Shown here: positions 1-64,000 of the stretch, in pieces
Numbering within the stretch: position 1 is the first letter of the stretch
How the letters are laid out: every line of letters begins with the position of its first letter
DNA from: Bacillota bacterium
Lineage (GTDB): Bacteria; Bacillota; Proteinivoracia; UBA4975; VEMY01
Direction of reading: 5' to 3'
NCBI GenBank assembly: GCA_009711825.1
Contig: VEMY01000050.1
Span: 1 to 64,000, forward strand
DNA: 64,000 bases
Made by a program: the position numbers and the translations under genes
Notes under the pieces: model-generated
What the model saw: only the letters and a program-made list of their open reading frames with translations
What the model was told of the DNA's origin: nothing
The model's database searches: none

Positions 1-337
1 ACCAGGCTCAAGAACAAGGAATACAAACCGTCACCAGTGCGTCGGAAATATATTCCCAAAAAGAACGGGAAGATGAGACCGCTGGGAATACCGAACATCG
101 AAGACCGGATAGTGCAGCAGACAGTGGAATATAGAGCAAGGCTACAACCACATCTACGACTGTGACATCAAGGGCTTCTTTGATAATATCCCGCACAAGA
201 AACTGATGAAAATTCTCAACAAGTATGTGGCCGATGGCACAGTGCTGGACATGGTCTGGAAGTGACTCAAAGCAGGATACATGGAAGATGGCAATCATCA
301 TCGGGCAGAAGCTGGAACTTCTCAGGGCGGCGGTCAT
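1..337 (+). pseudogene. Group II intron reverse transcriptase/maturase remnant
   Basis: Frame 1 reads a typical LtrA-type stretch ([19 protein letters not shown], then [15 protein letters not shown]). It then jumps frame near 130 to [19 protein letters not shown] and continues to GTSQGG, the position of the RT GTPQGG motif. The block normally lying between VQQ and the D-containing motif is missing, an in-frame TGA interrupts after DMVWK at about 262, and everything after GTSQGG is lost. The gene also runs off the left edge. It is therefore dead: a deletion/frameshift, a stop and a truncation. No intron RNA domain V/VI could be located. Confidence 0.85.
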
Positions 338-343
338 TGGAAT

Positions 344-442
344 TATTTCCCGGTGAAACAGGCTTTTGATGCTGCCGGCAAGTCCGGCTTCCTTTTCAAA
401 GCGGGTGTAGGTTTTGGTCAGGTTTTTGGTTTCAATGATCAT
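344..442 (-). pseudogene. ABC transporter ATPase, N-terminal fragment (33 codons)
   Basis: The minus strand from the ATG at 442 encodes MIIETKNLTKTYTRFEKEAG followed by LAGSIKSLFHREI. This is the usual start of an ABC-2-type exporter ATPase of the COG4586 kind. Similarity stops abruptly at 344, before the Walker A motif, where the sequence becomes the antisense of the intron reverse transcriptase. A good Shine-Dalgarno (AGAAAGAGGG) precedes the ATG, so the 5' end is authentic and the gene was broken by rearrangement or by a chimeric join. The family assignment rests only on the N-terminus. Confidence 0.6.
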
Positions 443-470
443 GGTAATCCCTCTTTCTAAAATTTAAGAT

Positions 471-522
471 AAAAAGCCCGCAGGCATTACCGCACAAAAA
501 GTGCAGAGTGCTCCTGCGGGCT
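471..522 (-). terminator. Leader terminator/attenuator upstream of the ABC fragment
   Basis: On the minus strand a perfect 10-bp stem (AGCCCGCAGG / CCTGCGGGCT) encloses a nested GCAC/GTGC hairpin and is followed by TTTTTAT. It ends about 30 nt before the ABC ATG. A 15-codon reading frame (TTG at 534, stop TAA at 489-487) runs through the 5' arm and ends inside the loop. That geometry is typical of ribosome-controlled attenuation ahead of drug-responsive ABC genes. The structure is seen; the regulatory role is inferred. Confidence 0.6.
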
Positions 523-534
523 GAGAATACACAA

Positions 535-867
535 AATATGCCGGTACATATCAAAAACGCGGCACAGAGCCACGCTTCCCATAGATTAAGGACCGGCGTA
601 AGATTTAAAGCAGTCTGTACGGTAATGGATTGCAAAGGTACGACGAAATAAAGGGTGTAATGCCCCTCATTAGTCAAACCAGTTGCAGCTTTTTAATTAC
701 TTATCACCATTACAGACTGGACGGACAAAAAAACATCCTTTCCAAGTTAAGACCCTTACAGTTTAGCAAACTCTGGTTTTGCTGACAATCGTGAAATAGA
801 AATGTAACTTTGCCCAATTGGGGACGGAGGTTGGGTGAGCCATTTTCGGCAGAAAGTCGAGGGCTGT
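535..867. other. Noncoding stretch without recognised gene
   Basis: No open frame here has both a ribosome binding site and recognisable protein similarity. An 81-codon minus-strand frame across 432-677 looks fortuitous because it spans the leader hairpin. A loose inverted repeat (AGCAAAC at 765, GTTTTGCT at 776) precedes a CTGACA box at 782, a possible but weak promoter for the downstream operon. Confidence 0.4.
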
Positions 868-898
868 CCCGGACAAGGGACCTGTGCCCCTGTCCGGG
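868..898 (+). terminator. Strong hairpin in leader of the catabolic operon
   Basis: CCCGGACA-A-GGG pairs with CCC-C-TGTCCGGG around a 7-nt loop, and the run AAATGTTTTT follows. It could be a terminator/attenuator inside the 5' region of the LacI-led operon, or a dispersed GC-rich repeat. The T tract begins four bases after the stem, so termination efficiency is uncertain. Confidence 0.4.
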
Positions 899-951
899 AA
901 ATGTTTTTAGCAGGTGGCAGGATTTTGGGCAGAAATGTGGAAGTAATTTCT

Positions 952-967
952 ATGCAAACGATTGTGC
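952..967 (+). promoter_or_regulatory. LacI/PurR-type operator, probably autoregulatory
   Basis: ATGCAAACGATTGTGC matches the LacI-family palindrome pattern CAANCGNTTG exactly in its core (955-964) and 14 of 16 positions of the PurR-box pattern ANGCAANCGNTTNCNT. It lies 25 bp upstream of the GTG start of the LacI-family gene that heads the operon, where binding would block transcription or elongation. The motif is seen; the cognate regulator is inferred from position. Confidence 0.6.
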
Positions 968-992
968 AAAGGATTGTGAAGGGGAGAACGCT

Positions 993-2012
993 GTGGTTAC
1001 GATTAAAGATGTTGCTTTGCGGGCTGGTGTTTCCGCCAGTACCGTTTCGAGAGCTTTAAGCGGTAAAATTCCTGTGGACCCGGCTACCCGGGACAGGGTG
1101 CTCCAGGCGGTGGAGGAGCTGGGCTACCGACCCAATGTCATTGCTCAGGGTTTAAAATTCGGTCGTTCCCAGACCATCGGTCTGATAATACCCAGCATCC
1201 GGAACTTGGTGTTTCCCGATGCAGTGCAGGGGATATCCCAGGTTGCTCGGGAGCGGGGATATAATGTAATACTTTGTGACAGTGAGGAAGACCCGGAGCT
1301 GGAGCGGGAATTAGTGGATAATTTGCACCGGCGTTTGGTGGATGGGTTGATTCTTTCTACCGCCCGGGGCAATGGTGAACATATTGAAGCATTGCGTAAG
1401 GCCGGGTGTCCGGTTGTGCTTTTGCTCCGGCATCTGGGCGCCTCTGTGGATGCTGTTATCGCTGACAATTACCAGGGTGGGCAGCTGGCGGGCAACTTCC
1501 TTGCCGACCAGGGGTTTCGGAAGCTGGCAATAGTAAGCGGGCCTCGGGATTTGGATTTGTTTCAGCAAAGATTTCAGGGGTTTGTCGATGCACTGAAAGA
1601 AGCCGACTTGGTTGTGCCCGAGCCAATGATTGTCCAGGCCACATCCGCATGGCAGGAATCGTACAAAGGGATGTTGGCGCTGTTGGACAGGGGTTCGGTG
1701 CCGGAAGCGGTTTTCGCCACCAGCGATCCCCAGGCTCTGGGCGTAATGAAAGCGATTCGGGAGCGGGGATTACGGGTGCCGGACGATATCTCCGTCCTGG
1801 GCTTTGATAATCTGGAACACTCATCATTGATGGACCCACCCTTAACCACCATCAGTCAACCCTTTTTTGAGATGGGCCGCCGGGCGGCCCAGCGCCTGTT
1901 TGAACTGCAGGTTGCAAAAAAGCCTCTGCCCCCCAATGTGGAGAAACTGCCTGTGGAGTTGGTGGTCAGGGATTCGGTTCGGATTACAACTGAGACGGGA
2001 GTGAGAGTGTGA
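993..2012 (+). CDS. LacI-family transcriptional regulator of the catabolic operon
   Basis: This is a 339-aa LacI/GalR repressor. The N-terminal helix-turn-helix and hinge read [20 protein letters not shown] and then [13 protein letters not shown] periplasmic-binding-protein-like effector domain follows ([41 protein letters not shown]). The start chosen is GTG 993 with AAGGGGAG at 979; the frame is open further upstream, but that part has no similarity to the family. Its last four bases overlap the next gene (GTGA), so it is translated as part of the operon. It likely senses a sugar-derived inducer of the pathway. A LacI-type operator sits just upstream. Confidence 0.93.
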
Positions 2013-3103
2013 AAGCAAAGGCAATGGTCCTGGAGGAGTTTAACAAACCTTTAGTGCTTCGCGATTTTGAAATCCCCCATCCGAAGCCGGGGCAGCTGCT
2101 GGTACGGATGTTGGCTGCCGGGGTTTGCGGCTCCGACCTACATATGTACCAAGGAGAGGATCCCCGCACCCCCCTGCCCCTGATTTTGGGCCACGAGGGA
2201 GTGGGGCGCATCGAAGCAATTGGCGATGAAGCCGTCAGCGTCTGCGGTCGGCGGCTGCAAACGGGCGACGTTGTTCTCTGGAACCGGGGTGTGAGTTGCG
2301 GACGCTGCTGGTATTGCCAGATCCTGAAACAACCGGCCCTTTGTACTCAGCGTCAGGTCTACGGCATCAATTTGGGGTTGAACGACCCGCCGGGATTGAA
2401 TGGTTGCTATTCTGAATATATTTTGCTGCGGGAACGGACCGATTTGTTTTACGTTCCCCCGGGCGTGGATCCGGCAGCGCTGGTCTCGGCGGCGTGCTCT
2501 GGTGCTACAGTTGCCCATGGTTACGAGCTGGCGCCAGTCGGGCCTGAAGACACTGTGGTGGTCCAGGGCCCCGGTCCCTTGGGTATCTGGGCGGCGGCAA
2601 TGGCCCGGGTACTGGGCGCCGGCCAAGTAATTGTCATTGGCGGTTCTCCAGAGCGCCTGGAGCTTTGCAAACGCTTTGGTGCCACCGGTGTGCTCAATCG
2701 CCGGGAGACTTCTGTTGGTGAGCGTCAGCAAGAGATTATGGCCCTGACCGATGGGCGCGGAGCGGACCTGGTCGTGGAGGCCACCGGCCATCAGAGCGCG
2801 TTTATTGAGGGAGTTGAGCTTTTGCGTCGGGGTGGCACCTATCTCTGCACCGGCTATGCTCAACCGGTGGGGACTGCGGACCTAGACCCGTACCGACATT
2901 TGGTGGGAAGGGGCGTGAAAATTCAGGGTGTGTGGGTCAGCGACACTGCTCATGTGCGGCAGGCGTTGGCTCTGGCCCTGCGGAATCCGGAGCATTTCGC
3001 GCAAATGGTCACCCTTCGTTTGCCATTGGAACGGGCCAACGAAGCCCTGGCGGCGGTAGCTGCTAAACAGGCCCTGAAAGTGATTCTGGAGGTGGGAGCA
3101 TGA
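2009..3103 (+). CDS. Zinc-dependent medium-chain alcohol/polyol dehydrogenase
   Basis: This 364-aa MDR-family protein has the catalytic zinc ligands C40 and H62-E63 (GHEGVG), and a structural zinc lobe with C97, C100, C103 and C112. The Rossmann nucleotide-binding glycine motif is VVQGPGPLGIWAAAMA, followed by VIVIGGSPERLELCKRFGA, which points to NAD(P). Such enzymes oxidise a secondary hydroxyl of a polyol or sugar derivative. GTG start 2009 overlaps the regulator by four bases, and the stop overlaps the flavoprotein ATG. The substrate is unknown. Together with the Gfo/Idh/MocA enzyme downstream it gives the operon two separate NAD(P)-dependent dehydrogenases. Confidence 0.9.
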   Translation: MKAKAMVLEEFNKPLVLRDFEIPHPKPGQLLVRMLAAGVCGSDLHMYQGEDPRTPLPLILGHEGVGRIEAIGDEAVSVCGRRLQTGDVVLWNRGVSCGRCWYCQILKQPALCTQRQVYGINLGLNDPPGLNGCYSEYILLRERTDLFYVPPGVDPAALVSAACSGATVAHGYELAPVGPEDTVVVQGPGPLGIWAAAMARVLGAGQVIVIGGSPERLELCKRFGATGVLNRRETSVGERQQEIMALTDGRGADLVVEATGHQSAFIEGVELLRRGGTYLCTGYAQPVGTADLDPYRHLVGRGVKIQGVWVSDTAHVRQALALALRNPEHFAQMVTLRLPLERANEALAAVAAKQALKVILEVGA

Positions 3104-4878
3104 ATGAATATAGCTGCGATGTACTTGTAGTCGGGGGAGGGGGCGGTGCCCTCAGAGCAGCAATTGCCCTGGCTGAGGAGCATCCCGAGTTAAAGGTTCT
3201 CCTGGCCACCAAGGGACAGCTGGGAAAAAGCGGAGTAACCGCGGTTGCCTGTTCAGACCGGATGGCGTTTCATGCCACTCTACCCCATACACCGCCCGGG
3301 GGGGAAGATGCCTGGCGCTACCATGCGGAAGATATATATCGAATCGGCGGCTGTGTGTCCGACCCTGAGTTGGCGGCAATTCTCGCCAAAAACTCCGGTG
3401 ATGCGTTTCAGTACCTGGACGCGCTGGGGGTGCCCTTTGTCAAGGAGGGCACTGTGCCCCGGCAGTTTGTGACCGACGGCTCCGAGTATCCTCGGGCCTG
3501 TTACACCGGACCGCGCACAGCAGTGCATATCGAGGAAGCGCTGGTGCGTCGGTTTCACGCGCTTAACATACCAGTGCTGGAGCAGTGTATGGTTACACGC
3601 TTGCTCACGGATACGGCCGGAATCAATGGGGCCCTGGCCCTGCTGGGCGGAAGGGTTGTGCCAATCAGTGCAGGCGCGGTAATTCTCGCCACCGGTGGCG
3701 CCGGACTTATTTATCAGCAGCATGTGTTTCCACCCGGGATGACCGGCGATGGTTATGCCATGGCGCTGCGGGCAGGTGCGGAGTTGGTAAATATGGAGTT
3801 TATCCAAATGGGAGTGGCCTCGGTAAAGACCCGGCTTAACTGTTCCGGCAGTCTATTCCGGGCCCTGCCACGGCTGGTTGACGATAGCGGGCGTGAGTTT
3901 CTTTCCGAATATACTGGGGAAATGACGGTTGGCGACCGCTTGTCGCTTCTCTTCCGCAAAGGCGCCAGCTGGCCGGTGAGTAATGAGCATGATACCAAGT
4001 TGATTGACATCGCTGTTTACCGGGAACAAATGGCCGGTCGCCGGGTGTTCCTGGACTTTGGCGCCAACCCCGCGGGGTATGACTTTGAGGCCCTGCCGGC
4101 AAGTGACCGTAAGCGCTATCAGGATGAAATGGTCGTCGATTTGGGCAGTGCCCGAGACCAGACGCCCCTGGCCCGGCTCCAGGAAATCAATCCCGATTCC
4201 ATAGCCTGGCTGCGGGAACACGGAGTTGACTTGGAGGCAGGGGATGCGATGGAGATTGCCCTCTGCGGCCAGCACTTCCAGGGCGGGATTAAAATTGACA
4301 ATCAGGGGCAGACAATTGTGCCCGGACTCTATGCTGTTGGCGAGACCGCTGGTGGCCAGCATGGCGCCAACCGGCCTGGGGGCAACGCACTTTTAGACAG
4401 TCAGGTCTTTGGCTTTCTCGCTGCCCGGTCGGCGGCAGAACGGGCACGGGAACACAAGCAGACATCTGTAAGTGCGGCTGCAATCAAGGATGCCCAGCAT
4501 CAATTGGCGGCAGCCGGGGGATACAAGCCGCAGGAGTTCAGGGAGCGGCTTCAGCAGGTGGTTTACCGTGCCGGCGCGGTCGTACGCACCGAAGCCGGGC
4601 TCAAGCAGGGGCTGGCTGACTTAGAGGAATTGACTGCCAAGGGCATGGTGGCCGGGGACCCGGTATTGATTGCCGAAAACCATAATTTACTGCTGGTGGC
4701 CCGGGCGGTGTTGACGGCTGCCCTGTGCCGGGACGAAAGCCGGGGACCACATCTGCGTTTCGAGGATGCAGCCGGGACCCGGCCGTTGAAACGCCGGGAT
4801 CCGGAGTGGCAGAAATATATTATTATCAGCGGCGATGAGGCAGCGTTAAAGCTTGCTGTTCGCATGCCAGGGAGTTGA
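3100..4878 (+). CDS. FrdA/SdhA-like FAD-binding oxidoreductase
   Basis: This 592-aa protein belongs to the fumarate reductase/succinate dehydrogenase/L-aspartate oxidase flavoprotein family. It has the N-terminal dinucleotide-binding motif DVLVVGGGGGALRAAIAL, the substrate-domain loop TGPRTAVHIEEALVRR, and the FAD-binding signature GGQHGANRPGGNALLDSQVFG, then a helical C-terminal domain. No signal peptide or heme-binding domain is present, so it is probably cytoplasmic. It overlaps the dehydrogenase upstream (ATGA at 3100) and is followed within 5 bp by the Old Yellow Enzyme gene, so the two flavoproteins may act in sequence on an unsaturated or alpha,beta-dehydro intermediate. The substrate cannot be read from sequence. 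Confidence 0.85.
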   Translation: MNEYSCDVLVVGGGGGALRAAIALAEEHPELKVLLATKGQLGKSGVTAVACSDRMAFHATLPHTPPGGEDAWRYHAEDIYRIGGCVSDPELAAILAKNSGDAFQYLDALGVPFVKEGTVPRQFVTDGSEYPRACYTGPRTAVHIEEALVRRFHALNIPVLEQCMVTRLLTDTAGINGALALLGGRVVPISAGAVILATGGAGLIYQQHVFPPGMTGDGYAMALRAGAELVNMEFIQMGVASVKTRLNCSGSLFRALPRLVDDSGREFLSEYTGEMTVGDRLSLLFRKGASWPVSNEHDTKLIDIAVYREQMAGRRVFLDFGANPAGYDFEALPASDRKRYQDEMVVDLGSARDQTPLARLQEINPDSIAWLREHGVDLEAGDAMEIALCGQHFQGGIKIDNQGQTIVPGLYAVGETAGGQHGANRPGGNALLDSQVFGFLAARSAAERAREHKQTSVSAAAIKDAQHQLAAAGGYKPQEFRERLQQVVYRAGAVVRTEAGLKQGLADLEELTAKGMVAGDPVLIAENHNLLLVARAVLTAALCRDESRGPHLRFEDAAGTRPLKRRDPEWQKYIIISGDEAALKLAVRMPGS

Positions 4879-4882
4879 GATA

Positions 4883-6202
4883 ATGAGCAAGCACTTTCCC
4901 TACAAGTCGGCGGACCAACTGGCAGCAGATTGCCGGGAGCGAGGCCTGGATCTAAGCGTCACTGAGGAAATCAGTCTCTTGACTGAACCAGTGGCAGTTG
5001 CCGAACGTCGACTGGATAATCCGCTTGTGATTCAGCCGATGGAAGGATGTGATGGCACAGCCGATGGCCGACCGTCAGAATTAACTCATCGACGGTATCA
5101 ACGGTTTGCCGCTGGCGGCGCTGGTCTAATCTGGTTTGAAGCAACTGCCATCACCCGTAACGGACGGGGCAATCCGCGTCAGTTATGGCTTAATCCGCAC
5201 ACACTGGATAGTTTTAGCGATTTAGTTGCTTCCACCCGCTCTCAGGCGACAGGCAATCCGATTTTGCTCTTGCAGCTGACCCATTCCGGGCGCTACAGTC
5301 GGCCCGTTGGAGTGCGGGCGCCGGTGTTTGCCTTCAGAGATCCCCAGCTGGACCAGCGCACCAATGTGACCAGAGAGCATGTGCCAATATCTGACCAAGA
5401 GCTGACGGAGCTGCAACAGCAGTTTGTGCAGGCGGCAGTTTTGGCAAAAGCGGCCGGTTTTGATGGCGTGGATATAAAGGCCTGCCACCGCTACCTGGTA
5501 TCAGAACTGTTGGCTGGCCACACGCGGCCGGGCGGTTACGGAGGCAGTTTGGAAGGTCGGACCCGGTTTTTGCGTGAAACAGTGGCGGCTGTCCGGCAGG
5601 CGGTGGGCGAGGATTTTATTCTGGCGACACGGCTTAATGTCTGGGATGCGGCCCCCTGGCCCTACGGTTGGGGTGTCACGGAAGGGAGCCCGGAGCAACC
5701 GGAGCTTTCTGAGGCCCGTTGGCTGGCGGCTGATTTGTCTGAGCGCGGCGTTTCTATAATTAATGTCACTGCCGGAAACCCCTATGTGCTGCCCTACATC
5801 GGACGTCCGTTTGACAAGCCGGTGATCGGGGGCGCTCTTCCTGCAGAACATCCCCTCACCGGCGTAGAGCGGTTGCTTGGCTTTGCCGCAGAGATTCAGA
5901 GTGAGGTGCCGGAAGTGGCTGTTGTTGGCACCGGGTACTCCTGGTTGAGGCAGTACTTCCCCCAGGTGGCAGCAGCAGAGCTTGCCCGTGGACGTTCCCG
6001 CCTAGTGGGGTTGGGTCGAATGGCATTTGCCTGTCCGGATTTCCCCCTGCAGTTGGCAGCGGGAGAGCTGGAGCCCGGAAATTTGTGCACAGCTTGCAGC
6101 ATGTGCACCCAGATTATGCGGGACGGTGGCCGTACCGGCTGTGTGGTCAGGGACAGCGACGTATATCTTTCGGAATACAGGGCCGGTCACGCAAAAGCCT
6201 GA
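4883..6202 (+). CDS. Old Yellow Enzyme family NADH:flavin oxidoreductase
   Basis: This 439-aa FMN TIM-barrel ene-reductase carries NPLVIQPMEGCDGT, LLLQLTHSGRYSRP, GFDGVDIKACHRYLVSELL and GYGGSLEGRTRFLRE, all standard for the family. The C-terminus keeps a cluster of cysteines (CTACSMC followed 12 residues later by C), as in the [4Fe-4S] site of 2,4-dienoyl-CoA reductase-type members. The extra FAD/NAD domain of those enzymes is absent, so electrons must come from a partner. ATG 4883 is chosen because GGGAG precedes it; the longer frame from 4853 lies inside the previous gene. The function is inferred as reduction of a conjugated C=C generated in the pathway. Confidence 0.85.
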   Translation: MSKHFPYKSADQLAADCRERGLDLSVTEEISLLTEPVAVAERRLDNPLVIQPMEGCDGTADGRPSELTHRRYQRFAAGGAGLIWFEATAITRNGRGNPRQLWLNPHTLDSFSDLVASTRSQATGNPILLLQLTHSGRYSRPVGVRAPVFAFRDPQLDQRTNVTREHVPISDQELTELQQQFVQAAVLAKAAGFDGVDIKACHRYLVSELLAGHTRPGGYGGSLEGRTRFLRETVAAVRQAVGEDFILATRLNVWDAAPWPYGWGVTEGSPEQPELSEARWLAADLSERGVSIINVTAGNPYVLPYIGRPFDKPVIGGALPAEHPLTGVERLLGFAAEIQSEVPEVAVVGTGYSWLRQYFPQVAAAELARGRSRLVGLGRMAFACPDFPLQLAAGELEPGNLCTACSMCTQIMRDGGRTGCVVRDSDVYLSEYRAGHAKA

Positions 6203-6239
6203 TTGGTCGCTGAGTTGAATATATAAGGAGGGGTGGCGA

Positions 6240-7229
6240 ATGACGGTAAAAATAGCGATGGTTGGTTTGGGGCGTTGGGCGATGTTTTTGGGCGCAGCGC
6301 TGATGGAGACTGAAGGTGTTGAACTGACGGGCGGGTATGATTCCAGTTTGCAGAGTGCCGAAAACTTTGCCGAGATGTTTGAGGTGCCGGCGGTGGCAGA
6401 CTTGGCGGCAATTGCCGGCGATCCTGAGGTTGACGCTGTAGTGGTGGCCACCGCCAACCACACCCATCATCAGGTGGTTAAGACTTTGCTACAGGCAGGC
6501 AAGGATGTGTTTGTGGAGAAGCCGCTGGCTAACTCTTTGGCGGAGTGCCGGGAACTGATTGACCTTGCCCGGGAGCGCAAGCGAGTTCTGATGGTCGGCC
6601 ATAATTCCCGGCGCTATCCGGCTGTGCGCAAACTTAAGGAACTGATAGATGCCGGGAAAATTGGCCAGGTGCATTCAGCGACCGCGATATTTTCTTACGA
6701 GAATCTGGCCGATATCAGCACCGATACCTGGCGCAACGATCCCGCCAAATGTCCCGGTGGGCCCTTGATGCAACTGGCTGTGCATCAGGCAGATAATTTG
6801 CTCTGGTTGCTGGGGCCGGTTGAGTCGGTGAGCTGTCAGCTGATGGCACCCGTTCCAGGAGGGAAAGTGCCGGCCGGCGGACGTCTGGGCCTGAAATTTG
6901 CGTCCGGCGCCCTAGGGGTGTTGGAAAGCGATTATCTCACTACCCCCGAGAGTTTCAGCATCACTTTGCGGGGTGAAAAGGGTGAGTTCCAAAGTCGAGG
7001 GCCGGGACATGTGAAAATCTGGGATAGCAGCGGCCAAGTGGAATCACTGGACTTAGGGCGAGACGATTCGCTTCGCCAACAGATGGCTGAATTTGTCGCC
7101 TGTGTCCGGGACCGGGTCCCCCCGGAAACCGGAGGCGAAGTGGGCATCGCTGCCCTTGCTCTGATTGTTGCAGGGCTGGAGTCCGCTGAATTGGGCCGTC
7201 CTGTGGAAGTGGGTGGTTACGATGATTAA
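6240..7229 (+). CDS. Gfo/Idh/MocA-family dehydrogenase
   Basis: This 329-aa protein has an N-terminal Rossmann domain (MVGLGRWAMFLGAAL), the family motif E93-K94-P95, and the catalytic helix GGPLMQLAVHQAD with H182. Members oxidise or reduce sugar carbons with NAD(P). In C- and O-glycoside cleavage clusters, a homologue (DgpA type) makes the 3-keto sugar that allows elimination of the aglycone. AGGAGGGG precedes ATG 6240. The stop overlaps the next gene by 8 bp. The presence of DUF6379-like and TIM-barrel proteins in the same operon supports such a 3-oxidation role, but that is inference. Confidence 0.9.
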   Translation: MTVKIAMVGLGRWAMFLGAALMETEGVELTGGYDSSLQSAENFAEMFEVPAVADLAAIAGDPEVDAVVVATANHTHHQVVKTLLQAGKDVFVEKPLANSLAECRELIDLARERKRVLMVGHNSRRYPAVRKLKELIDAGKIGQVHSATAIFSYENLADISTDTWRNDPAKCPGGPLMQLAVHQADNLLWLLGPVESVSCQLMAPVPGGKVPAGGRLGLKFASGALGVLESDYLTTPESFSITLRGEKGEFQSRGPGHVKIWDSSGQVESLDLGRDDSLRQQMAEFVACVRDRVPPETGGEVGIAALALIVAGLESAELGRPVEVGGYDD

Positions 7230-9330
7230 GCGCTTAACTCCGGGTCGGATTATAGCCCTGGTTGTGGTGCTGGCCCTGTTGGGCGGTGGCATTTACCTGG
7301 AGCGCAGCCTGTATGTTGCACCTGAGTGGCCGCCCCCCCGGGAAGGGGACCCCCAGCCGGTCCGGCCCACTGCTGATGATCCTGAGTTTCATCGCACCCC
7401 GTTTGCCGAGACCTTCGAAGAGCGGCGTGAGCTCTATGTAGAGTGGGCTACCCAGCAACCGACACCGGATTCCCGGAACTCAATCTGGGCTGAATTGATG
7501 AAGATAGAGGCGGGGCAGGATTATTTTCCGGAGGCGACCATGGACTGGTTGCTGGACTTTGTCAATGCCCGCAATGATTGTGCTGATTTTGTGGTGGCAG
7601 GTCTGATCCGTCTTTACTACATGTACCCGGAAGTGCTTTCAGCCCAGCAAGAGCAGGCACTTCGTAATACACTCCTGGATTTCCAGTACTGGTTGGATGA
7701 GCCCAACCCCGATAAGGGTGCCATGGAATTATGGACTGAGAATCATCAGATTCTGATCTATACTTCTGAGTATTTGGCCGGCCAGTTGTTTCCCGAAGAG
7801 ACATTTACCAATAACGGCATGTCCGGCGTGGAGCGCATGGAAAACGCCCGCCCGAAGATTATGCGCTGGATAGACTGGCGGGTGCGCACCGGCTTTGCCG
7901 AGTGGGATTCGATTCCTTACTACCCTGAAGATATTGCCTCGCTGGCAAACATCGTGGACTTTGCCGGCGATGAAGAGCTGGCTTTACATGCTGAAATGTT
8001 ATTGGACTTGTTATTGTTTGATGTGGCAGTGGACTCTTTTTATGGCCAGTTTGCCACCTCCCACGGCCGGGCCTCCGGCCATCATGTGCAAAGCGCTGCC
8101 GGCGATTCCATGGTTTCAGTTCAGGCATTGCTCTTGGGCTTGGGACGTTTTCAGTCCAACAGCAATATGGGAGTCGTTTCGCTGGCCCTGAGCGAGAATT
8201 ACCGCCTGCCGCCGGTTATTGAGGCGGTAGCTTTGGACATGCCTGAGGAAATGATAAATTATGAGCGCCATTCGATTCCGGTGACCAAAGAGGAGGCCGA
8301 GAGGCGAGGTTTGAGCATGGATTCCCCTGAGGATATCGACATCTGGTGGGGTATGGGCGCCTTTACCCATCCTTTGGTCATTGATCAGACGATTGCCCTG
8401 GCCGGTGAATGGGACCTATGGCATTACCCGGATTTTAAAGACTTTGAGGTCTTGGGCAAGGTTTTGGGCAGAATCAATGCTTTAGGGCTAGCCAGCAGGC
8501 TGCTGGATCCTGATCCCAACGGTACATTGATGTCTGAAGTCAATAAAGTCAGCTATCGCACGCCGGACTATATGCTCAGCAATGCCCAGGATTATCGTCC
8601 GGGAGAAAAGGGCTACCAACAGCATATCTGGCAGGCGACCCTTGGTCCCTATGCACGGGTCTTTGTCACTAATCCCGATTCGCTGCGTTCAGATGGGCAT
8701 CGCCCCAGCTATTGGGGTTCCCACGGCCGCCTGCCCCGGACTGCTCAACATGAAAATGTGCTGGTAGCTGTGCATAAAATCGGTCGCTATCAGGGATTGT
8801 TGGAGGCCAGGCATTTTGCCTTCACCCATGCCTACTTCCCCCGCTGGGCCTTTGATGAAGTGGTGGAAGTGCCGGTGGACGACGGTAGCGGCTGGGTGTT
8901 TGGCTGCAAGGATGATGGTTATGTGGCCCTCTACAGCCACCTGCCCTATCGCTGGCAGGATGAAGGTATAGACGCCGATCAGGAAATCATCGCCTTGGGC
9001 CGGGAGAATGTCTGGATTACCCAAATGGGGCGCCGGGCGGTGGATGGCGATTTTGAGGACTTTGTCGCCGCGGTGAGTAATGCACCGCTGGCAGTCGATG
9101 ATTTACAGGTAAATTATAAAGCCCCAGGCGTGGGCGAGGTTGAATTTGGCTGGGAAGGACCGTTCATGGTGGACGGTCAGGAAGTTTCGCTACGAGATTA
9201 TCCCCGCTGGGAAAATCCCTACACCCAGGCCGCCTTTGATTCCCGCGAGTTTTTAATCCGGCATAACGGTCTCGAATTACACCTGGATTTTGACCGCAAT
9301 CTCCGCTACCTGGGTCAGGAGGAGAACTAA
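7222..9330 (+). CDS. Membrane-anchored large protein, paralogue A; possible glycan lyase/hydrolase
   Basis: This is a 702-aa conserved protein of no family I can name. Residues 9-26 form a single hydrophobic anchor (RIIALVVVLALLGGGIYL) followed by a Pro-rich stretch, so the body is expected outside the membrane. The middle is helical and rich in aromatic/charged motifs (MELWTENHQILIYTSEYLAG, WIDWRVRTGFAEWDSIPYY, TSHGR). A C-terminal third rich in beta-type sequence (RTAQHENVLVAVHKIG, FTHAYFPRWAFDE) follows. This resembles the alpha-toroid plus beta-sandwich layout of polysaccharide lyases, without a detectable catalytic signature. ATG 7222 overlaps the previous stop. The next gene encodes a soluble paralogue. 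Fold and role are inferred. Confidence 0.6.
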   Translation: MIKRLTPGRIIALVVVLALLGGGIYLERSLYVAPEWPPPREGDPQPVRPTADDPEFHRTPFAETFEERRELYVEWATQQPTPDSRNSIWAELMKIEAGQDYFPEATMDWLLDFVNARNDCADFVVAGLIRLYYMYPEVLSAQQEQALRNTLLDFQYWLDEPNPDKGAMELWTENHQILIYTSEYLAGQLFPEETFTNNGMSGVERMENARPKIMRWIDWRVRTGFAEWDSIPYYPEDIASLANIVDFAGDEELALHAEMLLDLLLFDVAVDSFYGQFATSHGRASGHHVQSAAGDSMVSVQALLLGLGRFQSNSNMGVVSLALSENYRLPPVIEAVALDMPEEMINYERHSIPVTKEEAERRGLSMDSPEDIDIWWGMGAFTHPLVIDQTIALAGEWDLWHYPDFKDFEVLGKVLGRINALGLASRLLDPDPNGTLMSEVNKVSYRTPDYMLSNAQDYRPGEKGYQQHIWQATLGPYARVFVTNPDSLRSDGHRPSYWGSHGRLPRTAQHENVLVAVHKIGRYQGLLEARHFAFTHAYFPRWAFDEVVEVPVDDGSGWVFGCKDDGYVALYSHLPYRWQDEGIDADQEIIALGRENVWITQMGRRAVDGDFEDFVAAVSNAPLAVDDLQVNYKAPGVGEVEFGWEGPFMVDGQEVSLRDYPRWENPYTQAAFDSREFLIRHNGLELHLDFDRNLRYLGQEEN

Positions 9331-11319
9331 ATGTCCGCCGGTGGACAGTCCCCCCGGCGGCCCCAGCCTGGGGACAGGCCTTTTCACAAGGTTCCCCTGG
9401 CAGAAACTTATGGAGAGCGCCAACGCTTGTTTCTGGACTGGGCCACTGAGCACCCGACTCCGGACGATCTCTATGCCATCTGGGCTGAGATTTGCAAGCT
9501 GGCCCGGGGCGCGGCAGCCATTGCCGGGAAGACCTTAGATTTTGCCCTGGAATTTGTGGACGCCCGCCGGGACTGCGCCGATTTTATCGTTGCCGGCTTA
9601 ATCCGGGCGCTCTACTGCTATGGCCAGAATTTGCCCGGGGAGCAGAGGGAGGCAATTGCCCGCTCGCTCTTGGGCTTCCAATACTGGTTGGATGAGCCCA
9701 ATCCCAATTTGGGCGCAATGGAGCTCTGGACCGAGAATCACCAGATTCTCATCCACAGCAGCGAGTATCTTGCTGGCCAGCTTTTCCCCGACCAGGTTTT
9801 TGCCAACGGCATCACCGGTCGGGAGCGGATGGTCCAGGCCCGGGAGCGGATTTGTAAATGGATTGACTGGCGGGTGCGCACTGGTTTTGCCGAATGGGAT
9901 TCAATTCCCTACTATCCGGAGGACCTGGCTGCCCTGCTGAATCTGGCGGACTTTGCCCAGGATCAGGAGCTGGCTCGCCAGGCGACAATGTTGGTGGACC
10001 TAATCCTGTTTGATGTGGCGGTGGACTCGTTTTATGGCCAGTATGGATCCAGCCACGGCCGGGCCTATGACGAACATATCAAGAGCGCTGCCGGTGATAC
10101 AATGGTCACCCTCCAGGCCCTGCTCTGGGGAATGGGTAGGTTTCAGACCAATAGCAATATGGGAAGTGTCGCCATGGCAACCAGCAGTTACCAAATGCCT
10201 GCTGTGTTGGAAGCAATCGGTCAGGACATGCCTGACGAAATGACGAACCGGGAACGGCATTCCATCGAGGTGGAGGCAGCGGCCGACTGGGATCTGCACT
10301 TTGACAGCGATGAAGATATCCGCATTTGGTGGGCAATGGGTGCCTTTACCCATCCCAAAGTGATAAAAAAGACTATGGAGCTGGCCGGCCGTTGGCAATT
10401 TTGGCATTATAGCGATTTCCGACCATTTCGCGCCTTGGCCCGGGTCCTGGGAACGCTGGGGCTGCTGGGTTTTGCCAGCCGGGTGTTCGATCCAGATCCC
10501 AACGGGGTGTTGATGTCCGAGGTAAACAAACTTACCTTTCGCACCCCCGATTACATGCTCTCCAACGCTCAGGACTGGCGCAAAGGGCAGAAGGGTTATC
10601 AGCAGCATATTTGGCAGGCGACCTTGGGTCCTTATGCCGTTGTGTTTGTGACCAATCCCGATTCCCTGGAAGTGGGTGACGCCAACCGGCACCGTCCCAG
10701 CTATTGGGCTTCCCACGGGCGTCTGCCCCGGACTGCCCAGTACCGCAATGTTCTGGTGGCTGTGCATAAAATCCCCGCCCGCAAAGGACTGTTGGAAGCA
10801 CGCCACTATACTTTCACCCATGCCTATTTTCCTCGCTGGGCCTTTGATGAGCTGGTGGAAGTGCCGGCAGCGGGCGGTGGCGGCTGGATTTTTGGTCGCA
10901 AGGATGAGGGGTATATTGCTTTCTACAGTCACCTGCCCTATCAGTGGCAGCAGCAGGGGATTGATGCCGACCAGGAGGTTATTGCCCCAGGGAGGGAGAA
11001 TATTTGGATTACTCACTTGGGACGCCGGGCGGTGGACGGCAATTTCACTGATTTCGTCCACCGGGTGAGTCGCGCCCCATTGACAGTAGATGGTCTGCAG
11101 GTGGAGTACGAGGCCCCAGGAGTAGGGTGCATCCACTTTGGCTGGCACGGCCCGTTAACTGTAAACGGCGCTGAGGTTTCGCTGCGGGATTACCCTCGTT
11201 GGGACAACCCCTACGCCCAGGTTCCCTTTGATTCCCGGGAGTTCACAATTGAGCACAATGGTTTGCATCTACATTTGAATTTCCCGCGCAGTCTGCGGCA
11301 ATTCAACTCCCAGGCATAG
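9331..11319 (+). CDS. Soluble paralogue B of the preceding large protein
   Basis: This 662-aa protein aligns with paralogue A along almost its whole length, sharing for example FQYWLDEPNPN, MELWTENHQILI, WRVRTGFAEWDSIPYYPED, DVAVDSFYGQ, RTPDYMLSNAQD, GYQQHIWQATLGPYA and DSREF. It lacks the N-terminal membrane anchor and begins MSAGGQSPRRPQPG, so it should be cytoplasmic. ATG 9331 follows the previous TAA directly, with AGGAGGAG as ribosome binding site. Tandem duplication with different localisation suggests the same chemistry on an outside polymer and on an imported fragment, or a heteromer. The catalytic residues are unknown; conserved His/Tyr/Arg in TSHGR/SSHGR and HRPSYW are candidates. 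Confidence 0.6.
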   Translation: MSAGGQSPRRPQPGDRPFHKVPLAETYGERQRLFLDWATEHPTPDDLYAIWAEICKLARGAAAIAGKTLDFALEFVDARRDCADFIVAGLIRALYCYGQNLPGEQREAIARSLLGFQYWLDEPNPNLGAMELWTENHQILIHSSEYLAGQLFPDQVFANGITGRERMVQARERICKWIDWRVRTGFAEWDSIPYYPEDLAALLNLADFAQDQELARQATMLVDLILFDVAVDSFYGQYGSSHGRAYDEHIKSAAGDTMVTLQALLWGMGRFQTNSNMGSVAMATSSYQMPAVLEAIGQDMPDEMTNRERHSIEVEAAADWDLHFDSDEDIRIWWAMGAFTHPKVIKKTMELAGRWQFWHYSDFRPFRALARVLGTLGLLGFASRVFDPDPNGVLMSEVNKLTFRTPDYMLSNAQDWRKGQKGYQQHIWQATLGPYAVVFVTNPDSLEVGDANRHRPSYWASHGRLPRTAQYRNVLVAVHKIPARKGLLEARHYTFTHAYFPRWAFDELVEVPAAGGGGWIFGRKDEGYIAFYSHLPYQWQQQGIDADQEVIAPGRENIWITHLGRRAVDGNFTDFVHRVSRAPLTVDGLQVEYEAPGVGCIHFGWHGPLTVNGAEVSLRDYPRWDNPYAQVPFDSREFTIEHNGLHLHLNFPRSLRQFNSQA

Positions 11320-11330
11320 ACAGGCAGTTA

Positions 11331-11348
11331 CTTCCGGCTTTCCGGAAG
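11331..11348. other. Intercistronic hairpin
   Basis: CTTCCGG and CCGGAAG form a perfect 7-bp stem with a 4-nt loop in the only sizeable gap of this part of the operon. No T run follows, so it is more likely an RNA processing or stability element separating the paralogue pair from the DUF6379-like gene than a terminator. Confidence 0.4.
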
Positions 11349-11376
11349 CAAAAATAATTTATCAGGAGGGGTACTG

Positions 11377-11742
11377 ATGGAAATTCCTGCTTTCATGCTC
11401 AAAAAGCTCTACAAGAAAGGTTCGTTGACCAACACCGATGGCGGCGTCAGCTTTATCGTCAAGAACTCAATCTCGCCGGCAACAATAATCGGACTCGATC
11501 AATTGCTCATCGATGGCGAAGAGGTTGAAATCGCCAAGGTAAAGCTGATTACCAGCAAGAGTGAAGTAAATGCCGCTGAAATAACCGAGGAGCAGTCCCT
11601 GCATGTGAATTGGAATGACGCAATTACTTTGGTGGTGGATGGTCTGACTCTGGCGTCAGGCAGCCACAAATTGGCATTGACAATTAACACCCGGGACGTG
11701 GGCCCCCTGACTTTGGAGGTCAGCGACACCCTCGCCGGGTAG
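11377..11742 (+). CDS. Small DUF6379-like protein (C-glycoside deglycosidase beta-subunit type)
   Basis: This 121-aa protein begins MEIPAFMLKKLYKKGSLTNT, continues FIVKNSISPATIIGLDQLLIDGEEV, and ends in HKLALTINTRDVGPLTLEVSDT. The pattern of short beta strands, a GSLxNT opening and a closing NTRDVGPLxLEVSDT matches, from memory, DUF6379 proteins, the small beta-sandwich partner of TIM-barrel C-glycoside deglycosidases. No signal peptide. AGGAGGGG precedes the ATG. The operon also holds a xylose-isomerase-like barrel (15257) that could be the alpha partner, although the two genes are separated here. If the assignment is wrong it is an orphan small beta protein. Confidence 0.55.
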   Translation: MEIPAFMLKKLYKKGSLTNTDGGVSFIVKNSISPATIIGLDQLLIDGEEVEIAKVKLITSKSEVNAAEITEEQSLHVNWNDAITLVVDGLTLASGSHKLALTINTRDVGPLTLEVSDTLAG

Positions 11743-11748
11743 CAGAAA

Positions 11749-13749
11749 ATGAACGACACAAAAGCGCTTGTCCTGGAAACGGTCACTGGGCTAGCCCGAT
11801 TTCTCCATGGCTGCCAGGTAATAACCGGGGATATTGAGGTGGATGTGCCGGATGGGGAAACAATCAGCGTGGATTATCAGTTTCTGCGCCGGGACCCCGG
11901 CCCCTATCCCCTGGAAGTGCGCCGCCAGGGCGCCGATATCTGGCTGCGGGCAATTGAATCGGAAGCATGGCATGGTCCCCTGGTGGCCGACAGCTTTGTC
12001 CGGGTGTTCCCGGGGCGGGGAATTCGCAACCCCGCCCGGGGGGGCGGCGGCATTACTTTCCGCTACCCTGGCGGCGCAGAAACAGGCCGGGTGATCTTGG
12101 AGGCCTATGACCGGGGAGGAATTTGGGACGATTTGCCCAATATGGAGGTATTTATCTACGAACCCCAGGTGGCGGCCACCTTTTACGCCGATGCCTATTC
12201 GGCCTGGATTTTTGCCTGGCTTGCATCTCGGGGCGAGAAACAGTACCGGGAGCCGGCGGCCATGGCCCTGGATTTTGTCCAGCGCATTTATCCGGTCTAT
12301 ACGCCGATGATCATGGACGGACTCAACCACAGCGATTTTAAGAATCCGGCCTTTATCGAGGCAGTGGAAGAACTGGCGGTGGATTGGGCCCAGCCGGAGC
12401 AGCTGGAGCGCTGGCGAAAGCTTTTCCCAGGGATGGTTAATGATGACGCCTACTCCCCCACCAATGTCCACGCCCTGCGCTATCACTGGAGGGCAGTCCG
12501 CCAGTATTACACAGGACTGACCGGAGCCGAACCCCAGCAATATCTGAAACGAGTCTTTGCCGACGCAACTGACGACGGTTTGATTCACGACAATAATACA
12601 TCGGAGCTTTCCTTTGGCGGCCACACCGACGCCCACGATTTGACCTATCATTTGTATACCTTGGCCTGTCTTGTTCGGGGCTATCAATATCTGCCCCTGC
12701 CGGAAGTGCTGGCAACCATTGAACGGGGCGCAAACTTCAGTTTGTCCCTGACAACTTCCGGCGGCGAGGTATCGTATCTCGGCCGTGGCGCCAACAATGT
12801 CTATCATCTGGCCTCGGCATTTTACACCTTTGCGTTTATGGCCAAACAGCAGGTAGAGCAGGCGGGACGTTTCCGGCGTGCAGCGACGTTAATCCTCAAC
12901 TATATACGTGGCTTTCAACAGGAGAGCGGAGAGATTGCCACTGCTCTCAACCGCTACCCCGAGGAGCGGATGGGCTGGAATCACTGTCATACTCCCTACA
13001 ACGGGCTTACCGCCTATTTGTTGGCACAGGCTTTGCCTCTGTTGACTGAGGAAGGTGAGCAAAGTCTGGTGCTAGAGGGTAAGGCGAAGCTCCTTTACCC
13101 CGAGGCGCGATACGCTGCCGTCAGCACGAAAGATTACTATGCGGTATTCTTTGGCGGCAATGCTCTGTCTTACCCCTGGTCGGGTTGTCATAAGACAGGG
13201 GTGGCTGGACTTGCTCATCTTGGTGTCCAGGGACGTCCGGGCCAGCTGCCGATACTTGAGCAGTCGCTGCGGGAAGGCGAGTGGTCCACCGGTGACCTAC
13301 CGGATGTTGTCAGCGCTGATGGCGATACAGCCGTGCCGGCAGGTCTGGGCAGCTTGCAGGAGGAAGCTGACGGCTTCTCCCTGGAACTGGAATACGGCGG
13401 CTTTCAGGCGCGGCAAGTTTACCGTCCAGAGGCCAATGGGCTGCTGCTTGAGACAACACTAGTCTGTTTGAATCCTGGGCATTATCAATTGGCTGGACTG
13501 CCAACCATTTCGGTTTTGGTTGATTCGGGCTGGCGGCACGAGGTTTCCGACAAGTTGGTTACGTGCTCTGGGCCCAACGGCAATTTGCGTTTAGAGGTGC
13601 TGGACGTTTCTGAGCCCGGGGAATGGCAAACCTTTGAAGAATCATCTACAGCCCGGGGGCTGCATTCCAAACTGGCCCGGGTTGTGGACCGGGAGTTTAG
13701 CGTCGGAGACACACTCACCTGTCGCGTCAGGATTACGGTGGGAATTTAA
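11749..13749 (+). CDS. Large protein with probable helical-toroid plus C-terminal beta domain; function unknown
   Basis: This 666-aa cytoplasmic-looking protein has no signal peptide. Residues about 1-130 are beta-rich. The central part (about 140-430) is helical with toroid-like segments (YADAYSAWIFAWLASRGEKQ, RYHWRAVRQYYTGLTG, GGHTDAHDLTYHLYTLACLV, RMGWNHCHTPYNGLTAYLLA). The C-terminal 200 residues are beta-rich (YYAVFFGGNALSYPWSG, FQARQVYRPEANGLLLETTL). This is the layout of heparinase-II/III-like lyases and of unsaturated-glycan hydrolases, but it shares no clear sequence motif with them or with the paralogue pair upstream. It sits between the DUF6379-like gene and the sugar transporter, so it probably acts on the imported glycan. 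Function is not assigned. Confidence 0.5.
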   Translation: MNDTKALVLETVTGLARFLHGCQVITGDIEVDVPDGETISVDYQFLRRDPGPYPLEVRRQGADIWLRAIESEAWHGPLVADSFVRVFPGRGIRNPARGGGGITFRYPGGAETGRVILEAYDRGGIWDDLPNMEVFIYEPQVAATFYADAYSAWIFAWLASRGEKQYREPAAMALDFVQRIYPVYTPMIMDGLNHSDFKNPAFIEAVEELAVDWAQPEQLERWRKLFPGMVNDDAYSPTNVHALRYHWRAVRQYYTGLTGAEPQQYLKRVFADATDDGLIHDNNTSELSFGGHTDAHDLTYHLYTLACLVRGYQYLPLPEVLATIERGANFSLSLTTSGGEVSYLGRGANNVYHLASAFYTFAFMAKQQVEQAGRFRRAATLILNYIRGFQQESGEIATALNRYPEERMGWNHCHTPYNGLTAYLLAQALPLLTEEGEQSLVLEGKAKLLYPEARYAAVSTKDYYAVFFGGNALSYPWSGCHKTGVAGLAHLGVQGRPGQLPILEQSLREGEWSTGDLPDVVSADGDTAVPAGLGSLQEEADGFSLELEYGGFQARQVYRPEANGLLLETTLVCLNPGHYQLAGLPTISVLVDSGWRHEVSDKLVTCSGPNGNLRLEVLDVSEPGEWQTFEESSTARGLHSKLARVVDREFSVGDTLTCRVRITVGI

Positions 13750-13801
13750 CTGGCCCTTGCAGGCGCAGGGCAAACATCTGAAATTAAGGGAGAGGATTTG
13801 T

Positions 13802-15256
13802 TTGGCCGAGATGCAAAATAAGCATAGGCTGCCTCTGCTCACCAAACTGATTTACGGTTCGGGAGATATGTTTGGCGGCGGTTCCCTGATGTTAATAGGC
13901 TTCTTTTATCTGTTCTTCATGACTGAGGTTGCAGGGTTGAATCCGGGTCTTGCGGGTATGGTTCTGCTTCTGGGCAAGGGCTGGGATGCTGTCAGCGACC
14001 CGTTGATGGGTTGGCTCAGTGACCGCACCCGCAGCCGCTTTGGTCGGCGCCGGATTTACTTTCTGGCCGGGATTGCACCGATTTTTATCTGTTTTACACT
14101 GCTCTGGATGGTGCCGCCCTTTAGTTCCCAGATTGGCACTTTCCTGTTCTTTTTAACTGCGAATGTATTGTTTAACACTACCCTTACCATGGTAATGATT
14201 CCGTACAATGCTTTGGTTCCCGAGCTTACTCCCGATTATGACGAGCGTAGTTCGCTCACCGGTTTCCGACTGGCATTTTCCAATATCGCTTCATTGCTTT
14301 CGGCAGCGGTGCCAATGCTGATCGTCGATGCCTTCGCTAGTCCTGCCAATGGTTACCTGGTAATGGCGATGACTTTTGGCCTGCTTTTTGCCCTGCCATT
14401 CTTGGGCGTGTTCTTGGTAAGTTTTGAGACCACAAAAGAGGTTTCCAAAAGCCGGTTTAATCTGCTGGGGGATGTCACCCAGGCTCTGTCCAATCGTTCT
14501 TTCCGGCGTTTGGTCGGCGTTTACCTGCCCACTTTTCTGGGCGTTGATGTTATCTCTGCGGTTATGGTCTACTACTTAACCTATGTTCTGGGGCGGGGCG
14601 AGGGCATGCAGGTGTCTATGGTTCTTGGTCTCTTGCTCTTGTGTCAGACCCTGGCGTTGCCCGTGTATGTAAAGATAGCCCGCACACGGGGCAAGCATGT
14701 CTCATACACAACAGGCGCGCTGATTTGGATGATACTACTGCCGGTGCTCTGGTTCTTTACGCCGGAGACTCCATTCGCCGTGGTCTTGGTATTGGCAGCC
14801 ATGGTGGGGATGGGGACGGCCGGTGCGGGCTTCAGCCCGTGGGCGATGTTCCCGGATGTAATTGATGTGGATGAGTTGGTTACTGGCAAGCGGCGGCAGG
14901 GTATTTATTCTGGGGTCATGACTTTCATGCGTAAAATCTCTTCGGCCCTGGCTCTGGCTGTTGTTGGCTGGATGATTGACTGGTCTGGTTACATCGCCAA
15001 TGATGACACAATTGCCCAACCGGATGGTTTTCTGACCATGGTCCGGTTTTTGGTGGCGGTATTCCCCATCTTCTTGGTGTTGACCGGTCTTTGGTTCTGT
15101 CGCCGTTATCCCTTGAATCAACAGCGACACGATAAGTTGCGCAACATCCTGGCAACCCGGCCCGCAGGCACCGCCGACCTCAGCGGCGAAGCCGGTGAGC
15201 TGGCCGACTTGCTTTATGGGCCGCTACCTGACGATATTAATAACGAGGTGAGTTAA
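13802..15256 (+). CDS. GPH-family (glycoside-pentoside-hexuronide) cation symporter
   Basis: This 484-aa, 12-helix transporter has the family signature near its N-terminus: LIYGSGDMFGGG, then DAVSDPLMGWLSDRTRSRFG with RRR, and NVLFNTTLTMVMIPYNALVPE. Such proteins bring glycosides or uronides in with Na+ or H+. The start chosen is TTG 13802, six bases after GGGAGAGG; ATG 13811 is possible but badly spaced, and the frame upstream to 13634 overlaps the preceding gene. It is the only transporter of the operon and implies uptake of a small oligosaccharide or glycoside rather than a polymer. Confidence 0.9.
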   Translation: MAEMQNKHRLPLLTKLIYGSGDMFGGGSLMLIGFFYLFFMTEVAGLNPGLAGMVLLLGKGWDAVSDPLMGWLSDRTRSRFGRRRIYFLAGIAPIFICFTLLWMVPPFSSQIGTFLFFLTANVLFNTTLTMVMIPYNALVPELTPDYDERSSLTGFRLAFSNIASLLSAAVPMLIVDAFASPANGYLVMAMTFGLLFALPFLGVFLVSFETTKEVSKSRFNLLGDVTQALSNRSFRRLVGVYLPTFLGVDVISAVMVYYLTYVLGRGEGMQVSMVLGLLLLCQTLALPVYVKIARTRGKHVSYTTGALIWMILLPVLWFFTPETPFAVVLVLAAMVGMGTAGAGFSPWAMFPDVIDVDELVTGKRRQGIYSGVMTFMRKISSALALAVVGWMIDWSGYIANDDTIAQPDGFLTMVRFLVAVFPIFLVLTGLWFCRRYPLNQQRHDKLRNILATRPAGTADLSGEAGELADLLYGPLPDDINNEVS

Positions 15257-16090
15257 GTGTCTGTTCTTTTAGGCGTTGTAACCGATGAAGTCTCCCAGGA
15301 TCCTGTGTACGCGCTGGATTGGGCCCGGAAACATCGCTTAGATTATGTCGATATCCGCGATGTCTGGGAGCTGAATATCGCTGAGCTTAGTGAGCAGCAA
15401 CTGGCTACATTGGAAAAGCTATTGGTTGATTCGGATTTTAAGGTGAAGACGATTTGCCCCCAGCTGTTTCGGGCGGAACTTGATCCAGAGGCGGTGACCC
15501 GGGTCACTGCCAATCCGGATTTAGTTGCCACAGACCCCAGCGAGTATGCCGAGCATTTACGGCTGCTGCTCCATAGTCTGGAATTGGCCGAGCGGCTGGA
15601 CGCTCCCTATGTGCGCTGCTTCGGGTTCTGGCGGGAAGAAGAGCCTGAGGATGTCTGGGATACACTGGTGAGCGCGTTCCGGTTTGCGGCAGATTTAGCC
15701 ACCAAGCGGGACAAGATCTTGCTTTTGGAGAACGAGGCAATGACCTATGCCATTTCCGGCAGTGAGGCTGCACAGGTGATAAACGCTGTTGACAGTCCAT
15801 CCTTTGCTGCAATTTGGGATCCGGCTAATGGATTTTTCCATCCGGAAACTCCTTTCCCTGATGGTTATATCGCCCTCGGTGATCTAATCAAAGTTGTGCA
15901 CGCCAAGGACGCCGGTGCCCAGGGGTTCACTGTCATTGGCCAGGGGGAGTTGGATTGGGAGGGGCAAATTAAGGCCTTGAAACAGTTTGATTCAGTTTGT
16001 GTCTCGGTGGAACCACGTACCGCTCCTGACGACGGCACGCTGGAGCAAGCTTCCGGAGCGATTCTAGACTGGCTGCGGGCTCGGATTTAA
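15257..16090 (+). CDS. Xylose-isomerase-like TIM-barrel protein; candidate deglycosidase alpha subunit or sugar epimerase
   Basis: This 277-aa AP-endonuclease-2-superfamily barrel has the usual metal ligands in order: E158 in LLENE, D188 in WDPAN, H215 in VVHAKD and E252 in VEPR. Relatives include sugar isomerases/epimerases, inosose dehydratases and the alpha subunit of C-glycoside deglycosidases. GTG 15257 directly follows the transporter stop, with GAGGTGAG as ribosome binding site. It is the last gene of the operon. With the DUF6379-like protein and a Gfo/Idh/MocA enzyme present, a role in eliminating the aglycone from a 3-keto sugar is attractive; isomerase activity is the alternative. 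Confidence 0.8.
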   Translation: MSVLLGVVTDEVSQDPVYALDWARKHRLDYVDIRDVWELNIAELSEQQLATLEKLLVDSDFKVKTICPQLFRAELDPEAVTRVTANPDLVATDPSEYAEHLRLLLHSLELAERLDAPYVRCFGFWREEEPEDVWDTLVSAFRFAADLATKRDKILLLENEAMTYAISGSEAAQVINAVDSPSFAAIWDPANGFFHPETPFPDGYIALGDLIKVVHAKDAGAQGFTVIGQGELDWEGQIKALKQFDSVCVSVEPRTAPDDGTLEQASGAILDWLRARI

Positions 16091-16098
16091 TGTATAGG

Positions 16099-16137
16099 AA
16101 TGACGCCTCGGCAATGGGCCGGGGTGTCATTTATTTG
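16099..16137 (+). terminator. Rho-independent terminator of the catabolic operon
   Basis: AATGACGCCTCGGC pairs with GCCGGGGTGTCATT (two G-T pairs) around a 4-nt loop, followed by TATTTGT. It begins eight bases after the stop of the last operon gene. Confidence 0.85.
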
Positions 16138-16375
16138 TAAATTTTGTGTATGTGTGTCGGGAGATTCAGAGAGAAAAATGGAGCCACGCAGAGTAATTCT
16201 AGGATAATATTCCGACAGCCCGGTTATTAAGGTGATTCTACTTCAAAACAAACCTGTATCTAGGGCGAGTTGTTTCCAATTTTCCTGTTTCAGGAGTATA
16301 CTGTAAGTGAAACGGATTTCTTTCACAAGCGATGCGGCTTTGATGTGTTGTATTATCCTTTTAAAGTCAGGGGCT

Positions 16376-16391
16376 GCTGTATTAATACAGC
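16376..16391. promoter_or_regulatory. Perfect 16-bp palindrome upstream of the antiporter operon
   Basis: GCTGTATTAATACAGC is an uninterrupted palindrome ending 26 bp before the mrpE ATG. It has the form of a dimeric regulator site. The bound protein is unknown, and no regulator gene adjoins. Confidence 0.4.
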
Positions 16392-16417
16392 TCTAGCTGC
16401 CAAGGAGGTGCTGTGAA

Positions 16418-16888
16418 ATGCTAAAGTGGAACCCGCTGATTAAATTCGTTGTTTTACTGTTATTTTGGCTTGTTATTTCCGGGGAGTTGGACTGGCAGCA
16501 TGTTGTAGCCGGTTGCGGCGCCGCCCTTTTAGTCATGCTTTTTTGGCGGCGCAAAGGGGAGAATGAGGAACTGTTTGGGATTAATGCGGTGTTTTATGCG
16601 CTGGCCCTCGCCCTGGTGATGCTGGTGGATATTTGCCGGGCTGCGTGGCATGTGGCAATTATCATTCTCACTCGTCGACCGATACAGCCGCAGTTTGTGC
16701 ATTTGGATACACCGCTGCGTTCCCGCTTGGCCCGGGTTTTACTGGCCAATTGTATCACCCTTACCCCCGGCACGCTGTCGGTGTCCCTGGAGGGAAATAC
16801 GCTGCTGGTGCATGCGCTAACTGATGAGCATGCCCAATCCCTGAACGGAGGCCGGGTACAAAGAATCTTGATGAAGATGGAGGGATGA
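16418..16888 (+). CDS. mrpE: Mrp antiporter subunit E (MbhA-like)
   Basis: This 156-aa membrane protein opens with two or three hydrophobic helices and then has the MrpE-type cytosolic part with RRPIQPQFVHLDTPLRSRLA and NCITLTPGTLSVSLEGNTLLVHAL, which is diagnostic of MnhE/MrpE. It is the first gene of a compact operon of ten antiporter genes; the AAGGAGG-type site at 16403 precedes its ATG. MrpE is an accessory subunit needed for full antiport by the complex. In archaeal Mbh the equivalent gene, mbhA, is also first. Confidence 0.93.
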   Translation: MLKWNPLIKFVVLLLFWLVISGELDWQHVVAGCGAALLVMLFWRRKGENEELFGINAVFYALALALVMLVDICRAAWHVAIIILTRRPIQPQFVHLDTPLRSRLARVLLANCITLTPGTLSVSLEGNTLLVHALTDEHAQSLNGGRVQRILMKMEG

Positions 16889-16891
16889 CAG

Positions 16892-17158
16892 ATGGCCGAT
16901 TGGACAACCATGATAATAACTTTAATTACTGGTTTATTGATCTTTCTTTCATTGGCCCGGACGTTGTCCTCGCCAGGGGTAACCGATAAATTGGTGGCGG
17001 TAAACATCATCACCACCAAGACGATTATACTGATTGTCTTGCTCAGTGAACTGTTTGAGAGTTGGTTTTATCTTGACGTTGCGCTTGTTTATGCCCTTTG
17101 CAGCTATGCGGCAACTGTAGCCGTGCTTAAGGGGCAGGTCCGGCAGCGGCTGGATTAA
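16892..17158 (+). CDS. mrpF: Mrp antiporter subunit F (MbhB-like)
   Basis: This 88-aa protein has three transmembrane helices and the MrpF core SSPGVTDKLVAVNIITTKTI, followed by YLDVALVYALCSYAA. It begins three bases after mrpE, and the AGGG ribosome binding site lies inside the end of mrpE. MrpF forms part of the ion-translocating membrane sector with E and G. Confidence 0.93.
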   Translation: MADWTTMIITLITGLLIFLSLARTLSSPGVTDKLVAVNIITTKTIILIVLLSELFESWFYLDVALVYALCSYAATVAVLKGQVRQRLD

Positions 17159-17171
17159 GGGGGAGATTGAA

Positions 17172-17474
17172 ATGGATTGGCTGTATGTAATTTTGCTGGC
17201 AATCGGCTGTTTCTACTTATTTACAGCGACAATTGGTTTGTTTATGCTTCCTGATGTATTTACCCGCCTCCATGCCACGACAAAATGTGACACCATGGGC
17301 GCTGGCTGCATTCTGGCCGCAGTAGCGGTTAAGTCGGGAAATTGGTTCGTTGCCGGCAAACTGGCTTTGATTTTTGTGTTTATATTACTAGTCAGCCCGA
17401 CTGCTTCACATATGATTGCCTGGGTGGCAAAAGAGCAGCTACCCAAAAAAGCCTCTGAAAAGGAGGCGGGGTAA
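17172..17474 (+). CDS. mrpG: Mrp antiporter subunit G (MbhC-like)
   Basis: This 100-aa protein has three helices and the MnhG signature LPDVFTRLHATTKCDTMGAG and a C-terminal SPTASHMIAWVA. GGGGGAG precedes the ATG. Its TAA overlaps the ATG of the following gene by one base. Confidence 0.93.
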   Translation: MDWLYVILLAIGCFYLFTATIGLFMLPDVFTRLHATTKCDTMGAGCILAAVAVKSGNWFVAGKLALIFVFILLVSPTASHMIAWVAKEQLPKKASEKEAG

Positions 17475-17713
17475 TGGACAACTTGTTCTTGTTTATGTTT
17501 CTTACCTTTCTGTTGGTTGCATCAATTTCGGTTTGCCTGATTCGCAAGGTTCTACACGCTGTGATTGTATTTGGCATATACAGTTTGGTAATGTCCATCG
17601 TTTGGTTGCAATTGGGTTCGCCCGATCTGGCTATTACCGAAGCCGCCGCCGGTATCGGAATGAGCATTATAATGGTGGCGGTTGTCACCAAACTGGGGAG
17701 GGAGTGCCAGTGA
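17474..17713 (+). CDS. DUF4040/MbhD-like subunit (equivalent to part of the MrpA C-terminus)
   Basis: This 79-aa, three-helix protein contains RKVLHAVIVFGIYSLVMSIV and LGSPDLAITEAAAGIGMSII, the DUF4040 motif found in the C-terminal part of bacterial MrpA and as the separate subunit MbhD of archaeal hydrogenase complexes. Here it is a separate gene, so MrpA is split as in Mbh. The glutamate in ITEAA is the conserved buried carboxylate of this family. Confidence 0.85.
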   Translation: MDNLFLFMFLTFLLVASISVCLIRKVLHAVIVFGIYSLVMSIVWLQLGSPDLAITEAAAGIGMSIIMVAVVTKLGRECQ

Positions 17714-17994
17714 GAAAGGTTTTGGCGCTATTGGTGGTTCTGCCATGTTTGGCCGCCCTGGTATTGTTGGCGGCGGAATTGCCCGCCTTCGCCAGTCCCG
17801 ACAATCCGGCCAATAACGAGGTCATCGCCCGTTATATAGAACAAGGAGTGGAAGAAACCGGCGCCATAAACGTTGTTGCCGAAATTCTAGTGGATTACCG
17901 GGCTTACGACACTTTAATTGAGACCACGGTGCTGTTTACGGCCCTAATCGCCGTGCTGTTGGCCCTGAAAGGGGAGAAAAAAGAACATGCCTGA
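17710..17994 (+). CDS. MbhE-like antiporter subunit (second piece of split MrpA C-terminus)
   Basis: This 94-aa protein has an N-terminal hydrophobic segment (KVLALLVVLPCLAALVLLAA), a soluble part with VAEILVDYRAYDTLIETTVL and a final helix. The motif NVVAEILVDYRAYDTLIE is characteristic of MbhE and of the matching end of MrpA/MrpB. The start is GTG 17710, overlapping the preceding stop as GTGA; the longer open frame upstream lies across mrpG and the DUF4040 gene. Confidence 0.85.
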   Translation: MRKVLALLVVLPCLAALVLLAAELPAFASPDNPANNEVIARYIEQGVEETGAINVVAEILVDYRAYDTLIETTVLFTALIAVLLALKGEKKEHA

Positions 17995-18409
17995 TTTAAT
18001 TCTAAGGGAAGTTACCGCCCTATTGCTGCCGTTGATTCAGATGTACGGGATTTATGTAATTCTTCATGGCCACATCTCCCCTGGCGGTGGTTTCGCTGGT
18101 GGGATGATACTCGGTGTAAGTATGGTATTGTATTTGTTGGTCTTTGGCTTGGACAGCTGTTTACGCAAAGTTCCCCATCGAATGTCTTCTTTCTTGGAGA
18201 GCGCCGGGACGCTTTGGTACGGTGCGATTGGTCTGGTGGGTGTAATGCGCGGGACCAGTTTTCTGATGAATAAAGGCGCCGGCATCCCGTTGGGCACGCC
18301 CGGACGCCTGTTCAGCAGCGGTTTAATCATTATTATTACAATTGGTGTTGGCATCAAAGTGGCATCGACAATGCTCAGCCTGTTTTATACTTTGATTGAG
18401 GAGGACTAG
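17987..18409 (+). CDS. mrpB: Mrp antiporter subunit B (MbhF-like)
   Basis: This 140-aa protein has four helices and the MnhB signature MYGIYVILHGHISPGGGFAGGMILG. It overlaps the preceding gene by 8 bp and is followed after two bases by mrpC. Confidence 0.93.
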   Translation: MPDLILREVTALLLPLIQMYGIYVILHGHISPGGGFAGGMILGVSMVLYLLVFGLDSCLRKVPHRMSSFLESAGTLWYGAIGLVGVMRGTSFLMNKGAGIPLGTPGRLFSSGLIIIITIGVGIKVASTMLSLFYTLIEED

Positions 18410-18411
18410 CA

Positions 18412-18783
18412 GTGGCAGTTAAACTTCTTCAAAACTATCCTTATCTGATTTCAACCTTAATCTTCGCTGTCGGCTGCTATACGGTTTTGACCCACACCAA
18501 TTTGATGCGCAAGGTAATTGGCATCAATGTGATGGAAAGCGCAGTTTTTTTGTTCTTTATCGCTGCCGGCAATGTCCAGGCGGGTCGCCCGCCGATTATA
18601 GATCTGAATAACCCGGATGTTATTTATGTGAACCCACTGCCCTCAGCCCTGATTCTCACCGGGATTGTGGTCAGTATCTCCGTAACTGCATTGGCTCTCG
18701 CCTTTGTGGTAAAAATTCATCGCCAGTACGGAACGATTGATGCCGATGAGATAGCGGCTATCAGGAGTCAGCAAGATGCTTAG
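18412..18783 (+). CDS. mrpC: Mrp antiporter subunit C (NuoK-like, MbhG-like)
   Basis: This 123-aa NuoK-type protein has three helices, with TNLMRKVIGINVMESAVFLF and NPLPSALILTGIVVSISVTA, the family core with conserved glutamate. GTG start 18412 follows the mrpB stop by two bases, and the gene overlaps mrpD by 8 bp. Confidence 0.93.
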   Translation: MAVKLLQNYPYLISTLIFAVGCYTVLTHTNLMRKVIGINVMESAVFLFFIAAGNVQAGRPPIIDLNNPDVIYVNPLPSALILTGIVVSISVTALALAFVVKIHRQYGTIDADEIAAIRSQQDA

Positions 18784-20233
18784 CGCCAACTTTCCTGTGC
18801 TGGGTATAGTTGCTCTGTTGATGACCGCATATCTTCTGCCCCTGGTGGCCATGCGGAGGATGCGTTTAGGTCAGGGGCTGGCAGGCCTTATTCTGGCGTT
18901 GTCCGCAGTTTACAGCGCGTTATTGTTCTACGATGTATTGGACTCGGGCCCGGTTTATTATGCCATGGGCGGGTGGGAAGCGCCTTGGGGAATTGAGCTC
19001 GCCATCACACCGCTTTCGGCATTTGTCATGACAGTGGCAACAGGTCTGACAGCGTTGGTTGCCCTCTCCCTGCCCCAGGAGCTGGTGGATTGGTCCAAGC
19101 GGAAAGCGGGTTGGTATATTACTTTACTCTTGCTGTTGACCGCAGCGCTTCTGGGGATAACCATGGCCAATGATTTGTTTAACCTCTACGTGTTTACCGA
19201 GGTGAGTACGCTTGCTGCCTGTGCTCTGGTTTCAGCAAAAAAAGACCGCAACGCCACCGATGCGGCATTCAAGTACCTGATGTTGGGGGCAATCGGTTCC
19301 GGATTTATATTATTTGCGATTGGTATTACTTATGTTATCACTGGCCATCTAAATATGGGGTTTGCAGCAGCGGTTTTTGCTGCCAGCGATCTCCATCCGA
19401 TTATTCCCTGGGTAATGAGCGCTTTTTATCTAGTAGGGTTTGGGGTAAAGGCAGGCTTGTTTCCCTTGCATGTCTGGTTGCCTGACGCCCACTCTTCGGC
19501 GCCGACCACAGCCAGCGCATTGCTTTCCGGTGTAGTGGTCAAAGTCTTCGCCGTGGCAATGGCCCGGGTGTTTTTTGGATTGTTTGGCAGCGCTGCCCTG
19601 GAAACGATGGGCATCGCAGGAATGGTGCGGCTGATGGCCGCCGCCAGTATTTTGGCCGGTTCGGCCTTTGCTGTGGTCCAGACCGATATTAAACGGTTGC
19701 TAGCCTACTCGACCGTCGCCCAAGTTGGCTATATCTTTCTGGGCTTCGGCGTTGGCGGTGTTGTCGGTGTCGCCGCTGCCCTTTACCATGTGCTGGCCCA
19801 TGGCTTGATGAAATCGATATTGTTCTTGACCGCCGGTAAGGTCATTGCCATCAACGGAACACGAGAAATCAGCGGCTTTGAAGGGATGGGACCAAAACTG
19901 CCGCTGCCCATGGGCGCATTCTCCCTAGCTGCGCTGTCTATGATTGGGTTGCCGCTTCTGGCGGGGTTTGCTACCAAGTGGTACTTGTTTAATGCTGGTC
20001 TGTCAGCGCAGATTTATTGGCTGCCAGTGTTGATAATCATCAGCGGCCTGCTAAATGCAGCCTATTTCCTGCCGATTGTCTGGAAAATTTGGTTTGGGGT
20101 TTCGGAAGCGGAAGCTACCGACCGGCGAGTTCCCGGGCTGCTGGTATTGGTTGCCGTCCTGGCAGTAATCGGATTGGTGCCGGGGGCAGTGCTGGACCTG
20201 CTGGAACAGGCCGCCGGCTGGTTAATTTCCTGA
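18776..20233 (+). CDS. mrpD: Mrp antiporter subunit D (NuoM/N-like)
   Basis: This 485-aa, about 14-helix proton-translocating subunit has the expected functional residues: TM5 glutamate in FNLYVFTEVSTLAACAL, TM7 lysine in GVKAGLFPLHVWLPDAHS, and the broken-helix region VQTDIKRLLAYSTVAQVGYI. It drives Na+/H+ exchange in the complex. It is followed by two further genes of the same superfamily. Confidence 0.93.
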   Translation: MLSANFPVLGIVALLMTAYLLPLVAMRRMRLGQGLAGLILALSAVYSALLFYDVLDSGPVYYAMGGWEAPWGIELAITPLSAFVMTVATGLTALVALSLPQELVDWSKRKAGWYITLLLLLTAALLGITMANDLFNLYVFTEVSTLAACALVSAKKDRNATDAAFKYLMLGAIGSGFILFAIGITYVITGHLNMGFAAAVFAASDLHPIIPWVMSAFYLVGFGVKAGLFPLHVWLPDAHSSAPTTASALLSGVVVKVFAVAMARVFFGLFGSAALETMGIAGMVRLMAAASILAGSAFAVVQTDIKRLLAYSTVAQVGYIFLGFGVGGVVGVAAALYHVLAHGLMKSILFLTAGKVIAINGTREISGFEGMGPKLPLPMGAFSLAALSMIGLPLLAGFATKWYLFNAGLSAQIYWLPVLIIISGLLNAAYFLPIVWKIWFGVSEAEATDRRVPGLLVLVAVLAVIGLVPGAVLDLLEQAAGWLIS

Positions 20234-20248
20234 TTAGGGGGCGTCCAA

Positions 20249-21691
20249 ATGAATGTTCTTATCACCTTAATTATCCTCTTGCCGATAGCCGGGGCAGCGG
20301 CAATATGGCTCCCTGGGTTGCGATCCCGGCCGGTTGTTGCCCCAATTCTGGCAGCCGGCGGTGTTGCGCTTGCAGTCTGGTTTGTCGGCCGGACGCCGGA
20401 GGTTGCTCCGGTTGTAACCTGGTGGCAAGTGGTTCCCGGATTACCCCTGGCATTCCGGGTCGATCACGCCGGTTGGCTGTTTGCCTTGTTGGCGGCTGCC
20501 CTCTGGGTGCCGGCAACTGCCTATGCCAACAGTTACAGCGCCCATCATCCCCATAAGCGTCGGCGGTTTTTCACCTTTTATACATTGTCCCTGACCGCCA
20601 CCATGGGGATTGCCCTGGCTGCAAACTTTTTCACCCTGTATCTGTTCTATGAACTTTTGACGTTTGTCACCTGGCCGCTGGTAATTCACAACGAAACGCC
20701 GGCGGCGAAACGGGCTGGTAAACTATATTTGATCTATAGTCTGGCCGGCGCCGCCTTGGTTTTGGCGGCAATGGTTGTAACCTGGGCCACCGCGGGTACA
20801 TTGGATTTTGCCGTCGGTGGTGTGATTGGCTCCGAAATATCCATTAGAAGTATCCGCTTGCTAGTGGTCTTGTTGGTGGCGGGTTTTGGTGTCAAGGCGG
20901 CAGTTATGCCTCTGCATACGTGGTTGCCGACGGCGATGGCAGCGCCGACTCCGGTCAGTGCGCTCTTGCATGCCGTGGCAGTGGTTAATGCCGGCTGCTT
21001 TGGGCTGGTGCGAACTTTTTACAGCCTGGTTGGGACTTCTGCTTTGGAGCGGGCAGCTTTGGCAGATTACCTGATTCCAGTAGCGGCAGTGACGATTATT
21101 CTGGGTTCAGTGATTGCCCTGCGCCAGGACCACTTGAAACGGCGTTTGGCATATTCTACTGTAAGTCAGCTGGGCTATATTACCTTGGGTGTGATTTCCG
21201 GCCACGCCGGCCTCTTGCTTGGCAGTTTAGTGCACTTTGTAAATCACGCGCTGATGAAGATTACCCTGTTCTTCTGTGCCGGAGCGATTATCAGCGAGAC
21301 GGGAGTGGAGAATATCTCCGAAATGGATGGAATGGGCAGGCGGATGCCGATGGTGATGGGGGCATTCACGTTGGCTGCACTTGGATTGGTGGGTGTTATT
21401 CCCATCAACGGCTTTCAGAGTAAGTGGTCGTTATTTCAAGGCGCGCTGGCGGCAGAACGTCCGGAGATTATTGTCATCCTTTTAATCAGTGCTATGCTCA
21501 ACGCCTTCTATTTCTTCCCGATAATCGGCGCCGCTTTTTTCCGCGGCACCGGTCGTTGGCAGCAGGAGCGAGTCAGTAGCGGCTTGGTGTGGCCACCGCT
21601 TTTGACCGCTATTCTCTGCGTGATATTTGGGCTGTTACCGGCCCTGCTTTACCCGTATCTGTCGGAAACCGTGCAAGTCTTAATGAATTGA
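20249..21691 (+). CDS. Second NuoM/MrpD-like antiporter subunit
   Basis: This 480-aa homologue of MrpD has FTLYLFYELLTFVTWPLVIH (TM5 glutamate), GVKAAVMPLHTWLPTAMAAP (TM7 lysine) and LRQDHLKRRLAYSTVSQLGY. It differs from the mrpD product throughout, so it is an old paralogue rather than a recent duplicate. It lies 15 bp after mrpD and 16 bp before the next paralogue, and appears to replace the N-terminal part of MrpA in this split-gene layout. Confidence 0.88.
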   Translation: MNVLITLIILLPIAGAAAIWLPGLRSRPVVAPILAAGGVALAVWFVGRTPEVAPVVTWWQVVPGLPLAFRVDHAGWLFALLAAALWVPATAYANSYSAHHPHKRRRFFTFYTLSLTATMGIALAANFFTLYLFYELLTFVTWPLVIHNETPAAKRAGKLYLIYSLAGAALVLAAMVVTWATAGTLDFAVGGVIGSEISIRSIRLLVVLLVAGFGVKAAVMPLHTWLPTAMAAPTPVSALLHAVAVVNAGCFGLVRTFYSLVGTSALERAALADYLIPVAAVTIILGSVIALRQDHLKRRLAYSTVSQLGYITLGVISGHAGLLLGSLVHFVNHALMKITLFFCAGAIISETGVENISEMDGMGRRMPMVMGAFTLAALGLVGVIPINGFQSKWSLFQGALAAERPEIIVILLISAMLNAFYFFPIIGAAFFRGTGRWQQERVSSGLVWPPLLTAILCVIFGLLPALLYPYLSETVQVLMN

Positions 21692-21707
21692 GGGAGGGGG
21701 GCGCAAA

Positions 21708-23576
21708 ATGTGGTTACTGGTTTTGACACCGCTGTTGGCGGGCAGCCTTTGCCTTGCCAGCACTAACTTACGGCGTCAGGTGACTCTGTCGGTTGCTGCC
21801 TGTCTGTTGGCGGCTGGCGGCCTCGTTGCCATGTGGCAGGGTTGGCTCTCCGGCGCCGGCAGCGAACTGGTTCTGCCGGGGATAACGCTTTCGTTGTCAA
21901 CCGGGGGAATCGGCTTGGTTCTGGCTGGATTTGCGCTAATCCTTTGGGTTGCGTCGCTGTTATTCAGCCTTAGTTGGTTTAAACCCCACCAGGATATGCG
22001 GCGCTATATGCTGCTATTGGGAGCCACCTGCACCGGGATTCTGATTACTTTCCTGGGTGGGGATTTTCTGACGCTGTTTTTGGGGTTTGAGTTGATGTCC
22101 CTGGCCTCCTGGGGACTGGTTGTTCATTCCCAAAGTGATGAGGCCTATCGGGCCGGCGGACTGTATCTCTACCTGGGCGTGGCTGGTGGAATGTTGCTCC
22201 TTACCGGATTGAGTGTGCTTTACTTCTATACCGGCAGCTTTGCCTTTGATGCTGTAATGCCCGAGGGGGCGCCCCTGGACCTGGTGGCAATGTTGATGAT
22301 AACTGGGTTTGGCATCAAAGCAGGAATGATTCCCGTGCATATTTGGCTGCCGGAGGCGCATCCCGCAGCTCCGGTTCCGGCAAGCGCACTGCTTTCCGGG
22401 ATATTAATCAAGACCGGCGCCTACGGGATTTTACGGACCATGGGAGTGGCTGCGAGTGTTCCTGAAACCTTGCAGGTTCTGGGATTGACCGTCCTTTTGG
22501 TCGGTATCCTGACCATGAGCTTCGGCGTTGTCATGGCGCTGCTGCAGCATGAGGCCAAGCGCATGCTGGCCTTTCACAGCATCAGCCAGATGGGTTATGT
22601 TATCACCGGCCTTGGCGCCGCGGCATTCCTTGCCGGCGCCGGGGGCGAGAGCCTGGTTGGCGCCGTTTACCACATGCTCAATCATTCGGTGTTTAAAGCG
22701 CTATTGTTCTTGGTAGCAGGCTCTGTGTACCTCTATACAAGCCGCCTTAATCTCTATAAACTGGGCGGAATGTACCGGCTGCTGCCTTTTACCTTCGGTC
22801 TGGCGTTGGTTGCGGCCATGGGCATCACCGGGTTTCCGGGGCTCAACGGCTTCGCCAGCAAAACGATGCTCCATCATGGGCTGCTGACAGTGGTCGATAC
22901 GATGCCGGCCCTGGCCTGGACGGAAAAGGTCTTCGTGGTGGTTAGCGCAGGCACAGTATGTTCGTTCATCAAGTTTATCTGGTTTATTTTCGCTGGCAAA
23001 CAGGCAGAAGATGTGAGCACAGACCAAAAGACTGAAACCTGGCCGATGCTGGTGGGGATGGTGCTCTTGGCGATCGCGGTTATTGGGCTTGGCGCTTTTC
23101 CATACCAGGTGGCGGATAACCTGTTAGCCCCGGCCCTGGCGGAGTTGACGGTGTATGGGATAGAACATTTCCACGCCCATATCTATTCCTGGCACAGCTT
23201 AATGGATATTGCCATTGCCTTTGGCCTCGGCGCCGTAATTTTCTGGGCCGGCTGTCGCTGGCATCTGTTCCACCTTTCGCCGCCTTCTTGGTTTAGCTTC
23301 CGCTATTGGGGAGGAATTCTGGCCCATGGCGCCGATGACAGCATCAGCTCAACGGAACAGAGTTGGGGCAGAATCTGCGCCAGCACATCGCAACGGTTGC
23401 TGAATCTTGAGCGCAAGGGAGAGCAATTACTGCAAAACATGGACTGTCGGCCCCGTTCCCGATTTGAGCAGGCATTGAGTGTAATCAACCTCAATTTCGA
23501 TACATTGCTGGTAATGGCTGTCTTGAGTTTGGTGCTGCTCCTTTACTTCCCGTTGAACGCCATGTTCATTTCCTGA
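21708..23576 (+). CDS. NuoL/MrpA-N-like antiporter subunit with C-terminal extension
   Basis: This 622-aa antiporter-like protein contains FLTLFLGFELMSLASWGLVV, GIKAGMIPVHIWLPEAHPAA and LLQHEAKRMLAFHSISQMGY. After the usual helices come a long hydrophilic stretch (about residues 535-600) and one last helix, resembling the lateral-helix extension of NuoL-type subunits. AGGGAGGGGGG precedes the ATG. It is the last gene of the operon and is followed by a terminator. With the two previous genes the complex would have three proton-pathway subunits. Confidence 0.87.
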   Translation: MWLLVLTPLLAGSLCLASTNLRRQVTLSVAACLLAAGGLVAMWQGWLSGAGSELVLPGITLSLSTGGIGLVLAGFALILWVASLLFSLSWFKPHQDMRRYMLLLGATCTGILITFLGGDFLTLFLGFELMSLASWGLVVHSQSDEAYRAGGLYLYLGVAGGMLLLTGLSVLYFYTGSFAFDAVMPEGAPLDLVAMLMITGFGIKAGMIPVHIWLPEAHPAAPVPASALLSGILIKTGAYGILRTMGVAASVPETLQVLGLTVLLVGILTMSFGVVMALLQHEAKRMLAFHSISQMGYVITGLGAAAFLAGAGGESLVGAVYHMLNHSVFKALLFLVAGSVYLYTSRLNLYKLGGMYRLLPFTFGLALVAAMGITGFPGLNGFASKTMLHHGLLTVVDTMPALAWTEKVFVVVSAGTVCSFIKFIWFIFAGKQAEDVSTDQKTETWPMLVGMVLLAIAVIGLGAFPYQVADNLLAPALAELTVYGIEHFHAHIYSWHSLMDIAIAFGLGAVIFWAGCRWHLFHLSPPSWFSFRYWGGILAHGADDSISSTEQSWGRICASTSQRLLNLERKGEQLLQNMDCRPRSRFEQALSVINLNFDTLLVMAVLSLVLLLYFPLNAMFIS

Positions 23577-23588
23577 TGATGTCTCATT

Positions 23589-23615
23589 AAAGACCGGGTC
23601 TGTTTCCCGGTCTTT
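23589..23615 (+). terminator. Terminator of the antiporter operon
   Basis: AAAGACCGGG pairs perfectly with CCCGGTCTTT around 7 nt, followed by GTTCT. It starts 12 bases after the stop. A TATAAT box (23623) immediately after it may serve the next gene. Confidence 0.75.
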
Positions 23616-23657
23616 GTTCTGCTATAATGGTGGCAGGATATGACAGGAGGGAGCAGT

Positions 23658-25304
23658 ATGAAGATAGTGATCGTCGGCGGAGTGGCCGGAGGGGCCAGTG
23701 CGGCTACCCGGCTGCGCCGGTTAAACGAGCAGGCTGAGATAATAATGATTGAGCGAGGCGCACATATCTCGTATGCCAATTGCGGTCTTCCCTATTACAT
23801 TGGTGGCGCAATCAGAGAGCAGGAGCGTCTGACAGTCCAGTCTCCGGAGGGACTGGCTGCCAGGTTCAATATCGATGTGCGGGTAAACAACGAAGTGACT
23901 GCCATTGACCCAGCTGCCAAAGAGGTAGTGGTAAAGGATCTTATCAGTGGTGAGCAATACAGCGAAGCTTACGATAAGCTGATCCTCTCGCCGGGGGCAG
24001 AACCGCTCCGCCCGCCAATCTCCGGCATTGACTCGCCAGGGATTTATACCCTGCGGACTATCCCCGATACCCTGGCCATCAAGCAGTTTATCGAGGAGCG
24101 AGATGCGCGTAAGACAATTGTGGTGGGCGGTGGATTTATCGGCCTGGAAATGGCTGAGAATCTCCGGGAGCGTGGATTAGAGGTGGTTGTGGTGGAAGCC
24201 GCTGACCAGGTGATGGCGCCCCTGGACCCGGAAATGGCAGCGATGGTGCACGACCTGCTACGGGATAAAGGTATTGATTTGCGCCTGGCAGACGGGGTGC
24301 GGGAGTTCTCCGCCGGAGAAGATGGACTGAATGTTACACTCCAGAGTGGTGTAAGTTTAAGCGCGGATTTGGTGCTATTGGCGATTGGTGTCCGACCCGA
24401 CAGCAAGCTGGCAAAGAATGCCGGACTGGAATTAGGTGACGGTGGCGCAATCAAAGTCAACGCGCATCTGCAAACTTCTAGCCCGGATATCTATGCTGTT
24501 GGCGACGCTATCGAGGTAACTGATTTTGTCAGTGGCAACCCGACCCGAATTCCCTTGGCCGGTCCTGCCAATAAGCAGGGGCGAATTGCCGCCAACCACA
24601 TCTGCGGTATCGCCGACACATACAAAGCCACCCAAGGCACAGCGATTGTCAAGCTGTTTGCGATGACGATTGCTGCCACCGGCAATAACGAAAAGCAATT
24701 GCAGCGGGAAGGAATTGCGTACGAAAAATCTTATACCCACTCTGGTTCCCATGCCGGATACTATCCCGGCGCCACGCCGCTGTCTGCGAAACTGTTGTTT
24801 GCCCCGGATGACGGCAAGATTCTTGGGTCCCAGATTGTCGGCTATCAGGGGACAGACAAGCGAATCGACGTCCTTGCCACGGCTCTGCGGGCCGGCCTCA
24901 CGGTTTATGACCTTGAGGAATTGGAATTGGCGTATGCACCGCCCTTTTCCTCTGCCAAAGATCCGGTGAACATGGCTGGTTATGTGGCCGCCAACATGCT
25001 CAACGGTCACCACCCGGTAATCCACTGGCATGAACTGGACGATTTGGACCAGGAACAGGTTTTGCTCCTGGACGTTCGCAGCAGGGAAGAGCATCAGCTG
25101 GGGGCGCTGCCCAACTCGGTTTTAGTTCCACTGGACCAGTTGCGGAGCCACCTGCACGAACTCCCCCGGGACCGGGAAATCATTGTCTACTGTCAGATTG
25201 GTCAACGGGGATATCTGGCAGCGCGCATGCTGGCACAAGCAGGATTTAAAGTGCGAAACTTGAGTGGTGGTTATGTCACGTACCGCTACGGAATATCTGA
25301 GTGA
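23658..25304 (+). CDS. CoA-disulfide reductase/rhodanese fusion (NADH-dependent persulfide or polysulfide reductase type)
   Basis: This 548-aa flavoprotein has FAD-binding VIVGGVAGGASAATRLRRLN, the single active-site cysteine in SYANCGLPYYIGG (about residue 43), the NAD domain IVVGGGFIGLEMAENL, and a dimerisation domain. The C-terminal rhodanese domain (from about 460) has active cysteine in IVYCQIGQRGYLAARML. The fusion is the CoADR-RHD architecture known to reduce CoA persulfide/polysulfide. It is cytoplasmic. The start is ATG 23658 behind AGGAGGG; the ATG 18 bp upstream lies before that site. It suggests elemental sulfur or polysulfide handling, or sulfane-sulfur detoxification. Confidence 0.88.
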   Translation: MKIVIVGGVAGGASAATRLRRLNEQAEIIMIERGAHISYANCGLPYYIGGAIREQERLTVQSPEGLAARFNIDVRVNNEVTAIDPAAKEVVVKDLISGEQYSEAYDKLILSPGAEPLRPPISGIDSPGIYTLRTIPDTLAIKQFIEERDARKTIVVGGGFIGLEMAENLRERGLEVVVVEAADQVMAPLDPEMAAMVHDLLRDKGIDLRLADGVREFSAGEDGLNVTLQSGVSLSADLVLLAIGVRPDSKLAKNAGLELGDGGAIKVNAHLQTSSPDIYAVGDAIEVTDFVSGNPTRIPLAGPANKQGRIAANHICGIADTYKATQGTAIVKLFAMTIAATGNNEKQLQREGIAYEKSYTHSGSHAGYYPGATPLSAKLLFAPDDGKILGSQIVGYQGTDKRIDVLATALRAGLTVYDLEELELAYAPPFSSAKDPVNMAGYVAANMLNGHHPVIHWHELDDLDQEQVLLLDVRSREEHQLGALPNSVLVPLDQLRSHLHELPRDREIIVYCQIGQRGYLAARMLAQAGFKVRNLSGGYVTYRYGISE

Positions 25305-25336
25305 AATAAACCCCAGGCGTTTTCACAGCATGGGGT
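25304..25336 (-). terminator. Terminator of the small minus-strand gene
   Basis: On the minus strand ACCCCATGC and GCCTGGGGT form an 8-of-9 bp stem, followed by TTATTTCA. It overlaps the end of the 42-codon gene at 25323. Confidence 0.5.
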
Positions 25337-25451
25337 CTGCTGTTCGGGGAATGATTTCAACATCAGCTTCCGAGATATCATTGACCACAGTCAAGAGGTA
25401 GCCCCAATATTCTGTAAGCTGGCGGAACAAAACGATATGTCGTTTTTTCAC
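25323..25451 (-). CDS. Small 42-aa protein, unknown
   Basis: GTG at 25451 opens a 42-codon frame starting KKRHIVLFRQLTEYWGYLLT and ending EIIPRTADPML. AAGGGAAG lies about eight bases upstream. A hairpin with T-rich tail overlaps the stop. The amphipathic helix RQLTEYWGYLLTVVNDISEA followed by a short strand looks like a genuine small protein. I recognise no family. It is convergent with the CoADR-like gene and fills an otherwise empty gap. Confidence 0.45.
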   Translation of the reverse strand: MKKRHIVLFRQLTEYWGYLLTVVNDISEADVEIIPRTADPML

Positions 25452-25545
25452 TCATACACTTCCCTTGTTCTAGCTTGTTACAGATCTGAATCCGCTTCTC
25501 CTGACAAGATAATCTAGGCAGGATTTGTTTAGTTTATGTAGAATC

Positions 25546-25592
25546 TCACCCATAGAAGGGTGAAGTAAGGGAGTTCACCCTGGAAAGGGTGA
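25546..25592 (+). repeat. Two tandem TCACCC/GGGTGA hairpins in the satD leader
   Basis: TCACCC-6-GGGTGA (25546-25563) and TCACCCT-4-AGGGTGA (25575-25592) are two copies of the same short palindrome, 29 bp apart. The second contains the AAAGGG ribosome binding site of satD, so pairing would hide it. They may be paired operator sites or a translational switch. Confidence 0.55.
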
Positions 25593-25597
25593 TAAAC

Positions 25598-26221
25598 TTG
25601 CAGCGGATTACAGTACTCACAGCTGATGTAATTGCATCCCGCTCGGCCCAGCAGGCCGTTGGCGCGCTGTCTACGGCTGTGACAGAAATTGTCCATACTG
25701 ACTTAGTGGTGCCGTTTACTCTGTCCCGGGGCGATGAAATCCAGGGTGTGCTCCGGGGGTGGTTGACGGCTCCAGAAATAATCCGTATCTTGCGGTGGCG
25801 ATGCCGGCCGCTGGACCTGCGTATCGGTATTGGACTGGGCACATTTATAGGTGAGCTCGGCAATAACCCCTGGGCGCTTACGGGTACCGCTTTTTTCCGG
25901 GCACGGGAGGCCCTGGACAGGTTGAACGGCCAGCGTCGACCTGGTACTACCCTGGTAAGCGGAGGACCGGGGGAGTATGATGAATTGGTGAACGCTCATA
26001 TGCATCTAATTGATACTATTCAGGGCGCCTGGACTGATGGGCAATGGCAGGCGGTTATGAGTTATGAAGCGGTGGGGACATATGCGGCAGCGGGCCGGGA
26101 GTTGGGCGTTGCCGCACAAAATGTTCAAAAGCGTTGTAAGGCGGCCCGCTGGCCGGAGATTCGCCAAGCAGAGCAAGCGCTTGGCGCCGCCGGTCGCCTG
26201 TTAATGACAATTTTGGGCTAA
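25598..26221 (+). CDS. satD: SatD family protein
   Basis: This 207-aa SatD-type protein has the N-terminal domain ITVLTADVIASRSAQQAVGA with LSRGDEIQGVLRG and LRIGIGLGTF. The C-terminal helix-turn-helix-like segment reads YAAAGRELGVAAQNVQKRCK. SatD is known from a streptococcal acid-adaptation locus; its biochemical function is not established. TTG 25598 is preferred because AAAGGG lies eight bases upstream; GTG 25589 overlaps that site. The DUF3307 membrane protein follows, a pairing commonly seen for this family. Confidence 0.75.
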   Translation: MQRITVLTADVIASRSAQQAVGALSTAVTEIVHTDLVVPFTLSRGDEIQGVLRGWLTAPEIIRILRWRCRPLDLRIGIGLGTFIGELGNNPWALTGTAFFRAREALDRLNGQRRPGTTLVSGGPGEYDELVNAHMHLIDTIQGAWTDGQWQAVMSYEAVGTYAAAGRELGVAAQNVQKRCKAARWPEIRQAEQALGAAGRLLMTILG

Positions 26222-26247
26222 GCAAATGGGATAAGGGAGAGGGTGTA

Positions 26248-27012
26248 ATGACTATGTTTTGGTTATTGTTGCTTGCCCATGTTCTGGCAGATTTTGTGTT
26301 TCAGAACGAAGCGATGGTTGCCGCCAAAAGCAGGCGGGACTGGCGTGGCTATGACAGCCATGCCTTGGCAGTGTTTCTGTGCGCTGCGGTTTTAATGCAT
26401 TTTTACGGCTGGTTTATCGCGATTTCTGCTGCCCTGCTGGTTACTGTTGGCCATCTGCTCTTGGATTTATTGAAGAACGCCGCTTATGACCTCTATACCC
26501 GCTTTGTAGGCGGTAAGAGTAGGCGGGGCGTGATGGGATTTCTGTTGGACCAGCTGCTGCACGTATGGATACTGTTCTGGGTCACAAACCTTTGGGCACA
26601 GCCCCCCAGTGCCGCTGTGGTCTCGTTTTGGCGTAGAGTGGCGCCAATTCCAATAGACTTTTTCGCCGGCATTGAAATTTGGGCTGCTCTGCTTGCAGGT
26701 TACGTGCTTACTGCCTTTGGCGGCGCGGTTTTAATCCGCATGGCTTTGGACGGAATTTTTGGCCCCGAAACAGCGGCTCGGGGCGGCAGCCCGGCCGGTA
26801 AATACATAGGGATCTTGGAGCGGTTGCTGATTCTGACTTTGGTGTTGTCTGATTCCCTGGCGGGAGTGGGGTTTGTTTTCACAGCCAAATCGATTGCCCG
26901 TTACAACGAGATTGCCGAACGGCGGGAATTTGCCGAGTATTATCTAATTGGCACGTTGCTCAGTTTGTTTGTGGCTTTGGTAGTCGGTTTAGGTTTGCGA
27001 ATGTTGTTATAG
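26248..27012 (+). CDS. DUF3307 membrane protein
   Basis: This 254-aa integral membrane protein has about six helices. The N-terminus LLLLAHVLADFVFQNEAMVA followed by HALAVFLCAAVLMHFY and GHLLLDLLK is the DUF3307 signature, with conserved His/Asp residues in the membrane (AHVLADF, HLLLD). It is 26 bp after satD and presumably co-transcribed. Function unknown. Confidence 0.8.
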   Translation: MTMFWLLLLAHVLADFVFQNEAMVAAKSRRDWRGYDSHALAVFLCAAVLMHFYGWFIAISAALLVTVGHLLLDLLKNAAYDLYTRFVGGKSRRGVMGFLLDQLLHVWILFWVTNLWAQPPSAAVVSFWRRVAPIPIDFFAGIEIWAALLAGYVLTAFGGAVLIRMALDGIFGPETAARGGSPAGKYIGILERLLILTLVLSDSLAGVGFVFTAKSIARYNEIAERREFAEYYLIGTLLSLFVALVVGLGLRMLL

Positions 27013-27046
27013 AATTGATAAGATACTCCTGAAAGGAGCGATTATT

Positions 27047-28708
27047 GTGCTTGGCTGGTTGTGCCGTAACGGACTAATTTGGGCTGGAAATGTTCTGCGC
27101 GCTCAGTGCAAGGGCCCTGAATGGATTCATATGGTTTTGGAAGGTGATTATCCCGATTTGCGCTCACCCCGGCCCGCCTTTTGGCAGCGCCGGTTTACGA
27201 GCCCGCAGTTGAGCCTGCAGGAACTGGCGGAACGATTCAATGTTATCGGGCTCGATAGCAGGACCAAAGGAGTGGTTTTGCACCTGCGCCCTTTGTCGAT
27301 GCCTTTTGCACGCCTACAGGTCCTACGGGAACTGATTGCCACTTTGCAAAAGCGGGGCAAACGGGTTGTAGTATGGTCAACTGGCTACGATACTGCCAAT
27401 TACTATGTTGCTGCGGCTGCAGATGAAATCCTCCTGCAGGAGGGCGGCCGGGTGGCGCCCCTGGGCTTGCGGTATGAGCAGCTGTTCCTGGCCAATTCCC
27501 TTGCCGCTTGCGGCCTCAAACTGGACGCCATCCAGATCAGCCCCTATAAATCTGCTGCCGATCGCCTGACCCGGACCAATATGTCTAAGGAAGCGCGGGA
27601 AATGCAGAACTGGCTGCTGGATGCCCAATATCAGGAGCTGGTTAAGGCAATATCTGATGGCCGGGGAATGGATGAGGCAGCGGCGCAGGAATTAGTCGAT
27701 TCTACTCCCCTCACCGACACTAAAGCAATTGAGCTGGGTGCGGTGGATAATATTATCAGTGAAGAGGCATTGCCCGAGTATCTGGGCAGACTCAACTCCT
27801 GGCGGCGGGCGCGGAAAGTGTTGAGGCGTCTGCCCGCGCCTAGGCAACATGCTTACTTTGCTGTGATTAGGGTGCAGGGGACAATTGTCGACGGCAAATC
27901 CCAGCGCCCCCGGTTTGCGCCACCGCTGCCCCTGCCCTTTATGTTTGGCCCCCGGGCAGGGGACCGGACTGTTGTCACGCTGGCCAGGCGGGCATTGAAA
28001 GACAAAAAGGTGAAGGGCGTTTTGCTCTATATCGATTCCGGCGGTGGCTCGGCCACCGCTTCTGAGGCAATGAGTGCCGCTCTGGACAAACTGGCAGTTG
28101 AAAAGCCGGTGGTGGCGATGATGGGCTCGGTGGCGGCTTCCGGCGGCTACTACGTGGCCACGCCTGCCCACTGGATAATAGCCCGGCCGGGGACAATTAC
28201 CGGCTCCATTGGCGTGCTCACCGGCAAGCTGATTACCGCCGGCCTACTGGAAAAGCTGCTTATAAATAAGGAGACCCTCTCCCGGGGCGAAAACAGCGGC
28301 CTGGAGGGACCTGACCGGCCATTTACGCCAGATGAGCGGGCAAAGGTGCGGGAGTTTATCGAAAACACTTATGAACTCTTTATCCGCCGGGTGGCCCGGG
28401 CCCGTAAAATGGACACGATTGCTGTGGACCTGGTAGGTGGCGGCCGGGTCTGGACCGGGAGTCAGGCGCTTGAGCACGGTCTGGTAGATGAACTGGGCGG
28501 ACTGCCCGAGGCCCAGGCAAAACTGCGTGAACTGGCAGGTATCGACCATGATATTGCCCTGCGGGAGTTGGAACCTTCTGCAAAGGACTTGCCGCTGCTT
28601 GGAGAGCCTTTAGCCGCACTCAGCTATGCTCGGGATAGTCTTAACCTGTTGGGACCGGGGAAGGTGCTGGCCGCCAGCGCCTTAATCTGGCAGGACTATA
28701 TTCGATAG
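27047..28708 (+). CDS. sppA: Signal peptide peptidase SppA, two-domain (67K) type
   Basis: This 553-aa protein is made of two tandem clp/crotonase-fold S49 domains. The first holds the candidate general-base lysine in IQISPYKSAADRLTR. The second holds the nucleophile serine region MMGSVAASGGYYVATPAHWI and the following RPGTITGSIGVLTGK. The enzyme would degrade cleaved signal peptides at the membrane. No clear N-terminal transmembrane helix is present, which is unusual for SppA, so this version may be peripheral or cytoplasmic. GTG 27047 is preceded by AAAGGAG. Confidence 0.85.
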   Translation: MLGWLCRNGLIWAGNVLRAQCKGPEWIHMVLEGDYPDLRSPRPAFWQRRFTSPQLSLQELAERFNVIGLDSRTKGVVLHLRPLSMPFARLQVLRELIATLQKRGKRVVVWSTGYDTANYYVAAAADEILLQEGGRVAPLGLRYEQLFLANSLAACGLKLDAIQISPYKSAADRLTRTNMSKEAREMQNWLLDAQYQELVKAISDGRGMDEAAAQELVDSTPLTDTKAIELGAVDNIISEEALPEYLGRLNSWRRARKVLRRLPAPRQHAYFAVIRVQGTIVDGKSQRPRFAPPLPLPFMFGPRAGDRTVVTLARRALKDKKVKGVLLYIDSGGGSATASEAMSAALDKLAVEKPVVAMMGSVAASGGYYVATPAHWIIARPGTITGSIGVLTGKLITAGLLEKLLINKETLSRGENSGLEGPDRPFTPDERAKVREFIENTYELFIRRVARARKMDTIAVDLVGGGRVWTGSQALEHGLVDELGGLPEAQAKLRELAGIDHDIALRELEPSAKDLPLLGEPLAALSYARDSLNLLGPGKVLAASALIWQDYIR

Positions 28709-28763
28709 CTAATGGTGGGGAGCCAATCTTTGGCGGATATAAGTATTCACTAGAAAGGGGGGA

Positions 28764-28952
28764 TTGACGCTGACTGATTTTATGCTGTCGCATGCTATTT
28801 TTGTTGTCCTAAATCTACTTTTGTTCATTCTAATTCCGGTGCTGGCGATTTGGGGAATTTATAAATTAGTGCAGTACTTCCGTGCTCATAACCAACGCCA
28901 GCAAGAGATTTATAATACTTTGCAGGAAATTAAACGGGCCCTGGATAAGTAA
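28764..28952 (+). CDS. Small single-pass membrane protein, unknown
   Basis: This 62-aa protein has one hydrophobic helix (AIFVVLNLLLFILIPVLAIW) followed by a charged amphipathic tail (FRAHNQRQQEIYNTLQEIKR). The start is uncertain: TTG 28764 lies very close to the AAAGGGGGG site, while ATG 28782 is too far from it. It is followed by a strong bidirectional terminator. Possibly a cell-envelope or regulatory microprotein. Confidence 0.6.
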   Translation: MTLTDFMLSHAIFVVLNLLLFILIPVLAIWGIYKLVQYFRAHNQRQQEIYNTLQEIKRALDK

Positions 28953-28972
28953 GCAAAATATCCCGGGAATAA

Positions 28973-29002
28973 AAAATCCGAGACCAAATGGTCTCGGATT
29001 TT
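28973..29002. terminator. Bidirectional terminator between convergent genes
   Basis: AAAATCCGAGACC and GGTCTCGGATTTT form a perfect 13-bp stem with a 4-nt loop; A and T runs serve both strands. It separates the small membrane protein gene (+) from proS (-). Confidence 0.92.
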
Positions 29003-29004
29003 GC

Positions 29005-30477
29005 TTAATAAGCCCGGGCGAAGACGGCCACTTCTTTGGCTTCGTGGCCACAATGAACGCATTTTGCCGCCTGGGGGGCAAGTTTTTTTGCCGCCTCTTG
29101 GTCCAGGGGGATGTTGCGGATGGTGGCGGCCATTCGATCCTTGGCGGCCAGTTCGCATTCGAGACTGCCGCACCACCAGCTGTAGACAAAGCCGCGTTTT
29201 TCGGTGATGATTGCTTCCATTTCGTCCATGGTGCCAGCGGTGTGGGTGTTTTGCTGACGGAACTGTTTGGCCGCTTCAAACATGTCCTGCTGAATCTGGG
29301 GCAGGAGCTTGGTCAAAGTCTCTTCCAGCAGATCCATGGCAACGAAAAGTTTTTCGCCGGTGTCTCTTCTAACCAGCACCACTTGGTTGTTCTCGATATC
29401 CCGGGGGCCAATCTCCAGGCGCAGGGGCACGCCCCGCATCTCCCAGTCGTTATACTTGAAGCCGGGTGAATGTTCTTCCCGATCATCGAGGTGGACACGG
29501 ATGCCAGCGCTGCGCAGCTGTGCCTTCAGTTCATCAGCTTTATCGAGGACCAGCTCCCGTTTTTTCTTGGGTGCAATCGGTACAATCACCAATTGAATGG
29601 GCGCGATCTTGGGGGGGATTTTCAGGCCGCGGTCGTCGCCGTGGACCATGATCAGGGCGCCCATCAGACGGGTGGATACACCCCAGGAGGTCTGGTACAC
29701 ATGCTTCAACTGGCTGTCTTCATCCAGGAAGGTGATGTCAAAAACCTTGGCAAAGTGTTGACCCAAATGATGGCTGGTGCCAGCCTGCAGGGCTTTGCCG
29801 TCCAGCATAAGCGCTTCGATGCTGTAGGTGTCCTCGGCGCCGGCGAATTTTTCCCGTTCGCTTTTCCGGCCCATAATTACTGGAACTGCCATGTCCGCTT
29901 CCACAAAGTCCCGGTAGACGTCGAGCATCTTCATGACCTCTTCTTGGGCGTCTGCATGGGTGCGGTGGGCGGTGTGCCCCTCTTGCCAGAGGAATTCAGC
30001 TGTGCGCAGGAAGGGGCGAGTAACCTTTTCCCAGCGCACGACATTGGCCCATTGGTTAATCAGCACCGGCAGATCCCGGTAGGAGCGGATCCACTTGGCG
30101 TACATCGAACAGATGATGGCCTCGGAAGTGGGGCGCACAACCAGCCGCTCCTGAAGTTTTTCGTGACCGCCATGGGTAACCCAGGCTACTTCGGGGGCGA
30201 AGCCCTCCACATGGTCAGCTTCCTTTTGCAGCAATGATTCGGGGATGAAGATTGGGAAGTAGGCGTTCTGATGGCCTGTTTCTTTGATGCGGCGATCTAG
30301 CCCCGATTGCATGTTTTCCCAGATGCCGTAACCGTAGGGGCGGATAACCATGCAGCCTCGGACCGGTGAATAATCCGCCAGCTCCGCTTTGCGGATTACA
30401 TTGACATACCATTGTGACGCGTCTTCTTCGCGACTGGTAATCTCCTTGACAAAGTCTTTGCTTTCGTTATTACTCAT
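29005..30477 (-). CDS. proS: Prolyl-tRNA synthetase, archaeal/eukaryote-like (ProS3) type
   Basis: This 490-aa class II synthetase charges tRNA-Pro. Class II motifs are visible: NAYFPIFIPESLLQKEADHV, RPTSEAIICSMYAKWI, NQWANVVRWEKVTRPFLRTA with EFLWQEGHTAHRT, and the motif-3 arginine region in GWGVSTRLMG-type context. The anticodon-binding domain and a C-terminal Cys-containing domain (CVHCGHEAKEVAVFARAY) are typical of the short archaeal-type enzyme. ATG 30477 has AAGGAG eight bases upstream; an in-frame GTG at 30486 overlaps that site and is rejected. It is preceded by a T-box leader. Confidence 0.95.
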   Translation of the reverse strand: MSNNESKDFVKEITSREEDASQWYVNVIRKAELADYSPVRGCMVIRPYGYGIWENMQSGLDRRIKETGHQNAYFPIFIPESLLQKEADHVEGFAPEVAWVTHGGHEKLQERLVVRPTSEAIICSMYAKWIRSYRDLPVLINQWANVVRWEKVTRPFLRTAEFLWQEGHTAHRTHADAQEEVMKMLDVYRDFVEADMAVPVIMGRKSEREKFAGAEDTYSIEALMLDGKALQAGTSHHLGQHFAKVFDITFLDEDSQLKHVYQTSWGVSTRLMGALIMVHGDDRGLKIPPKIAPIQLVIVPIAPKKKRELVLDKADELKAQLRSAGIRVHLDDREEHSPGFKYNDWEMRGVPLRLEIGPRDIENNQVVLVRRDTGEKLFVAMDLLEETLTKLLPQIQQDMFEAAKQFRQQNTHTAGTMDEMEAIITEKRGFVYSWWCGSLECELAAKDRMAATIRNIPLDQEAAKKLAPQAAKCVHCGHEAKEVAVFARAY

Positions 30478-30494
30478 TGCGCTCACTCCTTAAA

Positions 30495-30729
30495 TATGTG
30501 GATACAAAAACAGCAGCCATCCGATAAGGACGAAGGCTGCTTCGCGGTACCACCTTAATTCGCTTCCCTGACGGGAAACCTCATTGTCGCTGTAACGGGC
30601 GGACCCGGTCGACTCGTCGCCGACGGCTCAGAGGTGGGTGACTGACGGGACAGAGAAGCTTGCAGCAACCGCTTCCTCTCTGGACTGTCCTTAGCCTGTC
30701 GTGGCCTCTTCACTGCCACTGACTTATGT
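30495..30729 (-). promoter_or_regulatory. T-box riboswitch controlling proS
   Basis: The minus strand holds the T-box consensus AAGGTGGTACCGCG (30556-30543) followed by the terminator GCAGCC..GGCTGC with TTTTTGT (30540-30503). A structured stem I lies upstream, including AGAGAGGAAGC near 30675. Uncharged tRNA-Pro would stabilise the antiterminator and allow proS transcription. I could not place the specifier codon with certainty. Confidence 0.92.
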
Positions 30730-30735
30730 ATTGAA

Positions 30736-30765
30736 AGACTACCATAATTTCGGTATTGAAGTCAA
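30736..30765 (-). promoter_or_regulatory. Probable promoter of the T-box/proS transcript
   Basis: On the minus strand TTGACT (30765-30760) is followed after 18 bp by TAGTCT (30741-30736). The -35 is good and the -10 is poor. Position directly before the T-box supports it. Confidence 0.45.
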
Positions 30766-30867
30766 GAATCTCTCTCTAGCCCTTCGTTTAAAGTTATACC
30801 GTTTATAAGTATAGTGTTATACTGGACAGGTAATGCAGACAATTGATTTGGCCTGGGAGGTAATGAA

Positions 30868-31704
30868 ATGGACAAGTATAAACTGCTGGCGGCTTTGCTG
30901 GTTCTGAGTCTGCTTTTAAACATCTATAGCTTGATGCAGATTGGCCGCCTAGAAGATCAACTAATCAATGTTGTTATGAATTCAGCTTCGAATGTTTCAA
31001 ATGATGTAAACAGATTGCATACCGCCATCCAGGGTGTTTAGGGGACTGTGTATCAACTGCAGCGGGAACAGGAATGGATTTTGGAACGGGAGGTTACTGC
31101 CGCTGAGGAAGCTACCAGCCCCGATGATATTAGATTGCAGATTGACTTTTCCCTGCGGTAAGTAGCGCCGGATGCGGATGTCAGGGTTTACTATAAACCT
31201 GAGTTCGCTGAACATTGGGAGGTTGTTACTGCTGATGGACTGGGCGCCAATTCGTTTCGGGCCCCTTTAGAAGTAAACTCTAAAGATAATTTCGTGTATA
31301 AAATCGCCCTCGATGATCAGGTTTCCGAGGCCGCGTATATTCCCGGCCGCCTCTATAAACCGCAGCCGGTGATGATAAACGGCTGGTCTGCAACTGGCAG
31401 CAGTATTCAGGATGTGGAATTTTATTTCCACCAGGAGCAACCCCGCTTTGAGTTTTTTAAGGTTGAGGAAATAAAGCTACGTGTTTACAAGGATAGTCGG
31501 TTCACTGAGACAGTGCCGCTTCGGGCTCATCAAGGGTTCGATCCTGGTTATGACGAGCATATCCAGGAGTGGGCTGCCGAGGTTAACGGCCTGGAGCATG
31601 GAACCTACGAGGTGTATCTGGAAGTGATATATCGTGACGGCACGGAAGAGACTTTCAAAGTCTGGCCGGATATAGATGAAAAAGCACGTCATTATTACCG
31701 CTAA
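30868..31704 (+). pseudogene. Membrane-anchored extracytoplasmic protein gene with two in-frame stops
   Basis: ATG 30868, after GGGAGG, opens a frame that stays in register for 279 codons but contains TAG at 31039 and TAA at 31159. The N-terminus has one hydrophobic helix (LLAALLVLSLLLNIYSLMQI), then coiled-coil-like sequence, then a beta-rich body (EVVTADGLGANSFRAPLEVN, DVEFYFHQEQPRFEFFKVEE). No indel is needed to join the parts, so the gene carries two nonsense substitutions and is recently inactivated, unless stops are read through. The reading frame after 31294 has no own ribosome binding site. Family not recognised. Confidence 0.65.
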
Positions 31705-32325
31705 ATCTCTGGATTTCCTGAGATTTTTTCTTGCATGCAAACTATTATTGCCCCCGGTTCAGAACGCCTGCACATCTGACACATTCCACTGGGCTTTGGT
31801 TCCTGAATCGATGCAGCAGAATGAAAAGCCATTACTCAAGCCCCCGGTGATGGAGCAAGAGTCCAAGCCGCCGCCCCCACGACCAAAGATGGAGATTGTC
31901 AAGGGCAAGCTCACTCTACCCTCACAGGAAATGGGTTTAAACTTGCTCAAGGAAAATACAGCCAGGAGTGGATAGATGATTTATGCCTGTTGGCCAGAAT
32001 CGTTTATGCAGAAGCCGGTGCTGAGCCCTATGAGGGGCAAGTGGCGGTGGCATCGGTTGTTCTCAACCGGCTTGCCAGCGAGGAGTTTCCTGATACAATC
32101 TACGATATCATCTATCAACCGCTGCAGTTTGAGCCTGTAGACAATGGGGCGATAGACAAGATTCCCAATAACCTAGCTTACAAAGCAGCCATGGAAGCGT
32201 TGTCTGGGAAAGATCCTACGGACGGCTCTCTATATTTCTGGAACCCCTATAAGGTTTCCAAAACCAATTGGGTTTGGAAACGTGAGATAATAAAACAAAT
32301 TGGCAATCATGTGTTTGCCAGATAA
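31676..32325 (+). pseudogene. SleB/CwlJ-type cell wall hydrolase, split by a -1 frameshift
   Basis: The first frame (from ATG 31676) encodes a signal-like N-terminus and a Pro-rich linker (PVMEQESKPPPPRPK), and stops at 31975. The second, -1 relative to it, encodes SQEWIDDLCLLARIVYAEAG then EPYEGQVAVASVVLNRLASE with EFPDTIYDIIYQPLQFEPV, the hydrolase_2 domain of spore-cortex enzymes such as SleB and CwlJ. The two frames overlap around 31936, where T TTA AAC occurs in the zero frame. Either a pseudogene, a sequencing indel, or programmed frameshifting. The start overlaps the end of the preceding broken gene by 29 bp. Confidence 0.65.
31936..31942 (+). other. Possible -1 slippery heptamer in the SleB-like gene
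   Basis: TTTAAAC lies with TTA and AAC in the zero frame, the exact X XXY YYZ arrangement for -1 slippage, and slippage here would join the two halves of the hydrolase. No convincing downstream pseudoknot was found; a weak CCAGG/CCTG pairing follows. Confidence 0.3.
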
Positions 32326-32330
32326 CCAAC

Positions 32331-32369
32331 ACAGAAATCTTCGTAGTTTCGAAGATTTCTGTTGTTTCC
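32331..32369 (+). terminator. Terminator after the SleB-like gene
   Basis: ACAGAAATCTTCG pairs perfectly with CGAAGATTTCTGT around a 6-nt loop, followed by TGTTT. Confidence 0.9.
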
Positions 32370-32475
32370 TGGACGTTATTTTAACACCTAGGAACTACCG
32401 TTAGGGTGTTTCTGAGAATTAATGGTATAGTTAGAGTATGTTCTATGGGTGGGGCAGAAAGGTGGAGGTATATAT

Positions 32476-33423
32476 ATGAACATGTCGATTCGTTCAGAAC
32501 ACATTGGAGACTATAACCAGGTGGCGGAAGTAATTTTTGATGCCTTTGCCCGGGAAAATTATACCTGTGAGGCTATTTTGGTGGATGTGCATCGCCGGGG
32601 ACGAAATTTCGATCCAAATTTATCGTTGGTTGCGGAGTTAGACGGCCGGATTGTCGGTCATTGCTTGTTTTACCCACACCAAATTGTTGTCGGGGGTGAG
32701 CAGCTTACAGGGGTGGCTCTGGCGCCAATTGCCGTTGCGCCCAAGTTCCAAGGTCGTGGTATCGGCGGCATGCTAATCGAAGAAGGGCATCGACGTGCCC
32801 GGGAGAAGGGCCATAAATTTGCTTTCCTATTGGGGCACCCCGAATATTACCCCCGGTTCGGTTATAAGCCGGGTATGTTTGGTGAGTGTGCCATCGAAGT
32901 AGACTGCAGCCAGTATGAACTTGATCCGGATTTGAAAGACAACCTGGTGTTTTTAGGAGCATCAGATATACTTACTTCGTTATGGCAGTATAGCCATGCG
33001 GGTGCGGATTTGGCGATTGTTCCCGGCAATCAGCTCCAGGAGTGGAAACCAAATGCCGCCGGTGTGGACGCCCGGGTGTTTGGTGGTGACAATAAATGTG
33101 CGGGTTATTTACGCTTTGTGAAGAAGACAGGGGAAATCAAAGAGTTTGCGGCCCGAGGGAAGTTTGCTTCTGAACATATGCTGGCCTGGTGGGCGAACCA
33201 GTATGGTACTACTTGTCGGGTACCTGTGCATCCCGATAGTCGCTGCGGCCGCGAGATGCTCTCTGGTAAGCCGGTGCTCCACCGCTGGGGAGCGGCGATG
33301 ATTAAGATTTTGGATAACAGTTGTCAGGAAATTGTTCACTATTGCCAATGCATGGACGCGGGTAACGGCAAACCCGGCCTGATGAATTGGCCGGCATTTT
33401 ACGATGTTACCGAGGAAGCCTGA
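32476..33423 (+). CDS. GNAT family N-acetyltransferase (YhbS-like), two-part
   Basis: This 315-aa protein has an N-terminal GNAT domain (residues about 3-150). Its acetyl-CoA loop reads APIAVAPKFQGRGIGGMLIE, followed by GHKFAFLLGHPEYYPRFGYK, typical of YhbS-type enzymes. The C-terminal half is a diverged second domain without the acetyl-CoA loop. The start is ATG 32476 behind GGTGGAGG; the frame extends upstream but lacks a site. Substrate unknown; it is a single-gene unit ended by a terminator. Confidence 0.85.
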   Translation: MNMSIRSEHIGDYNQVAEVIFDAFARENYTCEAILVDVHRRGRNFDPNLSLVAELDGRIVGHCLFYPHQIVVGGEQLTGVALAPIAVAPKFQGRGIGGMLIEEGHRRAREKGHKFAFLLGHPEYYPRFGYKPGMFGECAIEVDCSQYELDPDLKDNLVFLGASDILTSLWQYSHAGADLAIVPGNQLQEWKPNAAGVDARVFGGDNKCAGYLRFVKKTGEIKEFAARGKFASEHMLAWWANQYGTTCRVPVHPDSRCGREMLSGKPVLHRWGAAMIKILDNSCQEIVHYCQCMDAGNGKPGLMNWPAFYDVTEEA

Positions 33424-33452
33424 AGATAAATAAATATCTATTACTATATGAC

Positions 33453-33482
33453 AACTCCTGTGCTTTGGGCAGGGGTTTTTTA
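33453..33482 (+). terminator. Terminator after the GNAT gene
   Basis: AACTCCTG and CAGGGGTT form an 8-bp stem (one G-T pair) around 9 nt, followed by TTTTTTAT. Confidence 0.75.
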
Positions 33483-33516
33483 TATTGACAGCAGAAATTT
33501 TAAAAATGTTGCAGGA

Positions 33517-33544
33517 TTGTTACAGGCAGTGTCGAAAATGTAAT
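33517..33544 (+). promoter_or_regulatory. Predicted promoter of the M20/YfcC unit
   Basis: TTGTTA (33517-33522) and TGTAAT (33539-33544) are separated by 16 bp. The -10 box matches five of six positions and abuts a long inverted repeat. Confidence 0.5.
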
Positions 33545-33582
33545 CATGTCAACATGTTTAAGAATATAAACATGTTGACATG
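33545..33582. promoter_or_regulatory. Perfect 16-bp inverted-repeat operator
   Basis: CATGTCAACATGTTTA and TAAACATGTTGACATG are exact reverse complements separated by 6 bp, directly after the -10 box and 67 bp before the M20 start. Each arm itself contains the smaller palindrome AACATGTT. ArsR-type repressors bind 12-2-12-like repeats of this sort, and an arsR gene lies 3.3 kb downstream between two related transporters, so it is the favoured binder. Confidence 0.65.
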
Positions 33583-33649
33583 GAGCCCCCTAGATGAGGG
33601 GAGAAGATCACCATATGTTTACAAAAATCTAATGAAAGGAGGTGTTTCA

Positions 33650-34831
33650 ATGAGAGCAAAAGATTATTTCAGCGAGCAGGAACTAATTGATTTAACGACT
33701 CACCTGGTTTCCATTGAAAGCCATAAAGACTGCGCGGAAGAGGAATCTGAGGTTGCCAGAATGTTACATGCATTGATGCATTCCGAAGGGATACCCAGCG
33801 AAGTAAAGGAGGTTGACAGCAGCCGCTTAAATATCTTCGCGACGATAGCTGGAACAGAATCTGCAACGGCCCTAATGTTGAATGGCCATACTGATACAAT
33901 CCCGGGATTTAATATGGACTTTCCCCCTTTCGAACCATTTATCAAGGACGGGAATCTTTATGGCCGGGGCGCTGTTGACATGAAAGGCGGCATTGCTGCA
34001 ATGGTTGCAGCTTTAATCGCCGTCAAGAGAGCAGGTTTAAAGTTAAAAAAAGGCGTGGTTTTTGCAGGAGTTATCGACGAAGAACAATGCTCCAAGGGAA
34101 CGGAGCAAATCGTCAAGGAACTGAATATCAGGCCGGAAATGGCGATTATCGGTGAGCCAACGAAATTAGAGGTAGCAATCGCCCATAAAGGAATGGAATG
34201 GACAGAGGTTATCTTCAAGGGCCGCTCAGGACATGGCAGTCGGCCGTATGAGGGCAATAACGCAATTTACGCCGCCACGGAATTTGTCAGCCTAGTCCGC
34301 TCTGAGCTTATTCCACAAGTTGAGGATACCAAATTTGATTTGCTGGGCAATGCTACGTTAAATGTCGGCGTAATTAAGGGGGGCGATGATCCCAACGTCA
34401 TCCCGGACACCTGTATCGTGCAAATCGATCGCCGCTGGTTGCCCAATGAAGATATTGATGAAATCTATAGCCAATATAATGCTTTCGCCGCGCGTGCTGC
34501 CAAAGTCACGGGCTGTACATTTACTGTTCGCTGCATGGAGGAAGCAGTTGCCTCGCTAAAAAATACTCCCCACAGAATTGAGGCCGGGGACAGGCTGGTG
34601 ACTGAAGCGTTGGCTGCGGTAGAGCAAGTGACCGGTAAAAAGCAAGAACCGGTTGCATTCCCTGCCTGGAGTGATGCAGCGTTGCTTAGCAACAACATCG
34701 GGACACGGTGCATTGTTCTGGGACCCGGAAATATTGACCAGGCACACACAAATAATGAGTTCTGCAGTATAAAGGATATCATTGATGCTTCAGAGATTTA
34801 TCTCGATTTAATTAAGAGGCTATGCCTCTAA
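33650..34831 (+). CDS. M20 family metallo-deacylase/peptidase (ArgE/DapE type)
   Basis: This 393-aa zinc amidohydrolase contains LNGHTDTIPGF (first metal ligand and Asp), the GRGAVDMKGGIAA bridging-aspartate motif, the catalytic glutamates in GVIDEEQCSKGTE, GEPTKLEVAIAHKGMEW, the dimerisation domain with GRSGHGSRPYEGNNA, and the last ligand in DQAHTNNEFC. It would remove an acyl group from an N-acyl amino acid or cleave a small peptide. AAAGGAGG precedes ATG 33650. It lies 18 bp before a YfcC-type carrier, consistent with uptake and hydrolysis of the same acylated or dipeptide substrate. Confidence 0.9.
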   Translation: MRAKDYFSEQELIDLTTHLVSIESHKDCAEEESEVARMLHALMHSEGIPSEVKEVDSSRLNIFATIAGTESATALMLNGHTDTIPGFNMDFPPFEPFIKDGNLYGRGAVDMKGGIAAMVAALIAVKRAGLKLKKGVVFAGVIDEEQCSKGTEQIVKELNIRPEMAIIGEPTKLEVAIAHKGMEWTEVIFKGRSGHGSRPYEGNNAIYAATEFVSLVRSELIPQVEDTKFDLLGNATLNVGVIKGGDDPNVIPDTCIVQIDRRWLPNEDIDEIYSQYNAFAARAAKVTGCTFTVRCMEEAVASLKNTPHRIEAGDRLVTEALAAVEQVTGKKQEPVAFPAWSDAALLSNNIGTRCIVLGPGNIDQAHTNNEFCSIKDIIDASEIYLDLIKRLCL

Positions 34832-34849
34832 AAAGTGGGAGGCTGTATA

Positions 34850-36235
34850 ATGAAAATTAAGATTCCACATACCTACGCGCTATTGTTCATTATTGTAATC
34901 ATTGTGGTGGGGTTGACTTATGTTGTTCCGGCTGGGCAGTATGACCGGGTGGAAGACCCTGCAACAGAAAGAATTGTTGTTGATCCGGAGAGCTACCACC
35001 ATGTGGAGCAAACGCCAGTTTCGATCTTTGGCCTCTTCCAGGCGATACCCAAGGGTATGAATCAGGCCGGATACATTATTTTCTTTGTATTGATGATTGG
35101 TGGCGCCTTTGGAATCTTGCAGGCTACAGGCACAATTGACGCAGGTATTGGCTCAGTAGTAAAGAATATGGCCGGAAAAGAAAAGTGGATGATTCCGATA
35201 ATTATGATTATCTTCTCTTTGGCCGGTTCGATGTTGGGAACTGCAGAAGAGGCTTTGCCCTTTTACCCGATTGTTATCGCCCTGGCCTTGGCAATGAAGT
35301 TCGATACTATTACCGGGACGGCAATGGTATTGCTGGGTGCTGGCGCTGGTTTTGCAGGCGCTTTCGCCAATCCGTTTACAGTTGGTATCGCTCAGGAGAT
35401 TTCTGGTCTGCCGCTTTTCTCAGGATTTGCGTTTAGGGTTGTTGCGTATATTTTAATCCTCGGTTCAGCAATCCTGTATGTTTATCGCTATGCAGTTAAA
35501 GTACGGGAAAACCCGGAACTCAGCTTGACTTATGAAGAGGACAAGAAGCGCCGTGGCGATGTAAACATGGATGAAATGCCCGAGTTTACAGGTCGGCATA
35601 AGCTTGTTATGCTTGTATTGGTAACAGGAATTGTCGTTTTGGCCCTCGGTGTTGCAATGTGGGGATTCTACATTACTGAGTTGACAGCTCTCTTCCTGGC
35701 TATCGGGATTGTAGCAGGAATCGTCGGAGGCCTTGGTATCAATAAAATCGCAGAATCCTTTGTCAAAGGTGCCCAGGAGTTAGTTTACGGTGCTCTGATT
35801 ATCGGCCTGGCTACATCTATTATGGTCGTAATGCAAGAAGGCAATATACTTGATACCGTCATCCACGGTTTGGGGACGCTGGTCCAGGGACTGCCTGTTG
35901 CTCTGGGCGGAATTGGTATGTTTGTAGTCCAGAGTTTCATCAACATCATTGTACCTTCTGGTAGTGGACAGGCAGCGGTATCAATGCCGATTATGGCGCC
36001 AATGGCGGACATTATCGGTATGACAAGGCAAACTGCCGTTTTGGCGTTTCAATTTGGTGATGGGTTCTCCAACGTCATTAGCCCCACATCCGGCTACTTT
36101 ATGGCCGCGCTGGCTATTGGTGGCATCAAGTGGGAGAAGTGGGCGAAATTTATGTGGCCATTGTTCTTGATCTGGTGTGCAATAGCCGTTGTAATGCTGA
36201 TTATTGCTGTAGCAATCGGTTACGGCCCGTTCTAA
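34850..36235 (+). CDS. YfcC/DcuC family transporter 1
   Basis: This 461-aa carrier has about 12-13 helices. The opening (HTYALLFIIVIIVVGLTYVV, PAGQYDR), NQAGYIIFFVLMIGGAFGIL, and the hairpin regions GTAEEALPFYPIVIALALAM and VVQSFINIIVPSGSGQAAVS are typical of the YfcC branch of the DcuC superfamily, which handles amino acids, ornithine/arginine or dicarboxylates. ATG 34850 follows GGGAGG. It is co-transcribed with the M20 hydrolase. A close paralogue is encoded on the other strand at 37166. Confidence 0.88.
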   Translation: MKIKIPHTYALLFIIVIIVVGLTYVVPAGQYDRVEDPATERIVVDPESYHHVEQTPVSIFGLFQAIPKGMNQAGYIIFFVLMIGGAFGILQATGTIDAGIGSVVKNMAGKEKWMIPIIMIIFSLAGSMLGTAEEALPFYPIVIALALAMKFDTITGTAMVLLGAGAGFAGAFANPFTVGIAQEISGLPLFSGFAFRVVAYILILGSAILYVYRYAVKVRENPELSLTYEEDKKRRGDVNMDEMPEFTGRHKLVMLVLVTGIVVLALGVAMWGFYITELTALFLAIGIVAGIVGGLGINKIAESFVKGAQELVYGALIIGLATSIMVVMQEGNILDTVIHGLGTLVQGLPVALGGIGMFVVQSFINIIVPSGSGQAAVSMPIMAPMADIIGMTRQTAVLAFQFGDGFSNVISPTSGYFMAALAIGGIKWEKWAKFMWPLFLIWCAIAVVMLIIAVAIGYGPF

Positions 36236-36243
36236 TCTATCTG

Positions 36244-36278
36244 AAGTGGCACCATACCTGAAGGTATGGTGCCACTTT
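36244..36278 (+). terminator. Long hairpin terminator/attenuator after yfcC-1
   Basis: AAGTGGCACCATACC and GGTATGGTGCCACTT form a perfect 15-bp stem with a TGAA loop. The T tract is only TTT-like, so part of the transcription may continue into the acetyltransferase 19 bp further on. Confidence 0.65.
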
Positions 36279-36296
36279 ACCGAAAAGGAGGATAAC

Positions 36297-36815
36297 ATGA
36301 ACGAAGAAATAACCTATCTCGATATTCGGGCGGTCAAAACTCCGGCCTCCGACTTGAATACTGTGCTGACCATGGAAAGGGATAATTATAACAGTAGATT
36401 TGTCTATTCCTGGTCCCGGGAAGAACATCTTAATGCAATTAATCATGACAATTTCCTTCATCTGACAATAATGCATGCTAATGAGGACCTGGTTCTTGGC
36501 TACCTAATTTTGGGCGGCCTAACTTCACCAGATAAGGCGCTGGAGTTAATGCGAGTTGTAATTGACGTAAAGGGAAAAGGATATGGCCGTAAGACTTTGA
36601 GACTGGTGAAAAAATTTTGTTTTGAGTCACTGAACTATCATCGTTTGTGGCTGGATGTCTTCGAAGACAATGCCCCGGCTCTCAAACTCTATAGCAGCGA
36701 AGGATTTGTTCGGGAGGGACTGTTAAGGGAATGTAAAAGATCTCCACAGGGGTATCGATCCATGGTAATCATGTCTATTTTGGAACGTGAATATCTAACA
36801 GAGCAAAACAAATAG
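36297..36815 (+). CDS. GNAT acetyltransferase, RimJ/RimL or SpeG-like
   Basis: This 172-aa protein has a single GNAT domain. The acetyl-CoA binding segment is MRVVIDVKGKGYGRKTLRLV, followed by the diagnostic LNYHRLWLDVFEDNAPALKLY and YSSEGFVREGLLREC. It resembles spermidine/ribosomal-protein acetyltransferases. AAAAGGAGG precedes ATG 36297. It may be expressed with the M20/YfcC unit by read-through of the preceding hairpin. Substrate unknown. Confidence 0.85.
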   Translation: MNEEITYLDIRAVKTPASDLNTVLTMERDNYNSRFVYSWSREEHLNAINHDNFLHLTIMHANEDLVLGYLILGGLTSPDKALELMRVVIDVKGKGYGRKTLRLVKKFCFESLNYHRLWLDVFEDNAPALKLYSSEGFVREGLLRECKRSPQGYRSMVIMSILEREYLTEQNK

Positions 36816-36847
36816 GAATGCCCCAGACAAGGGAGCATTCCTATTTG
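36809..36847. terminator. Bidirectional terminator between GNAT and arsR
   Basis: CAAATAGGAATGC and GCATTCCTATTTG form a perfect 13-bp stem between the convergent genes; it overlaps the last codons of the acetyltransferase. Confidence 0.88.
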
Positions 36848-37126
36848 TTACCATTTTACATGAGCGAGTATACTTTGGGCCAACGAGGTCAGAGAATACA
36901 TATTAACTGAGTAATATATCTCCTTACCGACTTTTCGGGACTTCAGAATACCCGCCATTTTCATGATTTGTAAATGGTGGGAAATGGTCGGTCGCGATAT
37001 AGAAAATTGTGCGGCAATCTCTTGAACATTCTTTTCGCCACCAGCTAGGAGTTCCAGAATCTGAATTCTAGTTTCATCGGCTAGGGCCTTAATCATCTGA
37101 ATGTCAACTATACCTTGAGTGTTCAT
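36848..37126 (-). CDS. ArsR-family winged-helix repressor
   Basis: This 92-aa regulator has MIKALADETRIQILELLAGG, the recognition helix region FSISRPTISHHLQIMKMAG and wing LKSRKVGKEIYYSVN. No cysteine ligands are present, so it is not a classical metal sensor; it may sense a small metabolite or a redox/energy signal. It sits 39 bp after (on its strand) the start-proximal region of its own operon partner: yfcC-2 is upstream on the same strand, ending 39 bp before arsR. It is the natural candidate for the repeat at 33545. Confidence 0.88.
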   Translation of the reverse strand: MNTQGIVDIQMIKALADETRIQILELLAGGEKNVQEIAAQFSISRPTISHHLQIMKMAGILKSRKVGKEIYYSVNMYSLTSLAQSILAHVKW

Positions 37127-37165
37127 TTAATATCAACACCTTTAATATAATCACCGGGACAGGTG

Positions 37166-38536
37166 TTAGAAAGGCCCGTAATTCATCAATACGGCCACAG
37201 TCATTAGAATACAGCCAATTATGACCCAAATTATAAACAAGGGTAGCATCCATTTAAACCACTTGCTCCAGGGAATGCCCGAAATTGCCAACGCAGCCAT
37301 GAAGTAGCCGGATGTCGGCGAGATTACATTAGTGAAACCATCACCAAACTGTAAAGCCAGGACGGCAGTCTGCCTGGTAAATCCCGATATATCAGCTATA
37401 TTAGCCATGATTGGCATAGTTACGGTTGCTTGTCCACTTCCAGAGGCGATGAAGATGTTGATTATGCTTTGGGCAAAGAACATCAGATTGGCGCTGATGA
37501 TTGGCGGAAATACCTGAATAGCAGAAGCTAGATAAAAAATAATCGTGTCCAGGATATTGCCGTAGATCATTATCATCATGATTGCCCTGCTCAATCCGAT
37601 TATTAGGGCCGCAGATAAAAGATTAGTTGCCCCTTTGTTAAATTCATTTGCAATTTGGCTCGGGTTAAATCCCGCCAAAACACCGCAAACAATTCCAGTA
37701 ACTAGGAAGGTTGTGCTGATTTCAATGATATGAAAATCCAGACGTAATACAGCATACAACATAAACACCATAAATACAATTATGGCAAGGAAGACTCGCT
37801 TATGCTTGCTATCTAATGTAGGCATTTCGTTTAAACTAGGATTAAAATCCATGTTGGCTATAAATTTCTTGGTCTTGCCGGTACTGATTCTTGAAGCATA
37901 CCAGTAAACATAGGCAATAGCCGAGCCCAAAAGTAAAACATAACAAATTAATCGTAACGCCAGCCCAGAAAATAAAGGAAGTTCAGAAATGTTTTGGGCA
38001 ATGCCAGTGGTAAAAGGATTTAGAAAGCCCGCAGCAAAACCTGCGCCAGTCCCGACCAAAATCATTGCTGTGCCAGTTATGGTATCAAACCCAACAGTAA
38101 TCGCCAGGGATATAAAGAAGATATAAAGGGGTAGAACTTCCTCCGCAAAACCGAAGATGGCTCCAGCCAGCGAAAAAACAAACATTATGATTGGAATCAG
38201 GGCTTTTTCCCGGTTACTGAACCGCCTTGCAACCGATGAGATTGTCCGGTTTATTGTCCCTGTTGCCTGGATGATACCAAAGCTACCACCGGTTATTAAC
38301 ACGAAAACAATGATGTTGCCAGCATTCATCATGCCAGCAGGAATTGCTTTAAAAACGTCGAAAAAACTTACGGGAGTATTGACCTGCCTGCTGTAGCTGT
38401 CTGGAATTACATACGTAACACCAGTCTCCGGATCAATTTGCCGTTCATAGGTTCCAGCAGGGACCAGGTAAGTTGCCAAAGCGAATAACAGAAGCAAGTA
38501 AAATAGCAAAACAAAGGAATTTGGAAACCTGTTCAA
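37166..38536 (-). CDS. YfcC/DcuC family transporter 2
   Basis: This 456-aa carrier is similar to transporter 1 along its length, sharing MNAGNIIVFVLITGGSFGII, FGFAEEVLPLYIFFISLAIT, FAQSIINIFIASGSGQATVT and FGDGFTNVISPTSGYFMAAL, and ending likewise in YGPF. The start is TTG 38536 behind GGGGAGG. A short reading frame with its own AAAGGAG site ends across this start and may couple translation. With arsR behind it, the pair suggests a substrate-regulated second uptake or exchange system. Confidence 0.87.
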   Translation of the reverse strand: MNRFPNSFVLLFYLLLLFALATYLVPAGTYERQIDPETGVTYVIPDSYSRQVNTPVSFFDVFKAIPAGMMNAGNIIVFVLITGGSFGIIQATGTINRTISSVARRFSNREKALIPIIMFVFSLAGAIFGFAEEVLPLYIFFISLAITVGFDTITGTAMILVGTGAGFAAGFLNPFTTGIAQNISELPLFSGLALRLICYVLLLGSAIAYVYWYASRISTGKTKKFIANMDFNPSLNEMPTLDSKHKRVFLAIIVFMVFMLYAVLRLDFHIIEISTTFLVTGIVCGVLAGFNPSQIANEFNKGATNLLSAALIIGLSRAIMMIMIYGNILDTIIFYLASAIQVFPPIISANLMFFAQSIINIFIASGSGQATVTMPIMANIADISGFTRQTAVLALQFGDGFTNVISPTSGYFMAALAISGIPWSKWFKWMLPLFIIWVIIGCILMTVAVLMNYGPF

Positions 38537-38577
38537 AATTTAGCCTCCCCTGCAGTTATGTTTATATATTTCGACAT
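38533..38577 (-). CDS. Possible 14-aa leader peptide of yfcC-2
   Basis: ATG 38577, eleven bases after AAAGGAG, opens MSKYINITAGEAKF and stops at TGA 38533, which overlaps the TTG start of yfcC-2 (TTTGA). Its first codons overlap a sequence (CATGTC followed by TATAAACAT) resembling parts of the ArsR-like operator at 33545. Translation is a guess. Confidence 0.25.
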   Translation of the reverse strand: MSKYINITAGEAKF

Positions 38578-38723
38578 GTAATCTCTAACTCCTTTAATCA
38601 ATTTCTATGTTGCCACCCATATTCTCTGTGACAACGGTCACTGATAATCACTCCCAAAATCTGCTATGCTAGGTATAGTTCAAGGCGGAAAAAACTAGAC
38701 TAATACCGAAAGGAGCGGGTATT

Positions 38724-39959
38724 GTGAGTGAACTGATTAACAACAGGGAAGAGCGGCAACGGATTGTCAAGGAGCTGATCAAAGAGCTCCATGATGGCAA
38801 GACTGTGGAGGATGTGAAGCAGCGGTTCAAAGAATTATTGGACGGCATTGGCGCCAGCGAACTTTCGGTGGTTGAACAAAAGCTGATTGAAGAGGGAATG
38901 CCGGCAGAAGAAGTCAAGCGACTTTGTGATGTGCACGTTCAGGTTTTCAGGGAATCTCTTGATGAGCAGCAAAAGCCCGAATCAACCCCCGGCCACCCGG
39001 TTCACACCTTTATTCGGGAGAACCGGGCTGTGGAGAATGTTATTGCCAATATTGAGGCTGAGTTGAAGAAGCTTAAAGCAGCAAAGGACGGCGATGATGT
39101 CAGTTCAATAATCAAGGAATGGCGCCGCCTGCATGACGATCTGATGGATATTATCCGGCACTTCAGCCGCAAGGAGAACATATTGTTTCCCTATCTTGAA
39201 AAGCAGGGAATATCCGGACCCTCAACAGTAATGTGGGCAATCCATGACGATATTCGGGGCCAATTGAAGAAGACCCGCCGACTGCTGGCCGATACCGGTC
39301 CGGAAATGTCTGCCGACTTACGCAACAGTATAAGCGAGCTGGTAGAACCGATGCATCATACAATCAAAGAGTTGTTTTACAAAGAAGAGAACATAATGTT
39401 CCCCACCAGCCTGGAAGTACTATCTGAGCAGGATTGGGTGGAAATCTACGAACAGAGCGATGAGATTGGCTACACCTTGATTGAGCCGGAGAAGAAATGG
39501 ACGCCCAAGGGCGATGGTGATAAACCGACTGATGACGCTGTTGAAGTTGAGGGAGGCTTGCGTCTGGATACCGGCGTGTTGACCCAAGAGCAAATTGACC
39601 GGATGCTCAACACCTTGCCGCTGGATATAACATTTGTCGATGCAAATGATGAAGTGAAGTATTTTTCCCGTGGTAAGGAACGGATTTTTGAACGGGCTCC
39701 GGCAATCATCGGCCGCAAAGTTCAGTTCTGTCATCCCCAGGCCAGCGTCCATGTTGTTGAGCGGATAGTCAACGATTTTAAGAGCGGCAAGCGGGATCAT
39801 GCCGATTTCTGGATTAATATGGGCGGAAATTTCATCTTCATTCGCTATTTCGCCGTTCACGATAAGGACGGAAAGTATATGGGAACGTTGGAAGTAACCC
39901 AGAATGTCAGTGAGATTCGTAGTTTAGAAGGCGAAAAGCGCATCGATGACCACAAATAA
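38724..39959 (+). CDS. DUF438 / hemerythrin-like / PAS domain sensor protein
   Basis: This 411-aa cytoplasmic protein has an N-terminal DUF438 domain (about 1-80, with ELIKELHDGKTVEDVKQRF and EEGMPAEEVKRLCDVHVQVF). A hemerythrin HHE four-helix bundle follows (about 90-250), with iron-ligand type residues in HPVHTFIRENR, HFSRKENILFPYLEKQG, WAIHDDIRG and MHHTIKELFYKEENIMFPT. A C-terminal PAS domain (about 290-400) has LPLDITFVDANDEVKYFSRG. The family is linked to O2/NO sensing or non-heme iron chemistry in anaerobes. GTG 38724 follows AAAGGAGCGGG. It is monocistronic, between a divergent transporter and a terminator. Confidence 0.9.
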   Translation: MSELINNREERQRIVKELIKELHDGKTVEDVKQRFKELLDGIGASELSVVEQKLIEEGMPAEEVKRLCDVHVQVFRESLDEQQKPESTPGHPVHTFIRENRAVENVIANIEAELKKLKAAKDGDDVSSIIKEWRRLHDDLMDIIRHFSRKENILFPYLEKQGISGPSTVMWAIHDDIRGQLKKTRRLLADTGPEMSADLRNSISELVEPMHHTIKELFYKEENIMFPTSLEVLSEQDWVEIYEQSDEIGYTLIEPEKKWTPKGDGDKPTDDAVEVEGGLRLDTGVLTQEQIDRMLNTLPLDITFVDANDEVKYFSRGKERIFERAPAIIGRKVQFCHPQASVHVVERIVNDFKSGKRDHADFWINMGGNFIFIRYFAVHDKDGKYMGTLEVTQNVSEIRSLEGEKRIDDHK

Positions 39960-39960
39960 A

Positions 39961-39993
39961 TTAAGCCACCGGTTTCCCGGTGGCTTAATTTTT
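39961..39993. terminator. Bidirectional terminator
   Basis: TTAAGCCACCGG and CCGGTGGCTTAA form a perfect 12-bp stem with TTTTT after it. On the minus strand it also ends the small membrane protein gene at 39992. Confidence 0.92.
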
Positions 39994-40147
39994 AGCGGAT
40001 TAAGAGCAGAACGCCAGCAATCAGGGCGATTACCGGCAAGATTGCACTATGGATACTACCGATATTGAACACTCCCAAATCCCGCAAGGCGATGAGAATG
40101 AACCAGACACCAGCCAGAGTCATACCCAATTTGCCATCCAATTTCAT
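39992..40147 (-). CDS. Small 51-aa two-helix membrane protein
   Basis: ATG 40147, behind AAGGAGGGTAAAGGAA, encodes KLDGKLGMTLAGVWFILIAL, a short polar turn, and a second helix (ILPVIALIAGVLLLIR). Excellent ribosome binding site, two clear hydrophobic helices and a terminator at the stop argue for a real gene. It resembles the small LiaF/DUF5668-type membrane segments only in hydrophobic pattern. Function unknown. Confidence 0.65.
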   Translation of the reverse strand: MKLDGKLGMTLAGVWFILIALRDLGVFNIGSIHSAILPVIALIAGVLLLIR

Positions 40148-40201
40148 TTCCTTTACCCTCCTTACATAGTTTCTTTGATATATATTCCATGCGGGGAAGT
40201 A

Positions 40202-40786
40202 TTATCCTGCAGTCGGGCCAGCTGGATATTTATCTAGGATCGTGCCGGTATCGGCATCAACGTAAATTTGCCAGGCTTTTGAATGGGGATGGTCCCCCCG
40301 TAGAATGAACCTGTAGGCCAGGTAGAACCGATCCTGATAGGGGAAGATTACCAGTTCCACTCCGTGACATTCTGCTGACGGATCTTGTAGCGCCAGGCGG
40401 GCCACAACTATTGCTGATTCTTTCGAAAGCGATGGTTGTGTACCGATGCTGGCATCCCCTAAATCGTTTAGGTAATTTCCGTGTACGGATGTGATTACGT
40501 TGTCGGCGCTAAAATGAACCTTCAGTTGGTTATAATCAACGGGGATGCCGTGATAAACTTGCTGAAATGTAATATGGGTCATGCCCAGCTGGTCAGTAGC
40601 GCAGGCAGTTGTGCGCAGGTTTTTTTGGGGATTGTTAATTCCAAAGAAGTGTTGATACCTACTTAAAAATGCGATAGCTATTTCAGGGTTTGCTGCGGAC
40701 AATTTATCAGAGAGCTGTCCCGAGACTAAAATTACTTTACCATAACGCTTTTTTATAGAAACTTGACCGGGAAACAATTTCCCCAC
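40202..40786 (-). CDS. Orphan M4-peptidase propeptide-like protein (FTP plus PepSY), no protease domain
   Basis: This 194-aa protein aligns with residues about 55-220 of the M4 protease encoded next to it: both contain the fungalysin/thermolysin propeptide signature (DQLGMTHITFQQVYHGIPVD versus DELGMTKVQFQQVFDGLPVN) and end in a PepSY-like DADTGTILDKY. It lacks a signal peptide (starts MGKLFPGQVSIKKRYGKVIL) and has no catalytic part. GTG 40786 has GAGGAGGGG upstream. It is probably a partial tandem duplicate that either became an inhibitor/chaperone of the protease or is a nonfunctional relic. Without a signal it could not meet the secreted enzyme. Confidence 0.75.
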   Translation of the reverse strand: MGKLFPGQVSIKKRYGKVILVSGQLSDKLSAANPEIAIAFLSRYQHFFGINNPQKNLRTTACATDQLGMTHITFQQVYHGIPVDYNQLKVHFSADNVITSVHGNYLNDLGDASIGTQPSLSKESAIVVARLALQDPSAECHGVELVIFPYQDRFYLAYRFILRGDHPHSKAWQIYVDADTGTILDKYPAGPTAG

Positions 40787-40842
40787 CTTTCTTCCCCTCC
40801 TCTCAGGATGTTTCCGTATTATTATATCTTTGTGCGGTGTTT

Positions 40843-40867
40843 AAAGCCCCCTGCAAAAGCAGGGGGC
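40843..40867 (-). terminator. Terminator of the M4 protease gene
   Basis: GCCCCCTGC and GCAGGGGGC form a perfect 9-bp stem with an AAAA/TTTT loop, followed on the minus strand by TTTAA. It lies just past the protease stop. Confidence 0.85.
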
Positions 40868-40875
40868 GTATGCTT

Positions 40876-43137
40876 CTACCACAGGGGCGGGCGGGGATTA
40901 TCGAAGCGGGTCCAACCCTCATATAATCCGATATCGTCAAAAGCGCCCAAGAAAGCGGCATACTCTTCACTATCCTCACCATAGAGATCGATGGCGGATT
41001 GGAGAATTGCCTCACGGAATTCACCAAAGGTTGCGTCATAGTGCAGGTAGTCATAGGACCGGAACCAGGTGTCCGCGACAACCTTTCTGCCCATCCCGTA
41101 CTCTTCCGCTACCAAGTAAGCGGAGTGCTGGAGAATGGTGCAGTTGACGTGGACGCCACCGTTATCGATGTTTTGAGGCAGGTAGTAATACTCATCCATA
41201 TGGGCAGGATACCGGCCTTCGCCATCGATGCTGTAACGGATACGCTCTGCACTGACGATAAATTTGCCGGGATCAGAGTTGCTCCGTAATGCTGTACGGC
41301 CAGTAGCGATTTCATCTTCGCCCATAATATTTTCGCCGACATCCCAGCTGCTGGTATCAACCATAACTGCAAACACGTCGGAGAAAGCTTCATTGATGGC
41401 GCCGGTGTCAAACCGGTAGCGTAAACCGCCCTTGAACTGGGTGATGCCATGGGTCAGTTCGTGGGCCACCACATCCAGCGCTGTCAACGGAATGAAATAG
41501 CTGCCATCACCGTCGCCAAAGGTCATGTAGTTGGCTCCACCACTCCAGAAGGCGTTGTTATACTGATTGCCATAATGGACCCGCATGGTTAGTGCCAGGC
41601 CATTATTGTCTACTGAGTTCCACCCGTGATTTTCCAGGTAATACTCATAAGTTTTTCTGGCATGGGCATGGGCGTCAACGCCAGGACCCTGGCCGACAAT
41701 TTCCCAAGAACTGCTGTCGCCACTGTACAAAACATCCATCCAGGAGGCGTTGGTGTTTTCATAGAGATCGGTACCGCTGCTTCCGTTCTTTAGGTTATAG
41801 GTGAAAATCCCATCCATAAAAGGCAGGGTCAGATCGGCAAGATAGAACTTACTGCCGGGGTCCATGGTGAAACCGTCGAAACGGAACCCCATGGCCTGGG
41901 TATAGTTGTATCCCCAACCAAGACCACCAAAATAGGCGTCGCGGTTCCGCCAATTTTCGCCGATGTACCGGCCGGTCTGGGCATATGTCCTGGCATCGGC
42001 TGGTTTGGTGATTTCCATCTGATAACGGTCACCGACATTAACATCGAAGGGCTGAATTGCGAACTCTATCCAGCCGGCTTCGGTGGCGATGACCGTATGG
42101 GTTTGCAATACTGTTCCGCTGGTATTTTTAATGTTCAGGGTATATTCACCAGCGACATCGGCTTTGTAAGTTACAGCCTGCAACTCGTTGTCAGCTGTGA
42201 ACTCAACCAGGTTAGCAACTGGGTTGTAGATGTTGCTGAATATGCTGGTGGCGTCAAATTGCTCGAAATTCGGCTGCCGGCCAGGCTGGTTGTTATGAAC
42301 AATATTGATTTTTTTCTTGTCACCCTTGACGCCAAGGCCCATTCCACGGGCCGTTTTATATTCTGTAGTGTTGGCAATTGCATTGGGGCTGGGGGAGTTG
42401 ATTGCGGTTGTTGCCGGCTCGGTGTAGTTGACGATGGGCAGCACATCACTGAACTCGGCAAACCCGGTCATGGCATCATATTTGTCAAGAATAGCGCCGG
42501 TGTGCGCGTCAATAAAGACGAACCAGTTGCCGGTTTCCCCGGTATGAATCTCCAAGTTAATTTCGTAGGCAAGGTAGTATTTGCCATCGATCGGTAGGAT
42601 TATTAACCGGGGTGCGATATAGTCAACGGCTTCGGGCGCGTTGACTGCTTCCATGGCAACTGCCACGGCGGCCAGTTCATCAATAGCTGGCTTAGTTTCA
42701 ATTTCCGGCTTTGGTGCATAGCGACCGTTGACGGCAGTGACGACATTGTCAGTATTAAAGTGAACGGTGAGTTGGTTGTTGTTTACGGGCAGGCCGTCAA
42801 ACACTTGCTGGAATTGGACTTTGGTCATGCCCAATTCATCAGTTTCTGTAGAAATTGCAACCAGTTCATCGGTAGGGTTGGCAATTTCGAAGAAATTTTT
42901 GTGCTTGACCAGAAACTCCATTGCCACGCTTTCGTTGCTGGCTCCAAGTTTGCCAGAGAGAATACCCGCGACAAAAGAGGGCGGTCCATCCGCCTCAACT
43001 CTGATTACCCGTAAGCTCTCGGCGCTGCGGGCTTGAAACTCTTGCAGGGAGTCGCCGGCATACATCGATTCACCGGGAAACATACTTAATCCGACAACCA
43101 AGACCAGGCTCAAAAACAAAACTAATAGTTTTTTCAC
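40876..43137 (-). CDS. Secreted M4 (thermolysin-like) metalloprotease with an inserted domain
   Basis: This 753-aa protease has a signal peptide (MKKLLVLFLSLVLVVGLSMF), propeptide FTP/PepSY (about 40-220), and a catalytic domain with zinc motif H559-ELT-H563, third ligand E583 in GAINEAFSD, and the later histidine H663 in NGGVHVN. Unusually, the first catalytic strand (GMGLGVKGDKKKINIV, 265-280) is separated from its usual continuation (DGIFTYNLKNG, 442-452) by about 150 residues. These contain a beta-sandwich-like segment (AVTYKADVAGEYTLNIKNTS, DVNVGDRYQMEITKP) and an aromatic-rich part (GGLGWGYNYTQAMGFRFDG), so a domain is inserted in the catalytic module. GTG/ATG choice is clear: ATG 43137 with GGGAGGGG upstream. 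Confidence 0.92.
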   Translation of the reverse strand: MKKLLVLFLSLVLVVGLSMFPGESMYAGDSLQEFQARSAESLRVIRVEADGPPSFVAGILSGKLGASNESVAMEFLVKHKNFFEIANPTDELVAISTETDELGMTKVQFQQVFDGLPVNNNQLTVHFNTDNVVTAVNGRYAPKPEIETKPAIDELAAVAVAMEAVNAPEAVDYIAPRLIILPIDGKYYLAYEINLEIHTGETGNWFVFIDAHTGAILDKYDAMTGFAEFSDVLPIVNYTEPATTAINSPSPNAIANTTEYKTARGMGLGVKGDKKKINIVHNNQPGRQPNFEQFDATSIFSNIYNPVANLVEFTADNELQAVTYKADVAGEYTLNIKNTSGTVLQTHTVIATEAGWIEFAIQPFDVNVGDRYQMEITKPADARTYAQTGRYIGENWRNRDAYFGGLGWGYNYTQAMGFRFDGFTMDPGSKFYLADLTLPFMDGIFTYNLKNGSSGTDLYENTNASWMDVLYSGDSSSWEIVGQGPGVDAHAHARKTYEYYLENHGWNSVDNNGLALTMRVHYGNQYNNAFWSGGANYMTFGDGDGSYFIPLTALDVVAHELTHGITQFKGGLRYRFDTGAINEAFSDVFAVMVDTSSWDVGENIMGEDEIATGRTALRSNSDPGKFIVSAERIRYSIDGEGRYPAHMDEYYYLPQNIDNGGVHVNCTILQHSAYLVAEEYGMGRKVVADTWFRSYDYLHYDATFGEFREAILQSAIDLYGEDSEEYAAFLGAFDDIGLYEGWTRFDNPRPPLW

Positions 43138-43197
43138 TTGAATTCCCCTCCCATTTCTTTGATTGCTGCGTCAGCTGGAAATAGCGCTAACTCGTAT

Positions 43198-43258
43198 ATC
43201 ACCCCCCAGAAAATCTCTATCAGATTATGCTTAGAGAGGCGAGATTTTCTGTCGGTGA
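43198..43258. promoter_or_regulatory. Long imperfect inverted repeat upstream of the M4 protease
   Basis: CAGAAAATCTC (43207-43217) and GAGATTTTCTG (43241-43251) are exact reverse complements, extended outward by ATCACC (43198-43204) and GGTGAT (43253-43258). The repeat lies about 60-120 bp before the protease ATG, in the region where its promoter or leader must be. It could be an operator pair or a leader hairpin. Confidence 0.45.
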
Positions 43259-43338
43259 TGTGAGAAATTTTCCAATTGAACTACAATACAATAAAAAGAC
43301 CTGCCTATGTAAACCTTTACCGGATTAAACGGAAACAA

Positions 43339-43371
43339 AAAAGAGCCGAGTCTCCCGATATCGGCTCTTTT
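43339..43371. terminator. Terminator of the MBL-fold gene
   Basis: AAAAGAGCCGA and TCGGCTCTTTT form a perfect 11-bp stem, with a further TTTGTTT on the minus strand. It begins seven bases past the MBL stop. Confidence 0.9.
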
Positions 43372-43377
43372 GAACAA

Positions 43378-44109
43378 TTACTTGCCTGTCATACGAAAAA
43401 TATTACTTAGATTACGTTGATGCCACTTGTGAATGATTTTGTCCGGTTCGGTTATACAGTCTTCAATACTGCAATGCGGGCCAAGTTCCTTTAGTTTGAG
43501 TAGGTAGAAACGGTAAGTATCAATCAATGTCTTCTTCAGTTCCGGTGTAATTAAAATGCCATGGGCAGGAATTAGAGTAGGGACCTGTAGGTTTTCAACT
43601 ATATCCAGGTCGTGCAGATATTGCTCAATGCTGCCATCGGGGGCGATATAGGGTAACCAAGGAACTCCGTCATAGGCGGTCATCAAGAGATCACCCAAAA
43701 ATGCAAATTGCCCATCAATAACTGTTACCAACTGATGTCGACAATGCCCAGCGGCCTCAATAAAGCGAAGCTGAAAGTGGTTAAAGGTCAGTACCTCCCC
43801 ATCACTCAACAGTTGATTAGGGGGAGGGTTGCGATGTTTGGCTGTGGCGTGGAAGCAGCTGCCCCAGACATGGGCGCCAGGGAAAAACTTGTTACCATTG
43901 ATATGATCAGGGTGAAAGTGGGAGTTGATGATTACTTCAACCTCCATGCCCTGTTCTTTTAAGTCCGTTGCCACTGCTTGCCCATGGGGGGAGAGACCGC
44001 TGTCTATAAGCAAAACCCGGTTGCCAGATTTCAGGGCAAGGATGTTTAGTTCGAAATGTTCTTGAAACCGGTAGAGGGTTAGTTCCGGTCCCAGTATCTT
44101 TTTTTGCAT
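43378..44109 (-). CDS. MBL-fold metallohydrolase
   Basis: This 243-aa metallo-beta-lactamase-fold protein has the metal motif INSHFHPDHINGNKFFPGA and later ligands in FIEAAGHCRHQLVTV (GH), FAFLGDLLMTAY (D) and LIPAHGILI (H), a complete binuclear site. It starts 12 bp after the gamma-glutamyltransferase stop on the same strand, so it may be translated from the same transcript. Its likely reaction is hydrolysis of a thioester, lactone or phosphodiester-like small molecule; substrate unknown. Confidence 0.88.
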   Translation of the reverse strand: MQKKILGPELTLYRFQEHFELNILALKSGNRVLLIDSGLSPHGQAVATDLKEQGMEVEVIINSHFHPDHINGNKFFPGAHVWGSCFHATAKHRNPPPNQLLSDGEVLTFNHFQLRFIEAAGHCRHQLVTVIDGQFAFLGDLLMTAYDGVPWLPYIAPDGSIEQYLHDLDIVENLQVPTLIPAHGILITPELKKTLIDTYRFYLLKLKELGPHCSIEDCITEPDKIIHKWHQRNLSNIFRMTGK

Positions 44110-44121
44110 AGAAGCTCAGTC

Positions 44122-45726
44122 CTACCAACTGGCGGTATGGCCATCGGTGCGGGGCTCAGTTCCCCCGGCCAGAACGCCGGTCTCGGGATCCCGGAGAATT
44201 ACCTGCCCCCGGCCGAAGCTACCCCCATCCAAAGTGACCTGGATGTTGTGTCCGCGGCGGGCCAGTTCCCTGGCCACAGCATTGGGGAAGCTGGGTTCGA
44301 CAGCGATTGTCTTGTCCTTCAGCCATTGCCAGCGGGGCGCATCCAGGGCTGCCTGGGGATTAAGTCCATAGTCAATCAAATTCATTGCCACTTGGACATG
44401 CCCCTGGGGCTGCATGAACCCGCCCATGACGCCAAAGGGGCCAAGGGCCTGACCGTTTTTGCTCAGAAAACCGGGAATGATGGTGTGGTAAGTGCGCTTG
44501 CCCGGTTCCAGGCAATTGGGGTGCTCAGGATCTAGGGAGAAGTTATGTCCCCGGTTCTGCAGGGCGATACCTGTGCCGGGCACAACCAGTCCGGAACCAA
44601 AACCCATGTAATTGCTTTGAATGAAAGACACCATGTTGCCTTCGCCATCGGCAGTTGCCAGGTAAACGGTGCCACCGGCGGTCGGTTGCCCTGGTTCAGG
44701 GGTCAGGGCACGCTTGCCGATGAGTTTGCGCCGCTTTTGGGCATACACTTCCGAGAGTAGGTCGTCAACACTCACCGGCATTTTATCGGCCTGGGTGATG
44801 TAACGGAGACCGTCGGCGAAGGCCAGCTTTATTGCTTCCATTTGTCTATGATAGGATTCGGCTTGCTCCCGGGGGGCTGTTTCCATACCGTCTAGGATTT
44901 TGAGGGCAATAAGGGCGACTAGGCCCTGGCCGTTGGGGGGAATTTCCCAGATTTCGTGGTCGCGATAGCGGACATGGATGGGATCCACCCATTCGGGTTG
45001 GAAAGCTGCCAGGTCTTCCTGGCGCAGATAGCCGCCAAACTTGCGGGAAAAGGCGTCAATTTGCTCTGCTAGTTTGCCGCGATAGAAGGCTTCACCATCG
45101 GTATCCGCGATTTGTTCCAGAGTAGATGCATGGTCGGGTGAACGCCAGATTTCGCCGATTTCCGGAGGGCGGCCGTTGGGTGCGAAGGTCTCAAACCAGG
45201 CGGCAAATTCCGGCCCTTTCAGTTGTTCATTGTAGACCTCCCAGCCCCTGCGCCAGTAGTGCCCCAGAGTTGGCGAAATCGGGTAACCATCCCTGGCATA
45301 GCGGATGGCCGGGGCAAGCACGGTCTTTAGTGGCAGACGACCGAAGCGCCGGGATAGCTCTGCCCAGGTTCCAGGTGCCCCGGGGACGGTCACTGGAGTA
45401 AAACCGAAGCGTGGCATTTCTTCAATTCCTGCTTGTTGGAGCGTTTCAATCGAGATAGCTTGGGGTGCCGGGCCGCTACCGTTGAGGCCGTGGAGTTTGT
45501 CCTTGGTCCAGACCAGAGCAAAGGCATCACCGCCGATGCCGTTTGAGGTCGGCTCAACCACCGTCAGGCAGGCAGCAGTGGCAATCGCTGCGTCAATTGC
45601 ATTGCCTCCTTGCTGGAGAATTTCCAGTCCCGCTTGAGCAGCCAGCGGTTGGGAAGTAGACACCATTCCCTTGCGGGCAAAAGTTACCATCCGTTGTGAC
45701 GGGTGTGGATAATGTAGATAGTCCAT
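44122..45726 (-). CDS. ggt: Gamma-glutamyltransferase/hydrolase
   Basis: This 534-aa Ntn-hydrolase is synthesised as a precursor cleaved before the nucleophile threonine in TAGGTVYLATADGEGNMVSF. The large subunit shows GNAIDAAIATAACLTVVEPT with SNGIGGDAFALVW, and the small subunit SNYMGFGSGLVVPGTGIALQ and PRWQWLKDKTIAVEP. It has no signal peptide, so it would act inside the cell on glutathione-like or gamma-glutamyl compounds, or belongs to the cephalosporin-acylase-like branch. The three minus-strand genes rtcB, ggt and MBL are closely spaced. Confidence 0.9.
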   Translation of the reverse strand: MDYLHYPHPSQRMVTFARKGMVSTSQPLAAQAGLEILQQGGNAIDAAIATAACLTVVEPTSNGIGGDAFALVWTKDKLHGLNGSGPAPQAISIETLQQAGIEEMPRFGFTPVTVPGAPGTWAELSRRFGRLPLKTVLAPAIRYARDGYPISPTLGHYWRRGWEVYNEQLKGPEFAAWFETFAPNGRPPEIGEIWRSPDHASTLEQIADTDGEAFYRGKLAEQIDAFSRKFGGYLRQEDLAAFQPEWVDPIHVRYRDHEIWEIPPNGQGLVALIALKILDGMETAPREQAESYHRQMEAIKLAFADGLRYITQADKMPVSVDDLLSEVYAQKRRKLIGKRALTPEPGQPTAGGTVYLATADGEGNMVSFIQSNYMGFGSGLVVPGTGIALQNRGHNFSLDPEHPNCLEPGKRTYHTIIPGFLSKNGQALGPFGVMGGFMQPQGHVQVAMNLIDYGLNPQAALDAPRWQWLKDKTIAVEPSFPNAVARELARRGHNIQVTLDGGSFGRGQVILRDPETGVLAGGTEPRTDGHTASW

Positions 45727-45741
45727 TTTGTCCTCCTTATT

Positions 45742-46893
45742 CTAGCCCTTTAGTACGCCCAGGGGTGCCAGGCGCACCAGGGGTTTTACCAGTTCCTTTT
45801 GATATAGCATAACTTCCTCAATATCTTTGTAGGCCTCCCGAGCTTCCTCCACCAGAGTTCCCTTGTCTGGGGTGATGAGCACAATATTGCGGGCTTTGAG
45901 GTCCGTGAGCACCTGTTTGCGGTTTAATACTTTTTTCGCCTCTCTGCGCCCCAGGACTCGGCCAGCACCATGGGAACAGGATCTAAAACTCAGGGGATTT
46001 TCCAGGCCATGACCGATGAAAGAAGCGCTGCCCATGGAACCGGGAATTGCCACTTTTCCCTGGGCACGTACCGCTCCCTTGCGGTGGACGATCAGCTCTT
46101 TTCCCATGTGGGTTTCCAAAGCGGCGTAATTATGAACTGTTTCAATTTGCTCCCTGATTTCAAAATCGAAGGTATCTGCCAGTATATTAAGGCAGTGTTC
46201 GGCCATCAGGCGCCGGTTTTCAGTGGCAAAGCGGGTGCAGAACTCCATTGCCCGGAAATATTCCCGGCCCGATGGCGAATCCAGCTCCAACCAGGCGAGA
46301 CCTGGGGGGTGGGATATGCCCTTCTTTTTCAAGTTTGTTTGCGCCAGACGGTGGTAATGGTTTGCCACCTGTTTCCCGAGATTGCGGGACCCGCTGTGGA
46401 GCATCAACCAAACATAATCATCTTCGTCCCGCTGCAGTTCGATGAAATGATTTCCTCCACCCAAAGTTCCCAGTTGCCGTCGGGCGTTAGTTTGTTCTCG
46501 CTTGAGAACAGGGCTGTCCGGCAGGTTCTGCCAGATTGGGCTGGTCAGCGGCTTCTCTCGCTTGCGAAACCCAACGGGAATCGCATCCAGAAAAGTGGTG
46601 AGAATGTTTTTCACTTTTCCTTTTATTAGCTTGGAAACCAAAGTGGTGGCAATGGCCAAAACGCCGCAGCCAATATCTACACCGACTGCGTTGGGAATTA
46701 TGTAGCCGTCCAGAGCGGCGACGCCGCCAATGGGCATGCCAAACCCTAGGTGCACATCGGGCATGATAGCAATTTTTTCATAGAGACCAGGTACTTTGGC
46801 CAGCTCATCAATTTGGTTCCTGGCAGCAGGTGCAATTTTCTCCAGGGGCAGCCATGCCCGAACATTATGCCCGGACTCATAGTATGTCACCAA
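45742..46893 (-). CDS. rtcB: RNA-splicing ligase RtcB
   Basis: This 383-aa 3'-phosphate RNA ligase has the signature IMPDVHLGFGMPIGGVAAL then NAVGVDIGCGVLAIAT (Mn-binding Asp/Cys), LGGGNHFIELQ, LMLHSGSRNLGKQVANHY and the guanylylation histidine region CSHGAGRVLGRREAKK. It joins 2',3'-cyclic phosphate and 5'-OH RNA ends with GTP in RNA repair. The rtcA/rtcR partners and archease are not present in the window. ATG 46893 has AAAAGGGAGG upstream. Confidence 0.93.
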   Translation of the reverse strand: MVTYYESGHNVRAWLPLEKIAPAARNQIDELAKVPGLYEKIAIMPDVHLGFGMPIGGVAALDGYIIPNAVGVDIGCGVLAIATTLVSKLIKGKVKNILTTFLDAIPVGFRKREKPLTSPIWQNLPDSPVLKREQTNARRQLGTLGGGNHFIELQRDEDDYVWLMLHSGSRNLGKQVANHYHRLAQTNLKKKGISHPPGLAWLELDSPSGREYFRAMEFCTRFATENRRLMAEHCLNILADTFDFEIREQIETVHNYAALETHMGKELIVHRKGAVRAQGKVAIPGSMGSASFIGHGLENPLSFRSCSHGAGRVLGRREAKKVLNRKQVLTDLKARNIVLITPDKGTLVEEAREAYKDIEEVMLYQKELVKPLVRLAPLGVLKG

Positions 46894-47027
46894 ATACCAC
46901 CTCCCTTTTCAGGATTATATCATAGTTCTCAGAATAACAATTTCGCCGTCGGGGGAGGGTATTTCCTTTCGAACGGGAAGTTAAAAGAAGAGTAAGGAGC
47001 CGGTGACATCATCTGCGAGGTGAGACT

Positions 47028-47912
47028 ATGGAAATAAGACAGGCAACTGCCAGGGATATTCCAGCATTAGCTCGATTTATGGCTAAGCTGAATCATAATC
47101 CTGCCCACCATGTTGGTTACTGCGGAGCGGACTGGCGGGAAGTCAGGGGGGATATTGGAGAGTTCGGCCTGCCCGTGGACAAATCCTTTGTTGTTTTGGA
47201 GGCTCAGGGCCAGATTCGGGGAGTCCTTGGATTTGACCCCGATGCTGAGCGGGCGTGGATCTGGGGACCATTCATCACTGTGCAGCCTTGGCTGCCCGCT
47301 GCACAAGCGCTGTGGGCGGCAATGCTTCCGTTGTTGCCCCGCTCAATAACCCGATTGGACTTCTTTTATGACCTGGCCAATAGCAACGCCCTCACGTTGA
47401 TGAATTGCTTTGGGGCAAAAGAAACCAGCCGAGAAGTTATCCTGAGAGCGACCCGGAGCAGCATTTCTCGGTCGCCTGTTGTTGGGTCAGTGGGCGACCT
47501 GCCGTTGCAGTTGGAAGCGAGATTTATTCAGCTGCACGATAGCCTGTTTCCCGGGACGTACTACTCTGGGCAGGAAATTCTTTGCCGGCGAAATCACTTG
47601 CGCCGGCTGCTGACATGTACTGACGGGGCAGAGTTAAACGGTTACATTTATCTAGAGGCTGAACCAGAAAGCGGTGGGGGGAGTTTAGAGTATATTGGCG
47701 TAAAGCCATCTGCACGTGGACGGGGCATAGGCCTAGCTTTGTTGACCTCTGGGCTGGACTGGCTGTTTTCTTTTGCTTCCATCGATAAGCTGCGTCTATG
47801 TGTAAACGTAGAAAACCAGGCGGCTATCCGTCTCTACCAGAGGGCAGGATTTGCCGTGGACCGGAATCTATTTGCCTTCCGTTTGTTCAGAACTGGTCCG
47901 AGGACAGGATAG
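47028..47912 (+). CDS. GNAT family N-acetyltransferase with two GNAT-like halves
   Basis: This 294-aa protein opens MEIRQATARDIPALARFMAK. The C-terminal half has the functional acetyl-CoA loop LEYIGVKPSARGRGIGLALL followed by KLRLCVNVENQAAIRLYQRA. The N-terminal half is GNAT-like without the Q/RxxGxG/A loop, as in mycothiol synthase-like tandem enzymes. GCGAGGTGAG precedes ATG 47028. Substrate unknown. Confidence 0.82.
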   Translation: MEIRQATARDIPALARFMAKLNHNPAHHVGYCGADWREVRGDIGEFGLPVDKSFVVLEAQGQIRGVLGFDPDAERAWIWGPFITVQPWLPAAQALWAAMLPLLPRSITRLDFFYDLANSNALTLMNCFGAKETSREVILRATRSSISRSPVVGSVGDLPLQLEARFIQLHDSLFPGTYYSGQEILCRRNHLRRLLTCTDGAELNGYIYLEAEPESGGGSLEYIGVKPSARGRGIGLALLTSGLDWLFSFASIDKLRLCVNVENQAAIRLYQRAGFAVDRNLFAFRLFRTGPRTG

Positions 47913-47984
47913 CAGTGATTATATTCACATAGTTCAGAACATCTGAATACTTTTAAAGCAGCTAGTGCCGTAAATCTGGTTGAT

Positions 47985-48006
47985 TATAATATGTGAACGT
48001 GTTCAC
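47985..48006 (+). promoter_or_regulatory. TATAAT box plus GTGAACGTGTTCAC palindrome
   Basis: TATAAT (47985-47990) is followed two bases later by the perfect 14-bp palindrome GTGAACGTGTTCAC (47993-48006), 44 bp before the unknown gene at 48051. The -35 region is weak, so expression may need an activator; a repressor bound here would block initiation. Confidence 0.45.
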
Positions 48007-48050
48007 TTTAACTATTTACGGTTTTATATAAATAAAGGAATCTTGGCCCC

Positions 48051-48821
48051 ATGCGGCGTATGTATATATTAAAGCGGCATGGGGAGGAATGCTTTGTGGT
48101 CACCCAATGTATTGCCGAGTTGCAACCGCTTACCCGTAATGATGACAGCGAATGGAAACGTGCGCTGGCGGATTTTGGTTATGAACGCCAGCCTGTGACA
48201 ATGGTTTACCCGGCCGCCGGGTTTGATTGGCGGGTGCCGGTGGCTCTTGCTCGTCTGCGTCAACGGGTGCCAAACTTGCCTGAACCGGAGCTGAGCATTT
48301 ATATTGATTACAGCGCGGATTTGCTAGATCGTCTTGAACATGCCCATATCACCGGCGATCGTCAATTCTGGGGACCCGGCGTACAGCTAGTGAAAGTTGT
48401 AAAACTCAGCCCGCCTGGGGATTGGGTCTGGAAATTGCGCGCCCGGGGTCAGCACAATCCGGAGGGCGGATCGATAGTGTCCGACTACTGGTATCTGTTA
48501 CAGGTCTCGATTAACCGGCGTCTGTTTCCAATTCTATATGTTCCCGCCGATGGTGTCGCATTTGTCCAGCACGTGTTGGCGCCACTGACAGTGCGCCCCG
48601 ATTATCTGGTCACCGTCACCGATGGATGTCGCCAGGGCGGCGGCTGGTGTTGTTTGAGCGACAGCAATGGCCCTTTGTTTGCAGCGCTGGAAGCCACCGA
48701 GCTTCTGCCCCATTACTGGTTGACGGACCATGGCGACTTGCCTTATAAATTCCACAGTCTTGGCAGAATGAACACCGGTCTATATGGAAATGGCCAGAGC
48801 AAGCTGTTGGCTATAAATTAA
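48051..48821 (+). CDS. Unknown protein, 256 aa
   Basis: I do not recognise this protein. It starts MRRMYILKRHGEECFVVTQC and contains ELSIYIDYSADLLDRLEHAH, KVVKLSPPGDWVWKLRARGQ and a C-terminal LPHYWLTDHGDLPYKFHSLG. It is soluble, rich in Trp, Arg and Asp, with four cysteines (CIAEL, GCRQGGGWCCLSD). AAAGGAA lies about 11 bases before ATG 48051; ATG 48060 is an alternative. It is a single-gene unit with its own palindromic upstream site and a terminator at the stop. Confidence 0.7.
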   Translation: MRRMYILKRHGEECFVVTQCIAELQPLTRNDDSEWKRALADFGYERQPVTMVYPAAGFDWRVPVALARLRQRVPNLPEPELSIYIDYSADLLDRLEHAHITGDRQFWGPGVQLVKVVKLSPPGDWVWKLRARGQHNPEGGSIVSDYWYLLQVSINRRLFPILYVPADGVAFVQHVLAPLTVRPDYLVTVTDGCRQGGGWCCLSDSNGPLFAALEATELLPHYWLTDHGDLPYKFHSLGRMNTGLYGNGQSKLLAIN

Positions 48822-48846
48822 AAATCAGCCCTGCGGGGCTGATTTT
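48821..48846. terminator. Bidirectional terminator
   Basis: AAAATCAGCCC and GGGCTGATTTT form a perfect 11-bp stem with a 4-nt loop between the convergent unknown gene (+) and the ABC operon (-). Confidence 0.92.
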
Positions 48847-48849
48847 AGT

Positions 48850-49611
48850 TTAAAGTTCCTGACGGGAAAAGATAAGTATTGCCGCCAGCAATAAAATCAC
48901 TGCTGTTCCAAGGGAAACGGCCACTGAACTCCAGACCAAAGACGTTTCAGCGGTTCCGGTTAGGACCGCACTCTGGTATCTCAGCAGCGCTGCCGGTGAG
49001 TAGCGGGCGAATACTGTGTGTGATGAAGGCAATATAGACAGCACCATGAGTCCGCCAATGGCGAGGCCGCCAGCGGCGATCATTGACTTTGCGATGGCGC
49101 TGCAGAACACCGTCAAAGCGACAATAACTGTGGCGTAAACACCAAATAGTCCGATTGCGCTGAGCGCGGGCAGAAATTCAGTGCCTTCAAAAAGGATTAT
49201 CGTGTAGTAATAGCTGGCGATAAAGGCCAAGGCAGTGGCTGAAAGCACCAATAACAGATTGGCGAAGAATTTAGCCAGAATATATGCCGGCCGGGTCAGT
49301 GGTTTGGTGAGAACCAATAAGCTTACACCGTGGGCCTTTTCATCGGCCACTGTCCCCATCATGGTAATAATTACAGCCAGAAGGCCAATTTGATTAAGAT
49401 TGCTAAACAGTTGTTCCATCGAGTCAATCCAGGTCATTTCCGGTAACTGAATTAACATGTCTTCCAGCATGCTCTCCATCATCTCAGGCAGCAAAACAGT
49501 AATCAGGGGACTGGCAAATCCAAAGAGCAGAAATATCACCGGAACGGCATAGATTTTATAGGTCCGGAAAATTTCCCGGACTTCTTTACGAAAGAATACC
49601 AGACTAGTCAT
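48850..49611 (-). CDS. ABC-2 type transporter permease (second exporter)
   Basis: This 253-aa permease has six helices; the N-terminus is LVFFRKEVREIFRTYKIYAV and the second block GTVADEKAHGVSLLVLTKPL with TRPAYILAKFFANLLLV is typical of ABC-2 (NosY/YtrC-like) permeases. It overlaps its ATPase gene by 8 bp and is the last gene of the GntR-led operon. Substrate unknown; membrane-active peptides or antibiotics are typical for this regulator class. Confidence 0.87.
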   Translation of the reverse strand: MTSLVFFRKEVREIFRTYKIYAVPVIFLLFGFASPLITVLLPEMMESMLEDMLIQLPEMTWIDSMEQLFSNLNQIGLLAVIITMMGTVADEKAHGVSLLVLTKPLTRPAYILAKFFANLLLVLSATALAFIASYYYTIILFEGTEFLPALSAIGLFGVYATVIVALTVFCSAIAKSMIAAGGLAIGGLMVLSILPSSHTVFARYSPAALLRYQSAVLTGTAETSLVWSSVAVSLGTAVILLLAAILIFSRQEL

Positions 49612-50530
49612 TGCCGTTCACCAACTTTAGAAAAATGTCTTCCAGGGTCAACTCCGCCGGCTCAAAACGGCGTAAAGGTAATTGTAGCTGATCGATTAAA
49701 CCAGGAATTTCCCTGCGGGCTGCGGCAATATCATAGATAGTGACCCGGATTTTGTTGTCTGTTTCTTCAACCCGTTCGCTCCAGGGCTTCGCTGCCAATG
49801 CTGCGATTAACGGTTCGGGGGCAGCGTCAATCTCAATGGTGACCGCCGACTGCATATGCTGCTCGCGCAGGGTTGCCATGGCTTGCTCTGTTATCAGACG
49901 TCCTGACTTCAAAATTGCAACCCGGTCGCATATACGCTCTACATCCGAGAGGATATGAGTGGAGAAGAAGACGGTGGTTTTCTCGGAGAGAAGTTTGATT
50001 GACTCCAGCATCTCCCGGCGCCCGATGGGGTCAAGGGCGGAGGTGGGCTCATCGAGGAACAAAAGCTCGGGATTGTTGATTAGAGCCTGGGCCAGGCCTA
50101 GGCGTTGTTTCATGCCCCGGGAATAACCGCCGATGCGGGTCTTGACGCCCCTGAGGGCCGTTGCTTCCAGCAATTCCTCAACTCGTTTGTTCAGTTCAGG
50201 GCCCGGAATTCCGAACAGCTGGCCAGAGAGACGCAAAAACTCATCGCCTCGCATCCAATTATAGAAGTTCGGTACATCAGGCAGAAACCCGACCTTTTGC
50301 AGCCAGGCTGCATCAGTGGCAGTTGTTACCTTTTGTCCTAACACCCAGGCCTCGCCCGCAGAAATGCGGGCGAGACCGAGGAGCATGCGGATGGTAGTTG
50401 TCTTGCCCGCGCCATTGGGGCCAAGGAAACCGAATATCGAACCCCGGGGCACATGTAAATTAAGTTTATCAACTGCAATGGTGTCCCCGAACCGGCGGCT
50501 GAGATTTTCTGTTTTTATTACATAGTCCAT
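49604..50530 (-). CDS. ABC transporter ATPase (second exporter)
   Basis: This 308-aa ATPase has Walker A FGFLGPNGAGKTTTIRMLLG, signature GGYSRGMKQRLGLAQALINN, Walker B ELLFLDEPTSALDP and switch histidine FFSTHILSD, then a C-terminal extension of about 90 residues common in ABC-2 ATPases. Short overlap with its permease gene suggests translational coupling. It lies five bp downstream of the small PLDc_N gene. Confidence 0.92.
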   Translation of the reverse strand: MDYVIKTENLSRRFGDTIAVDKLNLHVPRGSIFGFLGPNGAGKTTTIRMLLGLARISAGEAWVLGQKVTTATDAAWLQKVGFLPDVPNFYNWMRGDEFLRLSGQLFGIPGPELNKRVEELLEATALRGVKTRIGGYSRGMKQRLGLAQALINNPELLFLDEPTSALDPIGRREMLESIKLLSEKTTVFFSTHILSDVERICDRVAILKSGRLITEQAMATLREQHMQSAVTIEIDAAPEPLIAALAAKPWSERVEETDNKIRVTIYDIAAARREIPGLIDQLQLPLRRFEPAELTLEDIFLKLVNGND

Positions 50531-50535
50531 ACTTT

Positions 50536-50745
50536 TTAATCCCTTCGACCCAAGACCAGGTAGATAATCGGGCCTAGCCCTGCAGTAACAAACAGGATTA
50601 CCAGCGCCCAGATAATTTTGCTTCCTCCCATTACCCGTTCCCGTTTCACCAGGTCAGTCAAGGCGATAATCATCAGGATCAGTTGTAAGAGGACTAATGG
50701 AATCAGCAAAAGCAGATGTTCCTTTAATACTTCGATAGCTTCCAT
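50536..50745 (-). CDS. Small PLDc_N domain membrane protein
   Basis: This 69-aa protein has two helices. LIPLVLLQLILMIIALTDLV then GGSKIIWALVILFVTAGLGP with IIYLVLGRRD matches the phospholipase-D nuclease N-terminal (PLDc_N) signature found alone in YxlE/YtrD-like small proteins of antibiotic-responsive operons. AAGGAG precedes the ATG. It probably modulates the sensor or regulator rather than carrying enzymatic activity. Confidence 0.85.
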   Translation of the reverse strand: MEAIEVLKEHLLLLIPLVLLQLILMIIALTDLVKRERVMGGSKIIWALVILFVTAGLGPIIYLVLGRRD

Positions 50746-50776
50746 GCCCTGTACTCCTTATGGGGGAATAAATTCC

Positions 50777-51079
50777 CTAAATTTTTACCGCTGTACCGTA
50801 GACAACAATTTCAGCAATTCCCTGTCCTACTGAGGATGATGTGTAGCGGACACCGATGATGGCATTGGCGCCCAGCTTTTCAGCTTCGGCAATCATTTCA
50901 TCCAAAGCGTTTTGACGGGCATCGCCAATCATCTTGGAATACTCAGTAACCTCACCGCCAAAAATGCGCCGCAGGCCGGCGACAATGTCTTTGCCCAGAT
51001 GGACAGCCTTCACTTTAGAACCTTGGACCATACCGAGAACCTCATAATCAGTGCGCAGATCGGAAGTAGCTAACAACAT
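50777..51079 (-). CDS. YbjQ/UPF0145 family protein
   Basis: This 100-aa protein (LRTDYEVLGMVQGSKVKAVH, DEMIAEAEKLGANAIIGVRY, IAEIVVYGTAVKI) is a typical YbjQ member that forms a pentameric barrel. The function is unknown; the family was named for a heavy-metal-binding suggestion. It sits inside the exporter operon between the two ABC systems. Confidence 0.9.
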   Translation of the reverse strand: MLLATSDLRTDYEVLGMVQGSKVKAVHLGKDIVAGLRRIFGGEVTEYSKMIGDARQNALDEMIAEAEKLGANAIIGVRYTSSSVGQGIAEIVVYGTAVKI

Positions 51080-51099
51080 TTAAAACGCCTCCTTAAAAT

Positions 51100-51882
51100 T
51101 TAGTATTCTTTTTTGGCGAATTGATGAATCGCCAGACCGAATAACAACAATGTTACCGTAATCATGCCGACTATTGCCAGCCAGGGATAGGCGCCGCCAC
51201 CGACGAACCAGGATATTCCCCTCATCTGCCAGAAAAACGATGCCTGGCTGGTAGCTCTGAACATGCCCAATACAGAATAGAGGGCCAGGAGTGCGGCGCT
51301 AATTGCCCCCGCCTTAATTGCATCGGCGCTGTGCACAGAAATCCACGTTGCAAACGCCTGGACAATGAAGAGCCCGATATTGGTAAGAAAAGTGGCCGCT
51401 AGTAAAGATTGCCAATGGACGGAACCCAGCGCCATGCCAGTGCCAATCACAAACAGGGTGCTTACCCAGACTGCTAAACTGAGAATGATTGCCCCGGCAG
51501 CAGACTTATGAATCAAGATTGAAGCCCTGGAAACGGGACGGCTGATCAGAAATTCGATGCTGCCTCGGTTCACTTCGCTGGCCACAGCCTGGGCGCCAAT
51601 GATAATTGCCAGCAGGGTCCCGATTTGCAATAGGTTTTTCGGGTGCCACTGACTCCAAAGGTAGTTGGTGAGACTGTCCATGGCAAAGCGCATTTCCCCC
51701 TCCATCAGGTCACGAAACTCCTGGCCCATGAGGTCCAGCATGCCAAAGAGGTCATCAGTCCACAGCCAGGTGAGGGCCGCGATAATCCCCATCAGGGAAA
51801 GGACAATTATTCCCACCCATAACAGCCAACGCAGTTCCCGAAATTCCTTGCGCAACAAAGCGATGTTAAACAAGTTTTCCAC
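51100..51882 (-). CDS. ABC-2 type transporter permease (first exporter)
   Basis: This 260-aa permease has six helices; NIALLRKEFRELRWLLWVGI at the N-terminus and GAQAVASEVNRGSIEFLISR with PVSRASILIHKSAAGAI are characteristic of the ABC-2 family. It overlaps its ATPase gene by 17 bp. The operon has two such ATPase/permease pairs, probably from an old duplication. Confidence 0.87.
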   Translation of the reverse strand: MENLFNIALLRKEFRELRWLLWVGIIVLSLMGIIAALTWLWTDDLFGMLDLMGQEFRDLMEGEMRFAMDSLTNYLWSQWHPKNLLQIGTLLAIIIGAQAVASEVNRGSIEFLISRPVSRASILIHKSAAGAIILSLAVWVSTLFVIGTGMALGSVHWQSLLAATFLTNIGLFIVQAFATWISVHSADAIKAGAISAALLALYSVLGMFRATSQASFFWQMRGISWFVGGGAYPWLAIVGMITVTLLLFGLAIHQFAKKEY

Positions 51883-52768
51883 CTCCCGGCTCAGCGTACT
51901 CGAGGAAAATAGTTTCTAGATCTTGTTCCACTACCTCCAGGAGGAAATGGGGGACCTTACCTAGAGCGGAGTATATTTCATCAAAATTGTCTTCGATGGT
52001 GATCAGAAAACCACTGCCCTGGCGTTCGACATTTTTTATCCCGGGCCGGGTCAGCAAGTCCTCGGGGGGACTACCCTGGAAAACAATGCGGATTTTCCGT
52101 TCATTAAACTTCATATCGTCCAGTTGGCGGACAGCCTGCAATTTGCCATGGGTGATGATTCCGACCCAATCAGCTACACGCTCCAGGTCTGAAAGTATGT
52201 GGGAAGAAAAGAGGACAGTAGTTTCTCTTTCCGCCACTTCTTTGGTCAGGACCTGAAGAAATTGGCGGCGCCATACAGGGTCCAGATTGCTGGTCGGCTC
52301 ATCAAGTATCAGCAATTCCGGTCGACAGCAAAGTGCGAGGGTAAGTGCGACTTGAGTGCACATCCCCTTGGACAACTCCTTGATCTTGCTGGCCCGGGGC
52401 AGGTCAAATTGGTTCAGTAGTCGGTTGGCTACATCCCAGTCCCAATTCTTATAAAGCCCAGCGTTAAAACGCATCAATTCTTGCACCTGCATATAGGGAT
52501 AGAGCGCAGCCTTTTCGGCCACATAGCCCACCCGTTGTCGAAGCTCAACTCCCTGCTTCCAACTGTCCAGACCCAGGACAGAAACAGTGCCCATAGTTGG
52601 CTTCAGTGTCCCCATCAGCAAGCGAATAGTCGTTGTTTTGCCGGCGCCATTGGGGCCTACCAGTCCGAAAATAGAGCCCTTGGAGACCTGTAGGTTAATA
52701 TCCTTTAGGACTCGGGTAGGGCCAAAGTTTTTGTTTAAGTCGCGGGTTTCAATAACGTATTCCATCAA
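51866..52768 (-). CDS. ABC transporter ATPase (first exporter, YtrB-like)
   Basis: This 300-aa ATPase has Walker A FGLVGPNGAGKTTTIRLLMG, a short signature ELSKGMCTQVALTLALCCRP (the LSGGQ motif reads LSKGM), Walker B ELLILDEPTSNLDP and LFSSHILSD. The ATG overlaps the regulator gene stop by four bases. Cognate permease follows. Confidence 0.92.
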   Translation of the reverse strand: MMEYVIETRDLNKNFGPTRVLKDINLQVSKGSIFGLVGPNGAGKTTTIRLLMGTLKPTMGTVSVLGLDSWKQGVELRQRVGYVAEKAALYPYMQVQELMRFNAGLYKNWDWDVANRLLNQFDLPRASKIKELSKGMCTQVALTLALCCRPELLILDEPTSNLDPVWRRQFLQVLTKEVAERETTVLFSSHILSDLERVADWVGIITHGKLQAVRQLDDMKFNERKIRIVFQGSPPEDLLTRPGIKNVERQGSGFLITIEDNFDEIYSALGKVPHFLLEVVEQDLETIFLEYAEPGGGKLV

Positions 52769-53136
52769 TCCACCTCCTCAATTTTCCACCTTAGGAGTGC
52801 CTGTTCTAAGAGTTGTCGCAGAGTGCGTGCGTCAATCTTCTGGTGGTAGGCCTCAACCATAAATTCATCCAGCTTGCGTTCTAGGGTATCTAGATTTGTT
52901 TTGTGTTGTGGCTTTTCTGCCACATAAGTTCCGGCGCCTTGACGGCGCTGAATTAGGCCCTCGGCTTCCAAAATGCTATAGGCCCTGGCCACTGTATTGG
53001 GGTTAATCGCCAACTCGCCTGCCAGTTCCCGAACTGAAGGCAGTTGTTGGCCTGGTTGAAGCATTCCGCTGGCGACAGCGCTCTTGACCTGATCCACCAG
53101 TTGTTGATATATTGGCAGGGCAGCACGGGGATTCAC
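52765..53136 (-). CDS. GntR-family repressor, YtrA type
   Basis: This 123-aa regulator has the GntR winged helix (PIYQQLVDQVKSAVASGMLQ, QLPSVRELAGELAINPNTVA, GLIQRRQGAGTYVA) and the short helical C-terminal domain of the YtrA subfamily, which commonly controls ABC exporters in response to cell-wall antibiotics. Start GTG 53136 is about 20 bp from a GGGAGGTG site, so the true start is uncertain. It heads the seven-gene operon, and a matching operator lies upstream. Confidence 0.88.
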   Translation of the reverse strand: MNPRAALPIYQQLVDQVKSAVASGMLQPGQQLPSVRELAGELAINPNTVARAYSILEAEGLIQRRQGAGTYVAEKPQHKTNLDTLERKLDEFMVEAYHQKIDARTLRQLLEQALLRWKIEEVD

Positions 53137-53166
53137 AAAAAAACGCAGATAACTTCACCTCCCGGC

Positions 53167-53222
53167 AGTGTATCACTGTCTTAATACACTATGATTGTAT
53201 CTGGCCTGCACCTGGATGTCAA
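53167..53222 (-). promoter_or_regulatory. Promoter and operator of the GntR/ABC operon
   Basis: On the minus strand TTGACA (53222-53217) is separated by 17 bp from TACAAT (53199-53194). Immediately downstream lies the inverted repeat AGTGTAT-10-ATACACT (53190-53167), which has the form of YtrA-type operators and would block initiation when bound by the GntR repressor. Both boxes and the repeat are directly visible; the binding protein is inferred. Confidence 0.8.
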
Positions 53223-53342
53223 AACGAAGGCGAAACTTGTAACATAAATATTATATAACTGCCACGAATTAACAGGGGTGGGGACAAATCGGATATGATA
53301 TCGTTATAGACAAACGCTAAAAGTTATAGAGGTGGGAACATA

Positions 53343-54068
53343 ATGAAGTTTGTTAGCATAATAATTGTGCTTTTACTTACAGTAAATTTACTTGGCGGCT
53401 GTATGAGCGCACCAGAAGAAACAAGGCCGGACGCTTCGGTCGCTGATATTGGCAATGAGCCCAATGGTAATGAACTGCCTGCAGCGGAACTGGTTTTCCG
53501 ACCTAAAGCCAGGCCACAGCTCCCAGAATACCCCGATGTGACCCGGAAACCGGATGCAGAAACCTCCGACAACGGCTTAGGGCCGAAAAACCCTCCGCCT
53601 AGCGATTCAGCTCCAGCCCCCGACGCGCCGCCAGAGAATCCGGAGCCCGCTCCTAATCCGGAAGAACCAAAAGAAGAAACTGGAGGATTAAGTCAGCAGG
53701 AAAAACAGATGCTGGAATTAGTCAACGCGGAACGGGCAAAGGTAGGAGTTGCGCCGTTGAAACTGAACATGGAAGTGACAGAAGTGGCGCGGGTAAAGAG
53801 TAAAGACATGTTGGAGAACAACTATTTTGAGCATCAATCACCGGTGTACGGTTCTCCATTTGAAATGCTAAGCACCTTTGGAATAAACTTTAGCACTGCC
53901 GGTGAAAACATTGCCCTCTACCACGATGTTACAGCTGCTCACCAGGGATTGATGAACTCCCCTGGGCACCGGGAAAATATTTTACGAGAAGAATTCTCCC
54001 AGCTGGGTATCGGGATCATCAAAGCAGCAGATGGGAGACTTTATATAACCCAGCTCTTTATTGGCTAA
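53343..54068 (+). CDS. CAP/SCP-domain (YkwD-like) lipoprotein
   Basis: This 241-aa protein has a lipoprotein signal (MKFVSIIIVLLLTVNLLGGC, lipobox LGGC), a long Pro/Glu-rich linker (about 60-115) and a C-terminal CAP domain: LVNAERAKVGVAPLKLNMEV, ARVKSKDMLENNYFEHQSPV, AGENIALYHDVTAAHQGLMN and SPGHRENILREEFSQLGIGI, containing the conserved His/Glu pairs. It is exposed on the outer side of the membrane; homologues are abundant in spore-formers, and the activity is unclear. It is monocistronic with a strong terminator. Confidence 0.9.
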   Translation: MKFVSIIIVLLLTVNLLGGCMSAPEETRPDASVADIGNEPNGNELPAAELVFRPKARPQLPEYPDVTRKPDAETSDNGLGPKNPPPSDSAPAPDAPPENPEPAPNPEEPKEETGGLSQQEKQMLELVNAERAKVGVAPLKLNMEVTEVARVKSKDMLENNYFEHQSPVYGSPFEMLSTFGINFSTAGENIALYHDVTAAHQGLMNSPGHRENILREEFSQLGIGIIKAADGRLYITQLFIG

Positions 54069-54077
54069 GTAAACGCA

Positions 54078-54106
54078 GACAGGCTGGCACCGCCAGCCTG
54101 TCTTTT
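54078..54106 (+). terminator. Terminator of the CAP-domain gene
   Basis: GACAGGCTGGC and GCCAGCCTGTC form a perfect 11-bp stem around ACC, followed by TTTTCGTG. Confidence 0.92.
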
Positions 54107-54136
54107 CGTGTTAATAAAAAACGTCCCGAAGAACGT

Positions 54137-54610
54137 TTATAATACAAGATTTTGTGGAGGATGTGAGCTGACAGTGTCCAGACGCTCAGAAACAGCCTCC
54201 TGGAGGTCGATGCCCAGTAATTGGGATAGCGACCGGCAAACCTGAATCATTTTATAGAGGAGAATGATATCACTGCGGCCACCGACAATTCCTGCCGTTA
54301 ATTGGTGTAACTTATAGAGATGGTCCCAGATATCCCCGAATAACTTATCCACATGAAAGTCTTCCCACTCTTGGCTGCCCCAAATATCTCCCCAATCCGG
54401 AAACTGGCTAGGGAAGCTAACAATCTGAATTACGATGTCTGCTAACTTGGGGGCACACTGGCAATCGGGAACATTGTCACAGGCATTGGCAATACCTGAA
54501 ATGCTGCTGTGGAGCATTACAATCCGCTGGTGAAACTCCGCTGTCTGCTGATGGTCCCCCAGGTTATCCCGGAGTTCGGCTAGTTGTTGCTGAAGCTGAG
54601 ACAACCGCAT
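54137..54610 (-). CDS. Helical protein of unknown function, possibly MazG-like
   Basis: This 157-aa mostly helical protein starts MRLSQLQQQLAELRDNLGDH. It contains a Cys pair region (CDNVPDCQCAPKLADIVIQI) and ends with ILLYKMIQVCRSLSQLLGID then LQEAVSERL. The ending LGIDLQEAVSERL and ADIVIQI resemble the last helices of MazG-type nucleotide pyrophosphohydrolases, but the EExxE metal motif is not evident. AGGAGG lies seven bases before ATG 54610; the frame extends upstream without a site. Confidence 0.6.
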   Translation of the reverse strand: MRLSQLQQQLAELRDNLGDHQQTAEFHQRIVMLHSSISGIANACDNVPDCQCAPKLADIVIQIVSFPSQFPDWGDIWGSQEWEDFHVDKLFGDIWDHLYKLHQLTAGIVGGRSDIILLYKMIQVCRSLSQLLGIDLQEAVSERLDTVSSHPPQNLVL

Positions 54611-54794
54611 AAGTAAACCTCCTGGCCGTGCCTGCATGAGCGGGCGTTGTTAGGTCTATTATATCCTTCACAGGGGTATGCTGTAAATGCCTAAGAGGGG
54701 TGATTTTGCATTTTACGCACTTTTTATGGTGGTTTGCCCCAGTTATTGCATTGTTTTTGGTAGTGAGTTGAGTTGACCTTCCAACTTAAGCCAC

Positions 54795-54820
54795 AATAAA
54801 GGGGACGGTCAGCCGTCCCC
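54795..54820 (-). terminator. Terminator of the small basic protein gene
   Basis: GGGGACGG and CCGTCCCC form a perfect 8-bp stem, followed on the minus strand by TTTATTG. Confidence 0.75.
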
Positions 54821-54836
54821 ACACGCGGTATCAAAA

Positions 54837-55010
54837 CTATTTGTTGGTTTTTTTGCGAATCGGAACCTGTCCCTGGCCGGCGTTCCTTACCTTATAGATA
54901 TCCCTCTGTTCTTTATCCCGGGGCTCGCCATGGCTGAGACCTAGTTCTTCAGCAATTTCCTCATAATCCCGGTTGCGTCCAAGGGCATCTTTGTATTTCT
55001 TTTTAGGCAC
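54837..55010 (-). CDS. Small basic 57-aa protein, unknown
   Basis: GTG 55010, with AGGAGGTG eight bases upstream, encodes PKKKYKDALGRNRDYEEIAE, LGLSHGEPRDKEQRDIYKVR and a Lys-rich end (IRKKTNK). It is soluble and highly charged, with neither signal nor helix of hydrophobic type. Strong ribosome binding site and terminator support a real gene; I know of no assigned function. Confidence 0.65.
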   Translation of the reverse strand: MPKKKYKDALGRNRDYEEIAEELGLSHGEPRDKEQRDIYKVRNAGQGQVPIRKKTNK

Positions 55011-55142
55011 TTTTTCACCTCCTGCTCATAGTATCACCGGAACCCAAGCGTAAAATTGTTCCGTCGTGCAGGAAATAACCGCCAGGCAGCGAAGTATACT
55101 ACAAAGAGAGTAATAATAATCATTACCGATGGGAGTGATAAA

Positions 55143-56825
55143 ATGGAGTATAACGTACGTCTATGTGGTGCCGCGGGGCAGGGCCTGCAATCGGTGGGAA
55201 AGGTGCTGATCTCCGCACTGTCAAAAACAGGTTGGCATATCTATGCCCACCAGGATTATGAATCACGGATACGCGGCGGAGCGAATTTTTTTCAAATTAG
55301 GATTAGTGATAGACCACTGACTACCTTTTCTCCTCAGGTTGACTTGCTTGTGGCGCTGAGTAGCGAATCCTACCAGATCTTTGCTGATGACCTTCATCCG
55401 CAAAGCATATGTTTTCATCCTGGCCCGGAGAAACTGAACCGGGACTTCACAGAGCATATCTTTAATCCGGAAACTGTCGCCCAAGAAAGCGGTGGCAACA
55501 AACGAATGGCCAGCGCCGTCGTGGCTGGTTTGGTCTGGGCCACTGTCAGCGAAGACCATGAACCGGTGTTGGCTGAGCTGGCAGAGTTTTTTGGCGCTCG
55601 CGACCAGGAGATTGGAGAGGGCAATCGCAAAGCAGGGGCGGCTGGCGTGGAATTGGCCCGACAGCTTGGTATTAAAGCACTTGCTGGTGGACCACGTCCC
55701 GAGGCTGGCCGAATGGTGCTGCGGGGCAATGATGCTGTTGCGTTGGGCGCACTGGCTGCCGGAGTAAAATATGTTGCAGCTTACCCCATGACCCCTTCCA
55801 CAAGTATCACTGAACTCATTGCGGCGGAAGGAAAAAAGTTGGGCGTCAGCGTGGAGCAGGCAGAGGATGAGATTGCAGCCATAAATATGGCGATTGGCGC
55901 CGGCTATACCGGTGTCCGTGCCATGACCACCACCTCCGGCGGTGGCTTCTGCTTGATGACCGAGGCAATTGGCTTGGCCGGAAGCGCGGAAATTCCAGTG
56001 GTTGTTGTCAATGGCCAGCGTCCCGGGCCCAGTACAGGGCTACCCACGCGCACCGAACAGGGTGATTTGTTGTTTGCAGTGCATTCTGGCCATGGGGATT
56101 TTCCTGTTGCAGTTTTGGCCCCGGGCAGCATCGAAGAGGCGTTTTATATTATGGGCGATGCATTTAACTTTGCGGAGCAATACCAGATACCGGTGATTGT
56201 GCTGACTGATCAGTATCTTGCCGATAGCTTCCAGACGCTCTCGGAACTTGCCCCGGACCGGATTAAAATTGACAGAGGCAAATTGGCAGAGCCCAGTGAG
56301 AACTATAAGCGCTATCAGTTGACCAGTGATGGCATCTCCCCTCGTCTATTTCCCGGAGCCGAACCGGCTGTAGTTGTCTCGGCCGGAGATGAACATAACG
56401 AAGAGGGGCACCTGATTGAGGATGCCGAAACCCGGATTGCAATGATGGAAAAACGCATGAATAAATTAAAGCAGATCTCAGTTCTGCAGCCGGTAACATG
56501 TGGAGAAACAAAGCAGCCGACGCTCAGCCTAATTACTTGGGGCTCGACTTGGGGCATTGTTCAGGAAGCCGTGCAGGACTTGGTTAGTTCTGGAGTTTCT
56601 GTCCAGGGAATTCACCTGCCACAGTTGGCTCCGTTGCCGGCTGAAGCATTACAGGCCATTCTTTCTGCTGGGCCAGTATATACGGTGGAAAGCAACTTCA
56701 GTGGTCAACTGGCAACTTTGCTGAAAGGGCACGGCTTTACAATATCCGGAACGTGCAGCCGTTATGACGGCCGTCCACTGGAAGTGAGACAGATAATTGA
56801 GTATGTCAGGGAGGTGCAAGGTTGA
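55143..56825 (+). CDS. korA: 2-oxoacid:ferredoxin oxidoreductase, fused gamma-alpha subunit
   Basis: This 560-aa protein combines an N-terminal gamma domain (LCGAAGQGLQSVGKVLISAL, HQDYESRIRGGANFFQIRIS; about 1-180) with the alpha subunit (GNDAVALGALAAGVKYVAAY, PMTPSTSITELIAAEG, EAIGLAGSAEIPVVVVNGQR, GPSTGLPTRTEQGDL), the KorA/VorA arrangement. With the beta subunit it oxidatively decarboxylates a 2-oxoacid to acyl-CoA and reduces ferredoxin. There is no delta ferredoxin subunit in the operon. ATG 55143 follows GGGAGTG; the earlier ATG 55056 lacks a site. Its stop overlaps korB. Confidence 0.92.
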   Translation: MEYNVRLCGAAGQGLQSVGKVLISALSKTGWHIYAHQDYESRIRGGANFFQIRISDRPLTTFSPQVDLLVALSSESYQIFADDLHPQSICFHPGPEKLNRDFTEHIFNPETVAQESGGNKRMASAVVAGLVWATVSEDHEPVLAELAEFFGARDQEIGEGNRKAGAAGVELARQLGIKALAGGPRPEAGRMVLRGNDAVALGALAAGVKYVAAYPMTPSTSITELIAAEGKKLGVSVEQAEDEIAAINMAIGAGYTGVRAMTTTSGGGFCLMTEAIGLAGSAEIPVVVVNGQRPGPSTGLPTRTEQGDLLFAVHSGHGDFPVAVLAPGSIEEAFYIMGDAFNFAEQYQIPVIVLTDQYLADSFQTLSELAPDRIKIDRGKLAEPSENYKRYQLTSDGISPRLFPGAEPAVVVSAGDEHNEEGHLIEDAETRIAMMEKRMNKLKQISVLQPVTCGETKQPTLSLITWGSTWGIVQEAVQDLVSSGVSVQGIHLPQLAPLPAEALQAILSAGPVYTVESNFSGQLATLLKGHGFTISGTCSRYDGRPLEVRQIIEYVREVQG

Positions 56826-57658
56826 TGAGGGATATCAAAGAATATGCCGGTGGCACACCTGCTTGGTGCCCCGGTTGTGGTGACTTCGCGATCCTTGATG
56901 CTGTGAAGCAGGCGTTGGCAGAAATGGATATTTCCCCCTCCCGGGCAGTAGTAGTCTCCGGAATTGGTCAGGCGGGCAAATTACCCCACTATATGCGGGT
57001 GAACACCTTGAATACCCTCCATGGTCGGACCTTGCCAACAGCAACGGCTGTTACGCAGGTCAATCCGCAATTGACAGTGTTTGCTGTGGGCGGTGACGGA
57101 GATGGCTATGGCGAAGGCGGAAATCATTTTCTCCACGCCCTGAGGCGAAACCCTGATATGACTTACATCGTCTGCGACAACCGGGTGTTTGGCCTTACCA
57201 AGGGGCAGGCATCGCCGACCTCCGATGTCGGGACCCTGGGTGGGTTGACCCCCCAAGGAACTGTGTATCCAGCATTGAATCCGCTGGCGCTGGCAATAAT
57301 GCTGGAGGCTGGTTCGGTGGCCCGTGGTTTTTCCGGCGCCAAGGAGCATCTGGTGAACCTAATAAAAGACGCGGTCAGGACACCGGGGTTCTCGCTAATA
57401 GATGTGCTGCAGCCATGTGTGTCTTTCAATAAAGTGAATACCTGGCAGTGGTATCGTGAGCGGGTTTATGAGCTCGAGGCCGACTATAATCCCACTGATC
57501 AGCAACAGGCGCTTGCGCTTGCGCGCCAGTGGGATGAGCAGATACCGATTGGTGTGCTTTATCGTTCCGGCCGCGAAAGCAGTATAGCGCCCGAAAACCT
57601 TGTTTCGGCAGAGCTGCGTCCGAACCTGGAACCGCTGCTGGACAGATATCGCGTATAA
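56825..57658 (+). CDS. korB: 2-oxoacid:ferredoxin oxidoreductase, beta (TPP-binding) subunit
   Basis: This 277-aa TPP-binding subunit has TPAWCPGCGDFAILDAVKQA (Cys pair for Fe-S ligands), SGIGQAGKLPHYMRVNTLNT, LHGRTLPTATAVTQVNP and the TPP-Mg motif GGDGDGYGEGGNHFLHALRR then DNRVFGLTKGQASPTSD. ATG 56825 overlaps the korA stop, and GGAGGTG lies within the end of korA. The enzyme is probably 2-oxoglutarate- or branched-chain-oxoacid-specific; a precise substrate cannot be read here. Confidence 0.93.
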   Translation: MRDIKEYAGGTPAWCPGCGDFAILDAVKQALAEMDISPSRAVVVSGIGQAGKLPHYMRVNTLNTLHGRTLPTATAVTQVNPQLTVFAVGGDGDGYGEGGNHFLHALRRNPDMTYIVCDNRVFGLTKGQASPTSDVGTLGGLTPQGTVYPALNPLALAIMLEAGSVARGFSGAKEHLVNLIKDAVRTPGFSLIDVLQPCVSFNKVNTWQWYRERVYELEADYNPTDQQQALALARQWDEQIPIGVLYRSGRESSIAPENLVSAELRPNLEPLLDRYRV

Positions 57659-57688
57659 AGAATCTCCCCGTCAGGGGAGTTCTTTATT
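57656..57688 (+). terminator. Terminator of korAB
   Basis: AAAGAA-T-CTCCCC pairs with GGGGAG-T-TCTTT around a 4-nt loop, followed by ATT. It starts at the korB stop. Confidence 0.75.
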
Positions 57689-57794
57689 GGATTGCCAACA
57701 GATGGCAAGGGTGTTATACTGAGCAACGTAGTGGCCGGCAGGATTTTTGTTTTTAGAGGCGAAAACATACACTGTTGTTACATATATATAAATA

Positions 57795-58884
57795 ACTCAA
57801 CTTTCCCACTACAGAAGTGGTGATGAACCTTGAAAAATGAATATAATCACGCAACCAGCTGCAAACGTTCTTTGAGAAAAAGCGGCAGTGCGCCGATGAA
57901 CTGGTCAATGAGCGCCTGAGCTTGATCTTCTGTCAAGACTGTAGAGTTTCTGAGCATGTCAATCATGGTATCGATCAGAAGTTTCACAGCTTTAGCATAT
58001 TCGATATCTTTGATTTCATCACAAAGGCGAAAGAATATTTCACCCCACGTTTTCTCATCATGCTCAAGCCTTACAGATTCAGCAATCATCATGTAACGCA
58101 AGAAGACAATACTTGTGCTAGCAATTTGTGCTTCATAGGAGCGGCCCTGTGATTCTTTACTAAGTGCCAGATATGACTTGCACATTTTGAAGAAAACTTC
58201 GATATCCCAACGTTTTCCATAAATACGCACCGCTTCTTCGCTGCTGATTTTTGTCAGTCCAGCCGATCGTTAACATTCTGTAGCCTTTCTGAAATTTATG
58301 ACTTGTATGATCAAAGACACGACTAAGTAGTTCAATCTTTTTACTACGATTTTTGCTATAAAGCGAGTCATCGATTACCAGTGCCGTCGCGCGGTTATCG
58401 TCAGTCAGCGTGTTGAAAAACGCGACCATTTTAGCTGCTACAGATAATAGAAATTTCTCCCAGTGGAATGTCTGTTGGTTGAGAAAACGATAGACTGTAT
58501 TTTTGGCAAAAGGTAATGAATCGTCGGTCTGCAGTGTTCGCCACAAATTCTTATGGTTAAAAACCAGACTAAACAATGTTTTGAGTAAAAGCATGCAGCT
58601 AATGCCACTGGTTTTGTAAAAACCACATCTTTTAAGTAAACTAGAACTAATGTAGCGTTTGAAGAAAAGATTAATCTGTGTGTTTAAAACCTGTTCATTG
58701 TAAGCTGAATCTGATATAATCTTAGACATGAAAAACCTCCGAAGCGACTGGTATGACTGTGTTTGAGATGATTCAATTATACCATAACTGAGGTGGTTTT
58801 CCTTTGTTTTGACCACTATATGCGTGATTCTATATATTCATTTTTCAAGGTTCATATTGCTTTTCCCTAGTGGGAAAGTTGAGT
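57795..58884 (-). mobile_element. IS4-like insertion sequence, internally deleted, 1090 bp
   Basis: Both ends carry the inverted terminal sequence ACTCAACTTTCCCACTA (left at 57795, complement ending 58884). A second shared block, GAACCTTGAAAAATGAATATA, lies further in, so the subterminal ends also match. The element is flanked by the direct repeat AAATA (57790-57794 and 58885-58889), a 5-bp target duplication. It is AT-rich compared with its neighbours. The transposase has lost its central part, so it cannot move by itself. Confidence 0.85.
57847..58729 (-). pseudogene. IS4-family transposase with internal deletion and frameshift
   Basis: From ATG 58729 (GGAGGTTTTTC upstream) the protein reads SKIISDSAYNEQVLNTQINL, the first DDE aspartate region ATALVIDDSLYSKNRSKKIE and HTSHKFQKGYRMLTIGWTD. 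It then breaks: in the other frame follows KISSEEAVRIYGKRWDIEVF with FKMCKSYLAL, the C-terminal Y-(2)-R-(3)-E-(6)-K signature region. The block carrying the second Asp, normally more than 100 residues, is missing at about 58240-58250, and the remaining parts are out of frame. Confidence 0.85.
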
Positions 58885-58913
58885 AAATAATTGTTAGCGA
58901 GGGAGGGTGCCGG

Positions 58914-59813
58914 TTGCGTAGATTGCATGTTGTCTACAATCCTAAATCCCAGCGGGGCAAGTTTGCCGGCCAGATGGACAAATTGATTGGCACTGCCCAA
59001 AAGCATGGTTTTCAGGTAAGTTTTTATAGATTGGGCGGGGTCCGCCGCGATGCGGAGAACATGCTTGCCGGTCTCGATGACCAATCAGTGGTTATTGCCG
59101 CCGGCGGTGACGGGACTTTGCAAATGGTGGCAAGCGCATTTGTCAAGCATGACCTTGATCTGCCCATTGGCTTGCTGCCCTATGGCACTTCCAATGATTT
59201 TGGCGATTTTCTGGGTCTTGATACGGATATAAACAACCTTTTCTCCCACCTGGAGTCCGGAATGATTCAGCCAATTGACCTTGGTTTTGCCGGCGACTCC
59301 TGCTTTGTCAATGTCTTTAGTGCCGGACAATTGACCCGCACTTCCCATGAGGTGGAAAGACGTTATAAAAATCAGTTAGGAATGCTCGCCTACTATTTGC
59401 ACGGGGTGGGGAATCTGCCCCGGATTACACCGTTCAGGTTGCGTGTTCGTGGCCAATTAAATCTCGAGTTGAATTGCCTCTTATTCTTGGCCACCAATGG
59501 CGGCAGTGCCGGTGGCTTCCGCAATCTCGCCCCCCGGGCCCGCCTTGATGACGGTTTGCTGGAAATTATTATTGTTCGAGAGTGTTCCTGGGCGGAGATG
59601 GCCGGCGTCTTCTGGGGCGTGCTGCGGGGTGAACATCAAAATAACCCCAGCGTTGTCTATACTCAGGCCAGTAGTTTGGAGATAATTGGCCCCGATGATA
59701 TAGCTACAGATGTTGATGGTGAATGGGGACCGGCTCTGCCGACAACGCTTAGGGTGCTCCCGGCGCGATTGCGTTTGATTGGACCAACCACCGGCCAAGT
59801 TAATCTTGACTAA
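58914..59813 (+). CDS. Diacylglycerol/lipid kinase family protein (DagK/YegS/BmrU type)
   Basis: This 299-aa protein has the kinase signature VVIAAGGDGTLQMVASAFVK with LPIGLLPYGTSNDFGDFLG (nucleotide and Mg binding) and the C-terminal beta domain (LLFLATNGGSAGGFRNLAPR, ARLDDGLLEIIIVRE). It phosphorylates diacylglycerol or a related lipid at the membrane face. Start TTG 58914 follows GAGGGAGGG. The IS element sits 29 bp upstream and probably separates the gene from its original promoter, or supplies one. Confidence 0.9.
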   Translation: MRRLHVVYNPKSQRGKFAGQMDKLIGTAQKHGFQVSFYRLGGVRRDAENMLAGLDDQSVVIAAGGDGTLQMVASAFVKHDLDLPIGLLPYGTSNDFGDFLGLDTDINNLFSHLESGMIQPIDLGFAGDSCFVNVFSAGQLTRTSHEVERRYKNQLGMLAYYLHGVGNLPRITPFRLRVRGQLNLELNCLLFLATNGGSAGGFRNLAPRARLDDGLLEIIIVRECSWAEMAGVFWGVLRGEHQNNPSVVYTQASSLEIIGPDDIATDVDGEWGPALPTTLRVLPARLRLIGPTTGQVNLD

Positions 59814-59831
59814 AGTAGAGGAAGGGGTGGG

Positions 59832-60152
59832 ATGAGGTGGATCAGGAGTTTAATCAAGGGTCTGGCCACTCCGAGTGCGACCGAGTGCGATGATAATGTT
59901 GGAGGCGGTGCCAGTCCCCTCAGCGGCGGTTTGCGAGTTTTGCTTTTCGTCCTCAGCTTTTTCGTGCCAATTGTCGGGGTGTTGGTGGGGATTATTCTCA
60001 TAAATAACCCGCTGCCGGAAAACCGTAGGTTCGGCAAGTGGCTGCTAATCTACTCATTGGTTATTTTCGTCCTACTGTGCATATGCGGAATCTTGGCGTT
60101 TGCCGGTCTCTTCTGGGGGCAAATTCCCCAAGAATTGCTGGCGAGTATCTGA
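59832..60152 (+). CDS. Small membrane protein, paralogue of the broken gene at 60772
   Basis: This 106-aa protein has a polar N-terminus with two cysteines nearby (ECDD) and two helices (VLLFVLSFFVPIVGVLVGII, WLLIYSLVIFVLLCICGILA) joined by a NPLPENRRFGK loop. The same layout and motif (NPLxxNRxxGK/R) recurs 700 bp downstream. AGGAAGGGG precedes the ATG. Function unknown. Confidence 0.75.
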   Translation: MRWIRSLIKGLATPSATECDDNVGGGASPLSGGLRVLLFVLSFFVPIVGVLVGIILINNPLPENRRFGKWLLIYSLVIFVLLCICGILAFAGLFWGQIPQELLASI

Positions 60153-60155
60153 TCA

Positions 60156-60761
60156 ATGCGTCAACTGATAGTTTATTTAGGAAGGGCCGTCTGTCATCAG
60201 TTCTCTGACCGCAGCCTGACTGTTGGGGAGCAGCTGCCTGTCTGTGCCCGGTGCGCAGGAATTTTCGTCGGTGTATTAATCAGTCACCTTTGCTTAGTTC
60301 TTTTCCCCGATAAACGCCGGACTTTGCCTTTGCTGTCGGTCAGTATCTTGCTGGCATTGCTATGCTTCCCCTGGCCTGGGATGGGTTGACCTCCTATCTG
60401 GGATTGCGGGAGTCCACCAATCTGCTGCGTTTAGTTACCGGTATGTTAATGGATTGCGTTCTGCCCCTGTTTTGTTTGCCCCTGGTTAACGATGATCCGC
60501 GGCCGGTTCCGGGGCAGAGTTTGAACTGGCTGGATTTATCTGGACTTGTGGCGGCGGGCCTGGTGGTTGGAGGCGGTGTTTATCTTGCGAAACCTGCAAG
60601 TTGGTGGTTGTGGGCCCTGGTGATTGCTGCTGGCCATTTCCTATTTTGGCATCCTCCGGCTGATTTTTGCCAGACTAGGCCGGGATTGGCTGTGGGCTTT
60701 GACAGCATATGGGCTGTTTATCCTAGTTATGAATCTGGCGCGTAATATCGTCGGTGCATAG
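60156..60761 (+). pseudogene. DUF2085 membrane protein, disrupted by two compensating frameshifts
   Basis: ATG 60156 encodes GRAVCHQFSDRSLTVGEQLP then VCARCAGIFVGVLISHL, the CHQ...CARC signature of DUF2085. It meets TGA at 60387. The protein continues one frame back from about 60355 (LPLAWDGLTSYLGLRESTNL with LRLVTGML), and returns to the first frame near 60655 for the last helix (LWALTAYGLFILVMNLARNI) and TAG at 60759. A -1 and a +1 change are thus needed to read about 200 residues. Either a pseudogene or an assembly problem. Confidence 0.75.
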
Positions 60762-60771
60762 GAGGTTAATT

Positions 60772-61009
60772 ATGAGTGATTATGATCCCAGGCCGTTTGG
60801 ATGACGGTGTTGCGTTTTTACTCTATATCCTTAGCTTATTTGTGTTTTTGGTCGGGATTATCGGAGGGATTATACTGCTTACCAATCCCCTGGAGCGAAA
60901 CCGGGAGATTGGCAGAAATATGATGATTATTGCATTGGTCGGGCCGTTGCTGATAGCATTGGTTTGCTGTTTGGGCAACGCTGCCATCCTGCCCTTCCGA
61001 TTGAGATAG
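60772..61009 (+). pseudogene. Small two-helix membrane protein, frameshifted at its N-terminus
   Basis: The authentic start appears to be ATG 60772 (AGGAGG seven bases upstream), reading MSDYDPRPFG then TGA. The remaining protein lies in another frame (from about 60785): DDGVAFLLYILSLFVFLVGI, LTNPLERNREIGRNMMIIAL. It is a paralogue of the protein at 59832. The in-frame ATG 60776 could rescue translation of a 77-aa form, so function cannot be excluded. Confidence 0.65.
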
Positions 61010-61011
61010 CA

Positions 61012-61037
61012 AAAAGCGGGCCGTGTGGGCCCGTTTA
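61012..61037. terminator. Bidirectional terminator
   Basis: AAGCGGGCC and GGCCCGTTT pair over nine positions (one G-T) between the convergent small membrane gene and hflX; AAAAA and TTT flank it. Confidence 0.75.
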
Positions 61038-62267
61038 AATTTCATATACGCTTAAGCTTTCAGCCAGTTCCCGAGGCAAGCGCGCTTCAATTATTACGTG
61101 CTCCCGGCTAAATTCTATAGGTGTTATTTGCCCGGGCTGGCTGCGGCTGATCTTGCGGTATATTTCCAGCGGTAGGCGGGCGCGCAGAAAAATCCGCGGA
61201 TTCATCCTGGCGATAATTGCCTCTTTAAGCGCAGGAATATTTTTGCCTGTGCTGGCGGAAATGGGGATATGGGGAGGGGCTTCCCGAAACAGGGATGCCA
61301 ACTCACCAAGATTGTCTACTAAATCGATTTTGTTGGCGGCAATGATCTGGTCCTTATCCTGACACTCCAACTGGGTAAGGACGGCGTTAACCTCTGCCAA
61401 GCGTAGATGCGCTTCCGGCTCGGCGACATCGACAACATGCACCAAGAGGTCAGCATGCACGGCCACTTCCAGGGTGGCTTTGAAAGCTGCTATCAAGTGA
61501 TGGGGCAGGCCGCTGATGAAGCCAACGGTGTCGCTGATAACCAAAGGGCCCTGGTCCGTTTCCAAACGGCGGGAAAGGGGATCAAGGGTGGCAAAGAGAG
61601 CGTCGGCGGCATATGTGTCAGCAGCTGTTATAGAATTGAGCAAAGTTGATTTACCGCTGTTGGTATAACCGACAAGGGCGACCTGAAACACACCTGCCCG
61701 CTGGCGACGCTGCCGAATCAAGCTGCGATGCTTTTCCAGCGCCTTGATTTCCCGTTTTAACACATTTATTCGATGGCGGATATGGCGCCGGTCCGTTTCC
61801 AACTTGGTCTCGCCCGGTCCGCGGGTGCCAATGCCGCCGGCCAGTCTGGATAAATCCCGCCTCTGGCCCACTAACTTGGGAAGCTGATATTGGAGTTGGG
61901 CCAGTTCCACCTGCAGTTTACCCTCTTTGGTGTTGGCCCGGCGAGCAAATATGTCGAGGATAAGTTCGCTGCGGTCAATGACTTTTGCCGACAATTTTTT
62001 TTCTAGATTATTAACCTGGGACGGCGATAGTTCACAATCAAAAATAACTGTGCTAACTTGATTCTCTTCAAGATAAATACCGATTTCGTTTACCTTGCCT
62101 GGGCCGAGATAATAGCGTCGGTCCGGCCGGTCCCGATGTTGGATGAAGTCTTCAATAATCTCAACTTCAGCGGTCTTTGCCAGAGCGGTTAGTTCTTTAA
62201 GACTGATATGCTCCTTGATACTGCCACCGTCCTGCCAAAGGGCGACGGCAACTGCTTTTTCATTCAT
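61035..62267 (-). CDS. hflX: GTPase HflX
   Basis: This 410-aa ribosome-associated GTPase has an N-terminal HflX domain (LGPGKVNEIGIYLEENQVST, FDCELSPSQVNNLEKKL, GRRDLSRLAGGIGTRGPGET) and a G domain with G1 ALVGYTNSGKSTLLNSIT, G3 ISDTVGFISGLPHHLIAAFK and G4 AANKIDLV. It rescues stalled or heat-damaged ribosomes. AGGAGGTG precedes ATG 62267. Confidence 0.95.
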   Translation of the reverse strand: MNEKAVAVALWQDGGSIKEHISLKELTALAKTAEVEIIEDFIQHRDRPDRRYYLGPGKVNEIGIYLEENQVSTVIFDCELSPSQVNNLEKKLSAKVIDRSELILDIFARRANTKEGKLQVELAQLQYQLPKLVGQRRDLSRLAGGIGTRGPGETKLETDRRHIRHRINVLKREIKALEKHRSLIRQRRQRAGVFQVALVGYTNSGKSTLLNSITAADTYAADALFATLDPLSRRLETDQGPLVISDTVGFISGLPHHLIAAFKATLEVAVHADLLVHVVDVAEPEAHLRLAEVNAVLTQLECQDKDQIIAANKIDLVDNLGELASLFREAPPHIPISASTGKNIPALKEAIIARMNPRIFLRARLPLEIYRKISRSQPGQITPIEFSREHVIIEARLPRELAESLSVYEI

Positions 62268-62400
62268 TACTACACCTCCTGCATCATGTATAGTTTATCA
62301 TATTCCCCTTTTTATTTACCAAAAAATGATATAAAATAGGGTTGTCGTATAAACTTTGGACCGCTGGCTATATTAAAATCTGAGAAAAGGAGGGTTTGGT

Positions 62401-62592
62401 ATGAAAATGTATGTTGACCAAGATTTGTGTATTAGCTGTGGCGTGTGTATCGGTATCTGTCCTGATGTCTTCGAATGGAATGATGACGAAAAAGCGGAAG
62501 TTGTTGTAGAAGAAATCAGCGAAGATTTGCAAGAAGAGGCCAGAGAAGCCCAGGAGGCCTGTCCTACTGAAGCGATTCTGGACAAAGAATAA
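62401..62592 (+). CDS. Single-cluster [4Fe-4S] ferredoxin
   Basis: This 63-aa acidic ferredoxin (MKMYVDQDLCISCGVCIGIC, then PDVFEW, and EAQEACPTEAILDKE) has one CxxCxxCxxxCP-type cluster: three cysteines near the N-terminus and the distal one in ACPTEAI, with a further cysteine C20. It is a likely electron carrier for the ferredoxin-dependent korAB enzyme 5 kb away, though not co-transcribed. AAAAGGAGG precedes ATG 62401. Confidence 0.93.
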   Translation: MKMYVDQDLCISCGVCIGICPDVFEWNDDEKAEVVVEEISEDLQEEAREAQEACPTEAILDKE

Positions 62593-62618
62593 CATCCCCG
62601 CCTGCCGGCGGGTTGTTT
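62591..62618 (+). terminator. Terminator of the ferredoxin gene
   Basis: CCCGCC and GGCGGG form the core of a hairpin extended by AAC/GTT, with TTTCC after it. Confidence 0.6.
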
Positions 62619-62654
62619 CCTAATAATAATTATTAAGTGCAAGGAGTTGTGAAA

Positions 62655-63509
62655 ATGTCCAAGCTAGTTATTGTTGTGGACAGTGCCTGTGATCTGCCTG
62701 CAGAATTGTGCGAAGAGTTGAGCTTGCAGATTGTGCCCCTTTATGTCAATTGGAGCGGAAAGACATTTAAGGACCGTGTGGAATTGGATACCGACAGTTT
62801 TTATCCGCGACTGCTTTCAGAATCAGAGTTGCCTCAGACATCCCAGCCTACCCCCGGTGACTTTGTCAGTGTGTTTGAGGAGTTGTTGGACCAGGGTAAG
62901 GACATTCTCTGTCTGACCATCTCATCGCAGCTTTCCGGCACTTACCAGAGTGCAGTTGCTGCCAAGCAACAATTGGAAGGTCAGGGAACGATTGAGGTCA
63001 TTGACACTTTGGCTGCTTCGGTTGGACAAGGACTGTTGGCCGTCGAGGCCGCCAGCCTCGCCAGTGAGGGTAAAGAGCTGCCTGAGATAGTAGAAGCGGT
63101 TACAGAAAAGCGGGACCGACTGCGGTCGATTTTTACTATTGATACGCTGGAAAACCTTGTCCGGGGTGGACGACTTAGTAAGTTGCAAGGCGGCTTGGGT
63201 ACGCTTTTGGATATTAAACCCGTTTTGCATTTGGAAGCAGGGAAAATTATGCCCTTGACCAAAGTTCGCTCGCGAAAGCGTGCGCTGGCGCTGCTGGACA
63301 CCGAGTTGGAAAAGCAGGGCGTGAATCTGCAGGGTCAAGTAATGGGTGTCAGCCATGTCCGGGAACCGGAGTTGGCAAAACAAAAAGCCGATTTGCTCCG
63401 GGAGAAATACGGGGCTAAGGATGTAATTATTGGTGAAATCGGTTCTGTTATCGGGACCCATACCGGCCAAGGTTGTGTTGCGATTTTCTTCTATGGTGAA
63501 AAGCGCTAA
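62655..63509 (+). CDS. DegV family fatty-acid-binding protein
   Basis: This 284-aa protein (VIVVDSACDLPAELCEELSL, QTSQPTPGDFVSVFEELLDQ, CLTISSQLSGTYQSAVAAKQ, DTLAASVGQGLLAVEAASLA, TLENLVRGGRLSKLQGGLGT) belongs to DegV/FakB, which binds a fatty acid for phosphorylation by FakA. No fakA gene is in the window. ATG 62655 follows AAGGAG; the ATG at 62637 is upstream of that site. Confidence 0.92.
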   Translation: MSKLVIVVDSACDLPAELCEELSLQIVPLYVNWSGKTFKDRVELDTDSFYPRLLSESELPQTSQPTPGDFVSVFEELLDQGKDILCLTISSQLSGTYQSAVAAKQQLEGQGTIEVIDTLAASVGQGLLAVEAASLASEGKELPEIVEAVTEKRDRLRSIFTIDTLENLVRGGRLSKLQGGLGTLLDIKPVLHLEAGKIMPLTKVRSRKRALALLDTELEKQGVNLQGQVMGVSHVREPELAKQKADLLREKYGAKDVIIGEIGSVIGTHTGQGCVAIFFYGEKR

Positions 63510-63519
63510 GAATGGTTTG

Positions 63520-63545
63520 CCTGCACGGATGTGCAGGTTTTTTTG
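63520..63545 (+). terminator. Terminator of the DegV gene
   Basis: CCTGCAC and GTGCAGG form a perfect 7-bp stem with GGAT loop and TTTTTTT tail. Confidence 0.9.
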
Positions 63546-63718
63546 TTCCCGGCTGCCGTTGCTTAACTAAGTTAACTAAATAACGGTAAGCGATTAACAA
63601 GGGAAGGTGTTCGCTGTGAGCCCCCGGGTTTGCAGGAAAGGTATATGTTTTCGGCCAATATACTTGTATAATATTGCCTATAGAGGTTTTGGTCATAAAT
63701 TTTTGAGGGGTGAGGGGA

Positions 63719-64000
63719 TTGAAAATTGTGGCGGTTACAGCGTGCATCGTGGGAATTGCCCATGGTTATTTGGCGGCGACAGCGCTGAAAAAAGCGGCAG
63801 CGGCCAGAGGTATTAAGATCAAGGTTGAGACCCAGGGGGGGCTGGGCGTAATCAACCAGCTTTCTGCCGAAGATGTGGAGAATGCTGACATTGTTATTTT
63901 GGCTGTTGACACTGAGATTTCCGGACCGGAAAGATTTGAAGGGAAAAAGGTGATTACTGTCAAGGTCTCGGAGACAATTAAGGACGCGGATTCGGTTCTG
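63719..64000 (+). CDS. PTS fructose-type EIIB domain protein, N-terminal part
   Basis: From TTG 63719 (GAGGGGTGAGGGGA upstream) the frame encodes MKIVAVTACIVGIAHGYLAA, ALKKAAAARGIKIKVETQGG then LGVINQLS, the start of a fructose-family EIIB domain. It continues past the window. The phosphorylated cysteine (C9) is present, but the usual CPTGIAHT loop reads CIVGIAHG, so Pro and Thr are replaced. It may be the first module of an EIIBC/EIIABC permease or a separate EIIB. ATG is not available nearby; the TTG has the best spacing. Confidence 0.85.
   Translation, partial: MKIVAVTACIVGIAHGYLAATALKKAAAARGIKIKVETQGGLGVINQLSAEDVENADIVILAVDTEISGPERFEGKKVITVKVSETIKDADSVL

Follow-up and report, generated by a model that had tools for sequence, protein, structure and literature searches.

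The core of an eleven-gene operon from a Bacillota bacterium is a new and widespread family of lyase-like proteins that probably act in uronide catabolism. The operon is located in the first 64,000 nucleotides of contig VEMY01000050.1, the whole stretch that was analysed and which is referred to here as the window. In the sources searched, it represents an undescribed gene combination for glycan or glycoside catabolism. It probably, but by no means certainly, serves the catabolism of uronic-acid oligosaccharides, with two toroid proteins (TorA and TorB) making unsaturated uronides and a set of redox enzymes processing them.

Gene calling on the window confirmed eleven plus-strand genes between positions 993 and 16090, in the closely packed, LacI-led arrangement described in the first-pass annotation. 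Pfam and NCBIfam searches bore out the identities that had been given to the regulator, the two dehydrogenases, the FrdA-like protein, the Old Yellow Enzyme (OYE), the symporter and the barrel. The features are:

953-968 and 965-980, plus strand: two LacI-type operator-like repeats, TGCAAACGATTGTGCA and TGCAAAGGATTGTGAA respectively, directly 5' of the LacI gene
993-2012, plus strand: LacI-family regulator (Pfam LacI, 3.2e-19; Peripla_BP_3, 3.1e-37)
2009-3103, plus strand: Zn-dependent sugar/polyol-type dehydrogenase (Pfam ADH_zinc_N and ADH_N)
3100-4878, plus strand: FrdA/NadB-like FAD protein (Pfam FAD_binding_2, 2.5e-48)
4883-6202, plus strand: OYE with a Cys cluster at the C-terminus (Pfam Oxidored_FMN, 1.3e-30)
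6240-7229, plus strand: Gfo/Idh/MocA dehydrogenase (Pfam, 1.2e-32)
7222-9330, plus strand: TorA, predicted membrane-anchored lyase-like enzyme of toroid plus beta-sheet type (by its identity to TorB)
9331-11319, plus strand: TorB, predicted cytoplasmic lyase-like enzyme of toroid plus beta-sheet type (AlphaFold2, Foldseek and conservation)
11377-11742, plus strand: small beta-sandwich protein with the predicted fold of a C-glycoside deglycosidase (CGD) beta subunit (AlphaFold2 and Foldseek)
11749-13749, plus strand: TorC, an orphan of 666 amino acids
13811-15256, plus strand: GPH-family sugar symporter (Pfam MFS_2, 1.3e-91)
15257-16090, plus strand: AP_endonuc_2 TIM barrel (Pfam, 2.8e-29)

The gene junctions, read 5' to 3', measured -4, -4, +4, +37, -8, 0, +57, +6, +61 and 0 bp, and the first gene after the operon begins at 16418. 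Terminator-like sites within the operon were about as frequent as expected by chance (21 against 19.6). We strongly infer that the eleven genes form a single transcript. The operator-like repeat had three matches in the window at three or fewer mismatches, compared to 0.58 expected, and two of the three were just upstream of the LacI gene. The Zn-dependent dehydrogenase reached no equivalog cut-off in the NCBIfam search.

The first-pass annotation had singled out three large proteins without a named family. None of the three gave a Pfam, NCBIfam or PDB match by sequence, and two of them, TorA and TorB, are 66% identical and constitute one duplicated family, to which TorC is unrelated (hhalign probability 0.1). 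In a tree of 66 toroid members TorA and TorB were a local duplication with support of 100/100. A literature search, which had CAZy outside its scope, found no paper on this family. TorA, which starts with the ATG at 7222, carries a hydrophobic N-terminal membrane anchor, and TorB has neither an anchor nor an export signal. TorA may act outside the cell and TorB inside it, on either side of the GPH importer.

An AlphaFold2 model of TorB, built from 66 sequences (pLDDT 94.3, pTM 0.95), comprised a helical toroid (helices 27-393) followed by a beta-sheet domain with strands from residue 398. When the model was compared to the PDB with Foldseek, ranks 1 to 15 were all toroid plus beta-sheet polysaccharide lyases (PL15, PL35, PL8, PL17, PL39 and PL21); the best match was PL15 exoHep (E = 5.7e-7), and PL35 GAGase VII was also in this group. 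The TM-scores over the first 20 matches were low (0.16-0.31), so the result denotes a match of fold class rather than a close superposition. TorB resembles the lyases of this class (PL8, PL12, PL15, PL17, PL21, PL35 and PL39) in domain order and predicted fold. It differs from them in the low TM-scores and in an extra stretch before the beta domain (about residues 290-395) that is missing in distant GH88-linked members of the family, and neither TorA nor TorB had a sequence or sequence-profile link to a named PL family or to any solved structure.

Known lyases of this class work with an Asn or Asn-His, a Tyr some 53-56 residues further on and, where the beta domain begins, a His, as in PL17 (Asn201-His202, Tyr258, His413), PL15 (Asn336-His337, Tyr390, His555) and PL35 (Asn192, Tyr246, His401) (PMC4765187, PMC12088678). 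The Asn, with or without the His, is the neutraliser, and the Tyr and beta-domain His are the acid/base (PMC12088678). The candidate residues in TorB are N136, H137, Y194, R244 and H426. Y194 lies 58 and 57 residues past N136 and H137, respectively, and H426 lies 28 residues into the beta domain; judged by sequence position only, N136-H137, Y194 and H426 would thus be the counterparts of the lyase residues. Positions D81, D84, E135, N136, H137, E188, Y194, R244 and Q424 were invariant in 13 diverse relatives, and S191 was also among the conserved positions. H426 was kept in 61 of 66 homologues and was absent in those of Pseudosulfitobacter and Gemmobacter.

Relatives of TorA and TorB were rare in the host phylum, where 4 of the 399 genomes carried them. 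When 84,980 species genomes were scanned with a small alignment as the query, at least 541 related stretches were found in bacteria and archaea; a toroid relative was also present in 199 plasmid records, and no TorB relative was found in viral contigs. The family, which has no named domain, spans Rhizobium plasmids, marine Bacteroidota and Lokiarchaeota, and its members in the annotated plasmids examined were labelled 'hypothetical protein'. Assigning it a predicted reaction and candidate catalytic residues would allow hundreds of uronide loci to be annotated.

Examination of gene neighbourhoods revealed that toroids recur with GH88, KduI and KduD, and that GH88-free toroid sets recur as well. 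GH88 (identified by Pfam, 9.8e-89) accounted for 13 of 101 toroid-adjacent same-strand genes compared to 2 of 666 other nearby genes (p = 1.5e-10), although the loci are related and the GH88-bearing ones partly form one clade, so that the counts are not independent and the p-value overstates their independence. The gene order was GH88-TRAP transporter-KduD-LacI-KduI-toroid on a Pseudosulfitobacter plasmid, toroid-GH88-GH28-ABC on pRL12 of Rhizobium johnstonii, GH88-KduI-toroid-ABC-KduD-kinase on a Gemmobacter plasmid and toroid-GH88-ABC-LacI-KduD-KduI on a Thioclava plasmid. The pRL12 toroid is RL_RS36345 and its GH88 is RL_RS36350; in Rhodobacterales the toroids were also accompanied by KduI and KduD. 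The operon shares the toroid family, a LacI regulator and a sugar importer with such GH88/GH105-KduI-KduD operons. Since GH88 requires a 4,5-unsaturated uronide (PMC8511951), the toroid relatives most likely make one, by lyase or dehydratase chemistry.

The same 4,5-unsaturated product would be obtained if TorA and TorB were not chain-cleaving lyases but non-reducing-end uronate dehydratases, similar to BcGDH (GH154) and P29_PDnc (assigned with PL37). The tight pairing of toroids with GH88 in other genomes recalls the GH88/GH105 pairing of these two known dehydratases (PMC12269599, PMC8511951), and the toroid relatives adjoin GH88 rather than being the sole chain-opening enzyme. However, Foldseek ranked lyases first, with a GH154-type dehydratase no higher than rank 33 (E = 0.1), and the predicted structure of TorB differs from GH154. 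P29_PDnc has essential Arg230, Asp248 and Lys303 residues; no Lys was conserved at 85% in the 66 toroid homologues, a comparison made by conservation. Dehydratase activity of TorA and TorB was considered possible but doubtful.

A layout like that of the operon was observed in Acholeplasmata, where loci encode, in this order, an anchored toroid, an AP_endonuc_2 protein, a GPH symporter, a soluble toroid and GH88. The Acholeplasmata toroid pair was not sister to TorA and TorB in the tree and derives from a separate duplication, so the combination of an anchored and a soluble toroid has arisen twice. This repeated layout suggests that the substrate may be cut outside the cell, imported and cut again inside.

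The host genome (99.8% complete) contained no GH88/GH105 gene in a PF07470 search and no KduI gene in a PF04962 search, the controls being positive in both. In this the host differs from the GH88/GH105-KduI-KduD systems, having redox enzymes instead, and the unsaturated product is consequently probably handled by the redox genes of the operon, which would stand in place of GH88 and KduI. This role was deduced from gene neighbourhoods. An OYE adjoined a toroid in three Lokiarchaeota genomes and one Microthrixaceae genome (4 of the 83 neighbourhood loci), and the OYE of the operon was 41-43% identical to these toroid-adjacent proteins. In Lokiarchaeota the best FrdA-like match in the genome (33%) and a Gfo gene lay no more than about 12 kb from the toroid-OYE pair. 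GH88-free operons that combine a toroid, a TIM barrel and a Gfo/Idh/MocA gene were found in Spirochaetota (L030 and L053) and Haladaptatus. These recurring sets speak for the redox genes being genuine partners of the toroids. In gene content the operon is also similar to the E. coli ycjQRS-type clusters for 3-keto-glycosides, which contain a Zn-dehydrogenase, a Gfo/Idh/MocA enzyme and an AP_endonuc_2 protein, and which are not known to include toroids, an OYE or an FrdA-like protein. An Occultella locus with a shared FrdA-like protein was rejected as a parallel, as it contains neither a toroid nor an OYE.

The reactions, substrate and order of steps that we infer for uronide catabolism are as follows. 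TorA outside and TorB inside the cell would eliminate at C4-C5 of a uronate, either as lyases or as non-reducing-end dehydratases, to give 4,5-unsaturated uronides, and the GPH symporter would import the uronide fragments. The Gfo/Idh/MocA enzyme or the Zn-dehydrogenase may then oxidise a ring hydroxyl of the unsaturated uronide, the TIM barrel and the CGD-beta-like protein may isomerise or eliminate, and the OYE and FrdA-like proteins could reduce a conjugated double bond. An unsaturated uronide oxidised at C3 would be an enone, which contains the type of bond that OYE reduces. A fully specified, hydrolase-free version of this route was formulated only tentatively and is rather unlikely to hold in every step: the toroids would make the 4,5-unsaturated uronide on both sides of the membrane, oxidation at C3 by the Gfo/Idh/MocA enzyme or the Zn-dehydrogenase would give the enone (C3=O, C4=C5), the OYE and FrdA-like proteins would reduce it, and the TIM barrel and CGD-beta-like protein would cleave the glycosidic bond by elimination, together replacing GH88, KduI and KduD. 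If the redox set does replace GH88 and KduI, unsaturated uronides would have a second pathway open to them, one in which elimination chemistry is used at every stage from polymer to monomer.

The suggestion in the first-pass annotation that a glycoside is cleaved without hydrolysis fits these data, as no hydrolase was found among the eleven genes by Pfam or NCBIfam, and a CGD-beta-like protein, a Gfo/Idh/MocA enzyme and a TIM barrel are present. The small protein had been described as DUF6379-like. For its AlphaFold2 model (121 amino acids, six sequences, pLDDT 88.5), Foldseek ranks 1 to 17 were all CGD beta subunits or fused CGDs (E = 1.6e-7 to 1.1e-4; TM-scores to the query of 0.62-0.77) with a clear drop thereafter; the predicted fold is that of a CGD beta subunit. 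By sequence, however, the protein fitted Pfam HMG-CoA_red_N (PF25653, 9.4e-24), and its score against Pfam CGDB (19.2 bits) was below the cut-off of 27.6.

These proteins would also suit import of a glycoside whose aglycone is aromatic or unsaturated, oxidation at C3, elimination of the aglycone in the manner of a CGD and its reduction by the OYE and FrdA-like proteins. The operon is similar to the CGDs (DgpB-DgpC, CarB-CarC and DaCGD) in the small-subunit fold, the metal-site TIM barrel and the Gfo/Idh/MocA enzyme, and the Zn-dehydrogenase and lack of a hydrolase also favour such a pathway. In contrast, its TIM barrel is shorter and is not encoded beside the small protein. Motif comparison placed the metal site of the barrel at E158, D188, H215 and E252. 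The catalytic residues of the AgCGD2 alpha subunit are His149 and Glu307 (PMC8563793); where the compared CGD alpha motifs read E-I-H and E-Y-E, the barrel reads E158-N-E160 and E252-P-R254, so that Glu160 occupies the position at which CGD alpha and most of the compared relatives carry the catalytic His, and Arg254 that of the second Glu. Nor did phmmer match the barrel to a CGD alpha subunit encoded at a CGDB locus. The barrel was accordingly rejected as a CGD alpha subunit, and the operon would not necessarily use the C-glycoside mechanism as such; a partner of another type, whether isomerase, epimerase or lyase, is possible. Furthermore, the PF25653 proteins examined in other Bacillota had no TIM or Gfo partner alongside, and the toroid family is found in uronide operons elsewhere. 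This aglycone pathway, in line with the one favoured in the first-pass annotation, was judged improbable, and action of the OYE and FrdA-like proteins on an aglycone is not supported: with toroids accompanied by GH88, KduI and KduD and possessing a lyase-like fold and residues, the double bond is more simply explained as C4=C5 of a uronide that the operon produces.

Action of TorA and TorB on the envelope or exopolysaccharide of the host itself, with the redox genes as incidental company, was thought very unlikely, for although their nearest relatives (G161/L010, L016 and L017) are outside sugar operons, adjoining an acyltransferase-like gene or genes without a sugar function, TorA and TorB are encoded alongside a sugar importer in an operon headed by a LacI gene, and one of the two lacks an export signal.

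No homologue of TorC was found in 13 genomes of the class or in 50 genomes that carry toroids, nor among 151 Chloroflexota and 255 Planctomycetota genomes, plasmids or viral contigs. The only trace was a partial match of 137 amino acids, 32% identical, in one Paenibacillus-like genome of the 399-genome phylum sample, and with the searches otherwise empty TorC stays an orphan. Speculatively, it might supply the exo-enzyme that the operon otherwise lacks.

Toroid proteins, the predicted polysaccharide-lyase-like family to which TorA and TorB belong, were encoded at several loci in other genomes. A conserved Acholeplasmata locus (L054, L056, L063, L066, L068 and L071) combined an anchored toroid, an AP_endonuc_2 barrel, a GPH symporter and a soluble toroid; a GH88 gene was also present wherever the contig extended that far. 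In Caldilineaceae and other Chloroflexota (L074-L095) the toroids were long (~860-920 aa), carried an additional N-terminal domain and were adjoined by dipeptide-type ABC transporters, with a GH4 or PL26-like (PcRGLX) gene as well at some of these loci. The pairing of a toroid with an Old Yellow Enzyme was found in Lokiarchaeota (L035, L042, L043), with GH3, ThuA, Gfo/Idh/MocA and FrdA-like genes close by; these loci are candidate archaeal glycan loci.

Two loci came from Paenibacillus-like genomes (G066, G376). At L011 a toroid was paired with GH88. At L096 a protein judged by eye to be DUF2264-like, part of which was the sole, weak relative of TorC that was found, adjoined genes that by eye were heparinase-like and uronyl-hydrolase-like.

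Since the fold predicted for PF25653, modelled through the window member, is that of C-glycoside-deglycosidase beta subunits, the Pfam name HMG-CoA_red_N may be misleading. At loci L104, L105, L106 and L107 of other Bacillota PF25653 was a stand-alone small protein with unrelated neighbours, by eye phosphoglycerate-mutase-like, M16-peptidase-like and diacylglycerol-kinase-like.

Inspection by eye placed the following genes on either side of the operon in the window:

8-442, - strand, start of an ABC-transporter ATPase, the frame apparently shifting after ~36 residues
16418-23576, + strand, Mrp-type Na+/H+ antiporter-like gene set, next after the operon

Follow-up and report, generated by a model that had tools for sequence, protein, structure and literature searches.

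A tandem pair of membrane-anchored and soluble paralogues in a Bacillota operon, predicted uronate lyases of an unnamed sequence family

The polysaccharide lyase (PL) and epimerase families matched in this study are enzymes with an (α/α)-toroid and a β-sandwich that act on uronic acids (PMC12088678, PMC8006597). In PL12, PL15, PL17, PL21, PL35 and PL39 the spacing from Asn/His to Tyr is mostly 52–58 residues and that to the catalytic His is mostly 204–220 residues, with 184 in PL12 (Table 4 of PMC12088678), as seen in Asn186/His187–Tyr239–His405 of PL39, His200/Asn201–Tyr258–His413 of PL17, Asn336/His337–Tyr390–His555 of the PL15 exo-heparinase and Asn192–Tyr246–His401 of PL35 (PMC12088678). 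Here, a 64 000-nucleotide stretch of Bacillota DNA (the window) was analysed, in which two adjacent genes, W1 and W2, encode proteins that probably belong to the same kind of enzyme.

W1 and W2 lie within a run of genes of about 15 kb on one strand, joined by overlaps or short gaps (Table 1), which from its gene content looks like a sugar-catabolic operon. A preliminary description had called them tandem paralogues alike over nearly their full length, and this holds: the gene coordinates were right, BLASTP aligns the proteins over nearly their full length with 433 of 662 columns identical (65%, 907 bits), and each identical block that had been quoted (e.g. MELWTENHQIL) is found in both. A strong SD-like sequence, AGGAGGAG, stands immediately 5′ of the W2 start; an alternative upstream start for W1, TTG at 7165, would give a longer ORF and is less likely. 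Identity between the two genes is 71, 80 and 49% at codon positions 1, 2 and 3, respectively; since the third positions have diverged far more than the second while the frames are intact, both copies are under constraint, as expected where purifying selection acts on genes that have diverged but still work as open frames. They are the only members of the family in the 3.1-Mb genome.

Table 1. Positions of the operon genes and of the predicted features of W1 and W2 in the window.
Feature	Position	Strand	Basis
LacI-family regulator, first gene of the operon	840..2012	+	PF00356/PF13377
Zinc-type (MDR) dehydrogenase, candidate reductase for the lyase product (role inferred)	2009..3103	+	PF00107/PF08240
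FAD-dependent dehydrogenase, SdhA/NadB-like	3100..4878	+	PF00890/PF02910
Old-yellow-enzyme-like (OYE) oxidoreductase	4883..6202	+	PF00724
Gfo/Idh/MocA oxidoreductase, stop overlapping the W1 start	6240..7229	+	PF01408/PF22725
W1, membrane-anchored paralogue, predicted uronate lyase, catalytic part outside	7222..9330	+	ORF listing (702 aa, ATG 7222, stop 9330), 65% identity to W2, hydrophobic N-terminus
W1 predicted N-terminal membrane anchor, about residues 8–30, N-in/C-out	7243..7311	+	Kyte–Doolittle 2.17, Lys/Arg before
W1 Pro-rich linker, about residues 31–55	7312..7386	+	Sequence APEWPPPREGDPQPVRPTADDPEF
W1 Asn174-His175 (ENH motif), putative carboxylate neutraliser/catalytic pair	7741..7746	+	Invariant in 17 ENH-bearing members
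W1 Tyr233 (EWxSxxY), putative general acid	7918..7920	+	58 after His175, invariant in the ENH group
W1 His468 (GYQQH), putative general base, β-domain	8623..8625	+	Spacing in insert-free relatives; not family-invariant
W2, soluble paralogue, predicted cytoplasmic uronate lyase	9331..11319	+	ORF listing (662 aa, ATG 9331, stop 11319), no hydrophobic N-terminus
W2 Asn136-His137	9736..9741	+	Invariant in the ENH-bearing group
W2 Tyr194	9910..9912	+	57 residues after His137
W2 His426	10606..10608	+	W2 counterpart of W1 His468
W2 His497 (THAY), alternative base or metal ligand	10819..10821	+	Conservation
121-aa small subunit-like protein	11377..11742	+	PF25653 9e-24; PF19906 (CGDB, C-glycoside deglycosidase β-subunit) 1e-3
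666-aa protein of unknown family	11749..13749	+	No Pfam or PDB match
MFS_2 sugar symporter (glycoside-pentoside-hexuronide type), candidate importer	13664..15256	+	PF13347 1.8e-91
Xylose-isomerase-like TIM barrel	15257..16090	+	PF01261 2.8e-29

The family proved to be unnamed, as had been supposed: W1 and W2 have no match in Pfam at E up to 1 or in NCBIfam, PDB sequences gave no match to single proteins (phmmer) or to the family HMM, and neither W1, W2 nor their relatives matched the heparinase II/III profiles PF07940 and PF16889. For PL families of known structure, and for those only, the PDB sequence result rules out a close relationship. A search of the literature found no paper on the family, and a search of viral contigs found no relatives. 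The family extends to Bacillota, Chloroflexota, haloarchaea and Alphaproteobacteria, and those relatives that carry an annotation are called 'hypothetical protein'. Close relatives (41–66% identity) come from two Chloroflexota MAGs, one Syntrophomonadaceae MAG and another Bacillota genome, a 37% relative is carried by Haladaptatus plasmids, and long relatives of about 820–950 residues with an extra N-terminal region, about 29–31% identical to W2 where measured, are found in Rhizobium, Gemmobacter, Thioclava, Pseudosulfitobacter, Ciceribacter and Bacillota. By tblastn, 199 plasmid records match the family, 123 of them from Rhizobium; a member is present in 4–5 of 399 sampled genomes of the same phylum, so that the family is patchy there. 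By hhalign, homology extends to a more distant family of about 750 residues (L036, L037, L040 and L046; 99.1%, E 4e-19), which is also unnamed, so that no function is gained from the comparison. Most likely, then, W1 and W2 represent a known kind of enzyme in a sequence family that is new, being unnamed in Pfam, NCBIfam and the PDB.

The fold was predicted with AlphaFold for W2 (model 1) and for the soluble relative of locus L005 (model 2), from alignments of seven rows each, which limit the models and from which the plasmid-collection and genome-search loci were left out. The confidence was low (mean pLDDT 59 and 61, pTM 0.55). Both models place a helical N-terminal domain before a β C-terminal domain, the order of an N-terminal (α/α)5–6 toroid and a C-terminal antiparallel β-sandwich, with confident helices over much of residues 40–230 and confident strands over much of residues 500–600, and are poor elsewhere. 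When searched against the PDB with Foldseek, model 1 had heparinase III (PL12) as its first match and chondroitin AC lyase (PL8) as its second, and model 2 gave at ranks 1–5 a PL15 alginate lyase, human dermatan sulfate epimerase 1, the PL12 enzyme HepC, PL15 again and a chondroitinase; the best E-values (0.003–0.1) fall short of the usual threshold, and the TM-scores are low (0.15–0.20). Further down both lists come glycoside hydrolase (GH) families of toroid/sandwich fold. A comparison by hhalign with seven Chloroflexota heparinase II/III (PF16889) proteins was not significant (E 0.012–0.018, probability 2.5–3.6%); sequence homology is therefore not claimed, and the fold is a prediction. The preliminary guess of a polysaccharide lyase/heparinase fold is thus supported in part: the superfamily tops both Foldseek lists, though with weak E-values, and residue spacing and gene neighbourhood agree with it, but the heparinase profile comparison lends it no weight.

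Mapping the conservation of His, Tyr and Arg residues, proposed with that guess, showed that the 17 members bearing the ENH motif share Asn136, His137, Glu188, Ser191, Tyr194 and Arg244 (numbered as in W2) without exception, with a His-to-Tyr spacing of 57–58. The position of the GYQQH His in the β-domain lies 206–212 residues on in members without the middle insert, an extra segment of about 85 residues carried by the short clade to which W1 and W2 belong. The Asn-His/Tyr spacing fits the published lyase pattern closely. Four ENH-bearing members (L005a, L030, L015 and L018) have Ser or Thr in place of His426, however, and His497 is the sole His that is invariant across all 20 members reaching the β-domain. 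In a Chloroflexota subgroup (L031–L034), Asn, His and Tyr are all lost.

GH88 and KduI/KduD process the unsaturated uronates that lyases release. For KduI, this activity on lyase-released unsaturated uronates is described in PMC12838403. In six of the seven ENH-bearing long relatives, GH88 or KduI is the adjacent same-strand gene, with gaps of 0–34 bp, and KduD is also in the cluster for three of them; in the seventh (L012) neither GH88 nor KduI is adjacent. GH88 stands at a gap of no more than 6 bp in the Bacillota genome G066, is followed by GH28 in Rhizobium johnstonii and lies about 34 bp on in Ciceribacter; in Thioclava GH88 is the next gene, with a second GH88, KduI and KduD nearby; in Gemmobacter GH88 and KduI are upstream and KduD is within the cluster; and in Pseudosulfitobacter KduI is 4 bp upstream, with KduD and GH88 nearby. 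This neighbourhood belongs to the long forms and is not that of the window's short clade, in which the close relative L004 has a KDG kinase and a KDPG aldolase after its pair. A KDPG aldolase near the L003 member is 5 kb off behind unrelated genes and was given little weight. Neither GH88 nor KduI was found when the window's genome was searched for them, so that the downstream route of this organism must differ; an exo-lyase freeing unsaturated uronate would need no GH88, but another type of isomerase or reductase would then have to act. A separate locus in the same genome encodes Eda, a KDG kinase and a KdgR-like protein.

Within the window operon, the 121-aa protein scores 19.2 bits against PF19906 (CGDB), below the cut-off of 27.6, and is better described by PF25653, and a search of PDB sequences with the TIM barrel found nothing at E up to 0.01. 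A homologue of the 666-aa protein, with 46% identity, is encoded in the operon of L004, adjoined there by a homologue of the 121-aa protein; apart from one weak match, L004 is the only locus besides the window where such a homologue accompanies family members. An apparent conserved linkage to a window-type Gfo/Idh protein and TIM barrel in Haladaptatus was at superfamily level only (27–28% identity) and was set aside.

The anchor had been assigned to the first protein only, together with a Pro-rich stalk. Hydrophobicity agrees as to the anchor, with 19-residue Kyte–Doolittle maxima of 2.17 at residue 8 of W1 and 1.14 in W2, and an N-in/C-out topology is predicted for W1 because Lys/Arg precede the hydrophobic segment. 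The stalk is not confined to W1: the last part of the Pro-rich linker, SPRRPQPGDRPFHK, is retained in W2, whose stalk is therefore shortened and not wholly absent. The anchored copy of L004 bears a Tat-type signal, TRRSFLIG, and its catalytic part is therefore probably exported; the N-in/C-out reading would likewise fit W1, L003 and L005b. Topology and the L004 signal support the earlier proposal that similar predicted active sites stand on either side of the membrane. The pairing recurs in two other genomes, L004 and L005, where anchored and soluble members are also adjacent, in opposite gene orders. In the tree W1 joins W2 (99/98), apart from a clade (100/100) made up of the soluble proteins of L004, L005 and L030. 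The window pair thus appears to stem from a duplication at this locus, probably with loss of the anchor, and its pairing, judged from this tree, has an origin separate from that of the L004/L005 type. Conversion between paralogous genes of greater age may, however, yield the same tree for W1 and W2.

We consider it probable that W1 and W2 are β-eliminating uronate lyases of the (α/α)-toroid plus β-sandwich superfamily (PL8, PL12, PL15, PL17, PL21, PL35, PL39 and dermatan sulfate epimerase), because three partly independent lines, the fold search, the spacing of the catalytic residues and the gene neighbourhood, point to it. The substrate would be a 4-linked glycan or glycoside containing uronic acid, cut by β-elimination: Asn and His, side by side in the ENH motif, would neutralise the C6 carboxylate, the C5 proton may be taken by the β-domain His (His426/468) or by the Tyr itself, and the EWxSxxY Tyr would protonate the leaving oxygen to give a 4,5-unsaturated uronate. 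In this reading, for which homology, operon, topology signals, invariant residues and neighbouring genes are observed while the fold, the lyase chemistry, the division of labour and the class of substrate are predicted, anchored W1 would act outside the membrane, the MFS_2 symporter would import the fragments and cytoplasmic W2 would finish them to free unsaturated uronate, which the operon dehydrogenases may reduce towards KDG for consumption through the separate KDG-kinase/KDPG-aldolase (Eda, KdgR-like) locus. We infer that a sequential attack on a polymer and then on its imported product is plausible, and the oxidoreductases and CGDB-like protein of the window may leave room for a glycoside substrate instead of a polymer.

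That gene content also suggests a different role, in which the short-form pair would serve the C3-oxidation/β-elimination of a plant or microbial O- or C-glycoside: the FAD dehydrogenase and Gfo/Idh protein would oxidise the sugar, the TIM barrel and CGDB-like subunit would eliminate the aglycone, and the paralogues would be glycosidases or lyases merely trimming the glycoside. The operon does hold an FAD dehydrogenase, OYE-like and Gfo/Idh proteins, a TIM barrel and a small protein weakly like PF19906, comparable Agrobacterium gene sets are described in PMC10628242, and the genome lacks GH88 and KduI in our searches. However, PF25653 scores far better for the small protein than the subthreshold CGDB match, the TIM barrel is unmatched among PDB sequences, and in L004 both the pair and the small protein persist in an operon among whose ORFs no TIM-barrel isomerase was recognised; we judge this role unlikely.

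We give little credence to W1 and W2 being non-catalytic or glycan-binding relatives, or toroid-fold hydrolases; the loss of Asn, His and Tyr in L031–L034 and the GH families in the Foldseek lists would suit this, but the three residues are invariant in W1, W2 and all 17 ENH-bearing members, and the codon-position pattern speaks for constraint on both copies. Least probable of all, in our estimate, is that the same fold serves a uronosyl C5-epimerase or an accessory protein acting on uronate, like dermatan sulfate epimerase. The human enzyme ranks second for model 2, and small active-site changes have been argued to switch lyase and epimerase (PMC8006597); against this, the GH88, KduI and KduD beside the long relatives use unsaturated lyase products and not epimerised chains, a KDG kinase and KDPG aldolase follow the L004 pair, and the operons are catabolic, with importers. 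Returning to the uronate lyases, it is quite possible, if short of probable, that they form a new polysaccharide-lyase family, whose short clade has built a two-compartment relay at least twice and whose route to KDG in the window bypasses GH88 and KduI; on the same tentative footing, the relay would have come from two old clades in L004 and L005 and, in the window, from a gene duplicated in place, one copy probably losing its anchor.

In conclusion, this study provides a widespread family of 'hypothetical proteins' with a concrete enzymatic prediction, that of uronate lyase. If true, it would account in part for the operons with GH88, KduI and KduD in Alphaproteobacteria associated with plants and algae, no lyase having been named before at the loci examined there, and the recurrent pairing of anchored and soluble members offers a natural test of whether paralogous lyases divide labour across a membrane.

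Of the known systems, the PL15, PL17 and PL39 exo- and oligo-alginate lyases and exo-heparinase (Atu3025, 3A0O; Alg17c, 4NEI) resemble W1 and W2 in the predicted toroid and β-domain and in an adjacent Asn/His pair with Tyr about 53–58 residues on and, for the putative base of W1 and W2, His about 210–220 residues on (PMC12088678), and 3A0O (PL15) is the best Foldseek match of model 2; unlike them, W1 and W2 have no PDB sequence match, carry the insert of about 85 residues and occur as tandem anchored and cytoplasmic copies. PL12 heparinase III and PL8 chondroitin AC lyase are alike as the top Foldseek matches of model 1, but are unrelated to W1 and W2 in sequence at a detectable level, the Hepar_II_III_N profile comparison being not significant. 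Human dermatan sulfate epimerase 1 appears alike in modelled fold, with a His205–Tyr261 spacing of 56 (PMC8006597), but it is an epimerase of glycan biosynthesis and has no catabolic operon. The CGD/CGE and OGE systems share with the window a TIM barrel, Gfo/Idh, an FAD dehydrogenase and a weakly CGDB-like protein, whereas the window's CGDB match is below the cut-off and the sections of PMC10628242 used here mention no toroid-type protein.

Asn136, His137 and Tyr194 (numbering of the soluble window paralogue) are lost from a Chloroflexota subgroup of the predicted uronate lyase family, in which His497, Glu549 and Trp559 are still present, and which is possibly non-catalytic or changed in function. 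In an unnamed family of about 750 residues (loci L036, L037, L040 and L046), which is homologous to the window family (hhalign 99.1%, E 4e-19) and of which three tested members gave no Pfam match above the cut-off, the ENH motif is replaced by TNI.

Features of the window and of loci of relatives
Feature	Position	Context
666-residue protein	window 11749-13749	
121-residue small protein	window 11377-11742	PF25653 match
SCP2 domain protein	L004:4836-5648	operon of L004 pair
SCP2 domain protein	L004:9000-9773	operon of L004 pair
Neutral-ceramidase-like protein	L004:76-1080	weak
Neutral-ceramidase-like protein	L014:29378-30697	
Subgroup member	L031:8827-11322	Chloroflexota
Subgroup member	L032:8284-10794	Chloroflexota
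Subgroup member	L033:1468-3639	Chloroflexota
Subgroup member	L034:1057-3384	Chloroflexota

The 666-residue window protein matched no family. A homologue, 46% identical, is encoded in the operon of L004, a close relative's locus with an adjacent anchored and soluble pair, where it is likewise adjoined by the small protein, and the two proteins may form one unit. The Pfam name of PF25653, 'HMG-CoA reductase N-terminal domain', is probably misleading for the small protein, which is encoded in a sugar operon.

Neutral-ceramidase-like proteins occur close to family members in one bacterium (L004) and one haloarchaeon (L014). The two sterol-carrier (SCP2) domain proteins are unusual company for a uronate pathway; their presence could hint at a glycoside linked to a lipid or a triterpene.
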